Assembly: GCA_012517825.1 (NCBI GenBank)
Contig: JAAYUG010000049.1
Coordinates: forward strand, 1 to 48,554
From: Bacteroidales bacterium
GTDB lineage: Bacteria; Bacteroidota; Bacteroidia; Bacteroidales; JAAYUG01
Length of the DNA: 48,554 nucleotides
Reading direction: 5' to 3'
Shown here: positions 1 to 48,554 of the stretch, piece after piece
Numbering within the stretch: position 1 is the stretch's first letter
How the letters are laid out: each line of letters starts with the position of its first letter
Made by a program: the position numbers and the translations under genes
Notes under the pieces: model-generated
The model's input: the letters and a program-made list of their open reading frames with translations, nothing else
Told to the model about the DNA's origin: nothing
The model's database searches: none

Positions 1-1190
1 GTCAGGCAAAAATAATCCCACACAGCACCCCATGGAAGAGCTTTTGCTTCCTCCATGAGGGCAAGTTTCTGAAAGCCCTGGTTCTTATCTTCATAAGCCC
101 TGAGTTCCTTTGAAGGCTCAAGCAAAGCAAAGAGAAAACTCTTCTGTGCGTTTCGGGTTCCGATTACGTAAGCACCAATTCGGTTGATGCTGGCATCAAA
201 GAAATCCAATCCGATATTCACCTTTTTAAGTGCATTTGCCCTAACAATTTCAAGGCTCAGTTGAGTCAGTTCGTCATTCAATGAAAGGACATGGTCACTG
301 TCCCAGCGAATGCCTCTGCTTAGATGAAACATGATTTCCTTTGAAAAAAGCAGGATGGAAGAAACTTTATCGGCCACAGATTCTGTAGGGTGAAAATGCC
401 CCATATCGATACACAGCATTTTGTTTCTGGTAAAGCAATACCCCATATAAAACTCATGGGAGCCGACAACAAAAGCTTCGCTTCCGATTCCGAACAATTT
501 GCTTTCGAGCGAATCGGCCATGTGTTTCTCATTGTAATCATCCTCAAAGATGGTATCCAGGGATTGCCGGAGCAATTCACGGTGATTCAGGCGGTCCACA
601 GTGAGGTCTTTGGAACCATCCGGGATCCATATATTGTGCACGGTTCTTTTTTTCAGTTCTTTTCCCATAAATGCGCTGATTTCGCGGCTGCGCCTGACGT
701 GTTCGATCCAGAATTCCCTGATTTTTTTATCCTTGCTCGACAAGGTAAAACCGTCATTGGCCAGCGGATGGGAAAAGCATGTACAGTTGAAGTCAAGCCC
801 GAGTTCATTGTTTTTTGCCCAATCTATCCAGCTTTTATAATGTTTTGGTTCGATCTGATTGCGGTCAACTGTTTTCTTTCCAAAATCACCGTAACTGGCG
901 TGCATATTAAACCGGTGTTTGCCCGGAATAAGTGAATAGACAAATTCCAGATCGTTGCGGAGTTCATCAATAGTACGTGCTTTGCCCGGGTAGTTACCAG
1001 TGGCCTGAATACCGCCGCCGGAGAGGGCAGCATCCGGCTTTTCAAAACCTCCCACATCATCGGCCTGCCAGCAATGCAGTGATATGGAAATCTGCTGAAG
1101 GGTTTCCAGTGCCTTGTCGGTATCCACACCCAGAGATGCATAACGTTCCCTGGCCGCAGAATAAGCTTTTTCAATTTTCTGGTTTTTCAT
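1..1190 (-). CDS. rhaA: L-rhamnose isomerase (C-terminus beyond window edge)
   Basis: Interconverts L-rhamnose and L-rhamnulose in the cytoplasm, the first step of rhamnose catabolism. The visible 396 codons run from an ATG at 1190 and align along their length with the E. coli enzyme (about 419 residues) as I remember it. Recognisable blocks include SLHCWQADDVGGFE, GGIQATGNYPGKAR, LGLDFNCTCFSHPL, DMGHFHPTE and GLDFFDASINR, which carry metal- and substrate-binding residues in this TIM-barrel family. Roughly the last 20 residues lie outside the window. It starts 12 bp after the rhaB stop, so the two genes form one operon, transcribed rhaB then rhaA. No aldolase or transporter gene is visible; these would lie off the left edge. 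The assignment is secure from sequence similarity. Confidence 0.95.
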   Translation of the reverse strand, partial: MKNQKIEKAYSAARERYASLGVDTDKALETLQQISISLHCWQADDVGGFEKPDAALSGGGIQATGNYPGKARTIDELRNDLEFVYSLIPGKHRFNMHASYGDFGKKTVDRNQIEPKHYKSWIDWAKNNELGLDFNCTCFSHPLANDGFTLSSKDKKIREFWIEHVRRSREISAFMGKELKKRTVHNIWIPDGSKDLTVDRLNHRELLRQSLDTIFEDDYNEKHMADSLESKLFGIGSEAFVVGSHEFYMGYCFTRNKMLCIDMGHFHPTESVADKVSSILLFSKEIMFHLSRGIRWDSDHVLSLNDELTQLSLEIVRANALKKVNIGLDFFDASINRIGAYVIGTRNAQKSFLFALLEPSKELRAYEDKNQGFQKLALMEEAKALPWGAVWDYFCL

Positions 1191-1202
1191 ACGATTGAAT
1201 GG

Positions 1203-2675
1203 TTAGTTGGTTACTATTTTTCTAAATTTTTCATATGCATCTCCCCATAATGAGGTATCCGATGGTTCATACATTTTTACAGGAAATGAATTTCTGATAA
1301 TTTCCCGAATCTCGGCACGTGAACTGACCTTTCCGGCAGCCATAGCCTGCACCATAATATTGCCCAGGGCAGTTCCTTCCGAAGGGCCTGTTACCACGGG
1401 AATACCGCAGGCATCGGCCGTGCACTGGCAAAGGAACTCATTTTGAACTCCTCCACCGATAATATAGATGGTTTCAATGGGAAATCCTGAAATTTCCCGC
1501 AACTGATCCAGAACATAACGGTATTTCAGGGCAAGGCTTTCGTAAACGATGCGGGAAATGGTTCCTTCATCTTCCGGTACACTTTGCCCTGTTGACCGAC
1601 AATACTGAAGAATGGCGGCCGGCATATTGGGAGGATTCAGGAAGGCGGAGGCATCAGGGTCAATAAAAGCTGAAAAGGGGCGGGCTTTTTTGCTCATTTC
1701 CACTATGCCGGCATAGGAGAATTTTTCCCTACCCCATGCAGCACGGCACTGCTGGATCAGCCATAAACCCATGATATTCTTCAGCACTCTGAAGGTATGT
1801 TCCACTCCGCCTTCATTGGTAAGATTAAATGCATAGGTTTTTTCATTTATCAGCGGCACAGAAGATTCAATACCCATAAGTGACCAGGTTCCTGAACTGA
1901 TGTAAGCCCAGTTTTTCCCCCTGGCCGGAACGGCAGCAATGGCAGAACCTGTATCGTGTGTGGCGACAGCAACCACGGGTACCTGCCCCAGGCCGGTATT
2001 CCTTCCTATTTCTTCTTTAATTTTTCCAATGAAGGTACCTGGCTGTACAATCTCCTGCATCAGGGAAACCGGAAGATTCATGGCATCGAAAAACTTCGTC
2101 TCCCAGGCATTTTTCACGGGATTAAACAACTGGGAAGTAGTGGCAAAAGTGAACTCCGATTTCCGCACACCGGTAAAGAGGTAATGAAAAATATCGGGTA
2201 CAAACAACAGATGAGCTGCATACCGGAGCAGTGGCGATCCGGAGTAAACCAGAGAGTATAGCTGAAAAAGGGTATTCAGTTGCATAAACTGAATTCCTGT
2301 GAGTTGATAAACCTCATCCCTGGGGATCAGCCGGAAGAAAGCTTCCATCATTCCGTCGGTACGGGAATCCCTGTAACAGACCGGCATGTCAAGGAATGAT
2401 CCGTCTTCTGCCAGCAGGGCAAAATCAACCCCCCATGTATCAAATCCGACCGAAAGTGGTTTGGAGTTCTGGGCGGAAACCTTGCTCATAGCCGCAAGCA
2501 CCTCCTCATAGAAACGGTAAATATTCCAGCGGTAATGGCCGTTAACAAAGAGCATTCCCGTCGGGAATCTGGCTATCTCACTCAGAGAAATTTTATTATC
2601 GTCTAACGTTCCAAGGATAGCACGACCGCTTTCAGCCCCCAGATCAAAAGCGAGAAATTGGGAACCAATTGCCAT
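1203..2675 (-). CDS. rhaB: Rhamnulokinase, FGGY carbohydrate kinase family
   Basis: Phosphorylates L-rhamnulose to L-rhamnulose-1-phosphate with ATP, the second step of rhamnose breakdown. The 490-residue length is normal for RhaB. The N-terminus has the actin-like phosphate-binding motif FDLGAESGRA (about 9-18). Further FGGY features follow: GFDTWGVDF near 58-66, ATHDTGSA near 239-246, YISSGTWSLMG near 259-269, and IIGGGVQNEFLCQ near 402-414 in the second ATPase lobe. The ATG at 2675 gives the usual short N-terminus. The 115-bp upstream region is AT-rich. It has TATTTTCG at 2695-2702 (minus strand), an imperfect match to the TAnnTTTG element, so a promoter is likely there but not well defined. 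No regulator gene is adjacent. Confidence 0.93.
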   Translation of the reverse strand: MAIGSQFLAFDLGAESGRAILGTLDDNKISLSEIARFPTGMLFVNGHYRWNIYRFYEEVLAAMSKVSAQNSKPLSVGFDTWGVDFALLAEDGSFLDMPVCYRDSRTDGMMEAFFRLIPRDEVYQLTGIQFMQLNTLFQLYSLVYSGSPLLRYAAHLLFVPDIFHYLFTGVRKSEFTFATTSQLFNPVKNAWETKFFDAMNLPVSLMQEIVQPGTFIGKIKEEIGRNTGLGQVPVVAVATHDTGSAIAAVPARGKNWAYISSGTWSLMGIESSVPLINEKTYAFNLTNEGGVEHTFRVLKNIMGLWLIQQCRAAWGREKFSYAGIVEMSKKARPFSAFIDPDASAFLNPPNMPAAILQYCRSTGQSVPEDEGTISRIVYESLALKYRYVLDQLREISGFPIETIYIIGGGVQNEFLCQCTADACGIPVVTGPSEGTALGNIMVQAMAAGKVSSRAEIREIIRNSFPVKMYEPSDTSLWGDAYEKFRKIVTN

Positions 2676-2790
2676 AAACTAAAAATTTATTGTTCGAAAA
2701 TAAGAGTTTTTAGCATATCAAGAAGCGAAATCCCAGTTTTCGTCAATCAAATTTGAAAAAAAAGAAAAACATTTTATGGCTTTCTGAATT

Positions 2791-3801
2791 TCATGCAATC
2801 TGTATCCCTGTGTTGTATCCACAATTACTGCATGACCCGTTTTCATCCAGGGCAACTACCTGTGTTGTGTAACCTATTCTTCTGATAAGAAGAGCACCGC
2901 AGGAAGGACAATAGGTGTTCTGGGTGTCAGGAATATCAATATTTCCGACATACACATAATTCAGTTCGTTGCGTGCAATGCGGTAAAACCGGATAAGGGT
3001 ATCAGAAGGTGTGGGCGGATTGGTGAGTTTATATGCCGGAAAATAACGCGAAAGATGCAAAACGGTGTTTTTACCCAATTCACTGGCAATCCATTTGACC
3101 ATGGAGGTAAAGACCATTTCATCATCGTTTGCACCAGGTATAATAAGATTTGTAATTTCCAGATGGGCTCCAGCCTTTCTGATTTGTTTCAGGCTATCCA
3201 GAACAGGAGACAGTCGGGAGCGGGTGTATTTTCGGTAAAAGGATTCATTAAAACTTTTTAAATCAACATTGAATGCGTCAATCCATAGAAGCAACTCGCT
3301 GAGAGGTTTCGGATCCATGAAACCGTTGGTAACCATCACATTCTTCTGTCCCTGCTCTTTAATAAGAGGAGCTGTGTCCCTGATCATTTCGAACGACATA
3401 AATGGTTCATTATATGTATATGCCAGGCCAATATTTCCACGATTCCGAAGGGAGAGGGAAGCCAGTTTTGGGGGATCAATCATTTGAAGTGATGGGAATT
3501 CTTCAGTACCTGATTGGGAGATTTCATAATTCTGGCAAAAAATGCAGGAAAGATTGCATCCCACACTGCCTGCCGAAAGAATCATCTTACCGGGATAAAA
3601 ATGATATAAAGGTTTTTTCTCAACAGGATCAACATGAATAGCAGAAAACACACCGTATGATTCAGTATATAATACTCCTCCGGCATTTTTTCGTACCCTG
3701 CAGATGCCATATTTGCCTTCACTGATAACACAATGATGAGGGCAAAGCAAACAATGTACCCTTTGGTCATCCAACTTTTCATAGAAAAGTGCTTCTTTCA
3801 T
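2791..3801 (-). CDS. amrS: AmmeMemoRadiSam-system radical SAM enzyme (AmrS-like, PflA-related)
   Basis: A cytoplasmic radical S-adenosylmethionine enzyme of 336 residues. The 4Fe-4S-binding CX3CX2C motif is C82-N-L-S-C86-I-F-C89, preceded by the conserved GSVG. An N-terminal CLLCPHHC segment (17-24) and a C-terminal zinc-ribbon-like pair (CPSCG and CSNCG) flank the barrel, as in the AmrS family; pyruvate formate-lyase activases lack these. The reaction of AmrS enzymes is not settled as far as I know. Usual partners are AmrA (AMMECR1) and AmrB (Memo), and neither gene is next to it here. It is divergent from tspO across a 48-bp gap. The ATG at 3801 gives the typical MKEALFYEKL opening. Confidence 0.9.
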   Translation of the reverse strand: MKEALFYEKLDDQRVHCLLCPHHCVISEGKYGICRVRKNAGGVLYTESYGVFSAIHVDPVEKKPLYHFYPGKMILSAGSVGCNLSCIFCQNYEISQSGTEEFPSLQMIDPPKLASLSLRNRGNIGLAYTYNEPFMSFEMIRDTAPLIKEQGQKNVMVTNGFMDPKPLSELLLWIDAFNVDLKSFNESFYRKYTRSRLSPVLDSLKQIRKAGAHLEITNLIIPGANDDEMVFTSMVKWIASELGKNTVLHLSRYFPAYKLTNPPTPSDTLIRFYRIARNELNYVYVGNIDIPDTQNTYCPSCGALLIRRIGYTTQVVALDENGSCSNCGYNTGIQIA

Positions 3802-3849
3802 ACCCTGTTGTTTTTTTTTATAAATTTAAGGAAACAATTTTCAATAATT

Positions 3850-4326
3850 ATGATAAAAGGTACATCGATTATATCGTTCATTCTTTGCCTGGCAATTCCT
3901 CTGGTGATTGGAACCATTTCAGGTATGGCTACGAGCAAAACAGATGGCTGGTACGACAGCCTAACAAGACCTTCTTTCAATCCTCCTGGTTATTTGTTTG
4001 GGATTGTCTGGCCGGTGCTTTACATCCTTATGGGAATTTCGCTCTATCTGATCTGGAAATCACAGCCGGGAAACCTGCGCACTTTGGCCCTCTGGGTATT
4101 TGCCATCCAGATGATACTCAATTTTCTCTGGAGTTTTATCTTTTTCCGTTTTCACCGGATCGGCTGGGCCTTTGCAGAAATTTTGCTCGTATGGATCAGC
4201 ATCGTTGTCATGATCATTGTTTTTTATAAGATCAGCCGCACCGCAGGGCTCTTGCAGATTCCCTACCTGCTGTGGGTGACATTTGCGTCGATTCTTAATG
4301 GTTCTTACTGGTTATTAAACAAGTAG
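3850..4326 (+). CDS. tspO: TspO/MBR family tryptophan-rich sensory protein
   Basis: An inner-membrane protein of 158 residues with five predicted membrane helices. Bacterial TspO proteins bind tetrapyrroles such as protoporphyrin IX and haem and take part in stress responses; the physiological role varies. Diagnostic segments are the loop RPSFNPPGYLFGIVWPVLY, with the Pro-Pro and Trp-Pro pairs between helices 1 and 2, then LNFLWSFIFFR and the C-terminal LLWVTFASILNGSYWLLNK. The frame is open upstream, but the ATG at 3850 follows an AAGGAAA-containing stretch at 3829-3835 and gives the family's usual length. A longer start would overlap the divergent amrS gene. The acylphosphatase gene follows after 18 bp, so the two may be cotranscribed. 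Confidence 0.93.
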   Translation: MIKGTSIISFILCLAIPLVIGTISGMATSKTDGWYDSLTRPSFNPPGYLFGIVWPVLYILMGISLYLIWKSQPGNLRTLALWVFAIQMILNFLWSFIFFRFHRIGWAFAEILLVWISIVVMIIVFYKISRTAGLLQIPYLLWVTFASILNGSYWLLNK

Positions 4327-4344
4327 AGCTTTCAATTCCAACAT

Positions 4345-4617
4345 ATGCTGAAACATGTGAACATCACCGTAAGGGGAAGGGTTCAGGGGGTTGGATTTCG
4401 CTATTCGGCTCTGGAAGCCGCGGAAGAACTTGGAATTAAGGGATTCGTCCGCAACATGCCCGACGGAAGTGTATATATTGAAGCAGAAGGGGAAGAAGAG
4501 GAAGTTCTGCAATTTATTGAATGGTGCAGACAAGGACCCGGCTATGCTTATGTAAAGGAGGTTCTTGTCCAGGAAGCACCGTTAGGTCACTTTCCTGATT
4601 TTGAGATCAGAAGATAA
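4345..4617 (+). CDS. acyP: Acylphosphatase
   Basis: A small cytoplasmic enzyme of 90 residues that hydrolyses carboxyl-phosphate bonds such as those of acetyl phosphate or 1,3-bisphosphoglycerate. The signature GRVQGVGFRY (11-20) holds the catalytic arginine R19. The second signature GFVRNMPDGSV holds the catalytic asparagine N37. The residues after it (VYIEAEGEEEEVLQFIEWC) match the rest of the ferredoxin-like fold. It follows tspO by 18 bp. It converges with the cupin gene, which ends 25 bp downstream on the other strand. Length and motifs are complete. Confidence 0.95.
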   Translation: MLKHVNITVRGRVQGVGFRYSALEAAEELGIKGFVRNMPDGSVYIEAEGEEEEVLQFIEWCRQGPGYAYVKEVLVQEAPLGHFPDFEIRR

Positions 4618-4642
4618 AAGCATTCCTGAAGTTGAGGATGCC

Positions 4643-4912
4643 TTATCCGAACATGTAATGTTTTCTGATTCTTTCGGTAATTTTCCAGGTACACTTCAGT
4701 CCCTGCTCAAAAACTACCCAATCGCCTGCACCAAATTCAATATGCGAACCATCCGGAGCAGTGACCCTGGCTTTGCCTTCCAGAATGTAACAGGTCTCTT
4801 TCTGATCGTAATACCAGGGAAATTCCGAAGGTTCTTTTTCCCAGGTATCCCATTCCGCGGCCATTTCAATTTCGGCCTGAGTAGGTTTTCTAACAGTCAT
4901 CATCCGGCTCAT
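4643..4912 (-). CDS. Small cupin-domain protein (EutQ / cupin_3 type)
   Basis: An 89-residue single cupin barrel. The central part reads ETCYILEGKARVTAPDGS followed by EFGAGDWVVFEQGLKCTW, the usual arrangement of the two cupin motifs in the DUF861/EutQ-like group. Members of this group lack a well-defined common substrate. The strong histidine pair of classic metal-binding cupins is missing, so an enzymatic role is uncertain. Its ATG (4912) overlaps the batE stop codon by 4 bp, so it is translationally coupled to batE and is the last gene of the Bat operon. No signal peptide is present and the product should be cytoplasmic. It could equally be a sugar- or metabolite-binding protein. Confidence 0.82.
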   Translation of the reverse strand: MSRMMTVRKPTQAEIEMAAEWDTWEKEPSEFPWYYDQKETCYILEGKARVTAPDGSHIEFGAGDWVVFEQGLKCTWKITERIRKHYMFG

Positions 4913-5667
4913 ATGATTTCGATAGTTGAGAATTCAATCCAACCTTTATTTCCGTTGGCTATTCGGATTTCAACCCATTGTCCGACAGCGTCTTCAATTC
5001 GCACTTTTGTTCCTTCATGGAGGACGAACAGATCTGACGATCCGGCGTCAGGAGAGCTTTTCACGGTAGCAGAAGGCACCATTACAATACCTTCGTTTCG
5101 TGCATGGAATTCCTTACTCTGACGGTAACCGGATATGCCGGTAAGGATAGCTCCCAGCAGAAAAAGAACCGACAGGGAAAAGAAAATCTTTTTACGGTTT
5201 ACCTGTGCGGAAAACAGAAACAACAGAATCAGCGTAAGACTTACAAAAAAAAGAACTATGCTGAGGATCATCCAATGATCGGAGTCCATCAAGGAACGAA
5301 ATGCACGCCACCATGCCGTCAGAAAAAATTCCGGGAGACTTTCAATTTTATCTACAGTATATGCGCGGGCCAGCTGAAGGTTGAAGCGTATATCCTCATC
5401 AAAAGGTTTCAAACGGTTAGCCCTTTCATAGTTCAGTATGGCTTTCCCGATCTGACGCATTTTGAAACAGGCATTTCCCAGGTTGAAATATACCTCAGGT
5501 GCAGTATAACCGGAGTTAATCAGAGAATCATATAAAGTGGCTGCTTCAGCATACCGGCCTTCGGAATAGAATTTGTTAGCCATGCTATACAGGGAATCAG
5601 GTATCACCTCAGCTTTGGCCGGAAGCGTAAAAAGGAACAGCAACAAGATTATTTTGATATGTCGCAT
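4909..5667 (-). CDS. batE: BatE-like TPR and SH3-domain membrane protein
   Basis: A 252-residue envelope protein with a signal peptide (LLLFLFTLPAKA, ending near residue 19). Tetratricopeptide repeats follow, for example YAEAATLYDSLINSGYTAPEV and VYFNLGNACFKMRQIGKAI. Two membrane helices lie near 131-154 and 163-180. A C-terminal bacterial SH3-like domain includes VKSSPDAGSSDLFVLHEGTKV and ends WVEIRIANGNKGWIEFSTIEII. This domain order is that of BatE of the Bacteroidota Bat operon. Bat proteins are linked to aerotolerance and stress survival in Bacteroides, but their mechanism is not known. The gene starts 1 bp after the batD stop and overlaps the cupin start by 4 bp. Confidence 0.9.
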   Translation of the reverse strand: MRHIKIILLLFLFTLPAKAEVIPDSLYSMANKFYSEGRYAEAATLYDSLINSGYTAPEVYFNLGNACFKMRQIGKAILNYERANRLKPFDEDIRFNLQLARAYTVDKIESLPEFFLTAWWRAFRSLMDSDHWMILSIVLFFVSLTLILLFLFSAQVNRKKIFFSLSVLFLLGAILTGISGYRQSKEFHARNEGIVMVPSATVKSSPDAGSSDLFVLHEGTKVRIEDAVGQWVEIRIANGNKGWIEFSTIEII

Positions 5668-5668
5668 A

Positions 5669-7501
5669 TTACTTCAGGTTTTGATCAATTTTTTCCATCA
5701 GAACGACCGCATTCTCGTATGTTTCCTTCATGGAAGGAAGGGTACCGGCAGGAGCAAACCTTGCCAATTCGCACGTGTCAATAATTTTGCCAAGTTGTTC
5801 TTTGAGTTCCCCGGAAATTCCTCTTTCTGACAGAGCCTGCCATGCATTATCACGCGACAGATTCGCCAGAGGAATCATAAGCTTATCGCTCAGGTAGCCC
5901 CAGATAGCCTTTAAGATTTCTTCATAAAATTCATCCTGTTGCTGGTTTTTCATAGCCTTTTCAGCCTTTCTGAGGCGTTTTGCGGCAAGGCGGGCAGCCC
6001 GTTTATGGCGCATTCTGGCTGCGTCTGCCCGTTCGCGAATGGTCTTCCTCCGGATACCGATCAGCAGGGCAAAAAGAACCAAAGGAGCAACATACCACAG
6101 AATAAATAAATGGCTGTCAAGCAGGAGTTGTTTGTTTTTCCAATCGGGTATATTTCGCTTAATATACCGGATATCCTGGTTCAGCAAACGAACATCTTCC
6201 CGTGAAAGACCCGATACGACGGTAATGGTTGTATCTTCGCGACCCTTGTTTACAGTAACCGAAAAGGGCTGGGATGCCAATGTTTTATATTCATTGCTCC
6301 GGGGAGAGAAATAACTAAAGGATACCGGCGGAATGGTAAAGGTTCCCGGATGTCGTGGAATGGCAATATACTCAAATGTGACTGATCCGGTTGTTCCCTC
6401 TGTTGTATATTCTTCCTGAACATTTGCTTTTGGCGGGTAGGCATCAAAATCGGCAGGGAAAGAAACAACAGGGGGATTGATCATTTTCATATTTGCTTTC
6501 CCCGTCAGCTTAATCTTTAACGTGAGGGCATCATTGGTATTCAGTTCAGGCTTATCGATGGAAGCTGCCATCGACAAATCGCCAACTGTACCGCTGAAAT
6601 TGGCAGGCTGCCCCGGCGGAAGGGGTTTCACATGGATTGTAACCGGTTCAGACCGGAAGGTAACAGGTTGTTCCTGTATGGTAGGAAAATCGAAATCAAA
6701 ATCGAACCAGCTTCTTGAACGTCTGGTTACCGTTCTCTGCACTGCTCCGTTAAATTCAACCGAGCCAATGGTCAGATCGCCTGTTTTCTGGGGATAAAGA
6801 ATAAACCGTGCAATAACACCGGTATTGTAAATTTGTCCGTTCACATTTTCCCGGGTAAGCTGGCGAAGTTCCGGAGTTGGGATATCGTTTTTGTAGAATC
6901 CTTGCAAAGCAGGCAATTTAGGAGGGGCAAGCCGCGAAAGGCCCATCCTGTCGTATACTTTAAGAGTAACTATTACCGGTTCCCTGAGATAGACGTTCCG
7001 TTTATCAACTAGGAATGCAGCAAAAAGATCTTTTCCCCCCTTAATACTTTCTGCTTCCTCCCCTGAAGGGGACCGGGCTCCCTGTTGCGGTTGAGAAGCA
7101 GGAGTACTCCCTTTCACCACTTCAATGGACAGGGCATTGGATGAAAAGTTCTTCCCTTTAATTGTGGCCTGAGCCGGAGGTATTTCAAACTTTCCGGTAG
7201 AATTTGCCCGGAGATAGTAGGTATAACTCACTGTAATATTCTGCCGGATCTGGGTTCCGATCATCTGGACGCTAGTGCTGGTACTGGTTGACGGACCACC
7301 GAGCAGTTCAAACGGGCTGAATTCGGGTTGCCGGAACTGTTCAGGCCTTGCATTGAGGGTGTAAACTACTTCAAAAGGTTCACCCGTTGCCACTACCGAA
7401 GGAGCTGATGCCTTAAAATCAACATCCTGGGCCGGAACCTGAGTAACAGAGTTTACCAGCACCAGTACCAGAGGAAGAACGTATCTGAATTCCTTTCTCA
7501 T
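5669..7501 (-). CDS. batD: BatD, large periplasmic/membrane protein of the Bat operon
   Basis: A 610-residue protein with a signal peptide ending near VPAQ (residue 25). Several beta-sandwich repeats follow, typical of the BatD family: FKASAPSVVATGEPFEVVYT, then VRE-like strands, and VEFNGAVQRTVTRRSRSWFDF. A single membrane helix (FILWYVAPLVLFALLIGI, near 466-483) precedes a cytoplasmic basic stretch (ADAARMRHKRAARLAAKRL). A C-terminal helical domain resembles the region after the helix in other BatD proteins. The N-terminal part probably faces the periplasm. The gene sits between batC and batE with 2-bp and 1-bp gaps, the normal Bat order. Its biochemical role is unknown; families of this kind are thought to work with MoxR ATPases and VWA proteins. 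Confidence 0.92.
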   Translation of the reverse strand: MRKEFRYVLPLVLVLVNSVTQVPAQDVDFKASAPSVVATGEPFEVVYTLNARPEQFRQPEFSPFELLGGPSTSTSTSVQMIGTQIRQNITVSYTYYLRANSTGKFEIPPAQATIKGKNFSSNALSIEVVKGSTPASQPQQGARSPSGEEAESIKGGKDLFAAFLVDKRNVYLREPVIVTLKVYDRMGLSRLAPPKLPALQGFYKNDIPTPELRQLTRENVNGQIYNTGVIARFILYPQKTGDLTIGSVEFNGAVQRTVTRRSRSWFDFDFDFPTIQEQPVTFRSEPVTIHVKPLPPGQPANFSGTVGDLSMAASIDKPELNTNDALTLKIKLTGKANMKMINPPVVSFPADFDAYPPKANVQEEYTTEGTTGSVTFEYIAIPRHPGTFTIPPVSFSYFSPRSNEYKTLASQPFSVTVNKGREDTTITVVSGLSREDVRLLNQDIRYIKRNIPDWKNKQLLLDSHLFILWYVAPLVLFALLIGIRRKTIRERADAARMRHKRAARLAAKRLRKAEKAMKNQQQDEFYEEILKAIWGYLSDKLMIPLANLSRDNAWQALSERGISGELKEQLGKIIDTCELARFAPAGTLPSMKETYENAVVLMEKIDQNLK

Positions 7502-7503
7502 TT

Positions 7504-8208
7504 TTACCAGTTTTTATCAGTTGTACGCCTGGCAACAGCCTGCTGCCGGTTCAGTTTTTCCCTTGTCTGTTTCTCATTGTTTAAAAGTGCCTGAAGGATT
7601 CTTTCCGCATCCTGGCGCGATATCTCGTTCCGTGGCTGTGGCTGCTGCTGCTTGTCCTGCTGATTCTGATCATTCTTATTCTGCTGATTTTGCTGGTTTT
7701 GTTGTTTTTGCTGATCCTGATTCTGCTGTTGATTTTTATTCTGGTTCTGCTGTTGTTGCTGCTGTGACTGCCGGAGCATTCTTTGCGCGATCATCAGGTT
7801 GTGTTTCGCCTCCATATCCGAAGGATTCAATAAAAGAGATTTTTTGTATGCATCAATACTTTCCTCAATTTTTTTATCACTGAACAGTGCATTTCCCAGG
7901 TTATAATAACTCTTTGCCTGAATCTGCCGGTTGGTTTTATCACCGGTCAGGTCAGCGAAGGTGTTTGCAGCTTCCGAAAAACGTCCCTGTTTGTATTGTG
8001 CATCACCCAGATTGAACAGGGCCCGGTGGGAACCACCCTTTTCCTGCAATGCTTTTCGGTAGCTGACTTCAGCCTCATTGTATTTTTTTGCCTCATACAG
8101 TTTGTTCCCTTGCCTGACGAATCTTCGTTCTGCTGATGATTGGGCAGTAAGGATTCCGTTCAGCATGAGCGGGAGGACAAATAACAATATATATTTTGGA
8201 GCAGTCAT
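7504..8208 (-). CDS. batC: BatC, TPR protein with a Gln/Asn-rich tract
   Basis: A 234-residue secreted or membrane-anchored TPR protein. The start is the ATG at 8208, which is followed directly by a signal sequence (ILLFVLPLMLNGILTAQ). The open frame continues 78 codons upstream, but that part lies inside batB and has no family character. The TPR units include GNKLYEAKKYNEAEVSYRKA, ALFNLGDAQYKQGRFSEAAN and YYNLGNALFSDKKIEESIDA. A tract very rich in Gln, Asn and Lys (about 149-193) then leads to a charged helix (RQDAERILQALLNNEKQ). This layout matches BatC, which in Bacteroides is proposed to join a BatABC complex. The gene lies 4 bp from batB and 2 bp from batD. Confidence 0.9.
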   Translation of the reverse strand: MTAPKYILLFVLPLMLNGILTAQSSAERRFVRQGNKLYEAKKYNEAEVSYRKALQEKGGSHRALFNLGDAQYKQGRFSEAANTFADLTGDKTNRQIQAKSYYNLGNALFSDKKIEESIDAYKKSLLLNPSDMEAKHNLMIAQRMLRQSQQQQQQNQNKNQQQNQDQQKQQNQQNQQNKNDQNQQDKQQQPQPRNEISRQDAERILQALLNNEKQTREKLNRQQAVARRTTDKNW

Positions 8209-8212
8209 AATA

Positions 8213-9247
8213 TTACAGTTTAAGACGGAAGAGATTGAATTTACGCAACCAGGGATTTCGTCTGTCCTGCAAAAATAATTCGAATAAGAGGAAAAACAGC
8301 GCAAGGCCGGCAGGATACATGAACTGGTCATCGTATTCTGAGTATATCTGGGCTTTGTATTCTTTCCGGTCCATTTCATCAATTTTTGTAAGGATTTCTT
8401 CCAGACCGAACCGGAGGGCCGTAGCCCTGATGTACGTCCCATTGCCTGCGGCAGCGATTTGATTCAGAAGAGCTTCATCAAGCCGAGTAACCACCACCTG
8501 GCCTGACTGATCTTTGAGGAAGTTCTGCTGATCGCCTCCCGGAAGCGGAATGGGGGCACCCGAAGGAGTTCCGACACCGATGACAAAAACGACAATTCCT
8601 TTTTCAGCAGCCTCCCGTGCGGCTTCCACTGCATCGTCCTCATGATTTTCACCGTCGGTAATTATTACAATTGCCTTTTTCAAACCGCTTTGCGGATCAA
8701 AAGAAGAAGCGGCAAGCCGTATAGCAGCACCAATGGCAGTTCCCTGTACAGGGACCATGCCCGGATGAATCCCGTCAAGAAATTGTTTTATGGAAACATA
8801 ATCGGTTGTTACAGGCACCTGAATATAAGGAGAACCAGCAAACACGAGCAGCCCGATCCTGTCATTGCTCAGTTTGTCAGCCAGACGCGCTACTGCCTGT
8901 TTTGCCCTTTCCAGACGTGATGGCTGAACATCCTGCGCCAGCATGCTGTTGGAAACATCTAACGCTATAAACAGTTCAATGCCTTTCCGTTTGACTTGCG
9001 TAAGCTTTGAGCCAACCTGAGGCCTGGCAAGGGCCACGATCAGAAAACCCACGGCCAACATGAGCAAGACAAAACGTACCAGGGGGCGCACCGGAGTATA
9101 GCCGGGCATCATCTCCTGAAGAAGATTTTTATCGCCAAGTTTCTGCAAAGTTTTGTTTCTCAGAGCCCGGTTCAACATAAACAGCAGAACCATGACGGGT
9201 ATCATCAGCAGGGCATATAACCACTCAGGATGAGCAAACCGGAACAT
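8213..9247 (-). CDS. batB: BatB, von Willebrand factor A domain membrane protein
   Basis: A 344-residue inner-membrane protein. Two N-terminal helices (WLYALLMIPVMVLLFML and FVLLMLAVGFLIVALARP) are followed by a VWA domain whose metal-ion-dependent adhesion site begins DVSNSMLAQDVQPSRL. Further VWA blocks are NDRIGLLVFAGSPYIQVPVT, GTAIGAAI and IVIITDGENHEDD. A C-terminal membrane helix (FMYPAGLALFFLLFELFL) follows. The ATG at 9247 gives MFRFAHPEW, the usual opening of Bat VWA proteins; a TTG at 9253 would add only two residues. It lies 12 bp after batA. The protein is expected to form complexes with BatA and BatC at the periplasmic face, but no activity is known. Confidence 0.93.
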   Translation of the reverse strand: MFRFAHPEWLYALLMIPVMVLLFMLNRALRNKTLQKLGDKNLLQEMMPGYTPVRPLVRFVLLMLAVGFLIVALARPQVGSKLTQVKRKGIELFIALDVSNSMLAQDVQPSRLERAKQAVARLADKLSNDRIGLLVFAGSPYIQVPVTTDYVSIKQFLDGIHPGMVPVQGTAIGAAIRLAASSFDPQSGLKKAIVIITDGENHEDDAVEAAREAAEKGIVVFVIGVGTPSGAPIPLPGGDQQNFLKDQSGQVVVTRLDEALLNQIAAAGNGTYIRATALRFGLEEILTKIDEMDRKEYKAQIYSEYDDQFMYPAGLALFFLLFELFLQDRRNPWLRKFNLFRLKL

Positions 9248-9259
9248 ACACAAAACAGT

Positions 9260-10252
9260 TTAAGGTATCGTTCTGATGATAAATAATTTGATTCCTGCGC
9301 TGATCACCAGTAACAGGAATGCTCCTGTTGCAAACAAAGCATATTCTTCCTCTTTTTTAGCATACTCACGCACTTCGACCCGAGTTTTTTCCAGCTGATC
9401 AATTTCCTGGTATATGGCCCGGAGTTTATCATTGTCGGTAGCCCGGAAATATTTTCCTCCGGTTAAATCGGCTATTTTCCTGAGTACCGGCTCATCGATT
9501 TCAACAGGAACGTTTTGATACTGAATTCCATAAGGAGTCTGTACCGGATAAGGAGCGGTACCCATTGTGCCGATTCCAATGGTATAAACCCGGATATGAA
9601 ACGTACGGGCCAGCTCGCCTGCAGTAAGAGGATCGACAGAACCGGTGTTATTGACACCGTCAGTAAGCAGGATCACCACCTTGCTTTTCCCTGCCGATTC
9701 CTTCAGTCTGCCAACAGCTGTAGCCAGTCCGTCGCCCAAAGCAGTTCCATCCTGAATCATGCCACTTTTTACAGCATTCAGCAAATTGACCAATGTAACG
9801 TGATCGGTGGTAACAGGGCATTGGGTAAAACTTTCAGCACTGAAAACCACCAGACCGATCCGGTCATTCTTTCTTCCGGCAATAAACTCAGCGGCAATCT
9901 TCTTCCCTGCTTCGAGACGGTTTGGCTTAAAATCTTCGGCCAGCATACTACCCGAAATATCCATGGTAAGCATAATATCAATGCCTTCGGCCGAAGTATC
10001 TTTCCACCGGTTGGATGATTGAGGACGTGCCAGTACAATAATCAGCAAAACGGATGCAACCGCATTCAAAACAAATGGAACATGAACGAAATTTTTTCTC
10101 CAGCCACCGGCATATTTTTTCAGTTGTCCTGTCAGAGGAAACATCATGACCGGATTTCTGGAGCGGAAGGAATATATGTACCAGCCAGCAGCGAGCAATA
10201 CCAGAATAATCAGCAAAAAGAATTCCGGATGAACGAACGACAGATTCCCCAT
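9260..10252 (-). CDS. batA: BatA, von Willebrand factor A domain membrane protein
   Basis: A 330-residue paralogue of BatB with the same plan. It has N-terminal helices (FFLLIILVLLAAGWYIYSF and VLNAVASVLLIIVLARP). The VWA domain begins with the metal-site motif MDISGSMLAEDFKPNRL and continues NDRIGLVVFSAESFTQCPVT, DGTALGDGLATAVGRL and VVILLTDGVNNTGSVDP. A C-terminal helix (YALFATGAFLLLVISAGIKL) ends the protein. The DxSxS and DGxN metal-site residues are intact. It starts 1 bp after the stop of the upstream membrane protein gene and ends 12 bp before batB. BatA with BatB is the hallmark of the aerotolerance operon. Confidence 0.94.
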   Translation of the reverse strand: MGNLSFVHPEFFLLIILVLLAAGWYIYSFRSRNPVMMFPLTGQLKKYAGGWRKNFVHVPFVLNAVASVLLIIVLARPQSSNRWKDTSAEGIDIMLTMDISGSMLAEDFKPNRLEAGKKIAAEFIAGRKNDRIGLVVFSAESFTQCPVTTDHVTLVNLLNAVKSGMIQDGTALGDGLATAVGRLKESAGKSKVVILLTDGVNNTGSVDPLTAGELARTFHIRVYTIGIGTMGTAPYPVQTPYGIQYQNVPVEIDEPVLRKIADLTGGKYFRATDNDKLRAIYQEIDQLEKTRVEVREYAKKEEEYALFATGAFLLLVISAGIKLFIIRTIP

Positions 10253-10253
10253 A

Positions 10254-11258
10254 CTACATCTGTTCTTTTTGGTTGTTTGCAGTTACATTTCCTGGAGTAT
10301 GTCCTTCAATGGTATGATTTACAAAAACATATGCATTCAGCATATTCGATTCATTTTCATCAGGCATGGGAAGTTCCCGTGCAAATTTTACCATATCGGC
10401 CAGTAATAAAAGCTCCTGCAAGGCCCTGAGGGTATCTTCCTCCAGGACGAACGGCTTCATGCTCTGCAAAATTTCGGTACTGGTCTGCTCCATTGCCGGC
10501 ACATGGAAACGCTGTTCAATATACCGCCGGATGATTTCAGTAAGCCGGGTATAGTATTCCTTGACGAGTCCCTGCTGCCAGAGTTTTTCTTCTTTCAATC
10601 TGTCCAGTTCACGCAAGGCAATAACATGTGCCGGTTCTGAAGGTTTTTCCGGCTCAGCCTGTTTGTCCCTGAGGGTTCTCTTCCTCTTCACATATTTTAT
10701 TATCAGGAATATGATCAGAGCTGCCAGCAGAACCGGAAGAATTATGCGCAGGTAATCCTCCAGCGTATAGGGAGCAGGCAGAGGTTTTTTAATGTCAAAT
10801 AGGGTCGGTATGGTATCAGTAGGGGGGTATGTAACCGAAAGCTGCACGGGTGTTGAAAAGAGCGTATCTGTATTATTTCCCCTGTTTAATCTGAAGGGTA
10901 AAGATGGTATTTCGAAAAGTCCGCTGTCAAAAGATGTAATAAGATAACGGTGAATAATTTTCTGGCGGGTACCTGACATAAGGGTATCAGCCTGTATGCG
11001 GCGAACTACCCTGATGTTTGGTGTAAGGGAATCATTCAGATGAGGGAATTCTACTTGGCAGGTCTTTTCGGCATCTACTTCGAGGGTAAGGCCGATCTGA
11101 TCACCGATAAGTATAGAGGAGGTATCGGTTTTTACCTTGATTTCGGCCTCCTGGGCAACGGTTTTATTCACAAAAAGAAAAACGGCCAGCCCGATGCACA
11201 GAAGGGTTTTACCGGGAAGGATTTCTACCCAAAAATGTGTTTCTCTGACACCTTTCAT
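10254..11258 (-). CDS. Bat-operon membrane protein with BatD-like periplasmic region (function unknown)
   Basis: A 334-residue protein found between the DUF58 gene and batA in many Bacteroidota. An N-terminal signal or anchor helix (LLCIGLAVFLFVNKTVAQ) is followed by a periplasmic beta-rich domain (IKVKTDTSSILIGDQIGLTL). A membrane helix (IILPVLLAALIIFLIIKYV, near 168-186) then leads to a basic cytoplasmic segment and a helical domain containing KEYYTRLTEIIRRYIEQRF. The last part resembles the C-terminal domains of DUF4381-type and BatD proteins, which accompany MoxR/VWA systems. Gaps are 22 bp to the DUF58 gene and 1 bp to batA. Function is unknown; membership of the Bat system is inferred from position and architecture. 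Confidence 0.82.
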   Translation of the reverse strand: MKGVRETHFWVEILPGKTLLCIGLAVFLFVNKTVAQEAEIKVKTDTSSILIGDQIGLTLEVDAEKTCQVEFPHLNDSLTPNIRVVRRIQADTLMSGTRQKIIHRYLITSFDSGLFEIPSLPFRLNRGNNTDTLFSTPVQLSVTYPPTDTIPTLFDIKKPLPAPYTLEDYLRIILPVLLAALIIFLIIKYVKRKRTLRDKQAEPEKPSEPAHVIALRELDRLKEEKLWQQGLVKEYYTRLTEIIRRYIEQRFHVPAMEQTSTEILQSMKPFVLEEDTLRALQELLLLADMVKFARELPMPDENESNMLNAYVFVNHTIEGHTPGNVTANNQKEQM

Positions 11259-11280
11259 ACAGTCACTGGTTTTTCAAATC

Positions 11281-12159
11281 CTATCGTTTTTTAAACAACT
11301 GTATCAGCGGAGGCACGTAGTCCTGGTCGGTTGCTATTTCAACGCTATCGATTCCGTACCGTGCAAAAATGTTTTTCAACGCTTCATCATACATTTGAAT
11401 GTGCTGATGGTACCTCTGACTGAAAGTCCTGTCGGAGGTATCGACAAGCACTTGCTGACCCGTTTCAGGATCCTGGAGGAAAAGCAACCCCGCCCGGGGA
11501 AGTTCCCTTTCCAGTTTATCAAATACTTTTACAGCAATCAGATCATGTTTCCTGGCGATGATTTTAAGCTGTTCTTCGAAACGGGGCCGGCTGTCGAAGC
11601 TGTCATACATATCGGAAATAAGGAAAACGATGGAACGTTTTTTCACTGCATTGGTGAGATAGCGCATAGCTTCACCGATATTGGTGGCAGGATGTTCCGG
11701 CTGAAATTCAATTAGTTCCCGGATAATGCGAAGTATATGCTGACGGCCTTTCTTTGGAGGAATAAATTTCTCAGGGCGGTCGCTGAACAGGACGGCACCA
11801 ACTTTATCGTTATTCTGGATAGCCGAAAAAGCGAGAAGAGCAGCAATTTCAGCAATCCTCACACGTTTAGTCCGTTGCCGGCTTCCAAAAACAGCTGATC
11901 CGCTGACATCCACCAGTAAGATAACCGTCAGTTCACGTTCCTCCTCAAAAACCTTCACATACGGATGATTGAAACGGGCAGTGACGTTCCAGTCAATCGT
12001 CCGGACATCATCTCCATACTGATACTCTCTCACCTCACTGAAAGCAATACCCCGACCTTTGAAGGCACTATGGTACTGCCCGGCGAAAATATGGCGGGTT
12101 AATCCCCTTGTACGGATTTCAATTTTTCTTACCTGCCTGAGTAGTTCTGTTGCTTCCAC
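11281..12159 (-). CDS. DUF58 domain protein (VWA-like) of the MoxR/Bat operon
   Basis: A 292-residue soluble protein of the DUF58 family. The family signature GQYHSAFKGRGIAFSEVREY and YGDDVRTIDWNVTARF lie near 27-63. A VWA-like fold follows, with a metal-site motif VDVSGSAVFGS (near 82-92). It also has SIVFLISDMYDSF near 184-196 and a C-terminal block ending PPLIQLFKKR. DUF58 proteins are usually encoded next to MoxR ATPases, as here, and are believed to be chaperone-like adaptors. The start is GTG at 12159; there is no ATG in frame before the conserved segment. An AGGTG sequence lies 6 bp upstream of this codon. Confidence 0.92.
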   Translation of the reverse strand: MEATELLRQVRKIEIRTRGLTRHIFAGQYHSAFKGRGIAFSEVREYQYGDDVRTIDWNVTARFNHPYVKVFEEERELTVILLVDVSGSAVFGSRQRTKRVRIAEIAALLAFSAIQNNDKVGAVLFSDRPEKFIPPKKGRQHILRIIRELIEFQPEHPATNIGEAMRYLTNAVKKRSIVFLISDMYDSFDSRPRFEEQLKIIARKHDLIAVKVFDKLERELPRAGLLFLQDPETGQQVLVDTSDRTFSQRYHQHIQMYDEALKNIFARYGIDSVEIATDQDYVPPLIQLFKKR

Positions 12160-12173
12160 AACGCACCTGTTAT

Positions 12174-12587
12174 TTATTGTTCAGACGGTTTGGTTACCAG
12201 AACAAAAAACCATTCCTCTTTCCGGAGGATAATCTGGTATTTTTTTCCATTACGGAAATAATACCAGGTTGAATCGTTCTGTCTTTTATAATTTTTGTCC
12301 AGCCACTCCAGCCTTTTGTAAAGGTTGGAGTAATCGCTGATCAGACGGGTTGAGGTACAGATATCCTTTTCCGAGAGGAAACAGTATAAGGTTTCCTCAT
12401 TGATTTTATCAACAAATTTCAGATACCTGTACATATCATTTTTCCCGCTGTTGTCAGGAAGGAAAAAACGCATCTCTTTTCGTACGTGAACCATCACAGA
12501 ATCTTTGGGCAACCCGACAAAATGCTGGCCAGAAGCGATAAACAGGCTTCCGGACAAGAGGATCAGTATGAAAAGGATCCGCGGCAT
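12174..12587 (-). CDS. Small secreted protein of unknown function in the Bat operon
   Basis: I do not recognise this 137-residue protein. It has a clear signal peptide (ILFILILLSGSLFIASGQ) and then a predicted periplasmic domain of about 117 residues rich in Lys, Tyr and Trp. Notable stretches are VHVRKEMRFFLPDNSGKND, KRLEWLDKNYKRQNDSTWYY and YQIILRKEEWFFVLVTKPSE. Two cysteines (in LYCFLSEKDICTS) could form a disulfide. The ATG at 12587 is preferred over a TTG at 12596. The gene lies between moxR and the DUF58 gene (55-bp and 14-bp gaps) in the same direction, so it is probably cotranscribed. These two genes are usually adjacent, which makes the insertion unusual. Confidence 0.75.
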   Translation of the reverse strand: MPRILFILILLSGSLFIASGQHFVGLPKDSVMVHVRKEMRFFLPDNSGKNDMYRYLKFVDKINEETLYCFLSEKDICTSTRLISDYSNLYKRLEWLDKNYKRQNDSTWYYFRNGKKYQIILRKEEWFFVLVTKPSEQ

Positions 12588-12642
12588 AGGTTGCAATTAT
12601 GATGGTTACAAATAGTTTCGTGCCTGAGAGCCGGATGCTGAA

Positions 12643-13638
12643 TTAAGGTACTTCCACTGTGTTAAGAATATCGGTAATGATATGCTCGGTAGTAATATTC
12701 TCAGCTTCAGCCTCATAGGTCAATCCGATACGATGCCTCAGAACGTCATAGCATATGGCACGCACATCTTCCGGTATTACATACCCTCTGCGCCTGATAA
12801 AAGCATAGGCTTTGGATGCCATGGCAAGGTAGATGGATGCTCTGGGTGACGCACCGTAGGAAATCATGTTTTCATATTTCTCCAGCTTGTACTGGGAAGG
12901 ATTTCGCGTAGCAAATACAATATCAAGAATATACTGTTCGATTTTCTCGTCCATGTATACGTCCTTTACCACAGAACGTGCCTTGAAAATGTCTTCCGGT
13001 TTCATAATCCGGGAAGCGTGGGGCAATTCCCTGGCAATATTCTGCCGCATGATAATTCTTTCTTCTTCCTTCTGCGGATAAGAAATGATTACTTTCAGCA
13101 TAAAGCGGTCTACCTGGGCTTCAGGAAGCGGATAGGTTCCTTCCTGTTCGATCGGGTTCTGGGTAGCCAGCACCAAAAAAGGCTGTTCCAGGGGGAAAGT
13201 ATGTTCACCAATGGTAACCTGCTTTTCCTGCATGGCTTCCAGAAGAGCGCTCTGAACTTTGGCAGGCGAACGGTTGATTTCGTCAGCCAGTACCAGATGA
13301 GCAAAGATGGGCCCCTTGCGTACTTCAAACGATTCTTTTTTCTGGCTGTAAATCATGGTACCGATCAGATCAGCCGGTAACAGGTCGGGAGTGAACTGTA
13401 TGCGGCTGAATTTGGCATCGATAGTTTCTGCCAACGTTTTAACAGCCAGGGTTTTAGCCAGTCCAGGTACACCTTCAAGAAGAATATGTCCGTCGGACAA
13501 CAAACCTATCAGCAGGCTTTCCACAAGATGCTTCTGACCGACAATAACTTTCCCAATTTCCATCTGAATCAGGTCAACGAAAGCGCTTTCTTTCTGAATT
13601 CTTTCATTCAATTCCTTGATGTTCACATTGTCACTCAT
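12643..13638 (-). CDS. moxR: MoxR family AAA+ ATPase
   Basis: A 331-residue cytoplasmic AAA+ ATPase and the first gene of the Bat operon. Walker A is GVPGLAKT (56-63), Walker B is LVLADEINRSPAKVQSALLE, and sensor 1 is LVLATQNPIEQEGTYPLPEAQ. An arginine-finger region DRFMLK follows, and sensor 2 lies in GASPRASIYLAMASKA. MoxR proteins act as chaperones that assemble or activate protein complexes, usually together with VWA partners such as the DUF58, BatA and BatB proteins encoded downstream. The ATG at 13638 gives the family's usual N-terminus. The promoter should lie in the 167-bp divergent gap shared with truA. Confidence 0.95.
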   Translation of the reverse strand: MSDNVNIKELNERIQKESAFVDLIQMEIGKVIVGQKHLVESLLIGLLSDGHILLEGVPGLAKTLAVKTLAETIDAKFSRIQFTPDLLPADLIGTMIYSQKKESFEVRKGPIFAHLVLADEINRSPAKVQSALLEAMQEKQVTIGEHTFPLEQPFLVLATQNPIEQEGTYPLPEAQVDRFMLKVIISYPQKEEERIIMRQNIARELPHASRIMKPEDIFKARSVVKDVYMDEKIEQYILDIVFATRNPSQYKLEKYENMISYGASPRASIYLAMASKAYAFIRRRGYVIPEDVRAICYDVLRHRIGLTYEAEAENITTEHIITDILNTVEVP

Positions 13639-13785
13639 ATCGGAAAAATTAGTATGTTACATGTACTGCAAAATTTATACCGGTTGTTTACGCAGGGCGT
13701 CCGGCGATGCAAAAATGGCAATTATTTGCATTGCGCGTTGTTAAATTTTGTTAAGCTTAAAGAAGTGATTAACAGGAATTCTCCT

Positions 13786-13793
13786 TAGTTTTG
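13786..13793 (+). promoter_or_regulatory. -7 promoter element TAGTTTTG for truA
   Basis: TAGTTTTG matches the Bacteroidota -7 consensus TAnnTTTG exactly and lies 12 bp before the ATG at 13806. Transcription would begin near 13797, which excludes the upstream TTG at 13791 as the truA start. No clear -33 TTTG is visible at the expected distance. Confidence 0.5.
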
Positions 13794-13805
13794 CCAAAAC
13801 CTTCT

Positions 13806-14609
13806 ATGGCAGACGAACAGAAATACAGGTATTTTGCCGAAATTTCCTTTAAAGGAACAAGGTACCACGGATGGCAGATTCAGAAAAATGCCATTTCGGT
13901 GCAGGAAGTACTGAATGAAAGGTTTTCATCCATCCTCAGAGAAGAAATACAGGTTACAGGGGCCGGAAGGACAGACACCGGAGTACATGCTTTATATTAC
14001 GTCGGACATTTTGACAGCATAAGGGAGAACCTGCATGCTGATACTTCCTTTCTTTACCACATTAATCAGTTTTTACCGTCTGATATTTCCGTTTACCGGA
14101 TTTTACCGGTAAAAAATGATGCCCATGCGCGTTTTTCAGCCATTTCGCGCACATATGAATACCGGATATGCCGCAGAAAGAATCCCTTCCTTCAGGAATA
14201 TGCCTGGATGTTCTACAGAGAACTGAATGTAAAGGCTATGCAGAACGCATGCGGATATCTTGTCGGAAAACACGATTTTTCAAGTTTCTGCAAAGTGCAT
14301 TCCGGGGCACGGACGCATCTGTGTGCAGTGGAAGAGGCAGAATGGACAGAGAAAGAAGATATGCTGATTTTTCGCATTACTGCCGACCGTTTTTTGCGCA
14401 ACATGGTACGGGCCATTGTCGGCACCATGATTGAAATCGGGAAAGAAGCTCTGCCTCCTGATGAACTGCATGATATTCTGGAGGCGCACAACCGATCGCA
14501 AGCGGGCGAATCTGTTCCTCCCCAGGGACTTTTTCTCACCCGGATTATTTACCCCCCTGAAATTTTTATCGGGGATTGGTCTCCTCTATCACTGCAGGCA
14601 TTTATCTGA
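13806..14609 (+). CDS. truA: tRNA pseudouridine(38-40) synthase
   Basis: Converts uridine to pseudouridine at positions 38-40 in the anticodon stem of tRNAs. The 267-residue protein has the family signature GAGRTDTGVHA, with the catalytic aspartate at D57. Other TruA blocks are FKGTRYHGWQIQK, NQFLPSDISVY, HARFSAISRTYEYRI, GKHDFSSFCK and DRFLRNMVRAIVGTMIEIG. The ATG at 13806 is chosen over a TTG at 13791 because the latter overlaps the promoter element and adds residues outside the family. It is divergent from moxR. Confidence 0.95.
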   Translation: MADEQKYRYFAEISFKGTRYHGWQIQKNAISVQEVLNERFSSILREEIQVTGAGRTDTGVHALYYVGHFDSIRENLHADTSFLYHINQFLPSDISVYRILPVKNDAHARFSAISRTYEYRICRRKNPFLQEYAWMFYRELNVKAMQNACGYLVGKHDFSSFCKVHSGARTHLCAVEEAEWTEKEDMLIFRITADRFLRNMVRAIVGTMIEIGKEALPPDELHDILEAHNRSQAGESVPPQGLFLTRIIYPPEIFIGDWSPLSLQAFI

Positions 14610-14775
14610 CCGGGATGTTTATAACTGCATTCGGCAATACGTTAGAATAGATGTTATAAGTCTGTAGATTAACCACCTCACATTCACCCTCTTCCAAAAG
14701 TTGACAGGCTCATGCCAATGGAACAGCGCCATGACCTGTTAGTAAATTGAGGGCCTTATGCATCAAAAATATTCT

Positions 14776-14783
14776 TACCTTTG
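14776..14783 (+). promoter_or_regulatory. -7 promoter element TACCTTTG for the TPR gene
   Basis: TACCTTTG fits the TAnnTTTG consensus and lies 20 bp upstream of the ATG at 14804. This predicts a very short leader and supports that start over a TTG at 14747. The rest of the gap from truA (14610-14803) shows no other gene, RNA or clear hairpin. Confidence 0.5.
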
Positions 14784-14803
14784 GCACGTACTGGAATTTA
14801 TTT

Positions 14804-16225
14804 ATGGAAGAAGAATTTGATGCCTGGTGGGAGGATGCAGAAACCCTTGATGTGGTTAAGCGATTCGAACAAATGATCGAATCGGAGGGATATGTATTTC
14901 TCGATTCGCAGGAATTTGAAACAGTTGTTGATTATTATCTGGAAATTAACAATCCCGGAAAAGCCCAGAAAGCTATTGATATTGGCCTGAGCCGGTTTCC
15001 CTGGTCAGGTACACTGACCATGCAAAAAGCCCAGCTGCTCTTGCGGGAAGGGAAACCTGAAGAAGCGCTGGTTTGTCTTACCAAGGTTCCGTTCCCTGAG
15101 TCCGAGTCGCCCGAATATGCTTTTCTGAAAGGGTCTTCTTTTGCCGATTTAAAGAAATTTGCCGAAGCCGACAGTTTTTTTTCACTGGCACTGACCCGTA
15201 CCGAAGAGGAAAAAACCAATCTCTACCATTTGATTTCGGAAGCATTCAGCCGCAACGAAGAATACAGACTGGCATTGAAATATCTGCACCAGGCACTCCA
15301 CTATCTGCCTCATATAGAGCCTTCCCTTCTGTTTGACACGGCCTTCATTTATGACAAGCTGAACCAGAACAGAAAGGCCATCTATTTTTACCGGAAATAT
15401 CTGGATAAGGATCCATTTTCCGAACTGGCATGGTTTTATCTTGGCATTGTCTACATGCGTATGTCGAATTTTCAGAAAGCAGTGGAAGCATTCGACTTTG
15501 TAACTGCCATTGATGAAAACTATGAAGTAGCATATTACAATAAGGGGCTGGCCTATGCCAATCTGAGAGAATACCATAAGGCAATTGAAGCTTTCAATGA
15601 ATTCATTGAACTGGAAGGCGAGCAGACTGATGTACTGGCAGCCATAGGTGAATGCTATGAAAACCTGGCCAATTATGGTAAAGCACGTGATTTTTATGAA
15701 CGGGCACTGGAACATGATCCCGAAAATCCTGATGCATGGTACGGATTGGGAGTAGTTTCCCTGATGGAAGAGAATTTTCAGGCCAGTTTGCGGTATTTAC
15801 GTTCTGCCATTGCCATGAACAAGCAGGAACCGGTTTTCTGGCGGACTCTGGGCGACGCCCTTTTTCAATCAGACAAACTGCATGAAGCAGTGATGGCTTA
15901 TGAAAAATCGTGTGAGCTGGATCCGCACGATTCAAAAAGCTGGCTCGGCCTGGCAAAAGCATTTCAGATGCAGGGGAAAGACAGTGACATGCTGAATGCT
16001 CTGGAAAAAGCTCTTGTGTACAATGAAGAAGATGCCCACCTGCTGTACAGAGCTGCTGCAGCCTTTTTTCAGCATAAACAGATAGAAAACGGATTGCAGC
16101 ACCTGGAGAAAGCCCTTAAGAAAAATTACGATCTGCTGTATCTTCTCTTTGAATATTTTCCTGAGTCAGACCAGTATCCTGTTATCGAAAATCTCATTCT
16201 GAAATATTCATTTAAGAACCTTTAG
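14804..16225 (+). CDS. Tetratricopeptide repeat protein
   Basis: A 473-residue cytoplasmic protein made almost entirely of TPR units, about eleven or twelve in a row. Examples are AIYFYRKYLDKDPFSELAWF, AVEAFDFVTAIDENYEVAYY and ARDFYERALEHDPENPDAWY. The N-terminus is acidic (MEEEFDAWWEDAETLD). It has no signal peptide, membrane helix or extra domain, so it is likely a protein-protein interaction scaffold. The ATG at 14804 is preferred because the TACCTTTG element lies just upstream. It precedes the ComA-like gene by only 4 bp, so these two and aroE probably form an operon. A specific partner cannot be named from sequence. Confidence 0.88.
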   Translation: MEEEFDAWWEDAETLDVVKRFEQMIESEGYVFLDSQEFETVVDYYLEINNPGKAQKAIDIGLSRFPWSGTLTMQKAQLLLREGKPEEALVCLTKVPFPESESPEYAFLKGSSFADLKKFAEADSFFSLALTRTEEEKTNLYHLISEAFSRNEEYRLALKYLHQALHYLPHIEPSLLFDTAFIYDKLNQNRKAIYFYRKYLDKDPFSELAWFYLGIVYMRMSNFQKAVEAFDFVTAIDENYEVAYYNKGLAYANLREYHKAIEAFNEFIELEGEQTDVLAAIGECYENLANYGKARDFYERALEHDPENPDAWYGLGVVSLMEENFQASLRYLRSAIAMNKQEPVFWRTLGDALFQSDKLHEAVMAYEKSCELDPHDSKSWLGLAKAFQMQGKDSDMLNALEKALVYNEEDAHLLYRAAAAFFQHKQIENGLQHLEKALKKNYDLLYLLFEYFPESDQYPVIENLILKYSFKNL

Positions 16226-16229
16226 TCAT

Positions 16230-17012
16230 ATGAATTTTGAATTGTCGTATATTCCTTCAAGAGAACCAAAGCCCCGTTCAAAAGGCCTGACCATGGTAAT
16301 GGACAAAGGCCTTAGCGCCGGTGAAGCAGTACAATTCGTCGCATCTTCGGGAGAATATACCGACCTGCTGAAATTTGGATTTGGTACAGCCCTTATAACC
16401 AGGGAACTGCAGGAAAAACTGAACATTTACCGGAAAGGTAATTTAAAACCATATTTCGGTGGTACCTTGTTTGAAATGTTTCTGGTACGGGGCGAATTTG
16501 ACAACTACCGGAAAATGCTCGACAAGTACAAAATGGAATATACTGAAATTTCAGATGGTTCCATCCATATCCCTCATGAAGAAAAACTCAGGTACATTGA
16601 AATACTGTCTGGCCAGGTAACTGTAATTTCTGAAGTCGGAAGCAAGATAAAAGGAGTGCACATTCCTCCCAAACAATGGGTGGCCATGATGCAGGCCGAA
16701 CTTTCAGCAGGAGCCTGGAAAGTAATTGCAGAGGCACGTGAAAGCGGGAACATAGGGATTTATAACGAAAACGGTACTGCAAACGAAGCGCTGATCGATG
16801 ATATTATCAACAACGTAAATACGGAAAACATCATCTGGGAAGCTCCGGTGAAAAGCCAGCAGGTATGGTTCATCAAACTGCTGGGAGCCAATGTCAATCT
16901 GGGCAATATTCCCCCCAATGAGGTGGTAGCTCTTGAAGCGCTGCGGCTGGGTTTGAGGGGAGATACGTTTTATGAATTTCTCCCGGAAGAAATGAAGAAA
17001 TTCAAACCATAA
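16230..17012 (+). CDS. Phosphosulfolactate synthase (ComA) family protein
   Basis: A 260-residue protein of the ComA family. Characterised members add sulfite to phosphoenolpyruvate to give (R)-phospho-3-sulfolactate, the first step of one coenzyme M pathway in methanogens and of sulfolactate formation in Bacillus. Recognisable features of the TIM barrel are KGLTMVMDKGLS, YTDLLKFGFGTALI, KPYFGGTLFEMF, YIEISDGSIHIPHEEK (where this protein reads YTEISDG), VISEVGSK and GANVNLGNIPPNEVVALEALRLGLRGDTF. No comB or comC homologue is nearby, so the end product in this organism is unclear. It lies 4 bp after the TPR gene and 10 bp before aroE. The family call is firm; the exact reaction is inferred. 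Confidence 0.85.
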   Translation: MNFELSYIPSREPKPRSKGLTMVMDKGLSAGEAVQFVASSGEYTDLLKFGFGTALITRELQEKLNIYRKGNLKPYFGGTLFEMFLVRGEFDNYRKMLDKYKMEYTEISDGSIHIPHEEKLRYIEILSGQVTVISEVGSKIKGVHIPPKQWVAMMQAELSAGAWKVIAEARESGNIGIYNENGTANEALIDDIINNVNTENIIWEAPVKSQQVWFIKLLGANVNLGNIPPNEVVALEALRLGLRGDTFYEFLPEEMKKFKP

Positions 17013-17022
17013 TTCTCCGGCT

Positions 17023-17790
17023 ATGCGACGTTTTGGTCTCATCGGATATCCGCTGGGACATTCCTTTTCCAAAGCATACTTTACTGAAAAATTTGCCCGG
17101 GAAAATATTACCGATTGTATTTACGAAAACTTTCCCCTCTCCGACATCAGTGAATTTAAGGGATTTCTTAATCAATACCCCGATCTGGAGGGACTCAATG
17201 TTACCATTCCTTACAAAGAAAAGATTATCCCTTTTCTGGATATTTTGGATCCTGTGGCCGGTGAAGTGAGGGCAGTAAATACCGTTGCAGTAATCCGCAA
17301 TGGAAATTCCCGGTTGCTGGAAGGCTATAATACTGATGTTTACGGATTTGAGCTCAGCCTTTTAAACCACCTTAAGCCATGGCATACGCATGCACTTGTT
17401 CTGGGAACCGGTGGTGCATCAAAGGCTGTGGTATGGGTTTTGAAAAAAATCGGAATAAACTATCGTTTTGTATCGAGAACCCGGCAGGAAGGAATGCTCA
17501 CCTATAACGAACTCAGCCGAACGGTCCTCTTAGACCATCTCCTCATTATCAACTGTACGCCGGTTGGAATGTACCCCGAAACGCAGCAGGCTCCTCCCCT
17601 TCCTTACGAACATCTTACAAGCCGGCATTTGCTGTATGACCTGATTTATAATCCCGAAAAAACCCTGTTTCTTTCCTACGCTGAAAAGGCAGGTGCTGGT
17701 TTTTGCAACGGTTTGGAGATGCTGAGACTTCAGGCTGAAAAATCATGGGAAATCTGGAACCGGAAGGGAAACAGTGCCGGCAATCTATAA
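17023..17790 (+). CDS. aroE: Shikimate dehydrogenase
   Basis: Reduces 3-dehydroshikimate to shikimate with NADPH in the pathway to aromatic amino acids. The 255-residue protein has the substrate-site segment GYPLGHSFSKAYF (8-20), the catalytic lysine K65 in NVTIPYKEK, and the partner aspartate D105 in YNTDVYGF. The glycine-rich nucleotide loop is LGTGGASKAV (125-134), and INCTPVGMYP is the conserved late block. The NADP-binding arginine is likely in RFVSRTR. Its stop overlaps the 3' end of the opposing acyltransferase gene by 6 bp. It shares an operon with the TPR and ComA-like genes by spacing and direction. Confidence 0.94.
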   Translation: MRRFGLIGYPLGHSFSKAYFTEKFARENITDCIYENFPLSDISEFKGFLNQYPDLEGLNVTIPYKEKIIPFLDILDPVAGEVRAVNTVAVIRNGNSRLLEGYNTDVYGFELSLLNHLKPWHTHALVLGTGGASKAVVWVLKKIGINYRFVSRTRQEGMLTYNELSRTVLLDHLLIINCTPVGMYPETQQAPPLPYEHLTSRHLLYDLIYNPEKTLFLSYAEKAGAGFCNGLEMLRLQAEKSWEIWNRKGNSAGNL

Positions 17791-18648
17791 AAGGCTTCTT
17801 TTTACAGATTGCGGGATCTCTTCATACGAAAAGCTTTTCATCGGTTGATCGGGTTTTCTGAGATGTTCGACTGTTTGTCTGATTTCTTCCACCCATTCCC
17901 GGGTGCTTCGTTCCGAAGTAAAATGGGTCCATGAAACAGGTTTGCCAAAGTAGAAGCGGATTTCCTTCCCTTTAAAGCGGAACATTTCATTGGGAAGAAG
18001 AAACGATTCAAAGCTTATATCAATTCTAAAGAAGCGGCGCAACGTAGCAATCAGGTAAAAAAGAAAACTATTGCGGGCGTCAGCATACACCGGAACAATA
18101 TCTCTTTTATGCTGAACGGCCTTGACTACGAAACTTTTGTGCCAGGGTAAATCACGAACTTTTCCCCTTCGGTAAATAGAAACCACTCCTGCCGGGAAAA
18201 CGAGAATATTATCGTTGCTGCGGAATAATTCATCCAGTGATACCAACTGGGATTTTTTGAAGCGTCCGTAAATATTAACTCCCGCAAAAACCGGCTTCAG
18301 GTTTTCGATATAAAGCAGCAGTTCGTTTACAACTGCTTTTACCTCGCCAAAGTGGGAGTAAATTAACCCCAGAAGACAAACTCCGTCCAGTCCGCCCAGA
18401 GGGTGATTGGTAGCAAAAATGTACCGTCCCTTTTCGGGAATATTTTCAATCCCGCTATATTTAATCTTAACGTCAAAAAAACGGATGATTTCTCTGATAA
18501 AATCCTGCCCTTCAATATCCTTACAGCTTTCAAGAAAAAGGGCAAAATTTTCCTGACGTAAGACCTTTTTAATGAATTTTGCCAGGGGCCGGTATTTGGC
18601 CGGTGCATGCTTCAGAATCAACTGCTCAATGTCCCACCTCTCGTACAT
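17785..18648 (-). CDS. Lysophospholipid-type acyltransferase (PlsC superfamily)
   Basis: A 287-residue acyltransferase. The catalytic block reads ATNHPLGGLDGVC, an H-X5-D arrangement instead of the usual H-X4-D. A second conserved block, ILVFPAGVVSIYRRGKV, corresponds to the FPEG-type motif. This variant occurs in acyltransferases of the ornithine-lipid and glycine-lipid (OlsA/OlsF/GlsA-like) branch as I recall it, so transfer of a second acyl chain to a lyso-aminolipid is a reasonable guess. 1-Acylglycerol-3-phosphate is the alternative substrate. No full membrane-spanning helix is obvious; the protein probably binds the membrane face. It is transcribed alone and converges with aroE. The upstream gap contains an ACAATT-5-AATTGT inverted repeat at 18667-18683. 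Confidence 0.82.
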   Translation of the reverse strand: MYERWDIEQLILKHAPAKYRPLAKFIKKVLRQENFALFLESCKDIEGQDFIREIIRFFDVKIKYSGIENIPEKGRYIFATNHPLGGLDGVCLLGLIYSHFGEVKAVVNELLLYIENLKPVFAGVNIYGRFKKSQLVSLDELFRSNDNILVFPAGVVSIYRRGKVRDLPWHKSFVVKAVQHKRDIVPVYADARNSFLFYLIATLRRFFRIDISFESFLLPNEMFRFKGKEIRFYFGKPVSWTHFTSERSTREWVEEIRQTVEHLRKPDQPMKSFSYEEIPQSVKRSLL

Positions 18649-18808
18649 TATAAACCGGTTTGTGCCACAATTAAGTCAATTGTCTTTTAAAATACCTGTG
18701 TTCTTCCGTGCGGTGAAAATACAAAAATGATAGAATTAACATCATGATCATTGTAAGTTAGATATTTTAATTTAACTTGCATATGTATAACCCTTAAAAT
18801 ACTAGCCT

Positions 18809-19561
18809 ATGAGTGAAAATGCATTCAATTTCAACGAATTCATAAAGGAATCAAAGGATTCCCTTGTTAATCCGAAGGCATATTTTGCCTCTATGAAGAC
18901 CGAAGGCGGACTGGGTGAGCCGATTATTAAAGCTCTCATCTATGGTACAGTAGCCGGAATCATTGGGTTAATCTGGAGTTTGTTGCATGTCAGTGCGGCT
19001 GTGGGGGGCATGTTTGGCAGTGCAGTTGGAATTACCGTCCTGCTTTTTGCCATAATTTTTTCTGTTATCGGTGTTTTTATCGGTGCGGTCATCGTGCTGA
19101 TCATTTCAGCCATTGCAGGCGGAAAGACTGACTTTGAACCCTGCATGAGGGTTTCGGCAGCCCTGATGGTACTAATGCCCATAAGCGCATTCTTTGGCTT
19201 TGCAGGTTCCATTCATTACCTTCTGGGTTCCCTGATTTCCCTGGCAATTAACCTGTACGGTTTATGGATGCTGTATCATGCTCTGGTTCAACCATTGCAG
19301 GCCAAAGAAGGCACTACCAGAATTGTACTGTATGTGCTCGCCGGTTTGCTTGTGCTTTTCATGTTGCTTGGACTGGGAGCAAGGAGAGCAGTGCGTCATT
19401 TGGACCCTTACGGAAAGGATTTCAGGGAAAAGATGGAACAAACCTCAAAAGAATGGGAAAAAGCGCTGAATGAAATGGAAAAAGCCAGCAAAGATGAGGG
19501 AAACAATGTTCAGCAAGAGGGAGAAGAGTCAGAGGAGGATACACTGACCGAACAGGAATAA
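18809..19561 (+). CDS. Yip1-domain integral membrane protein
   Basis: A 250-residue membrane protein that matches the Yip1 domain layout. An N-terminal segment (FIKESKDSLVNPKAYFASM) resembles the conserved pre-helix region of bacterial Yip1 proteins. Five predicted helices follow, including IKALIYGTVAGIIGLIWSLL, ITVLLFAIIFSVIGVFIGAV, MLYHALVQ-adjacent segments and IVLYVLAGLLVLFMLLGLGA. The C-terminal 55 residues are cytoplasmic and highly charged (KMEQTSKEWEKALNEMEKAS, then an acidic tail), probably a short coiled coil. Function is unknown. It is monocistronic, between divergent and convergent neighbours. Confidence 0.82.
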   Translation: MSENAFNFNEFIKESKDSLVNPKAYFASMKTEGGLGEPIIKALIYGTVAGIIGLIWSLLHVSAAVGGMFGSAVGITVLLFAIIFSVIGVFIGAVIVLIISAIAGGKTDFEPCMRVSAALMVLMPISAFFGFAGSIHYLLGSLISLAINLYGLWMLYHALVQPLQAKEGTTRIVLYVLAGLLVLFMLLGLGARRAVRHLDPYGKDFREKMEQTSKEWEKALNEMEKASKDEGNNVQQEGEESEEDTLTEQE

Positions 19562-19581
19562 ACCGTAAATGCACTTTTCCC

Positions 19582-19642
19582 GATAACCAGCGGTTGCTAA
19601 CGGTTATCTGCTTATTACGATATTAAGGCGTTTGATGCCTTA
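19582..19642. terminator. Two hairpins in the convergent gap between Yip1 gene and folD
   Basis: GATAACC (19582-19588) pairs with GGTTATC (19602-19608). TAAGGC (19624-19629) pairs with GCCTTA (19637-19642) across a 7-base loop. They sit where two transcription units converge. Neither is followed by a clear T run, so termination is only a suggestion. Confidence 0.3.
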
Positions 19643-19649
19643 GAGAGGG

Positions 19650-20525
19650 TTAGATTTCTTTTCTTGCTGCCTTCAGGGTATTCAGGAGCAATGCCGTGCG
19701 GGTCATAGGGCCGACTCCTCCCGGAACGGGGGTAATATAACTGCATCTGGGAGCCACTTCATCAAAAAGTACGTCTCCTTTCAGTACAAATCCTGATTTG
19801 GATTGTGGAGCAGGAACGCGGGTGGTTCCTACATCAATGACCACGGCTCCCTCTTTAATCATGTCAGCCGTGACAAATCCTGGTTGACCCATTGCGGCAA
19901 TCAAAATATCGGCCTGGAGTGTAAAGTATTTCAGATTGGGCGTACGACTGTGGCAAAGAGTTACAGTAGCATCGCCATATTCATCCTTCCGTGAAAGAAG
20001 AATTGACAGAGGTCTGCCTACTATATTGCTCCGTCCAAGCACCACGCAATGTTTACCGGAAGTTTTAATCTGGTATCTTTTCAGCAGTTCAACTATACCA
20101 GCCGGAGTTGCGGAAACAAAACAGGGAAGGCCTGTTGCCATGCGCCCCACATTGACCGGATGAAAACCATCCACATCTTTTGACGGATTAATGGCTTCAA
20201 TAATATGAGGCTCCCTTATATGACGGGGCAAAGGTAACTGCACTATAAATCCGTCAACCTCCGGATCCCGGTTAAGTTTTTCAACAGTCTGCAAAAGTTC
20301 CTCTTCGGTTACTGACTCATCAAATCTGAACAGGGAAGAAGTAAAACCGACCTCGGCACAATCCTTGATTTTGTTGTTAACATAGGTAATGCTTCCTCCA
20401 TCGTTTCCGGCAAGGATAGCGGCAAGGTGGGGCGGTCTTTTGCCCGCCCGTACCATACTTTCTACTTCAGCGGCAATTTCTTTCCTGATGTTGGCAGCAG
20501 TCTGTTTTCCGTCAATCAATATCAT
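19650..20525 (-). CDS. folD: Bifunctional methylenetetrahydrofolate dehydrogenase/cyclohydrolase
   Basis: Interconverts 5,10-methylene-, 5,10-methenyl- and 10-formyl-tetrahydrofolate using NADP, supplying one-carbon units. The 291-residue protein has the catalytic YxxxK motif at Y48-K52 in the segment [16 protein letters not shown]. It also has the block [13 protein letters not shown], the fingerprint [15 protein letters not shown] and the C-terminal [16 protein letters not shown]. All conserved segments are intact. It is downstream of ffh with a 117-bp gap and in the same direction, so it may share the argS-ffh transcript or have its own promoter. The ATG at 20525 gives a normal N-terminus. 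Confidence 0.96.
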
Positions 20526-20642
20526 AACGGGAAGGGTGTTAATATGGTTTCGGATTTTACGTTTCCTGGTTTATATCGATTGTTCGTTGTTTGCAGTGTA
20601 AAAGATCTGAGGGGTTACAGACATTCAGAAGGTCGCATGAAA

Positions 20643-21974
20643 TTAACGTCTGCCAGAAAATCCACCGGGTATGCGTCCTTTCTGACCAGCGGATGAAACC
20701 ATTTTCATCATACGCCGGGTTTCGTCGAGTTGCTTCAGCAAACGATTCACTTCCTGAACCGTAGTACCGCTTCCGGCAGCAATCCTCTTCCTCCGGCTTC
20801 CGTTTATAATAGCGGGATTGCTCCGTTCTTCCGGCGTCATGGACTGGATAATAGCCTCGATGCCCTTAAATGCATTATCGTCAATATCCAGATCGCGTAT
20901 TGCTTTTCCGACACCAGGAATCATGGAAGCCAGATCCTTAAAGTTACCCATTTTTTTGATCTGGCGTATTTGTGAAAGGAAGTCATTGAAGTCAAACTGA
21001 TTTTTGGCTATTTTTTTCTGCAGTTTTCTTGCCTCTTCCTCGTCGTATTGTTCCTGGGCTTTTTCAACCAGAGAAACGATATCCCCCATACCGAGGATAC
21101 GGTCAGCCATTCTGTCGGGGTGAAATACATCGATTGCATCCATTTTTTCACCTGTGCTGACGAATTTTATGGGTTTTTCCACCACAGCTTTCACGGAAAG
21201 GGCGGCCCCGCCGCGGGCATCCCCATCAAGTTTGGTAAGTACAACCCCGTCAAACTGGAGGCGATCATGAAATGCCCTGGCAGTATTAACCGCATCCTGG
21301 CCGGTCATGGCGTCCACCACAAAAAGAATTTCCTGCGGGTCAACAGCCTTTTTTATGGAGGCGATTTCATCCATCATGGCTTCATCAATAGCCAGGCGAC
21401 CGGCCGTATCAATAATGAGCGTGTCGTATCCGCGCAACCGTGCAAATTTGATTGCTTCTTTTGCTATTGCAACAGGATTTTTGTTTTCCAGTTCAAGATG
21501 TACCGGAATACCGATTTGTTCCCCCAGAACCCGCAACTGTTCAATAGCGGCAGGACGATATACGTCGCAGGCAACAAGAAGCGGCTGGCGTCCTCTTTTC
21601 TGCTTCAGATAATTTGCCAGTTTTCCCGCAAAGGTTGTTTTTCCTGAACCCTGGAGACCGGCCAGGAGAATAATGCAGGGATTTCCTTTCAGGTTCAGGT
21701 CGGAAGCGCTCTCCCCCATCAGCCGGGCCAGTTCGTCACGAACTATTTTGACAATCATCTGGCCGGGTTTTACCGACTTGAGAACTTCCTGTCCTATAGC
21801 CTTATCCTTGACCGTATCGGTAAATGATTTCGCAATTTTGTAGTTCACGTCGGCATCCAGAAGAGCCCGACGGATTTCCTTCATCGTTTCCGAAATATTT
21901 ACTTCGGTTATCCGGCCCTCTCCTTTGATCAGCCGGAAGGCTCTTTCCAGTTTATCAGTTAAATTTTCAAACAT
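20643..21974 (-). CDS. ffh: Signal recognition particle protein Ffh
   Basis: The GTPase of the signal recognition particle, which takes ribosomes making membrane and secreted proteins to the FtsY receptor. The 443-residue protein has the N-domain helices and the G domain: G1 GLQGSGKTT (106-114), DVYRPAAIEQL, G3 DTAGR, and TKLDGDARGGAALS, which includes G4. A C-terminal M domain that binds 4.5S RNA and signal sequences includes MTPEERSNPAIINGSRRKRIAAGSGT. The ATG at 21974 gives the family's start MFENLTDKLERAF. It begins 14 bp after the argS stop. Confidence 0.96.
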   Translation of the reverse strand: MFENLTDKLERAFRLIKGEGRITEVNISETMKEIRRALLDADVNYKIAKSFTDTVKDKAIGQEVLKSVKPGQMIVKIVRDELARLMGESASDLNLKGNPCIILLAGLQGSGKTTFAGKLANYLKQKRGRQPLLVACDVYRPAAIEQLRVLGEQIGIPVHLELENKNPVAIAKEAIKFARLRGYDTLIIDTAGRLAIDEAMMDEIASIKKAVDPQEILFVVDAMTGQDAVNTARAFHDRLQFDGVVLTKLDGDARGGAALSVKAVVEKPIKFVSTGEKMDAIDVFHPDRMADRILGMGDIVSLVEKAQEQYDEEEARKLQKKIAKNQFDFNDFLSQIRQIKKMGNFKDLASMIPGVGKAIRDLDIDDNAFKGIEAIIQSMTPEERSNPAIINGSRRKRIAAGSGTTVQEVNRLLKQLDETRRMMKMVSSAGQKGRIPGGFSGRR

Positions 21975-21988
21975 ACTTTTTTCCCATT

Positions 21989-23785
21989 TTACATTCTTTC
22001 CGGCACGTCGATACCCAGAAGGTACATGCCTTTTTCGATCACCCTGCCAATGACTTCGGAGAGCAGGAGCCGCGATGAGACAAGCTCGGGGGATTCCGCT
22101 TTCAGAATACTGTAATCATGATAAAACTGATTGTATTCTTTGGCAAGTTCATAGACATAATTGGCAATAACAGCGGGACTGTATGTATCGGCTGCATTTT
22201 CAACAACTGAAGGAAATTCGTATATCAGCCGGGCCAGCATTCTTTCCTTTGGACTCATGTTCCACCTGGCGAGGGCTTCTTCATTTACAGCAATCTTTTG
22301 TTCGGCTGCCTTATTCATTACAGAACGGATACGGGCATAGGTGTACTGAATAAACGGGCCGGTATTTCCGTTAAAGTCGATTGATTCGCGCGGGTCAAAC
22401 ATCATGTTCTTTTTCGGATCGACTTTGAGGATGAAATATTTGAGTGCACCCAGACCAATGGTGCGGTAAATTCGTTCAGCTTCCTCCGGTGAATAGCCGT
22501 CCAGTTTACCAAGTTCCGACGACATTTGCCTGGCTGTTTCGATCATTTCGGCAATGAGGTCATCGGCATCAACAACAGTGCCTTCCCTGGATTTCATTTT
22601 GCCTTCGGGAAGCTCAACCATACCATAGGAAAGATGGTGGAGGTTTTTCGCCCAGGAATAACCGAGCTTATCAAGGATAATGGACAAAGCCTGAAAATGG
22701 TAATTCTGTTCGTTGCCAACAACATAAATCAACTGGCTGATAGGGTATTCATTGAACCGCTGAACGGCTGTGCCGATATCCTGGGTCATATAAACTGAAG
22801 TTCCGTCGGAACGCAGAAGAACCTTATGGTCCAACCCCCGATCTGTCAGATCGGCCCATACAGAATTATCTTCCTTCCGGTAGAGAATCCCTTTTTTCAG
22901 AGCTTCAAGTACGATAGCTTTTCCGAGAAGATAGGTTTCGGATTCATAATAAATCTTATCGAAGGTTACGCCCAGATCGCGGTATGTTTTGTCAAATCCC
23001 TCATATACCCATTCATTCATTTGCTTCCAGAGAGCAATGGTCTCCGGGTCACCCGATTCCCATTTTCTCAGCATCTCCTGAGCTTCCTGCATAATCGGGG
23101 TACGGGCGGCACGCTCCTCCTCTCCTCCCCCGTTTTGTTTCAGTTCCGCCAGTTGCTTTTTAAGCTCCTGCTCAAACAGCACATAATATTTCCCGACCAG
23201 ATGGTCTCCTTTCATGCCTGACGACTGAGGTGTTTCCCCGTTTCCCCATTTTTTCCATGCCAGCATTGACTTACAGATGTGAATACCCCTGTCGTTGACA
23301 AGATTTACCTTAACGACCTTTTTACCGTTGGCCTCCAGAATACGGGAAACCGAAAAACCAAGCAGGTTATTCCGGATGTGTCCCAGATGCAATGGCTTAT
23401 TGGTATTCGGAGAGGAATACTCCACCATAATCATTTCACTGCATTCTCCGGGAGAAGATAAGCCTAATGTACTGTCAGTGCGTAAATGCCTGATGACCTC
23501 TGACCAGAACACTTCCCCGACCGTCAGGTTAAGAAAACCTTTTATTACGTTATAATCGATGATTTCAGGCAATTCTTTCTGCAGATAATCTCCAAGGGCC
23601 TTTCCTGTTTGTTCAGGACCCGTTCTGCTGAGACGCGTCAGCGGGAAAACCACTACTGTCAGATCGCCGGTAAATTCTTTCCTGGTTTTCTGGATTTGCA
23701 CCTCTGCAGGGTTAAGGCTGGTATTCCATAATTCTGTTGCCGCTTTGCCAACAGCGCTGGATATTTTTTGCTCTATGCTAATCAT
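21989..23785 (-). CDS. argS: Arginine--tRNA ligase
   Basis: Class I aminoacyl-tRNA synthetase that attaches arginine to tRNA(Arg). The 598-residue length is normal. An N-terminal additional domain is followed by the signature SSPNTNKPLHLGHIRNN, with the HIGH-like tetrapeptide HLGH at 133-136. The KMSK equivalent is degenerate (GKMKSREGTVV), as is common in ArgRS. Other blocks are YMTQDIGTAVQR, VGNEQNYHFQAL and QYTYARIRSVMNK, with a C-terminal DALR anticodon-binding domain ending GIDVPERM. It is the first gene of the argS-ffh-folD group and has its own TAnnTTTG promoter element 25 bp upstream. Confidence 0.96.
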   Translation of the reverse strand: MISIEQKISSAVGKAATELWNTSLNPAEVQIQKTRKEFTGDLTVVVFPLTRLSRTGPEQTGKALGDYLQKELPEIIDYNVIKGFLNLTVGEVFWSEVIRHLRTDSTLGLSSPGECSEMIMVEYSSPNTNKPLHLGHIRNNLLGFSVSRILEANGKKVVKVNLVNDRGIHICKSMLAWKKWGNGETPQSSGMKGDHLVGKYYVLFEQELKKQLAELKQNGGGEEERAARTPIMQEAQEMLRKWESGDPETIALWKQMNEWVYEGFDKTYRDLGVTFDKIYYESETYLLGKAIVLEALKKGILYRKEDNSVWADLTDRGLDHKVLLRSDGTSVYMTQDIGTAVQRFNEYPISQLIYVVGNEQNYHFQALSIILDKLGYSWAKNLHHLSYGMVELPEGKMKSREGTVVDADDLIAEMIETARQMSSELGKLDGYSPEEAERIYRTIGLGALKYFILKVDPKKNMMFDPRESIDFNGNTGPFIQYTYARIRSVMNKAAEQKIAVNEEALARWNMSPKERMLARLIYEFPSVVENAADTYSPAVIANYVYELAKEYNQFYHDYSILKAESPELVSSRLLLSEVIGRVIEKGMYLLGIDVPERM

Positions 23786-23810
23786 GAGGATGTTTAAAGA
23801 AGTCAGGTCG

Positions 23811-23818
23811 CAAAGATA
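23811..23818 (-). promoter_or_regulatory. -7 promoter element TATCTTTG for argS
   Basis: Reading the minus strand, TATCTTTG fits TAnnTTTG exactly and lies 25 bp before the argS ATG. Its first base is the last T of the T run of the upstream terminator, so termination of the glycosyltransferase transcript and initiation of argS are packed together. Confidence 0.55.
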
Positions 23819-23852
23819 AAAAAAGTGTCGTCAATTGCAGTGACGACACTTT
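23818..23852 (-). terminator. Rho-independent terminator after the glycosyltransferase gene
   Basis: A perfect 12-bp stem, AAAGTGTCGTCA (23822-23833) with TGACGACACTTT (23841-23852) and a 7-base loop, is followed on the minus strand by seven T residues. It lies 141 bp after the end of the glycosyltransferase gene and probably ends the long minus-strand B12 transcript. Confidence 0.75.
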
Positions 23853-23993
23853 AAACCTACCAACCCTAAAACTAACCTATGAAAAACCTGTGATCTATGA
23901 ATATATACGTACAAAATGAAAAAAAGTTATACCGGAAGAGTAATTTTAACATTGTTTAACAGCAAATTGGATAATCAGGCAGGATTAAACTGA

Positions 23994-24923
23994 TTATTCT
24001 CTCGGTTGCGCAGATAAAAGATGCGGTTTGCGGACTTCCTCTATCAGCCATAAAAGCCTGACCAGATCGTAAAACAAGAGAACCGGGTACTTCCCCTTCA
24101 GGTTTTTCATGAAAAGCGGGTGAAAGACGCGCAGAAAAAAGACTATCAATGAAGTCAGGTGCCATTTTTCAAGAAGCAGAAAGGTTCGCAGGAGGCGGAC
24201 TCCTTCAATGAGTTCCCTTTCTTTCCTGAAACGGATATAAAGAGCGGCGAGATTCTTAACAGCATTTTCTCCTTTCTGCAGGAATTCACCTGCCGGTATC
24301 AATCCTTCGTGCAGCAGCGGATTATCGGTATGTACCAGCGGCACTCCTTTTTGCCACAGCATATGACCAAAAAGGGTATCCTCATGTCCATATCCGGAAA
24401 TGGATTCATCAAAGGTTACAGAAGAGAAAATACCCGCAGGACACAGAAAATTGCTGGTCATAAAGGAACGGTAGGGAAATCTGTTTCGCAGGGTTGCCGG
24501 TTTTTGTTCCCGGGCAATTCCATATTTCCAGTGCAAAAGGAATTCCCTTTTTTGCGGCCTTTGCGGATCATATACCCTCCCGCCGCATAGTACGGTTCCA
24601 GCTTGCTGTGCATCAAGGTATTTTTTTATGTAAAAAGATGAAACTACCCGCGAGTCTCCGTCAGCAAAAAGCAGCCACTGGTGCCTTGCCATGGAAGCCA
24701 TCAGGTTGCGTATCCTGGCCCTTCCTATATTGTTTTCCAGATAGCGGTAGGTGACATCAGGGTAGTTGGCTAATCTTTCATTTTTCTTCCGGAAGAATTC
24801 AGAAGAATGATCGTCACATACAATAATTTCAAACGGAACAGCAGTTTCAATACACTGCGTCCTTATAGATTCGACCAGGGAAACTACGTCTTCGTTAAAG
24901 GCTGTAATCAGAACGGAAAGCAC
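23994..24923 (-). CDS. Family 2 glycosyltransferase
   Basis: A 309-residue GT-A fold glycosyltransferase that would use a nucleotide sugar. The N-terminus reads SVLITAFNEDVVSLVESI, then EIIVCDDHSSE. The metal-binding D-X-D is D88-G-D90 in LLFADGDSRV. An acceptor-side ED motif occurs in GYGHEDTLFGHML. The C-terminus has one hydrophobic segment (LTSLIVFFLRVFHPLF), so the enzyme probably sits at the inner face of the membrane. It starts with GTG at 24923, immediately after the TGA of the preceding small membrane protein gene, so translation is coupled. The acceptor is unknown; cell-surface glycan or lipid glycosylation is likely. Confidence 0.85.
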   Translation of the reverse strand: MLSVLITAFNEDVVSLVESIRTQCIETAVPFEIIVCDDHSSEFFRKKNERLANYPDVTYRYLENNIGRARIRNLMASMARHQWLLFADGDSRVVSSFYIKKYLDAQQAGTVLCGGRVYDPQRPQKREFLLHWKYGIAREQKPATLRNRFPYRSFMTSNFLCPAGIFSSVTFDESISGYGHEDTLFGHMLWQKGVPLVHTDNPLLHEGLIPAGEFLQKGENAVKNLAALYIRFRKERELIEGVRLLRTFLLLEKWHLTSLIVFFLRVFHPLFMKNLKGKYPVLLFYDLVRLLWLIEEVRKPHLLSAQPRE

Positions 24924-25139
24924 TCAGGAATTCTGCTGGTGATCGGAGTCTTTAATCAGGACAGAAAAAATAAAAAGGACAACGGCAGCAGAGGCAAAAA
25001 CCACTACCAGGGAGGAGATCATCTTAATCATTATCTTTTCCAGGGGGATAATCTCCCAGATACCAAGAAGGGCCACGGTAGTAAACAATACTACCAGAAA
25101 AATCAGAAGATAGGAAGTAATTTTCTTCACAAGATTCAT
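24924..25139 (-). CDS. Small membrane protein with two helices, function unknown
   Basis: A 71-residue protein with two predicted membrane helices, SYLLIFLVVLFTTVALLGIW and MISSLVVVFASAAVVLFIF, joined by a short loop (EIIPLEKIMIK), and a polar tail (KDSDHQQNS). The ATG at 25139 is preferred; a TTG at 25193 would add 18 residues without helix or motif. The next gene, the glycosyltransferase, starts directly after its stop, so the two products may work together. I do not recognise the family. The 133-bp gap to btuD has CCAAGGTA at 25173-25180, which on the minus strand is TACCTTGG, near to but not an exact -7 element. Confidence 0.65.
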   Translation of the reverse strand: MNLVKKITSYLLIFLVVLFTTVALLGIWEIIPLEKIMIKMISSLVVVFASAAVVLFIFSVLIKDSDHQQNS

Positions 25140-25272
25140 GGTATAAAGTTTAATGTTCAGATTGACCACACCAAGGTACAAATTATTTCCCAAACCGTGA
25201 ACTGTTTTTGGGTTAACCGGTAACAGCTGCTGGTTCTCTCAGGCGAACAGCCGGTAAATGCACTACTTCTTC

Positions 25273-26277
25273 CTATGTGTTCACTGAAGGTGAAGCTATT
25301 AGGGAAGTTTTGCGCACTGCGTTGATCAGGTCAAGTATTGATTGATGCCTGCTGCAGTTACTGCCGTATGTTAATTCCCATTGATTTCCATGGAAAGCCA
25401 CTGAAAGTTCCGCCCCCGGATTATGGACAATCCCGGCCCTCTTCATAGCTTTCATTAACCAGGCGTTGGAAGCTGCTTCCGGGTCCAATGCCACCTGATA
25501 CATAGGGTGTTCCGTAAAACGGATCTGACCTGTTTCGGGATTGACATAGAAATCTTTCCCGTCAAAGTGTGCATCCAGCTGTCCTGTCATAAGAATATCT
25601 TCCGGTGCTCCTTCCGTCAGGGTACCTTCATGGAGATACCAGATTCTGTCGGCCAGCTGAAGTGCTGCTGACCAGTCGTGCGTGGAAAACAGAATCGTTT
25701 TGTTTTTCAGCCGGCATAAATCCCTGAGAAGCACGACAATTTCGTACCGGTTGATTACATCCAGAAATGCCGTCGGTTCATCGAGCAGAATAACAGGTGT
25801 ATCCTGGCAAAGGGCCCTTGCAATATGCACCCTTTGAAATTCCCCGTCGCTGATCTGATCCAATGGCTGACCGGCCAGATGAAGGGTATTCACACTGGTA
25901 AGTGCTTCCAGAACCTTGCTTTTATCGTCAGATGTCAGACTACCCACCCAGTTTGTATAAGGGTATCTGCCAAGTTCCACCATTTCCCTGACTTTTACGG
26001 CAGGACTCCGTGCGCGGGAGGAAGAAACAAAGGCAATGGTACGGGAAAGGCTTTCAGAGGTAAAATACCGCAATTTCTTGTTTTCCAGGAGAATTTCGCC
26101 AACAAGGGGAGTCTGAAGAGCGGCCAGGGTTCGCAAAAGCGTACTTTTTCCGGTTCCGTTCAATCCGATCAGGGCAATCAATTCCCCTTTTTCTGCCGAA
26201 GCAGATATTCCGCAGCTTACAGCAACCGGCTGGCTTCTTTTGAAATACCCTGTCGTTAACGTCTGAAAGGAAATCAT
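25273..26277 (-). CDS. btuD: Vitamin B12 ABC transporter ATPase (FecE/BtuD family)
   Basis: The cytoplasmic ATPase that drives corrinoid import with the BtuC-like permease. The 334-residue protein has Walker A GLNGTGKST (38-46), signature ISDGEFQRV in place of LSGGQ (a variant common in this family in Bacteroidota), Walker B VILLDEPTAFLD and the H-loop histidine in FSTHDWS. About 90 residues follow the ABC domain (NPETGQIRFTEHPMY onward), a C-terminal extension of unknown role. The substrate is inferred from the riboswitch-led locus, since the ATPase alone could serve iron siderophores. A 183-bp gap separates it from btuC. Confidence 0.87.
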   Translation of the reverse strand: MISFQTLTTGYFKRSQPVAVSCGISASAEKGELIALIGLNGTGKSTLLRTLAALQTPLVGEILLENKKLRYFTSESLSRTIAFVSSSRARSPAVKVREMVELGRYPYTNWVGSLTSDDKSKVLEALTSVNTLHLAGQPLDQISDGEFQRVHIARALCQDTPVILLDEPTAFLDVINRYEIVVLLRDLCRLKNKTILFSTHDWSAALQLADRIWYLHEGTLTEGAPEDILMTGQLDAHFDGKDFYVNPETGQIRFTEHPMYQVALDPEAASNAWLMKAMKRAGIVHNPGAELSVAFHGNQWELTYGSNCSRHQSILDLINAVRKTSLIASPSVNT

Positions 26278-26320
26278 ACAATGCCTTCCTGTAAAAATAC
26301 TCTTTTAATCACCCGAATAA

Positions 26321-26389
26321 ATTTCCGGAAATTTCCAATTTCTCGCATTGGATCATACTTTGAAACCCAAATCCCCATGAATTGGAAAT
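26321..26389. repeat. Inverted repeats in the btuC-btuD gap
   Basis: ATTTCCAATT (26331-26340) and AATTGGAAAT (26380-26389) form a perfect 10-bp inverted repeat with a 39-base loop. The 12-base palindrome ATTTCCGGAAAT (26321-26332) overlaps the left arm. No T run follows on either strand. It is AT-rich DNA inside an otherwise tightly packed operon. An RNA structure or a regulator-binding site is possible. Confidence 0.4.
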
Positions 26390-26460
26390 GGAAAATCGGA
26401 AATAAATAATCAAATCGATTCTTCTTGTCCTATTGGATTCTTGCATCATATTCCCTGGAA

Positions 26461-27486
26461 TTAGCTGTCGATGCCTGCAGAGAGGGGTCGCCTTACGATT
26501 ACCCAAACAATAACAGGAATACCAATAAGTGCCGTAACAGCATTTACCGGAAGAATGATACCCCTGCCGGGGAGCTGGGAAATTATGTCACTGCTGACGA
26601 GAACTGCAGCCCCTGTGAGCATGGCGGCAGGCACCAGCACACGATGATTACCCGTACGAAATAACCATCGGGCAATATGGGGAACAGCCACTCCCACAAA
26701 ACCAATCGGGCCGCAATATCCGGTAATAAGGCCGGTAAGAATGCTGGTAGCAACAAGCAGCAAGATCCGCGTTCTGATAATATTGATGCCCAGGGTTTTG
26801 GCTTCCTGTTCTCCCAGCAAAAGAGCATTTAATGGTTTGATCCCCGCGATTGTTAATATAACCCCGAAGAGAAACACCGGAACGAGAATTTTGATTTGAT
26901 CTGAAGTAACTCCGCCCAAACTGCCCATTGTCCAGATGACAAAAACTTTCAAAGCCGATTCATTGCTAAGGTATTGCATAATGCCTATAATGGCCGAGAG
27001 GGCGCTACCCAACAGCATTCCGATAATCAGCATGGTGAAAACATCTCGCAGGCGCAGGGAGAGCAGAAGCATAATACCCATCACTGCAGCTGCACCGAAA
27101 AAAGCTGCCAGGAAAAGGTTCAACTGCCCGGGTATGGAACCGGAAAGCACATAACCCGGAAACCCCATTGTAAGCAATGCCACACCCAGTGCCGATCCGC
27201 TGCTTATTCCCAGCACATATGGACCGGCCAGCGGATTACGGAACAAAGTTTGCATCATAAGTCCGCTCGCCGAGAGCGAAGCACCGGCAACCAGTGCAGT
27301 GACTACCCGCGGAATCCGGAATTCCACGAGTATGTTCAGCACCATGGGATCCCGGTTGTTTCCCGTAAAAGTGCGCAAGACATCCAACAGGGAAATCTGA
27401 GTTGTGCCTGTCAGTATATCAGCACAAACCAGTATAACCAGAACAATCGCCAGAGAAATATATAAAAGGCTGTTATGCCGGATCAT
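26461..27486 (-). CDS. btuC: Vitamin B12 ABC transporter permease (FecCD/BtuC family)
   Basis: The membrane channel of the importer, about ten helices in 341 residues. Conserved features are EFRIPRVVTALVAGASLSASG near the start, then MQTLFRNPLAGPYVLGISSGSALG, both typical of FecCD permeases, and the later segment GPIGFVGVAVPHIARWLF. The frame is open upstream to a TTG at 27549, but that overlaps the preceding gene. The ATG at 27486 starts MIRHNSLLYISLAIVLVILV just before helix 1 and is the likeliest start; an ATG at 27528 is an alternative. Corrinoid specificity is inferred from context. Confidence 0.88.
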   Translation of the reverse strand: MIRHNSLLYISLAIVLVILVCADILTGTTQISLLDVLRTFTGNNRDPMVLNILVEFRIPRVVTALVAGASLSASGLMMQTLFRNPLAGPYVLGISSGSALGVALLTMGFPGYVLSGSIPGQLNLFLAAFFGAAAVMGIMLLLSLRLRDVFTMLIIGMLLGSALSAIIGIMQYLSNESALKVFVIWTMGSLGGVTSDQIKILVPVFLFGVILTIAGIKPLNALLLGEQEAKTLGINIIRTRILLLVATSILTGLITGYCGPIGFVGVAVPHIARWLFRTGNHRVLVPAAMLTGAAVLVSSDIISQLPGRGIILPVNAVTALIGIPVIVWVIVRRPLSAGIDS

Positions 27487-27508
27487 TTCTGCATTTTGAA
27501 CACGGTTT

Positions 27509-27784
27509 TCAGGAAGCCGAAAGAGCATTGATGATCTGCACCATGTCAAGAAAACCTTTTCTCACAGCGAGATAGTTTTTCTTTGCCAGTGCACGATCAT
27601 GGCGATTTTCCGGTGCATTGACAAGCGCCAGAAGTTCATTGTGTTTTTCTGCAATCTCTTCAATCGCCTGCATAATTTTCTCATCAGGAACTTCAGGATG
27701 CAGAATCTGGTACACCAGGCATTCTGATATCAGTTCCCAGGTAATGAAGTTCAGGTCTTTTTTAAGGTTACGTCGTGATGCCAT
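27509..27784 (-). CDS. Conserved small alpha-helical protein of unknown function in the B12 operon
   Basis: A 91-residue soluble protein, mostly helical and charged. It starts MASRRNLKKDLNFITWELIS and has a middle EKHNELLALVNAPENRHD. I recall similar small proteins with a MASRR-LKKD opening in other Bacteroidota, without known function. It has no signal peptide or membrane segment. It lies between btuF (7 bp upstream) and btuC (22 bp downstream) in the same direction, so it is made with the transporter. A cytoplasmic role is likely, such as ATPase regulation or a link to corrinoid handling, but this is only a guess from position. Confidence 0.75.
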   Translation of the reverse strand: MASRRNLKKDLNFITWELISECLVYQILHPEVPDEKIMQAIEEIAEKHNELLALVNAPENRHDRALAKKNYLAVRKGFLDMVQIINALSAS

Positions 27785-27791
27785 AATAGTG

Positions 27792-28949
27792 TTATTTTAA
27801 ATGAATAAAGTAAAACAATCCGTTTTCCTGTTTGGCCAGCCCATGCAGAATTCTGTACAGGTCATTCAGAATAATATCGGGATGAACGGTACCTGATTCC
27901 CAGTAATCATTTCCCCCGCCGGGCCCAATACGGGCAGTGTTGCTGAACACATTCCCGTTGCGGTAAGCGGGAATAGCAGCAAGGCGCAAGTCGGTGTTCT
28001 TAATGTCAGCCAGTGAACGCGCGGTACCTGCATTAATCCATATCTGTGCGTTAAAAGCCTTTCCAACTGCTTCTTCTATTGAGAGTTCATAGTTTTCTCT
28101 GGCGGTAAGATCGCTGCGCCAGTAAATTCCGCCTGCATCAGATATAAGCCGGGCCGTATAGGAATTGCCGGAGGGCACATTCCATGCATCCTTCCATGGA
28201 AGACCAGTCATGACAACGGGTTGCGGGGTATTATTTTCTGCCAGCTTTCTGAGGGAAAGGTACGAAGCCCGGACCGAAAAGAAAAAAGAATCGGCTTTCT
28301 GAGGAACTCCCATCATTCTCCCGATAAACCGGATCCATTCAGCCCGGCCTAAAGGTTCTTCCTCAAGGTACTCGGCTAAATAAACCACAGGAATATGCAG
28401 ACTCTCCATCCGTGCATACCAGGAAGTTACTTCCGGTCCGATTCCATAGGCAAAAATCAGATCCGGCTTTAACCTTGCAATACCTTCAAAGTCGAAAGAT
28501 CCTTCATAGCCTGCCTCGGAAATGTGCCCGTCCTGAATCAATTTTTGAATAGCTGCGCTGTATACGAATCGTGTTCCCGAAACCGAAACAATGGATGAAT
28601 CAAGCTGAAGGGCGGAAAGCATTCCTACATGGGTTGTGGACATACATACCACACGTTTTACAGGGGTACCAATAACAATCCTGCCCCTGACCGCATCCAA
28701 GGGAAGAGAAGCTGTGTTATTAGCAAGCAAGTACTCAACCGTCGTACCCTTCCCACCCTGCCAGGGAGAAAAAACCCTGAAAACGGTATATTCCGGAGTG
28801 AAATAAATGCGGAATTTCCCGGCATACTGAGGAACCAGACTGTCTGAGAACGCCTCGCGTACTGTTTTCCTTGCCGGTTGCCCCATACAGGAGTATAAAC
28901 CCAGAGCCAGGGCCAGAAATAATATTATGTGCCAACCGGTATGTTTCAT
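27792..28949 (-). CDS. btuF: Vitamin B12-binding lipoprotein (BtuF/FecB family)
   Basis: The periplasmic substrate-binding component. The 385-residue protein has a lipoprotein signal ending LYSC, with C21 as the lipidated residue. Two Rossmann-like lobes follow. The segment VKRVVCMSTTHVGMLSALQL opens the first, with the family's FDFEGIARLKPDLIFAYG after it. The second contains LSIEEAVGKAFNAQIWINAG and ends after a long helix (HPDIILNDLYRILHG). Its ATG at 28949 overlaps the TGA of the secreted protease gene by 4 bp. Corrinoid is inferred as the substrate from the riboswitch and the BtuB/BtuG genes; the binding-protein family alone also covers iron-siderophore proteins. Confidence 0.88.
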   Translation of the reverse strand: MKHTGWHIILFLALALGLYSCMGQPARKTVREAFSDSLVPQYAGKFRIYFTPEYTVFRVFSPWQGGKGTTVEYLLANNTASLPLDAVRGRIVIGTPVKRVVCMSTTHVGMLSALQLDSSIVSVSGTRFVYSAAIQKLIQDGHISEAGYEGSFDFEGIARLKPDLIFAYGIGPEVTSWYARMESLHIPVVYLAEYLEEEPLGRAEWIRFIGRMMGVPQKADSFFFSVRASYLSLRKLAENNTPQPVVMTGLPWKDAWNVPSGNSYTARLISDAGGIYWRSDLTARENYELSIEEAVGKAFNAQIWINAGTARSLADIKNTDLRLAAIPAYRNGNVFSNTARIGPGGGNDYWESGTVHPDIILNDLYRILHGLAKQENGLFYFIHLK

Positions 28950-31096
28950 TTTTGAATGACAAAACGGAAAGAATATACTGAATTGTTCCGGGTGGTAATT
29001 TTCAGAACATAAATCCCATTGTTCAGGAATCCAAAGGAAAAACGGGCCATGTTTTCATCTGCGTTCAATGAAGAAGTCCAGACGAGACGCCCGGACAGAT
29101 CAAACACACGGGCCACTATATCCCCTGAAAATAATCCGTTATGAACAAGATTCAGTTCCCCTGTGGCAGGAACCGGAAAAACTTTTGTATACGGCCTGGT
29201 ACTTTCTTCACTGGTTGTCTTCAGCCAGGTGAGATTGCAAACCTGCAGGCCCATATAGAAGGAAGCAGGAACAGAAAAAACCGTGTCGTAAGGAGTCCAT
29301 ATGTCCCGGTAACGAACATACGCAGAATTGGCGCTTCCCGGAGCACGTTCAAGCGTCTGGGCCACTGCAAAAGTATCCTTACTCCCGTAATAGATTTCAT
29401 ACCCAGCATAGATAGTATCCTTTGCCGGAAGATAATGCCATAAAGGAATGAAATTCAGCTGATTCACCTTAAGTGCCGTAAACAGAATCTTTTCGGAATA
29501 AATCCGGTTTTCCTGAGAAAGATTTCCAGACGAAACAAACAGAGTTATATATGAACCGTCAGCAGAGCTAAAGTCATAGAGTTTAAGTGGAAAAAGGAAC
29601 ACCCCGCTCAGGGTAGCCGAATCGGGCAGAATAAACTTTTCAGCAAAGCCATTTATTCCCAGCCAGTTATGTCCTGATGCGTATCCTCCGAAGTCAAGGT
29701 TCTTCAAACCGGTTTTTTCACCGGGGGCAATGTTTTTTAATGTATCACAACTAAGAATGGTATAATTATACGGATCAAAATGATCAATATGCGTAATTCC
29801 GGTATGGCCCGGATCGAGCCATGCCCGAAGCTGGTTGGCCGGAGGATAATAATCATCCCAGCACCGGTCGAAACGCTGAAAATAATCATTAACGGGGTTG
29901 GAACAGCTGGCATCCCCACCGGTAAGGGTACCGATGATTCTGTGATTCTGGTTGAACAAAGGGGCTCCTGACGAACCTCCTTCGGTGGCTCCTTTGTCCC
30001 ACCGGATAATTTGCCAATGCGACATATAGTCATATCCTCCGCCGAAATTGCCGTAAACCGGAGCATCATTATCGACTGAGATTTTCTTTACATCTCCGGC
30101 AGGATGGTGAATGGCAACTGTTGAAGTCACACCCGTGGTATCCAGATCCCACCCAAGGTAAATGGGTTTGTAAGAAGGCGGCGGTGGTACGGTAAGCTGA
30201 ACCAGGCTGAAATCAAGGCCGGAGACCGTGCTGATCAGTTCCGAACCGCTGATTGTTTGTGAAGAGCTTGCAGTACCGCTTCCGCAGCCTGAACGTTCAT
30301 AATTGAATGTAAAAACTGTCCGCCAGGCATCATCCTGATCGGCAATACAATGCCCTGCCGTAAGCAGATAAGGCTTGCCGTTTTGTTCGGTGTTGTTGAC
30401 AAGGCTCCCGGTACATAACGTGGTACCATTCACCAGCAGTTTTGCAACCCCACGCTTTTCCTTCTGCCATAAGGTACCTTCCGGACAATTGATATCCACC
30501 TCACACGCTCCGGAAACAGCAATCTGTTCATTGTTTTTTTCCTGAAAGCCGAAGACATCTATTACGCCACCGGCAACACGTCCAATGGCCAATTGATTGG
30601 GTTTATATTGCACCGGGGGAACATCGTACTCCACATAGCACAGGGAACCGCGGAGATGAGGAAGGGCCAGAAAATGCGAAGGCAGAACATTTTCAGAGGT
30701 ATAGGCCCCTTTCATATCCTGATAACCGGCAGTATAAACAAAAACAGAAGCCCCTTCAGGAAGCTCAAAATGGCTGAAGATAATTCCAACTGACAGGGCA
30801 TCGGGAACGTGAAAACCACAACGCCAGATACGGTATTTACCCGATTCGGTCCATATACCAGTGTTTTCCGGGGTCCATCTTCCGTCAAAGGGAACGGCGA
30901 ACTGCAAAGGCTTGGCAGTGGTGCCATCGTCAGGTGTCAGCATATCGCGGGAAACAGAGGGAAACGTAATAACGGGCACATTCCCTTTTGATGACAGACT
31001 TGCCGAGAGAGGCCACCCTCCGTGCTCCATCTGGGCATTTACCGATTGCAGAAAAAGACCGGCCGGAAGAAAAAGGAAAAATAACACCATAACCAT
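28946..31096 (-). CDS. T9SS-exported trypsin-fold serine endopeptidase (lysyl endopeptidase-like)
   Basis: A 716-residue secreted protease. A signal peptide (MVMVLFFLFLPAGLFLQSVNAQ) is followed by a propeptide-like region and then a chymotrypsin-fold domain. The triad is His249 in LLTAGHC, Asp295 in GLDFSLVQL and Ser376 in EGGSSGAPLF. The region CSNPVNDYFQRFDRCW with the later AWLDP resembles Lys-specific Achromobacter protease I as I recall it, which suggests cleavage after lysine. The C-terminal 75 residues (from FPVPATGELNL to SFRFVIQK) form a T9SS type A sorting domain, so the enzyme should be exported and often cell-anchored. The GTG at 31186 is rejected because a hairpin lies in that extension. 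It is coupled to btuF by a 4-bp overlap. Confidence 0.88.
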   Translation of the reverse strand: MVMVLFFLFLPAGLFLQSVNAQMEHGGWPLSASLSSKGNVPVITFPSVSRDMLTPDDGTTAKPLQFAVPFDGRWTPENTGIWTESGKYRIWRCGFHVPDALSVGIIFSHFELPEGASVFVYTAGYQDMKGAYTSENVLPSHFLALPHLRGSLCYVEYDVPPVQYKPNQLAIGRVAGGVIDVFGFQEKNNEQIAVSGACEVDINCPEGTLWQKEKRGVAKLLVNGTTLCTGSLVNNTEQNGKPYLLTAGHCIADQDDAWRTVFTFNYERSGCGSGTASSSQTISGSELISTVSGLDFSLVQLTVPPPPSYKPIYLGWDLDTTGVTSTVAIHHPAGDVKKISVDNDAPVYGNFGGGYDYMSHWQIIRWDKGATEGGSSGAPLFNQNHRIIGTLTGGDASCSNPVNDYFQRFDRCWDDYYPPANQLRAWLDPGHTGITHIDHFDPYNYTILSCDTLKNIAPGEKTGLKNLDFGGYASGHNWLGINGFAEKFILPDSATLSGVFLFPLKLYDFSSADGSYITLFVSSGNLSQENRIYSEKILFTALKVNQLNFIPLWHYLPAKDTIYAGYEIYYGSKDTFAVAQTLERAPGSANSAYVRYRDIWTPYDTVFSVPASFYMGLQVCNLTWLKTTSEESTRPYTKVFPVPATGELNLVHNGLFSGDIVARVFDLSGRLVWTSSLNADENMARFSFGFLNNGIYVLKITTRNNSVYSFRFVIQK

Positions 31097-31113
31097 AATC
31101 CGCGATGGTATTG

Positions 31114-31143
31114 CCCTGCCGGAAAAATTTTCCTCCGGCAGGG
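31114..31143. promoter_or_regulatory. GC-rich hairpin between btuG and the protease gene
   Basis: CCCTGCCGGA (31114-31123) and TCCGGCAGGG (31134-31143) form a perfect 10-bp stem with a 10-base loop. It lies 18 bp upstream of the chosen protease start. No T run follows on either strand, so it is not a standard terminator. It may affect RNA stability or relative expression of downstream genes. Confidence 0.5.
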
Positions 31144-31211
31144 AACCACCTGGTTTAAGAACAATGTGAAACGTATCTGACAACACGAAAGGCGGGTATT
31201 ATTGCGGCTAA

Positions 31212-32276
31212 TTAATAAAAATATATTCCGTTGGGTGCTATTCCTGCTAAAAAGGTATTAACAGCCTGTCCGGCCGGGGTAAAGATATGAACTTTTCCCG
31301 AGGCCGTATAACCCTGGATCTCGGTCACATACAACCGCCCGTTCAGTGGGTTGGCATTTACTGCATTGAACGATCCGGCTATCAAAGGAGTTGCAGGAAT
31401 CTGCGAATCGGAAATCCGGAAGGCAAATACTCCTTCATTTTCAACAAAATAGACATACTGGCCACCAGGATCGGATGCTACCGAAGAAGGATTGAAGTAA
31501 TCACCTGTACGGCCAATTACATAACTTTTTGAAGGTTCGTAGGTTCCCGGCTTCAGGGATACCAGTTTTGAATCCGTTTCGTATTCAATATATGACCAAT
31601 CGGGACTGTAAACAACCTTTCCCTGGCACAATACCCAGACCGAGCCACTGCCATCGCGGGTAAAAGCAACAGGGCCATCTCCGGCGACAATGGTTGATAC
31701 AACCTCATTGGCGGTTCGGTCAATAATGCTCACCGTACTGTCATTTCCCCATTGCCCGTTGGCCACGAGAAGCTTGTCACCATCAACAATCATTTTTTCC
31801 GGCTGATTGCCAACAGTGATGTCGGTTATCGCTTCGAGGGTTTCCGGGTTAAAAACCTTTACCTTCCCGGGAAAGGCACCATAGGTAATGTATCCTTTCC
31901 CGTCATTGGAAACAACAATATGGCGGGGATAAGATACTTCAATTATTCCAACCGACTGAAAGGTTTTCAGATCAACCACCTCAACTTTCCCTGAATTATT
32001 GGCTACAATGAAACCTTTATTCTTCCATGAAGCAAATGACATAACCACATCTCCCAGAGGCCGGTTATTGACCGCTTCAAAAATATTATTGATAACGGTA
32101 TCTTCCGTAAGAGGAATATAACTGACTGAACCGTTGTTATCTCTGAAATTTCCCTCATTGGTAATCATAATGCCGTGAAGGAATGAATTGTTACTACTGG
32201 TATCGTCCGGCTTCTCACATGATAACACGAAAATGCTGATTAGTAACACGACAAGCAAAGTTCCAGTATTTTTCAT
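31212..32276 (-). CDS. btuG: BtuG-like surface beta-propeller lipoprotein (B12 capture)
   Basis: A 354-residue lipoprotein; the signal ends VLSC with C20 as the lipidated residue. The rest is a series of about seven beta-propeller blades of YncE type. Examples are GKVEVVDLKTFQSVGIIEVS, GKVKVFNPETLEAITDITVG and STVSIIDRTANEVVSTIVAG. In Bacteroides, BtuG is a seven-bladed surface lipoprotein that binds cobalamin with very high affinity and caps BtuB. Position directly after btuB and behind a cobalamin riboswitch supports the same role. The family name rests on fold plus context; other YncE-like lipoproteins look similar. Confidence 0.85.
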   Translation of the reverse strand: MKNTGTLLVVLLISIFVLSCEKPDDTSSNNSFLHGIMITNEGNFRDNNGSVSYIPLTEDTVINNIFEAVNNRPLGDVVMSFASWKNKGFIVANNSGKVEVVDLKTFQSVGIIEVSYPRHIVVSNDGKGYITYGAFPGKVKVFNPETLEAITDITVGNQPEKMIVDGDKLLVANGQWGNDSTVSIIDRTANEVVSTIVAGDGPVAFTRDGSGSVWVLCQGKVVYSPDWSYIEYETDSKLVSLKPGTYEPSKSYVIGRTGDYFNPSSVASDPGGQYVYFVENEGVFAFRISDSQIPATPLIAGSFNAVNANPLNGRLYVTEIQGYTASGKVHIFTPAGQAVNTFLAGIAPNGIYFY

Positions 32277-32314
32277 AGAATAAATGATTTAAGGGTTTAA
32301 ACTATGATTGATTG

Positions 32315-34240
32315 TCAGCGCTGAAATCCAAGTTGAAGACCAAAGGCAAGGAAGCGGCCCGGCATGGGATAGCCTTTGATAATCTGGTAGGAAGTATTGA
32401 AAAGATTATCGGCTCTGGCATAAAGATGCCCGTTCAGGGTATGCGCCCTGAACTGAAAGGCTGCCGAAAGGCCTGCCAGGATAAAGGAAGGCAAAGGCCT
32501 GCCGGAATGATCGTCAGTAATGTATCTTTTGCCTGTATAATTCACAGAAGTTGTAAGCGACAAACGACGCAACTGCACTGTACCTGAATAGAAAGCGTTC
32601 AGCAGAGGAACATAACGAAGTTGCTTACCCAAAATTCCTGAAGTATTGTCGTAGATTGCGGTGCTGGTTGACCGGACAGCAGTAATTTCTCCCTGCTGGC
32701 GGATTTTTATACTGCCAAGTACCAGGGAATGAGCAAAGGAGAATTCGGCTCCCCGTGCCCATACTTTCTTATAATTAACGGGGTTAAAAAAGTTCCCTTC
32801 TCCCGTCCACACTATCAGGTCATTAATATGCGTTGAAAAAGCCGTCAGATCAAAGGTCAGGTTGTACCGATCCTGTTCCGTAAATGAAAGTCCTGTTCCG
32901 ATTTCCGAGGTATACCCTTTTTCAGGAAGCAAATGGGGATTTCCTCCGGGTTGCCAGTATTTTTCGTTAAGTGTCGGTGGCCGATATTTGGCGGCTACCG
33001 AAGCACGAACATACGAATGGTTGTTCAGGAAGTTCTTTCTGATTCCGGCTGAGGGCAATGGAACCGGCGCAATACTGGGTATAACTTCCAGGCGGAAAGC
33101 AGTATTAATAATGAAAGCCTTCAGGTCAATGCGCGCGGCGGTAAAAACAGCAAACCGTTCCTCTGCAATGCGCCGGCCGTAACTGTCTACCTGAGCCTGA
33201 ACATGTTGGAATGTTCCCCCTGCATCCCATGTGAGTCTTTTGCCGGCAATGTTCCGGAAATTGATATCGGCAAGGTATTGCTGTGCAGAAATATCGGAAT
33301 GCACCCTGCTGACAGAGTCGTTATAGAAAAGGTTATCATTGAAAAAGGCATTCCTGAAAACCAGGGAAGAACGCCGCATGGTGCGCACATACCGGAGGAA
33401 AATTTTCAGGGTAGAATCTTTCTGGGTTGCCACAGAGGGTACATACGAGCCCATGACGGCAGGAAGGTTTTTGAATCTGTCCTGATACCAGATACCTGCC
33501 TGAATCTGCCGGGAAGGATTTATATTAAAGGAAACCGTGTGGAACATTCCGTACGAGCGAAGCTGGTTATGATGCAACGTCAGCACAGGAGAACCATACT
33601 TGTAAATGTCTTTGTAGGGATACCGGTTTTCTGCGTTGCGTGTAAAAAAGATGCTTTTAACCAATACTTTTTTTCCGGAATATCCTATGTTTCCTGCCGT
33701 AAACCATGAACCATACGATCCGGCTTCGGTAGATAGTCCGGATGAGAAACCCTGTTCGGAGGAAGGTGAAGATGTTAGGTCAACCGATCCGCCGAACGTT
33801 CCGCCACCATATAAGGATCCTGATGCACCGTAAACAAGGGAGACTTTGTCTGCAATAGTAAGAGGTATCAGGGAGAGATCAGCATCTCCTGTTGTAGGGC
33901 TGTTGAGAGGGAATCCGTTCCAGGTGACCTGGGTATGGTTGGAGAAAGTTCCCCGGAAGGACAGGGAGGTCAGATTGCCGGGTGCACCATATGATTTGAC
34001 AAATACCGAAGAAACCGATGACAAAAGCTGGCCGGCATCCCTGGCGGTAACGGAAGCGAGATCTTCGCGGCCGAATGTTCTAATCTTGAATGCATCGGAA
34101 TAATAAACCGCCCTGGGTTGAACGATGCACACCTCATTAAGAGAGTAATTGAGAAGGGTATCCGGTGTTTCCGCCACGGCGGAAAGGCATAACATGCCCG
34201 GAAAAAGCAATACAACAGAAAAAGGTAAGGAATGTTTCAT
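32315..34240 (-). CDS. btuB: TonB-dependent outer-membrane receptor for vitamin B12
   Basis: A 641-residue outer-membrane barrel that imports corrinoids with energy from TonB. A signal peptide (FSVVLLFPGMLCLSAVAE) is followed by a short N-terminal segment and a plug domain: REDLASVTARDAGQLLSSV, then SLSFRGTFSNHTQVTWNGFPL and VYGASGSLYGGGTFGGSVDL. A barrel of about 22 strands ends in the usual aromatic strand (FLAFGLQLGFQR). The cobalamin riboswitch upstream gives strong evidence for the substrate. The ATG at 34240 lies 56 bp downstream of the B12 box. A 38-bp gap separates it from btuG. Confidence 0.92.
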   Translation of the reverse strand: MKHSLPFSVVLLFPGMLCLSAVAETPDTLLNYSLNEVCIVQPRAVYYSDAFKIRTFGREDLASVTARDAGQLLSSVSSVFVKSYGAPGNLTSLSFRGTFSNHTQVTWNGFPLNSPTTGDADLSLIPLTIADKVSLVYGASGSLYGGGTFGGSVDLTSSPSSEQGFSSGLSTEAGSYGSWFTAGNIGYSGKKVLVKSIFFTRNAENRYPYKDIYKYGSPVLTLHHNQLRSYGMFHTVSFNINPSRQIQAGIWYQDRFKNLPAVMGSYVPSVATQKDSTLKIFLRYVRTMRRSSLVFRNAFFNDNLFYNDSVSRVHSDISAQQYLADINFRNIAGKRLTWDAGGTFQHVQAQVDSYGRRIAEERFAVFTAARIDLKAFIINTAFRLEVIPSIAPVPLPSAGIRKNFLNNHSYVRASVAAKYRPPTLNEKYWQPGGNPHLLPEKGYTSEIGTGLSFTEQDRYNLTFDLTAFSTHINDLIVWTGEGNFFNPVNYKKVWARGAEFSFAHSLVLGSIKIRQQGEITAVRSTSTAIYDNTSGILGKQLRYVPLLNAFYSGTVQLRRLSLTTSVNYTGKRYITDDHSGRPLPSFILAGLSAAFQFRAHTLNGHLYARADNLFNTSYQIIKGYPMPGRFLAFGLQLGFQR

Positions 34241-34289
34241 AGTTCCTAATGTTTAACCCGAACATCTATCCGCAGTCCGGCGGATAAAT

Positions 34290-34466
34290 CCGAATGGCAG
34301 GTCTTCTGACTCACCCCTTTGCAGCGCCTTCCCGCCCGGGTTCAACGGACAGTGGCCAGGTTGCTGCAAAACATAAACAAGGGCTCACAGCAGCGGGTAC
34401 TGTTGCCGATTTGCACGGCATTCCCTTTTCATCACCATCGTTTGCTATACGACAGTGAAACCATTC
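34290..34466 (-). ncRNA. Cobalamin riboswitch
   Basis: Read on the minus strand, the region has the conserved order of the B12 aptamer. These are AAAGGGAATGCCG (near 34428-34416), AGTACCCGCTGCTGTGAG (near 34402-34385), CCACTG (34354-34349), GGGAAGGCG (near 34333-34325) and the B12 box GAGTCAGAAGACCTGCC (34312-34296). It lies between a promoter element and btuB and should lower expression when cobalamin is plentiful. A small hairpin, ATCCGC (34268-34273) with GCGGAT (34280-34285), lies between aptamer and start codon and could be part of the expression platform. There is no T run, so control of translation is more likely than termination. Confidence 0.93.
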
Positions 34467-34472
34467 TGAGGA

Positions 34473-34480
34473 CAAAAGTA
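34473..34480 (-). promoter_or_regulatory. -7 promoter element TACTTTTG of the B12 operon
   Basis: On the minus strand TACTTTTG fits TAnnTTTG exactly. Transcription would start near 34468, right at the 5' end of the riboswitch aptamer, which agrees with its role. No convincing -33 TTTG is found. Confidence 0.6.
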
Positions 34481-34541
34481 GCAATAAATTCATCCGGTAG
34501 TTATCAGGAGAACAAAAATGTTTAAACAATTTTTTCACATC

Positions 34542-34559
34542 AAACAAGCGTGCTTGTTT
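34542..34559. promoter_or_regulatory. Inverted repeat, possible regulator-binding site
   Basis: AAACAAGC-GT-GCTTGTTT is a perfect 8-bp inverted repeat with a 2-bp spacer. It ends 2 bp before the TATCTTTA element of ligA and lies about 60 bp upstream of the btuB promoter element. The size and symmetry suit a dimeric regulator such as a TetR-type protein. No regulator gene is nearby. Confidence 0.45.
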
Positions 34560-34561
34560 AT

Positions 34562-34569
34562 TATCTTTA
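34562..34569 (+). promoter_or_regulatory. Probable -7 promoter element TATCTTTA for ligA
   Basis: TATCTTTA differs from TAnnTTTG only in the last base and lies 19 bp before the ligA ATG at 34589. Confidence 0.4.
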
Positions 34570-34570
34570 G

Positions 34571-36589
<2,019 letters not shown>

Positions 36590-36639
36590 GTTTGGAAAAT
36601 AAAGCGGGAACATGTAACTTGGCTGGCAAATTTCGGACC

Positions 36640-37224
36640 GTGGCATTTCTTGAAAAATGGCGCTATAAGCTGGGAGAAGCATCTCTCAGAAGGCAGATGA
36701 AAAAAACACATCGCCAGGTAAAGGCTTTCAATCTCCGGCAGGCAAAAGAAGTAGGAATTCTTTTTGATGCAACCACTCTGGAAAAATATGAACCGGTGCG
36801 ATCGTTCATCGCTTTTTTACAGGATCAAGGCATTCATACCCATGTTCTTGGATACATAAACGATAAGAAAATCCCTGATTCCTACCTTCTCCGGCGCAGT
36901 TTTCACTTTTTTTCCAAAAACGAACTTAGCTGGACATTCAGGCCGGTAAGCCAGCATGCTGTCAATTTCTGCGAAAAGAATTTTGATATCCTGTTTTCTC
37001 TTGATACAGCAGATTTATTTCCCCTGCGTTATCTTGCAAGCCTTTCGAAAGCATATTTTAAGGTTGGCAGGTTTTTCCCCTATCATCAGCATCTTGACTT
37101 TATGATCAATCTGAAGGACGACACATCAGTTGGTTATCTGATCGAACAGATAAAAACCTATCTGATGGATTTACGAACCGGCAATGAAACAGACATTAAC
37201 CAACATATACCTGCAGAAAAATGA
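36640..37224 (+). CDS. DUF6913-like conserved protein of Bacteroidota
   Basis: A protein of about 194 residues, probably cytoplasmic. It has a basic N-terminus (WRYKLGEASLRRQMKKTHRQ), then NLRQAKEVGILFDATTLE, a segment typical of the DUF6913 family as I recall it. Further blocks are VLGYINDKKIPDSYL, ELSWTFRP, FDILFSLDTADLFPLRYLA and LDFMINLKDD. Function is unknown. The start is uncertain: no ATG precedes the conserved part. GTG at 36640 gives MAFLEKWRYKL, while TTG at 36592, 2 bp after the ligA stop, would add 16 residues. Its TGA overlaps the dapA ATG by 4 bp, so the two are translationally coupled, as is common for this gene pair in the phylum. Confidence 0.8.
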   Translation: MAFLEKWRYKLGEASLRRQMKKTHRQVKAFNLRQAKEVGILFDATTLEKYEPVRSFIAFLQDQGIHTHVLGYINDKKIPDSYLLRRSFHFFSKNELSWTFRPVSQHAVNFCEKNFDILFSLDTADLFPLRYLASLSKAYFKVGRFFPYHQHLDFMINLKDDTSVGYLIEQIKTYLMDLRTGNETDINQHIPAEK

Positions 37225-38108
37225 ACAGAAAATTTTTGACCGGCACAGGGGTTGCCATTGTTACACCGTTTCATGAGGACAAGACGGTGGATTTTGAATC
37301 ATTGAGTAAGCTCACACGGTATCTGGTTGACAACAAGGTAGAGTATATAGTTGTACTGGGTACCACAGGCGAATCAGTTGTTTTATCGAAAGAAGAGAAA
37401 AAGCAGGTTGTACACAAAGTTATTCATACCGCAGAAGGGAAAGCCGGTATTGTAGTAGGAATCGGCGGTAACAATACGCAGGAAGTTCTCAGAAACATCC
37501 GGGAATTTGATTATGAAGGAGTTGATGCAGTTTTGTCGGTGTGTCCTTATTACAACAAGCCCAACCAGAGAGGGTTATATGAACATTTCAAGGCAGTGGC
37601 CGGAGAATGCAAAGTACCGGTAATCGTTTACAATGTTCCGGGAAGAACGGGGACTAATCTTGCTGCTGACACCACGGTGCGCCTGGCCCATGATATCAAA
37701 AACATTGTGGCCGTAAAGGAAGCATCAGGAAATCTGGAACAAATCATGCAGATCATACGGGATAAACCGTCTGATTTTCTGGTCATTTCAGGAGATGATC
37801 TGCTCACTCTGCCCATTATTGCCTGCGGAGGGGCTGGGGTTATTTCCGTTTCGGCAAATGCTTTTCCCAGGCAGGTTGGTACCATGGTGCGCCATGCCCT
37901 GGAAGGAAATTTCAGGGGAGCTCTGCCCTATCATTACCAATTGATGGAAGTAACAAGGCTTTTGTTTTCTGAAGGAAGTCCGGCCGGTATAAAGGCCGTG
38001 CTCCATCATCTGGGCCTGGCTAAAAACGAACTCCGGTTGCCCCTTGTTCCGGTAACCGAAGCCACTTATCAGAAACTGGCATCGGCCGCCGATGCAATAT
38101 TGAAATAG
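37221..38108 (+). CDS. dapA: 4-hydroxy-tetrahydrodipicolinate synthase
   Basis: Condenses pyruvate with aspartate semialdehyde, the first committed step to diaminopimelate and lysine. The 295-residue TIM-barrel protein has the Schiff-base lysine K166 in IVAVKEASG and the catalytic tyrosine Y137 in VIVYNVPGRTGTN. It also has the active-site GTTGES (47-52) and CPYYNKPNQRGLYEHF. All are intact. The ATG at 37221 overlaps the stop of the upstream gene by 4 bp. It converges on secA, whose end is 25 bp away. Confidence 0.96.
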   Translation: MNRKFLTGTGVAIVTPFHEDKTVDFESLSKLTRYLVDNKVEYIVVLGTTGESVVLSKEEKKQVVHKVIHTAEGKAGIVVGIGGNNTQEVLRNIREFDYEGVDAVLSVCPYYNKPNQRGLYEHFKAVAGECKVPVIVYNVPGRTGTNLAADTTVRLAHDIKNIVAVKEASGNLEQIMQIIRDKPSDFLVISGDDLLTLPIIACGGAGVISVSANAFPRQVGTMVRHALEGNFRGALPYHYQLMEVTRLLFSEGSPAGIKAVLHHLGLAKNELRLPLVPVTEATYQKLASAADAILK

Positions 38109-38133
38109 TATTCTCCGCTTTCCTTTTCTGGGG

Positions 38134-41100
38134 TTAATTCACGGGGACAGTTTTACCGTGGCAATTTTTGTATTTCTTTCCACTTCCGCAGGGGCAAGGA
38201 TCATTTCGTCCCACCTTCTTTTCCACCTTAACCGGCTGGCTCCGCTGAGGCTGCTGCTGCTGCTGTGCACCTGCCTGGGAAAGGGATGAGCCGAATTCCG
38301 ACTTGCTCTCCTTAAGGTTGCTGAGATCAAGACGCCTGGGAGCCTGAGCCCTCTGAATCTGGCTGCTGTCGCGGATCGGAATATGCCCTTTGACCAGGAT
38401 ACTGACCACTTCGCGGTTCACTTTATCAAGCATATTTTTAAACAATTCATATGCCTCAAATTTGTAAATCAGCAAAGGATCCTTCTGTTCATAGGCTGCA
38501 TTCTGCACCGACGTTTTGAGATCATCCATTTCGCGCAGATGCTCCTTCCATGCCTCATCAATGGTGTACAGTATAATGGTTTTCTCATAGGAACGGACCA
38601 GCTCCATTCCTTTTGTTTCATAAGCTTTCTTGAGGTTGGTTATGATCTGATATACCCGCTGTCCGTCGGTTATAGGAACAACAATATTTTCGTATATATG
38701 GGACTGCTTTTCGTAGACGTCCTTAATGACAGGATATGCCTGTGAAGCAATAAATTCAGATTTCCTTTTGTACTGGGCCACCAGGGCTCTGTAAATTTTG
38801 TCGGTAAGTTCTTCAATGGTTTTCTGCCTGAATTCTTCCTCAGTAACAGGAGCATCCATGGAGAGTGTCCGGATGAGATCCATGGTAAAGTCAGAGAATT
38901 CAGAAACACCATAGTGGGTTTCAACAACTGACTGCACGGCATCATACATCATGTTGGCGATATCGACTTCCAGCCGTTCGCCGAAGAGGGCATGACGGCG
39001 GCGGCGGTAAACCACTTCGCGCTGGGAATTCATCACATCGTCGTATTCCAACAGTCGTTTACGGATGCCGAAGTTGTTTTCCTCCACCTTGCGCTGGGCC
39101 CGTTCGATTGATTTGGTGATCATGGGATGCTGGATCACTTCACCTTCTTTAAGGCCCAGTTTATCCATCAGGTTGGCAATTCGATCCGATCCAAAGAGCC
39201 GCATCAGGTCATCTTCAAGGGAAACAAAGAACTGGGAAGTTCCGGGGTCTCCCTGGCGACCTGAACGACCTCGAAGCTGGCGGTCAACCCGGCGGGATTC
39301 ATGCCGCTCTGTGCCGATGATGGCCAGCCCGCCTGCCTGTCGAACTTCCTCTGTTATTTTGATGTCGGTACCCCGGCCAGCCATATTGGTAGCAATGGTA
39401 ATGGTGCCTTTTTTACCCGCTTCGGCCACAATTTCAGCTTCCTTGGCGTGTAGCTTGGCATTCAGCACCTGGTGCTTCAGACCTCTGAGCTTCAGCATAC
39501 GGCTCAGAAGCTCTGATACTTCCACCGACGTTGTTCCGACAAGGACAGGGCGTCCTATCTTGTACAGATGTTCAATTTCGTCAATAACTGCATTGTATTT
39601 TTCGCGTTTGGTCTTATAGACCAGATCCTCCATGTCCTTTCTGATAACGGGCTTATTGGTGGGAATTACAACAACATCCAGTTTGTAAATATCCCAGAAC
39701 TCACCGGCTTCCGTTTCGGCAGTACCGGTCATACCCGCCAGTTTCTTGTACATACGGAAGTAATTCTGGAGGGTAATGGTGGCGAAAGTCTGTGTAGCCG
39801 CCTCAACCTTCACCCGCTCCTTCGCTTCAATAGCCTGATGCAGTCCGTCGGAATACCTTCTGCCTTCCAGAATACGACCTGTTTGCTCATCAACAATTTT
39901 GACCTTATTGTCAATTACAACATACTCTACATCCTTTTCGAAAAGCGCGTATGCCTTCAGTAACTGGTGAACGGTATGGACACGTTCCGATTTAACTGCG
40001 TAATCCTGAAGCAGTTGGTCCTTCTTTGCCAGTTTTTCTGCATTGGAGAGATTGGATCGTTCAATTTCAGCAATTTCAGAACCTATGTCGGGCAGGATAA
40101 AAAAATGCGGGTCTTCCGAGGCAGCTGTAATCAGATCAATCCCTTTGTCGGTGAGTTCAACTGAGTTGTTTTTTTCATCGATAATAAAGTAAAGGTCATC
40201 TGTAACAAGATGCATGTTTTTGGAGTTCTCCTGCATGTAAAAGTTTTCCGTCTTGAGCAGGAGCGCCTTGTTTCCCTGTTCGCTCAGCAGTTTTATGAGG
40301 GCATTATGTTTCGGAAGACCTTTGTATGCCTGCAAAAGGTTGAATCCTGCTTTTTCCAGGTTGCCTTCGGCAAGGTATTTTCGGGCATCAGCCAGTATCT
40401 GATTGACCAGTTTGCGCTGGGCATTGACCAGGTTCTCGACACGCGGTTTGAGTTCTTCAAAGAGCTGATCGTCTCCCTTGGGCACCGGCCCTGAAATAAT
40501 AAGTGGTGTGCGGGCATCGTCAATAAGCACCGAGTCGACTTCGTCCACAATGGCATAAATATGTTCTCTCTGGACCAGGTCTTCAGGACTGAGAGCCATG
40601 TTGTCGCGCAGGTAATCAAAACCAAATTCGTTGTTGGTTCCAAAGGTAATATCTGCCTGGTAGGCTTTGCGGCGGGCCTCGCTGTTGGGCTGGTGTTTAT
40701 CAATACAGTCAACGGAAAGACCATGGAACTGATACAATGGCCCCATCCATTCCGAGTCACGGCGCGAGAGGTAATCATTTACAGTTACGATATGAACACC
40801 GCGGCCGGAAAGCGCATTGAGAAAAACGGGAAGGGTGGCAACGAGGGTTTTTCCTTCGCCGGTTGCCATTTCAGCAATTTTCCCCTGATGGAGAACCACA
40901 CCTCCGATCAGCTGGACATCATAATGAACCATGTCCCAGCGGATGCGGTTTCCTCCGGCCATCCAGCTGCTATGCCACAGTGCTTTGTCACCTTTGATTT
41001 CAACATGATCGTATTTGGCGGCCATCTCCCGATCGAAATCATTTGCCGTAACTTCCACCACATCATTCTCCACAAATCTTCTTGCAGTATCTTTCATGAT

Positions 41101-41442
41101 GGCGAAGGCTTCGGGTAAAACTTCATCCATCACTGCCGCAAGCCGCGCATCAATTTCCTTCTCGATCCGGTCAATGCGCTCATAAAGATTTTCCTTCTGG
41201 TCAAAATCGTCGGTCCGCTCAACTTCCTCCCTCAGGCGGGCAATTTCAGCTTCCAAATCAGCTACACTGGATTTAACTTTGGTCCGCAATGCTGCCGAAC
41301 GCGCCCGCAGTTCATCATGCGACAGTTTGGTAATGGAAGGATAAATATCACGAATTTTATCAACTATGGGCATTATCTCCTTGATATCCCTTTCGGACTT
41401 ATTGCCCAGAAAACCGGAAAGAATTTTATTAATTAGGCTCAT
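38134..41442 (-). CDS. secA: Protein translocase ATPase SecA
   Basis: The motor ATPase that pushes unfolded proteins through SecYEG. At 1102 residues it is about 200 longer than the E. coli protein, as usual in Bacteroidota. Walker A is ATGEGKT (193-199), followed by [30 protein letters not shown] is the DEAD-type block. An insertion of about 110 residues follows this block (from [18 protein letters not shown] to the region before [13 protein letters not shown]) and contributes to the extra length. Helicase-like motifs in the second lobe include MAGRGTDIK and [14 protein letters not shown]. The C-terminus ends in the zinc motif [14 protein letters not shown], after a Gln-rich linker. It has its own promoter region. 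Confidence 0.96.
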
Positions 41443-41471
41443 CAGTAAAATGATTCAAAAAATACAAAGTA

Positions 41472-41479
41472 CAAAAGTA
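41472..41479 (-). promoter_or_regulatory. -7 promoter element TACTTTTG for secA
   Basis: On the minus strand TACTTTTG fits TAnnTTTG and lies 29 bp before the secA ATG. A 13-base palindrome, ACAGTAATACTGT (41489-41501), covers the spacer and -33 region just upstream and could be an operator. Confidence 0.5.
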
Positions 41480-41519
41480 ATGAATATTACAGTAATACTG
41501 TTTCCTTAAGAGAAAAACC

Positions 41520-41543
41520 AAAAACATTGCACTTCCTGTGCAA
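41520..41543 (-). terminator. Hairpin terminator after the T9SS metallopeptidase gene
   Basis: TTGCAC (41527-41532) and GTGCAA (41538-41543) pair around a 5-base loop. On the minus strand a TG and then five T residues follow. It lies 36 bp after the stop of the upstream gene and before the secA promoter. Confidence 0.45.
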
Positions 41544-41579
41544 AAAGCAGACCAGAATGCACAAAACGTCATGGGTTTT

Positions 41580-44078
41580 TCAGTGCGAAATTACCAGGCG
41601 ACGGGAAACATTTCCACTGGCTGTATACAATGTGATCAGATACATGCCGTCTTTCCACTGCTGTACAGGAATTTTCAATGCCACATCGTTCTGAGTTCCT
41701 GACAAAGTTTCCGACCATTGTACCTGTCCCAGCAGATTGACGATGGTCAATGTAACCTTGTCTCTGACTGGCAATCCTTTAAGCGAAATGTAAAGATACT
41801 CTGATGCAGGATTCGGGAAAACCGAAAGATTCTCATGTGTAACTGAAACCGAAGGCACATCCACATAATCCTGAATATGAATATTGTCGATGGCCCATCC
41901 CCAGCCATGTGCATAAGGATCGCTGAAAAGGCGGAACCTTATGAGAACCGTATCCTCCGGTTGAAAATAGGGATCGGAAAGCAAATTGATAACCCGCACC
42001 TTAAACAGCGACATATCACCAACGGCAAGCGAATTACCACGGATATCTTTTGAACTATTGTACTTTGCAAGCCATTCAGGGTATGCACGGCAATCCCAGC
42101 CGGGGACGAATGGTTTCCAGGTACTTCCTCCATCTTTAGAACCTTCCACCACCACATAGTCATAAAAATCAGTACTGCCAAACACACTGTTCTCCTCTCC
42201 CGGTTCCACCAGGGCTATCTCCCAGAAGGTCATGTAGGTTGCCGGTCCTGTAAGAATAACCGGAATTCGCAACTGAGCCGTAAAATTCAGCTTCTGATTA
42301 TCCATATCAGGACTTTTGTAAGGATGTTCACTGTGCAATCCCAGGGTATAGAAGCCTGACGGCTGGTCAATGGAAAAGCCATTCATCAGAAAATCAAATG
42401 TTCCGGAATTAAAATCATTGTGATAACTGCGGACAGGTTCCGGGACCGGCTCGACCTGAAGAGTAAAGTATCCTGATTCGGGAAGACGGGTTTCGTTATG
42501 CGCCTTTGACTTGTCTCTTGCCACAATGCGATAGAAAATCGTATCGTCGGCTGTAATACCTGCCAATCTGACAGGAATGGAGGCTGAATAATAAACCAGC
42601 GAATCATGCCGGAGACCTATGGCAGGTTGAGGGGTCTTGTTCACCAGATATTCTATAAAAGCTGTATCCACTCCCAGGTTATCCCGCACCACTGCTTCCA
42701 GAATAACAGAATCGGCTACATCAAGAACATACGGAACAGGTTGATGCTGAATATAGGGTTTGATGGTATCTTCACCTATATAGAAGGAGTAAACAAAATC
42801 AGGAGCCCCTGAAGGAGCAGTAAACAAACGCTGGAAGGTATCTTTTACGGAAATATAATAGAAAATTCGTTGTCCCAGTTTTGTCAAAGGAATATCAGCA
42901 GAGAATTCATTGGGATTTCCGGTTGGCAGCAATGGCTTTACGGTTGAGGTTCTGAAAGTATCAGAAGAAAAATACAATTTCACGGAATTACGTGAAAGAG
43001 CGGTATCACTGGTAACAACAGCCCTAACAGTGACCCGTGAGGTAAGATCTTCAATGTCGGGCAGTGTATCGTGTTTGATCCAGGTATGAATCCATCCCAG
43101 ATCTCCGAGGATTCCGAGGGCAATCGGGCCCGGGTCATGAATAACTTCCATCGTCTGGGTGGCATGTGTCATAAGGCCGTTTATAGTCCCATCGTATTTG
43201 CTGTCGTCAAGATGAGCAATACTGGATCCCTGATCCCACTTGGAAGGAGCATAAAGTTTTGCATTAAACCCTGAATTGGCGCTTCGGGCAACGATTCCGT
43301 CAAAATATACCTTATTGCTTCTCAGCGCTGATCCGAGCAATGTTGATGGACGGGGATAGTAATTCGTGTCGACAAGATAAAGACCATAGATATTTGTTAC
43401 GTACTTATCGAAAATAACCGGAATCCCGGTAGAACCAAGTCCATAATCACCTTCGCGCGTGGCAGAATAATACGTAAAGCTTCTGACAAAACCCAGACCA
43501 TGGCAGAGTTCATGCAGAACAGTTGTTACAAAGTCATACTTACCGGAAGGGCAATTGCCATCGGTTCCAAAATACCAGAGGGACAGATCATTAGAAAAAG
43601 AACCGTAAATATCAGGCTGGTCTTCGCCATTAATATCGCGGCCAAGCATCCGTTCTGCCAGCACCACGGGAAAAAACTTAAATACATCGGAAGACCCGTC
43701 AAAGCCTCTGTAATATACTGATGGACCGGTACTTCCAAGAACACCGGAGGGCAGTTTTTCCCAGGTGGCATCAATTCTTATTGGCACCGGAGAAGTTATC
43801 ATGGAAGCCCAGAGGCTCACTGCATAATCAAAAGCGGTTTTCGCCGCCGAAGGGAAGTCATGATACGTTACCCTGATATCCGCCTTTTTGACAGAAGCAG
43901 ACTTGAGGCGGGATAGTAATTCAGGGCGTGGTAATATTCTGGTATTGGCATCAACCGGCAAACCATAACATACCGGAGGAGGAAACGTTACCGGTTCTCC
44001 GAAAAAAGTTACCTGGGCCGTACCCTTCCCTATAAAAATAAGCAGTAAAATAGAAAACAAAACACTTGTCTTTCTCAT
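41580..44078 (-). CDS. T9SS-exported putative zinc metallopeptidase
   Basis: An 832-residue secreted protein. The signal peptide (SVLFSILLLIFIGKGTAQ) is followed by a domain with the zinc motif VLHELCHGLGF, in which H189 and H193 bind zinc and E190 is catalytic. The usual metzincin third ligand position holds Arg in HELCHGLGFVR, so the third ligand must lie elsewhere. A later block, IAHLDDSKYDG then GILGDLGW, recurs in similar secreted peptidases. Two or three beta-sandwich domains follow, and the protein ends in a T9SS type A sorting domain (FPNPASEYLYISLKGL to RRLVISH). It is monocistronic. Substrate unknown. Confidence 0.82.
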   Translation of the reverse strand: MRKTSVLFSILLLIFIGKGTAQVTFFGEPVTFPPPVCYGLPVDANTRILPRPELLSRLKSASVKKADIRVTYHDFPSAAKTAFDYAVSLWASMITSPVPIRIDATWEKLPSGVLGSTGPSVYYRGFDGSSDVFKFFPVVLAERMLGRDINGEDQPDIYGSFSNDLSLWYFGTDGNCPSGKYDFVTTVLHELCHGLGFVRSFTYYSATREGDYGLGSTGIPVIFDKYVTNIYGLYLVDTNYYPRPSTLLGSALRSNKVYFDGIVARSANSGFNAKLYAPSKWDQGSSIAHLDDSKYDGTINGLMTHATQTMEVIHDPGPIALGILGDLGWIHTWIKHDTLPDIEDLTSRVTVRAVVTSDTALSRNSVKLYFSSDTFRTSTVKPLLPTGNPNEFSADIPLTKLGQRIFYYISVKDTFQRLFTAPSGAPDFVYSFYIGEDTIKPYIQHQPVPYVLDVADSVILEAVVRDNLGVDTAFIEYLVNKTPQPAIGLRHDSLVYYSASIPVRLAGITADDTIFYRIVARDKSKAHNETRLPESGYFTLQVEPVPEPVRSYHNDFNSGTFDFLMNGFSIDQPSGFYTLGLHSEHPYKSPDMDNQKLNFTAQLRIPVILTGPATYMTFWEIALVEPGEENSVFGSTDFYDYVVVEGSKDGGSTWKPFVPGWDCRAYPEWLAKYNSSKDIRGNSLAVGDMSLFKVRVINLLSDPYFQPEDTVLIRFRLFSDPYAHGWGWAIDNIHIQDYVDVPSVSVTHENLSVFPNPASEYLYISLKGLPVRDKVTLTIVNLLGQVQWSETLSGTQNDVALKIPVQQWKDGMYLITLYTASGNVSRRLVISH

Positions 44079-44112
44079 AAAACGTTATCATTAGCAAGAC
44101 ATAACAAAACCG

Positions 44113-44120
44113 TATCTTTA
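44113..44120 (+). promoter_or_regulatory. Probable -7 promoter element TATCTTTA for the DUF6438-like gene
   Basis: TATCTTTA is one base from TAnnTTTG and lies 24 bp before the ATG at 44145, in the 66-bp divergent gap. Confidence 0.4.
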
Positions 44121-44144
44121 CAATCGAATATTTACCGCCAAACC

Positions 44145-44600
44145 ATGAAACAAATTTGCCGATTTATTTTATTCCTGCCAACAATTTTTTTCCTTTCCTG
44201 CAGTTTTCATCCATTTAGTAAGGATGAGACACCCTGGCTTGAGATGGAAAAAACTTCGTGCAGGGGACAATGTCCGGAATACAAGGTTAGTTTTTATTCA
44301 AATGCAAGGGCCATATACGAAGGATATTCCTTTGCTCCCCGCACCGGCAGGTATTATGCCAGACTCCCGGAAGAAAAAATGAAAAAACTGAATGATATGG
44401 TCAGGGAGGCTCAGCTTGATTCCTTCAGGGATTCCTATCTTTCGCTCCGGCCGGATCTTCCAACAACTTACATCCGATATATTTCCGGTGGCAACATCCG
44501 GATCATAACTGATTATGACAACGCCCCGGCGGGTCTCAAAAAATTCGAAGAAGAACTGGAAAAACTGACTGAAAGCCTTATCTGGAAAAAAGCCAGGTAA
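44145..44600 (+). CDS. DUF6438-like lipoprotein
   Basis: A 151-residue lipoprotein of unknown function. The signal ends FFLSC with C19 as the likely lipidated residue. The mature part begins with TSCRGQCPEYKVSFYSNARA, the Cys-containing G-CP-Y motif typical of DUF6438 as I recall it, then YEGYSFAPRTGRYYARL and RYISGGNIRIITDYDNAP. It should sit in the outer or inner membrane facing the periplasm. It is transcribed alone, divergent from the metallopeptidase gene and convergent with ferritin, whose end is only 3 bp away. Confidence 0.8.
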   Translation: MKQICRFILFLPTIFFLSCSFHPFSKDETPWLEMEKTSCRGQCPEYKVSFYSNARAIYEGYSFAPRTGRYYARLPEEKMKKLNDMVREAQLDSFRDSYLSLRPDLPTTYIRYISGGNIRIITDYDNAPAGLKKFEEELEKLTESLIWKKAR

Positions 44601-44603
44601 ACA

Positions 44604-45116
44604 TTATTCAGCAGCAGTACCGGCATCTTTTTCTTTCTGACGGATTGACATTATATCGCGGTCAAAAAGGTACAAATGCTGGTCTCCGGCGAGGCGCAGA
44701 CTATCCAGCAGGGAACGCACAGAGGCTTCTTCTTCAAGTTGTTCGTTGACAAACCACTGTACCCACTGATAAGTATTAAAGTCTTTTTCCTCCAGACAGG
44801 TTTGAACAATTTCGTTGATGGATGCCGTGATAAATTGTTCATGCTTAAGTACTTCCTCAAACATTTTCAGCACTCCGGCATACCGTACGGGCGGTTTTTC
44901 AATTTCGGGAATAATGGCTTTACCGCCGCGTTCGTTGATATACTTGATCACCTTCAGCATATGAAGACGTTCTTCTTCTGCCTGGGCATAGAGCCATCCG
45001 GCAATCCCTTTATAGCCTTCTGTTTCGGCCCAGGATGCCATGGCCAGGTAAAGATGGGAGGAGTAGCCTTCGCGCACAACCTGGCGGTTGAGAATGGATT
45101 CAATTTTCTTGTTCAT
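44604..45116 (-). CDS. ftnA: Bacterial non-haem ferritin
   Basis: Stores iron as a ferric core inside a 24-subunit cage after oxidising Fe(II) at a di-iron site. The 170-residue four-helix protein has the ferroxidase ligands in the expected places. Glu17 lies in REGYSSHLYLAMASWAE, and Glu49 and His52 lie in AQAEEERLHMLKVI. Glu93 and a later QWVQWFVNEQLEEEA segment complete the site. It is last in the dnaX-icd-ftnA group, 21 bp after icd. Ferritin matches an anaerobe or microaerophile that copes with oxygen, in line with the Bat operon, though this link is only an inference. Confidence 0.95.
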   Translation of the reverse strand: MNKKIESILNRQVVREGYSSHLYLAMASWAETEGYKGIAGWLYAQAEEERLHMLKVIKYINERGGKAIIPEIEKPPVRYAGVLKMFEEVLKHEQFITASINEIVQTCLEEKDFNTYQWVQWFVNEQLEEEASVRSLLDSLRLAGDQHLYLFDRDIMSIRQKEKDAGTAAE

Positions 45117-45137
45117 ATTTCATTGATTTTTAAGGAT

Positions 45138-46406
45138 TTACGACAAATTATGAATGATTTCTGCTGCAAATTCTGAACATTTCAATAAAGTTGCCCCTTC
45201 CATGAGGCGTTCAAAGTCGTAGGTTACTCTTTTGGATAAAATGGTTTTTTCCAGTCCGTTCACAATCAACCGGGCGGCCTCATTCCAGCCCATATACTCA
45301 AACATCATGACGCCCGAAAGAATAACCGATCCGGGATTTACCTTATCCTGGCCTGCATATTTGGGTGCGGTGCCATGTGTTGCTTCGAAAACAGCATGTC
45401 CGGTCTGATAGTTGATATTGGCGCCGGGAGCTATTCCGATTCCGCCGACCATGGCGGCAAGAGCGTCGGAAATGTAATCACCGTTGAGATTCAGTGTAGC
45501 AATTACAGAATATTCTGAGGGCCGCAGAAGAATCTGCTGGAGGAAAGCATCGGCAATAACATCTTTAAGGATCAGTTTGCCTTTCCTTGATGCATCGTTC
45601 ATTGCCTCTTCAGCGGCAGACTGTCCTTGTGATGCAGCAATTCTGTCATACATAGCCCAGGTAAAGACTCTGTCTCCGAACTCCCTTTCAGCCAGTTCAT
45701 AACCCCATACCTTGAACATTCCTTCCGTGAACTTCATTATGTTACCTTTATGCACCAGGGTAACCGAAGGACGTTTATGTGCAAGGGCATACAGAATAGC
45801 GTCGCGCACCAGGCGCTCGGTTCCTTCTTTTGAAACCGGTTTGATTCCGACCGAACTTGTTTCGGGAAACCGGATTTTGGAAACCTTCATTTCTTCCTGG
45901 AGAAACCGGATAACTTTTTTTGCCTCATCGGTTCCTGCCAGCCACTCAATTCCTGCATAAATATCTTCAGAATTCTCCCTGAAAATGACCATATCAACCA
46001 TTTCGGGATGCTTTACCGGTGAGGGAACACCATTGAAGTAGCGGACGGGTCGCAGGCATACGTAAAGGTCAAGCAACTGCCGCAATGCAACGTTCAGCGA
46101 ACGGATACCACCACCAACAGGGGTTGTTAACGGGCCCTTTATGGCAACCAGATGCTCCCGTATGGCATCAAGCGTCTCATCAGGAAGCCAGTTTCCGGTC
46201 TTTTTGAATGCCTTTTCGCCGGCGTATACTTCCTTCCAGATTATTCTCCGTGTGGTTCCATACGCTTTTTCAACAGCCGCATCAAACACTTTTACGGCAG
46301 CTGACCAGATGTCCGGACCGGTTCCGTCTCCTTCAATATAAGGAATGACAGGAAAGTCGGGAACCTCCAGCTGATTTTCCTTCTTTCGTATTTTTTCTCC
46401 CTTCAT
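45138..46406 (-). CDS. icd: Isocitrate dehydrogenase, NADP-dependent
   Basis: Oxidatively decarboxylates isocitrate to 2-oxoglutarate in the citric acid cycle. The 422-residue protein resembles E. coli Icd closely. The substrate loop is [22 protein letters not shown], with the serine that is phosphorylated in E. coli, then [16 protein letters not shown]. The cofactor segment [18 protein letters not shown] has the Lys-Tyr pair that selects NADP. The ATG at 46406 lies 2 bp after the dnaX stop, so the two genes are tightly linked. It is upstream of ferritin on the same strand. Confidence 0.95.
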
Positions 46407-46408
46407 GG

Positions 46409-48133
46409 CTAATCAAAATCAAGATTAAAATCTTTGCGCATTCTGTTCAGAAGAGGATTTCGGGAAGCCAGTTCCTGAAACTTTTCCTCGGCTGTATAGA
46501 TCCTTCTCGGTGATTCCTTTTCTTCTATTTCCGTAACAATACTGACAGCGGAATTGTTCAGTGTTTTACGCAAATAGTTCAGCAGATCCGCTTTTACATT
46601 CAGGTTAAAATCTTCCAGTTGGGTTTCATTGTCCATCAGGAGATGAATAGAAAAATTCTCCTTCAAAACAGGTTTTTTTGATAAAAGGATACTGTGCAAT
46701 CTTGGTTTTTCCGATTTGAGTTGCTGAACAAATTCCCTGTAAGCCGATTCGAGCTGGTCTTCTCCAAAGGCTTCATTTTCATTCCCCCGTGGTTCTTCGA
46801 CCACAGGTGCATTATCGGCATCCTCCTCTCCTTCCGGTGATTTCCCTGTGGCTTTATTCCCCGTCGAAAGGATGTCTTTTAATGAAAGGGAGGAGGAGCT
46901 TGTAATAACGATCTGTTTTTTGCCGGCCGGTTGTTTCTGATCCGGCTTGTCAGAAACGCTTTTTTCGGTTGTTTTACCCGGGGTCTCCTTAGCGGCAGGC
47001 GCAGTGGTTTCAGATGGGTTTACCGGATACTTTTTTTTTTCAGCTGTTAAACCCGCAAGTTTTAAAAGGCTCAGTTCGACAAGCAACCGTGGATTACGGG
47101 ATGATCTGAACTGAACATCGCATTGGGTGCATATATCGATAGCCTGAAGCAGGAACGCAGGGTCGCATTTTGCCGACTGTTCCAGATATCTGAGCCTGAT
47201 TCCTTCTCCGACATCCAGCAGGTCAATTGTCTTTTGATCCTTGCATACCAATAGATCCCTGAAGTGGTTTCCGAGGCTGATAATGAAATTCTGGGCATCA
47301 AATCCATGTTCCAGAATTTCATTGAATAAAAGAAGAACCGAAACGCTGTCGTTTTCAAGGAAGCTGTCGGTTAGCCGGAAATAATATTCATAATCAAGAA
47401 TATTAAGGCTTTTGATAACATTGGCATAGGTAACCTGCCCCCCTGAAAAACTGACAATCTGATCAAAGATAGAAAGGGCGTCCCGCATGGCGCCTTCAGC
47501 CTTTAATGCAATGATATTAAGAGCATCCGGTTCGGCTGCTATCTGTTCACGGGCGGCAATATCGGCCAGATGATTCACTATATCCCGAACTTTAATCCGG
47601 TTGAAATCAAAAATCTGGCAGCGTGACAGTATGGTTGGCAGGATCTTATGTTTTTCAGTGGTTGCCAGGATGAAAATGGCATGCCGCGGAGGTTCCTCGA
47701 GGGTTTTGAGGAAGGCGTTGAAGGCAGCAGCCGACAGCATGTGTACTTCATCGATAATATATACACTGTATTTACCAATCTGAGGAGGAATTCTCACCTG
47801 ATCAATCAGGTTCCGAATGTCATCCACCGAGTTATTGGAAGCGGCATCCAGTTCATGGATATTGTAGGAACGCGATTCATTGAATGCCAGACAGGATTCG
47901 CACTGATTGCATGGCTCGGTATTTTCGTCAAGATGATAGCAGTTAATGGTTTTGGCAAAAATCCGGGCACAGGTGGTTTTTCCTACGCCGCGCGGGCCAC
48001 AGAAGAGGTAAGCCTGCGCCAGCTGACCGTTTTTTATTGCATTCTTAAGAGTGGTTGTAATTGCTTCCTGCCCTATGACCGAGCCAAAAGTTGCCGGACG
48101 GTATTTGCGGGCTGATACAATGAATCGTTCCAT
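46409..48133 (-). CDS. dnaX: DNA polymerase III subunit gamma/tau
   Basis: The ATPase core of the clamp loader that places the sliding clamp on DNA. The 574-residue full-length (tau-type) protein starts at the ATG at 48133 ([16 protein letters not shown], the usual opening). A TTG at 48226 is rejected. Walker A is [11 protein letters not shown], a four-cysteine zinc motif is CNQCESC and nearby, Walker B is IIDEVHML and the SRC motif is [11 protein letters not shown]. Domain III ends near residue 365. There a run of ten A residues (47031-47040 on the plus strand as T) encodes Glu365-Lys-Lys-Lys. Slippage there would give 374- or 370-residue short forms. The remaining 200 residues are a low-complexity linker and C-terminal domain. 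Confidence 0.94.
47031..47040 (-). other. Ten-A slippery run in dnaX (putative frameshift or slippage site)
   Basis: On the coding strand GCTG-A10-GTATCC spans codons 365-368. In the -1 frame translation stops at the TGA at 47012-47010 after six codons. In the +1 frame TAA follows after three codons. Both would leave only domains I to III, the composition of gamma in species that make it. Confidence 0.6.
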
Positions 48134-48138
48134 GGGTA

Positions 48139-48146
48139 CAAATGTA
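48139..48146 (-). promoter_or_regulatory. Candidate -7 element TACATTTG for dnaX, nearly leaderless
   Basis: On the minus strand TACATTTG fits TAnnTTTG, but it ends only 5 bp before the dnaX ATG. If it is used, the transcript would start at or next to the start codon. A chance match cannot be ruled out. Confidence 0.35.
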
Positions 48147-48398
48147 GTAAAATATGTTGTTCGTATCCCGTGTTTCGCAACCACAGGATTGGCATTTTCT
48201 CCAACAAGCTGAAAAATTGTTTGCAAAACGGAATTGTGTCAAACCTGCAATTCATGCCAGCATGGAAAGAGATCAGTCAATTTGCAAGGGGAAATTTATC
48301 TTTTTGATTTACAAGGCATTAACAAAGATGTTCCTCATAAAATATGGTAAACTTCCTTGATCGGATGCCAAAAAATTTTCAATAAAGGAAAAAGTTTC

Positions 48399-48406
48399 TA
48401 TCTTTG
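48399..48406 (+). promoter_or_regulatory. -7 promoter element TATCTTTG for rpsF
   Basis: TATCTTTG matches TAnnTTTG exactly and lies 36 bp before the rpsF ATG. The leader (about 48410-48442) is AT-rich, with AATTAATTAATT just before the start, as is common for strongly translated genes in Bacteroidota. Confidence 0.6.
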
Positions 48407-48442
48407 CAGGCCTAAAAATTAATTAATTAATTTTAAATCATT

Positions 48443-48554
48443 ATGTTAAACCAGTACGAAACCGTTTTCATTTTAACTCCCGTTTTGTCTGAAGCACAGG
48501 CAAAGGAAGCGGTACAAAAATTCCGGAGCGTGATCACCGATGGTGGTGGTGAGA
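48443..48554 (+). CDS. rpsF: 30S ribosomal protein S6 (N-terminal part, cut by window edge)
   Basis: The first 37 codons of ribosomal protein S6, a small-subunit protein that pairs with S18. The start [19 protein letters not shown] is characteristic: the conserved YET-FIL-P motif of the first beta strand is followed by the first helix ([13 protein letters not shown]) and the beginning of the DGGGE loop. The rest of the gene, probably with rpsR and rplI after it, lies beyond the right edge. The ATG at 48443 is preceded by an AT-rich leader and an exact -7 element. Confidence 0.93.

Follow-up and report, generated by a model that had tools for sequence, protein, structure and literature searches.

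The window, by which we mean the whole stretch of 48,554 nucleotides analyzed here from a Bacteroidales bacterium, carries on its minus strand a cobalamin riboswitch followed, in this order, by btuB, btuG, an S1 protease gene, btuF, hyp91, btuC, and btuD. The features of this locus are the following:

34279 to 34480, minus strand: cobalamin riboswitch aptamer (RF00174) at the head of the operon, 105.8 bits against a gathering threshold of 31.5
32315 to 34240, minus strand: btuB-like TonB-dependent receptor with a Plug domain and PDB matches to Bacteroides BtuB
31212 to 32276, minus strand: btuG-like surface lipoprotein beta-propeller (DUF5074/YncE-like), with PDB matches and a lipobox, LSC, in its sequence
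31114 to 31143, minus strand: hairpin 5' of the protease ATG, in the btuG-protease gap, with a 13-bp stem and no U-tract (-32.9 kcal/mol, z -4.2)
28946 to 31096, minus strand: secreted S1 endopeptidase of the Lys-C/Achromobacter protease I type (Pfam, NCBIfam, phmmer, and AlphaFold/Foldseek)
27792 to 28949, minus strand: btuF-like lipoprotein substrate-binding protein (Peripla_BP_2), whose ATG overlaps the protease stop by 4 bp
27509 to 27784, minus strand: hyp91, a 91-aa protein between btuF and btuC, with no Pfam family
26461 to 27486, minus strand: btuC-like FecCD permease (PF01032, E 6e-79), its start codon picked to follow hyp91
25273 to 26277, minus strand: btuD-like ABC ATPase (ABC_tran; corrinoid ABC ATPase model at 171 bits, under the cut-off)

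The locus holds a full Bacteroidota-type B12 uptake set, namely the riboswitch with BtuB, BtuG, BtuF, BtuC, and BtuD, and it carries the only copy of RF00174 in the 3.3-Mb genome. The best PDB matches of BtuB were the BtuBG complexes of Bacteroides (8p98/8p97/8bmx, E ~3e-48), and those of BtuG were 8bmx_D/8p97_B/3dsm (E ~1e-29); the NCBIfam BtuC model reached 192 bits on the window btuC, under its cut-off. Homology to the solved BtuBG complexes suggests that the proteins of this locus bind and transport B12. The initial annotation of this DNA had described a T9SS serine endopeptidase lying between btuG and btuF in a riboswitch-led B12 locus, which is borne out by the domains, the PDB matches, and RF00174; the 4-bp overlap that it reported was likewise found, the protease TGA and the btuF ATG sharing ATGA at 28949-28946. 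Homologues of hyp91 occupy the same position in four families (f1, f8, f15, and f64), and a 90-aa relative was observed near a lone protease in locus L063. The hairpin was considered as a terminator or regulator and rejected, as it has no U-tract and was absent when looked for in the sister species (L032), indicating that it is not a conserved part of the operon.

The protease open reading frame extends from an upstream GTG (31186-28946, minus strand), and the translation from the ATG at 31096 starts with a signal peptide, MVMVLFFLFLPAGLFLQSVNA|Q, so that the extent initially given for the gene, 28946-31096, was correct. Pfam and NCBIfam searches detected Trypsin_2 and a Por_Secre_tail/T9SS type A sorting domain, the latter at the C-terminus with 36 bits for PF18962 and 38.8 bits for TIGR04183 (cut-offs 27 and 23, respectively). 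The same genome, in which the protease gene is present in one copy, encodes PorU, the T9SS sortase (NF033707, 1278 bits against a cut-off of 420). By phmmer, the protein matched Achromobacter protease I (API; 1arb, E=9e-37) and also Lysobacter Lys-C (4nsv/4nsy). These structures also came top when Foldseek was run on an AlphaFold model built from 37 sequences (mean pLDDT 86.6), with TM-scores of 0.88-0.89 on the target (1arb, 0.89). The modelled domains are an N-terminal beta domain, the catalytic domain (~residues 195-445), a second beta domain or beta-sandwich, and the T9SS type A sorting domain.

In alignments to 1arb, the triad H57, D113, and S194 was identical in the window protease and in all 32 btu-linked loci described below, and the equivalent of Asp225 was Asp in 32/32 of them. 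Asp225 forms the base of the S1 pocket and is linked to the preference for Lys in S1 lysyl endopeptidases; from these residues, the window protease is predicted to cleave after Lys. The Trp169-His210 pair supports high activity in API, and the family fold does not need it; Phe and Thr stand at these positions in the window protease, and both are variable among relatives. The window protease shares its fold, its triad, and Asp225 in the S1 pocket with API and Lysobacter Lys-C, whereas the extra beta domains, the T9SS tail, and the setting in a B12 locus set it apart. Other roles for the protein were considered and rejected. The middle beta domain is not retained as a B12-binding module, since it matches that of the window at only 14-32% across families and is absent from the linked proteases of f8 and f15, and also because the Foldseek matches of the whole model stem from the catalytic domain. 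An anti-phage role was discarded, as PADLOC gave no match.

The protease was then searched for in 393 genomes of the order and in 60 diverse relatives, the flanks of the best protease matches were taken, and their genes were scored with models derived from the operon of the window. Same-strand btu genes adjoin the protease in 32 of the 102 best loci, the window included, and these loci belong to 12 families within the order. The recurrence that the initial annotation had proposed to count in related genomes is, therefore, clearly present. Wherever both neighbors were found, the protease lay between btuG and btuF, and a cobalamin riboswitch was located upstream of the operon in 19 of the 32 linked loci. 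The spacing between the protease and btuF was below 40 bp in 22 of the 25 loci with btuF, the remaining three having a gene for a TPR protein inserted between the two, and 4-bp overlaps, as called, were seen in seven loci from four families. TPR proteins of 910-1219 aa were also observed 3' of the protease in f43, f38, and f118, with or without btu genes (for example, L075:9199-12858 and L063:9150-11882). A placement of the protease by chance, which had been held open initially, is not supported: random placement would bring ~0.3-0.8 of the 102 loci, that is, fewer than one, to within 5 kb of, and onto the same strand as, a B12 locus, against 32 seen, although these loci are related by descent, were picked as best matches, and are not independent draws.

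Protease homologues are common across the order and mostly unlinked to btu genes, and the family is thus not specific to B12. Outside the order, a strong homologue was present in 18 genomes of a 346-genome phylum sample, and none of the 18 was near a riboswitch. A scan with narrow peptide patterns matched the sister MAG only. On a tree covering the catalytic region with a portion of the domain that follows it, the label for linkage changed 12 times, at least seven of these changes being forced by starred branches, compared with a mean of 27.6 after shuffling. These counts point to an old, clustered association of the protease with btu genes, with several losses. A faster evolution of lone proteases was considered and dropped; the difference was slight in f43 and not seen in f23, in a comparison that extends partly past the catalytic domain.

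The genes around the block are conserved as well. In many families, secA-dapA-ligA lie on one side of the B12 block and a glycosyltransferase (GT2) gene followed by argS-ffh-folD on the other; in the window, this neighborhood, in the order secA-dapA-ligA, B12 block, and GT2-argS-ffh-folD, spans 19650-44078. We know of no B12 role for secA, dapA, ligA, argS, ffh, or folD. Because these flanking genes stay in place too, the order of the protease and btu genes is in part inherited, and part of their conservation may reflect inherited gene order; the use of recurrence as clean proof of function was dropped once the shared ligA/argS neighborhood was found. Next to secA, the window also encodes a T9SS-tailed protein (41580-44078, minus strand) with a weak NCBIfam metalloprotease match (64.7 bits, under the cut-off of 80).

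The strongest rival explanation follows from this neighborhood: a general nutrient protease may have resided there since an ancestor of these families, sharing the btu operon by inherited order and having no specific B12 role. The persistence of secA-dapA-ligA and argS-ffh-folD around the block, despite their unrelated functions, favors this explanation, as do the 12 label switches on the tree, the abundance of unlinked homologues, and five genomes (G044, G321, G233, G039, and G119) that keep the protease at the ligA/argS site without any btu gene and in which the riboswitches found lie on other contigs than the protease. Partial blocks occur at this site in f8 (protease-btuF-btuC-btuD, without btuB, btuG, or a riboswitch) and in f23 (btuB-btuG-protease, without btuFCD), and, when 80 further regions anchored on ligA were sampled, only a subclade had btu genes or the protease at the site. 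The integral position of the protease, the co-directional operon, the recurrence in 12 families, the 19 riboswitches, and the overlaps in several families speak for the interpretation first offered, but the five genomes without btu genes and the two families in which protease-btuFCD has no riboswitch (f8 and f72) speak against a strict reading of it. Similarly, the overlap remains a fair argument for joint expression, as had been claimed, but one weakened by the fact that the conserved order is partly inherited and also holds secA, dapA, ligA, argS, and ffh.

The loci in which the association with ligA was broken speak for a coupling beyond inherited order. In three genomes of f72, the protease is found with btuFCD away from ligA, and in one of them (G073) the riboswitch, btuB, and btuG have kept their place next to ligA while the protease and btuFCD have moved. 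G357 (f112) and G261 (f64) carry the whole linked block without an adjoining ligA, which other members of their families keep. The linkage of protease and btu genes has outlived that with ligA in f72, f64, and f112. The same is probably true of f7, in which the btuB-btuG-protease-btuF genes of G008 occupy a short contig and the 11.5 kb adjoining its ligA contain no btu gene. The position within the operon and the 4-bp overlaps in four families also argue against a mere passenger, as does a pairing found at a different site in three f30 genomes, where the protease and a PKD-DUF4465 gene are arranged tail-to-tail outside the ligA neighborhood. These genes, encoding putative B12 binders, are:

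L043:11232-12233, PKD-DUF4465 gene
L079:9183-10190, PKD-DUF4465 gene
L130:5958-6959, PKD-DUF4465 gene

Divergent DUF4465 domains have been reported to bind B12 (PMC13398666). In G090, the neighbor of the protease is a DUF4465 gene that is headed by a riboswitch and encodes a T9SS tail, and the f64 operon additionally contains, before btuB, genes for a DUF4465 (BtuJ-type) protein and for another protein with a T9SS tail. The latter represents a second, unnamed T9SS-tailed family, observed between the riboswitch and btuB in f64/f15 loci (L064:2898-3929, L074:12334-13401, and L119:168-1214) and after the DUF4465 gene in two of these three. We consider an explanation by inherited order with no B12 role to be a serious contender, somewhat less likely than our main proposal below.

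Our main proposal, to which we assign a probability of about 0.42, is that the protease is a conserved accessory of the B12 locus that frees or unmasks protein-bound corrinoids, working in a manner similar to the Fus or gingipain systems. The data above directly support the identity of the genes, the catalytic residues, the signal for export, the position in the operon and relative to the riboswitch, and the recurrence. The enzyme would act as a lysine-directed endopeptidase that the T9SS exports and that is either kept at the surface or released; since its gene lies downstream of a cobalamin riboswitch, it would most likely be made at low B12. Outside the cell, it would cut proteins that hold corrinoids, and the freed cofactor would pass to BtuG/BtuB, presumably to the benefit of corrinoid uptake. 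Candidate substrates may be the corrinoid enzymes of lysed neighbors and the BtuG/BtuJ-type binders shed by competitors. The interpretation first offered for the gene is partly supported overall, the degradation of cobalamin-carrying proteins being its hypothetical part. BtuG2 of Bacteroides needs no protease to take B12 from intrinsic factor, which counts against the need for such an enzyme (PMC6143338).

MetE was searched for in 40 genomes, including that of the window, and was found in none, the control genomes being positive. Its absence implies a high demand for B12, the shortage of which should be costly, and is thus in line with the release of bound corrinoid. It equally permits another explanation, because lack of B12 should then also mean lack of methionine: low B12 would stop MetH, and the riboswitch, present upstream in 19 loci, would turn on a protease whose peptide products supply methionine. 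This scenario appears improbable to us, since a lysine-directed enzyme is no special source of methionine, the operon contains no peptide importer, and no riboswitch accompanies the copies in f8 and f72.

Alternatively, the protease could mature or turn over the cell's own surface proteins, by trimming or removing BtuG/BtuB or by shedding BtuG. The protease and BtuG/BtuB share a compartment and an operon, and BtuG of Bacteroides was reported to be partly in the supernatant (PMC6143338). We regard this as very improbable, as relatives (L149 and L190) and Bacteroides (PMC6143338) also have BtuBG loci to which no protease is linked. A self-protection of BtuG by lysine depletion was also considered and rejected: depletion was not seen, lysine making up 4.7% of BtuG in protease-bearing loci compared with 4.4% in controls, which comprised three BtuG only. 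This result counts against our main proposal.

Members of microbial communities compete for corrinoids, and the extracellular pool is held by very tight binders. BtuG is able to quench corrinoid sharing, and secreted proteases were named by the authors as a way to undo this (PMC13374852), while the mechanisms by which bound corrinoid is released were left unresolved in the study of BtuJ (PMC12751083). If our main proposal is true, a protease built into this uptake operon in at least 12 families would be a direct answer to how the bound pool is reopened, "protein piracy" would reach beyond iron and heme to include a vitamin, and competitors could undo the quenching of B12 sharing by binding proteins (PMC13374852). 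In a broader and more tentative form, extracellular proteolysis may be a step that this Bacteroidota group has conserved in the scavenging of corrinoids, with a riboswitch-governed, T9SS-exported Lys-C-type protease opening protein-bound pools, including B12 held by the BtuG/BtuJ of competitors, for BtuBG.

Finally, the locus can be compared with known systems. Riboswitch-led B12 loci of Bacteroides contain btuB, btuG, and btuFCD with the accessory genes btuH, btuJ, btuK, btuL, and btuX (PMC6143338, PMC8941943, PMC12751083). The riboswitch, the BtuB/BtuG pair, BtuFCD, and accessory surface proteins are also present here, as are DUF4465/BtuJ-type genes in related loci. In term searches of these reports, the accessory proteins were either lipoproteins that act as binders or proteins of no assigned function, and no protease was listed in the locus, whereas here a T9SS-exported protease is present (PMC6143338, PMC8941943, PMC12751083). 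The initial statement that no B12 locus with a protease had been described agrees with these Bacteroides B12-locus papers; searches of openly licensed literature gave no description of such a protease either, and an earlier description elsewhere is possible. Protease-assisted capture is documented for iron, in the Fus system of ferredoxin uptake (FusA/FusC) and in YddB/PqqL (PMC6071955, PMC6793856), where the gene for a TonB-dependent receptor is accompanied by that for a protease releasing a scarce nutrient from protein; the window operon likewise pairs receptor and protease genes. The Fus/PqqL proteases are, however, periplasmic M16 metalloproteases that cut an imported protein to obtain iron, whereas the window has an S1 protease with a surface/secretion signal in a vitamin system, and it is for this reason not a member of the Fus type but only similar in its proposed working. 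The gingipains Kgp/RgpA of P. gingivalis work with the hemophore HmuY for heme (PMC10100897), and here the proposed likeness is that T9SS-exported Lys-/Arg-specific proteases help a surface binder and a receptor to obtain a tetrapyrrole from proteins. Gingipains are cysteine proteases serving heme, whereas the window protease is an S1 enzyme linked to cobalamin. To our knowledge, the gingipain/HmuY system has no integration of the protease into an operon like that of the window locus. Protease-assisted capture of a cofactor is thus known for iron and heme, and what would be new here, by analogy, is its extension to an S1 T9SS protease within a B12 uptake operon.
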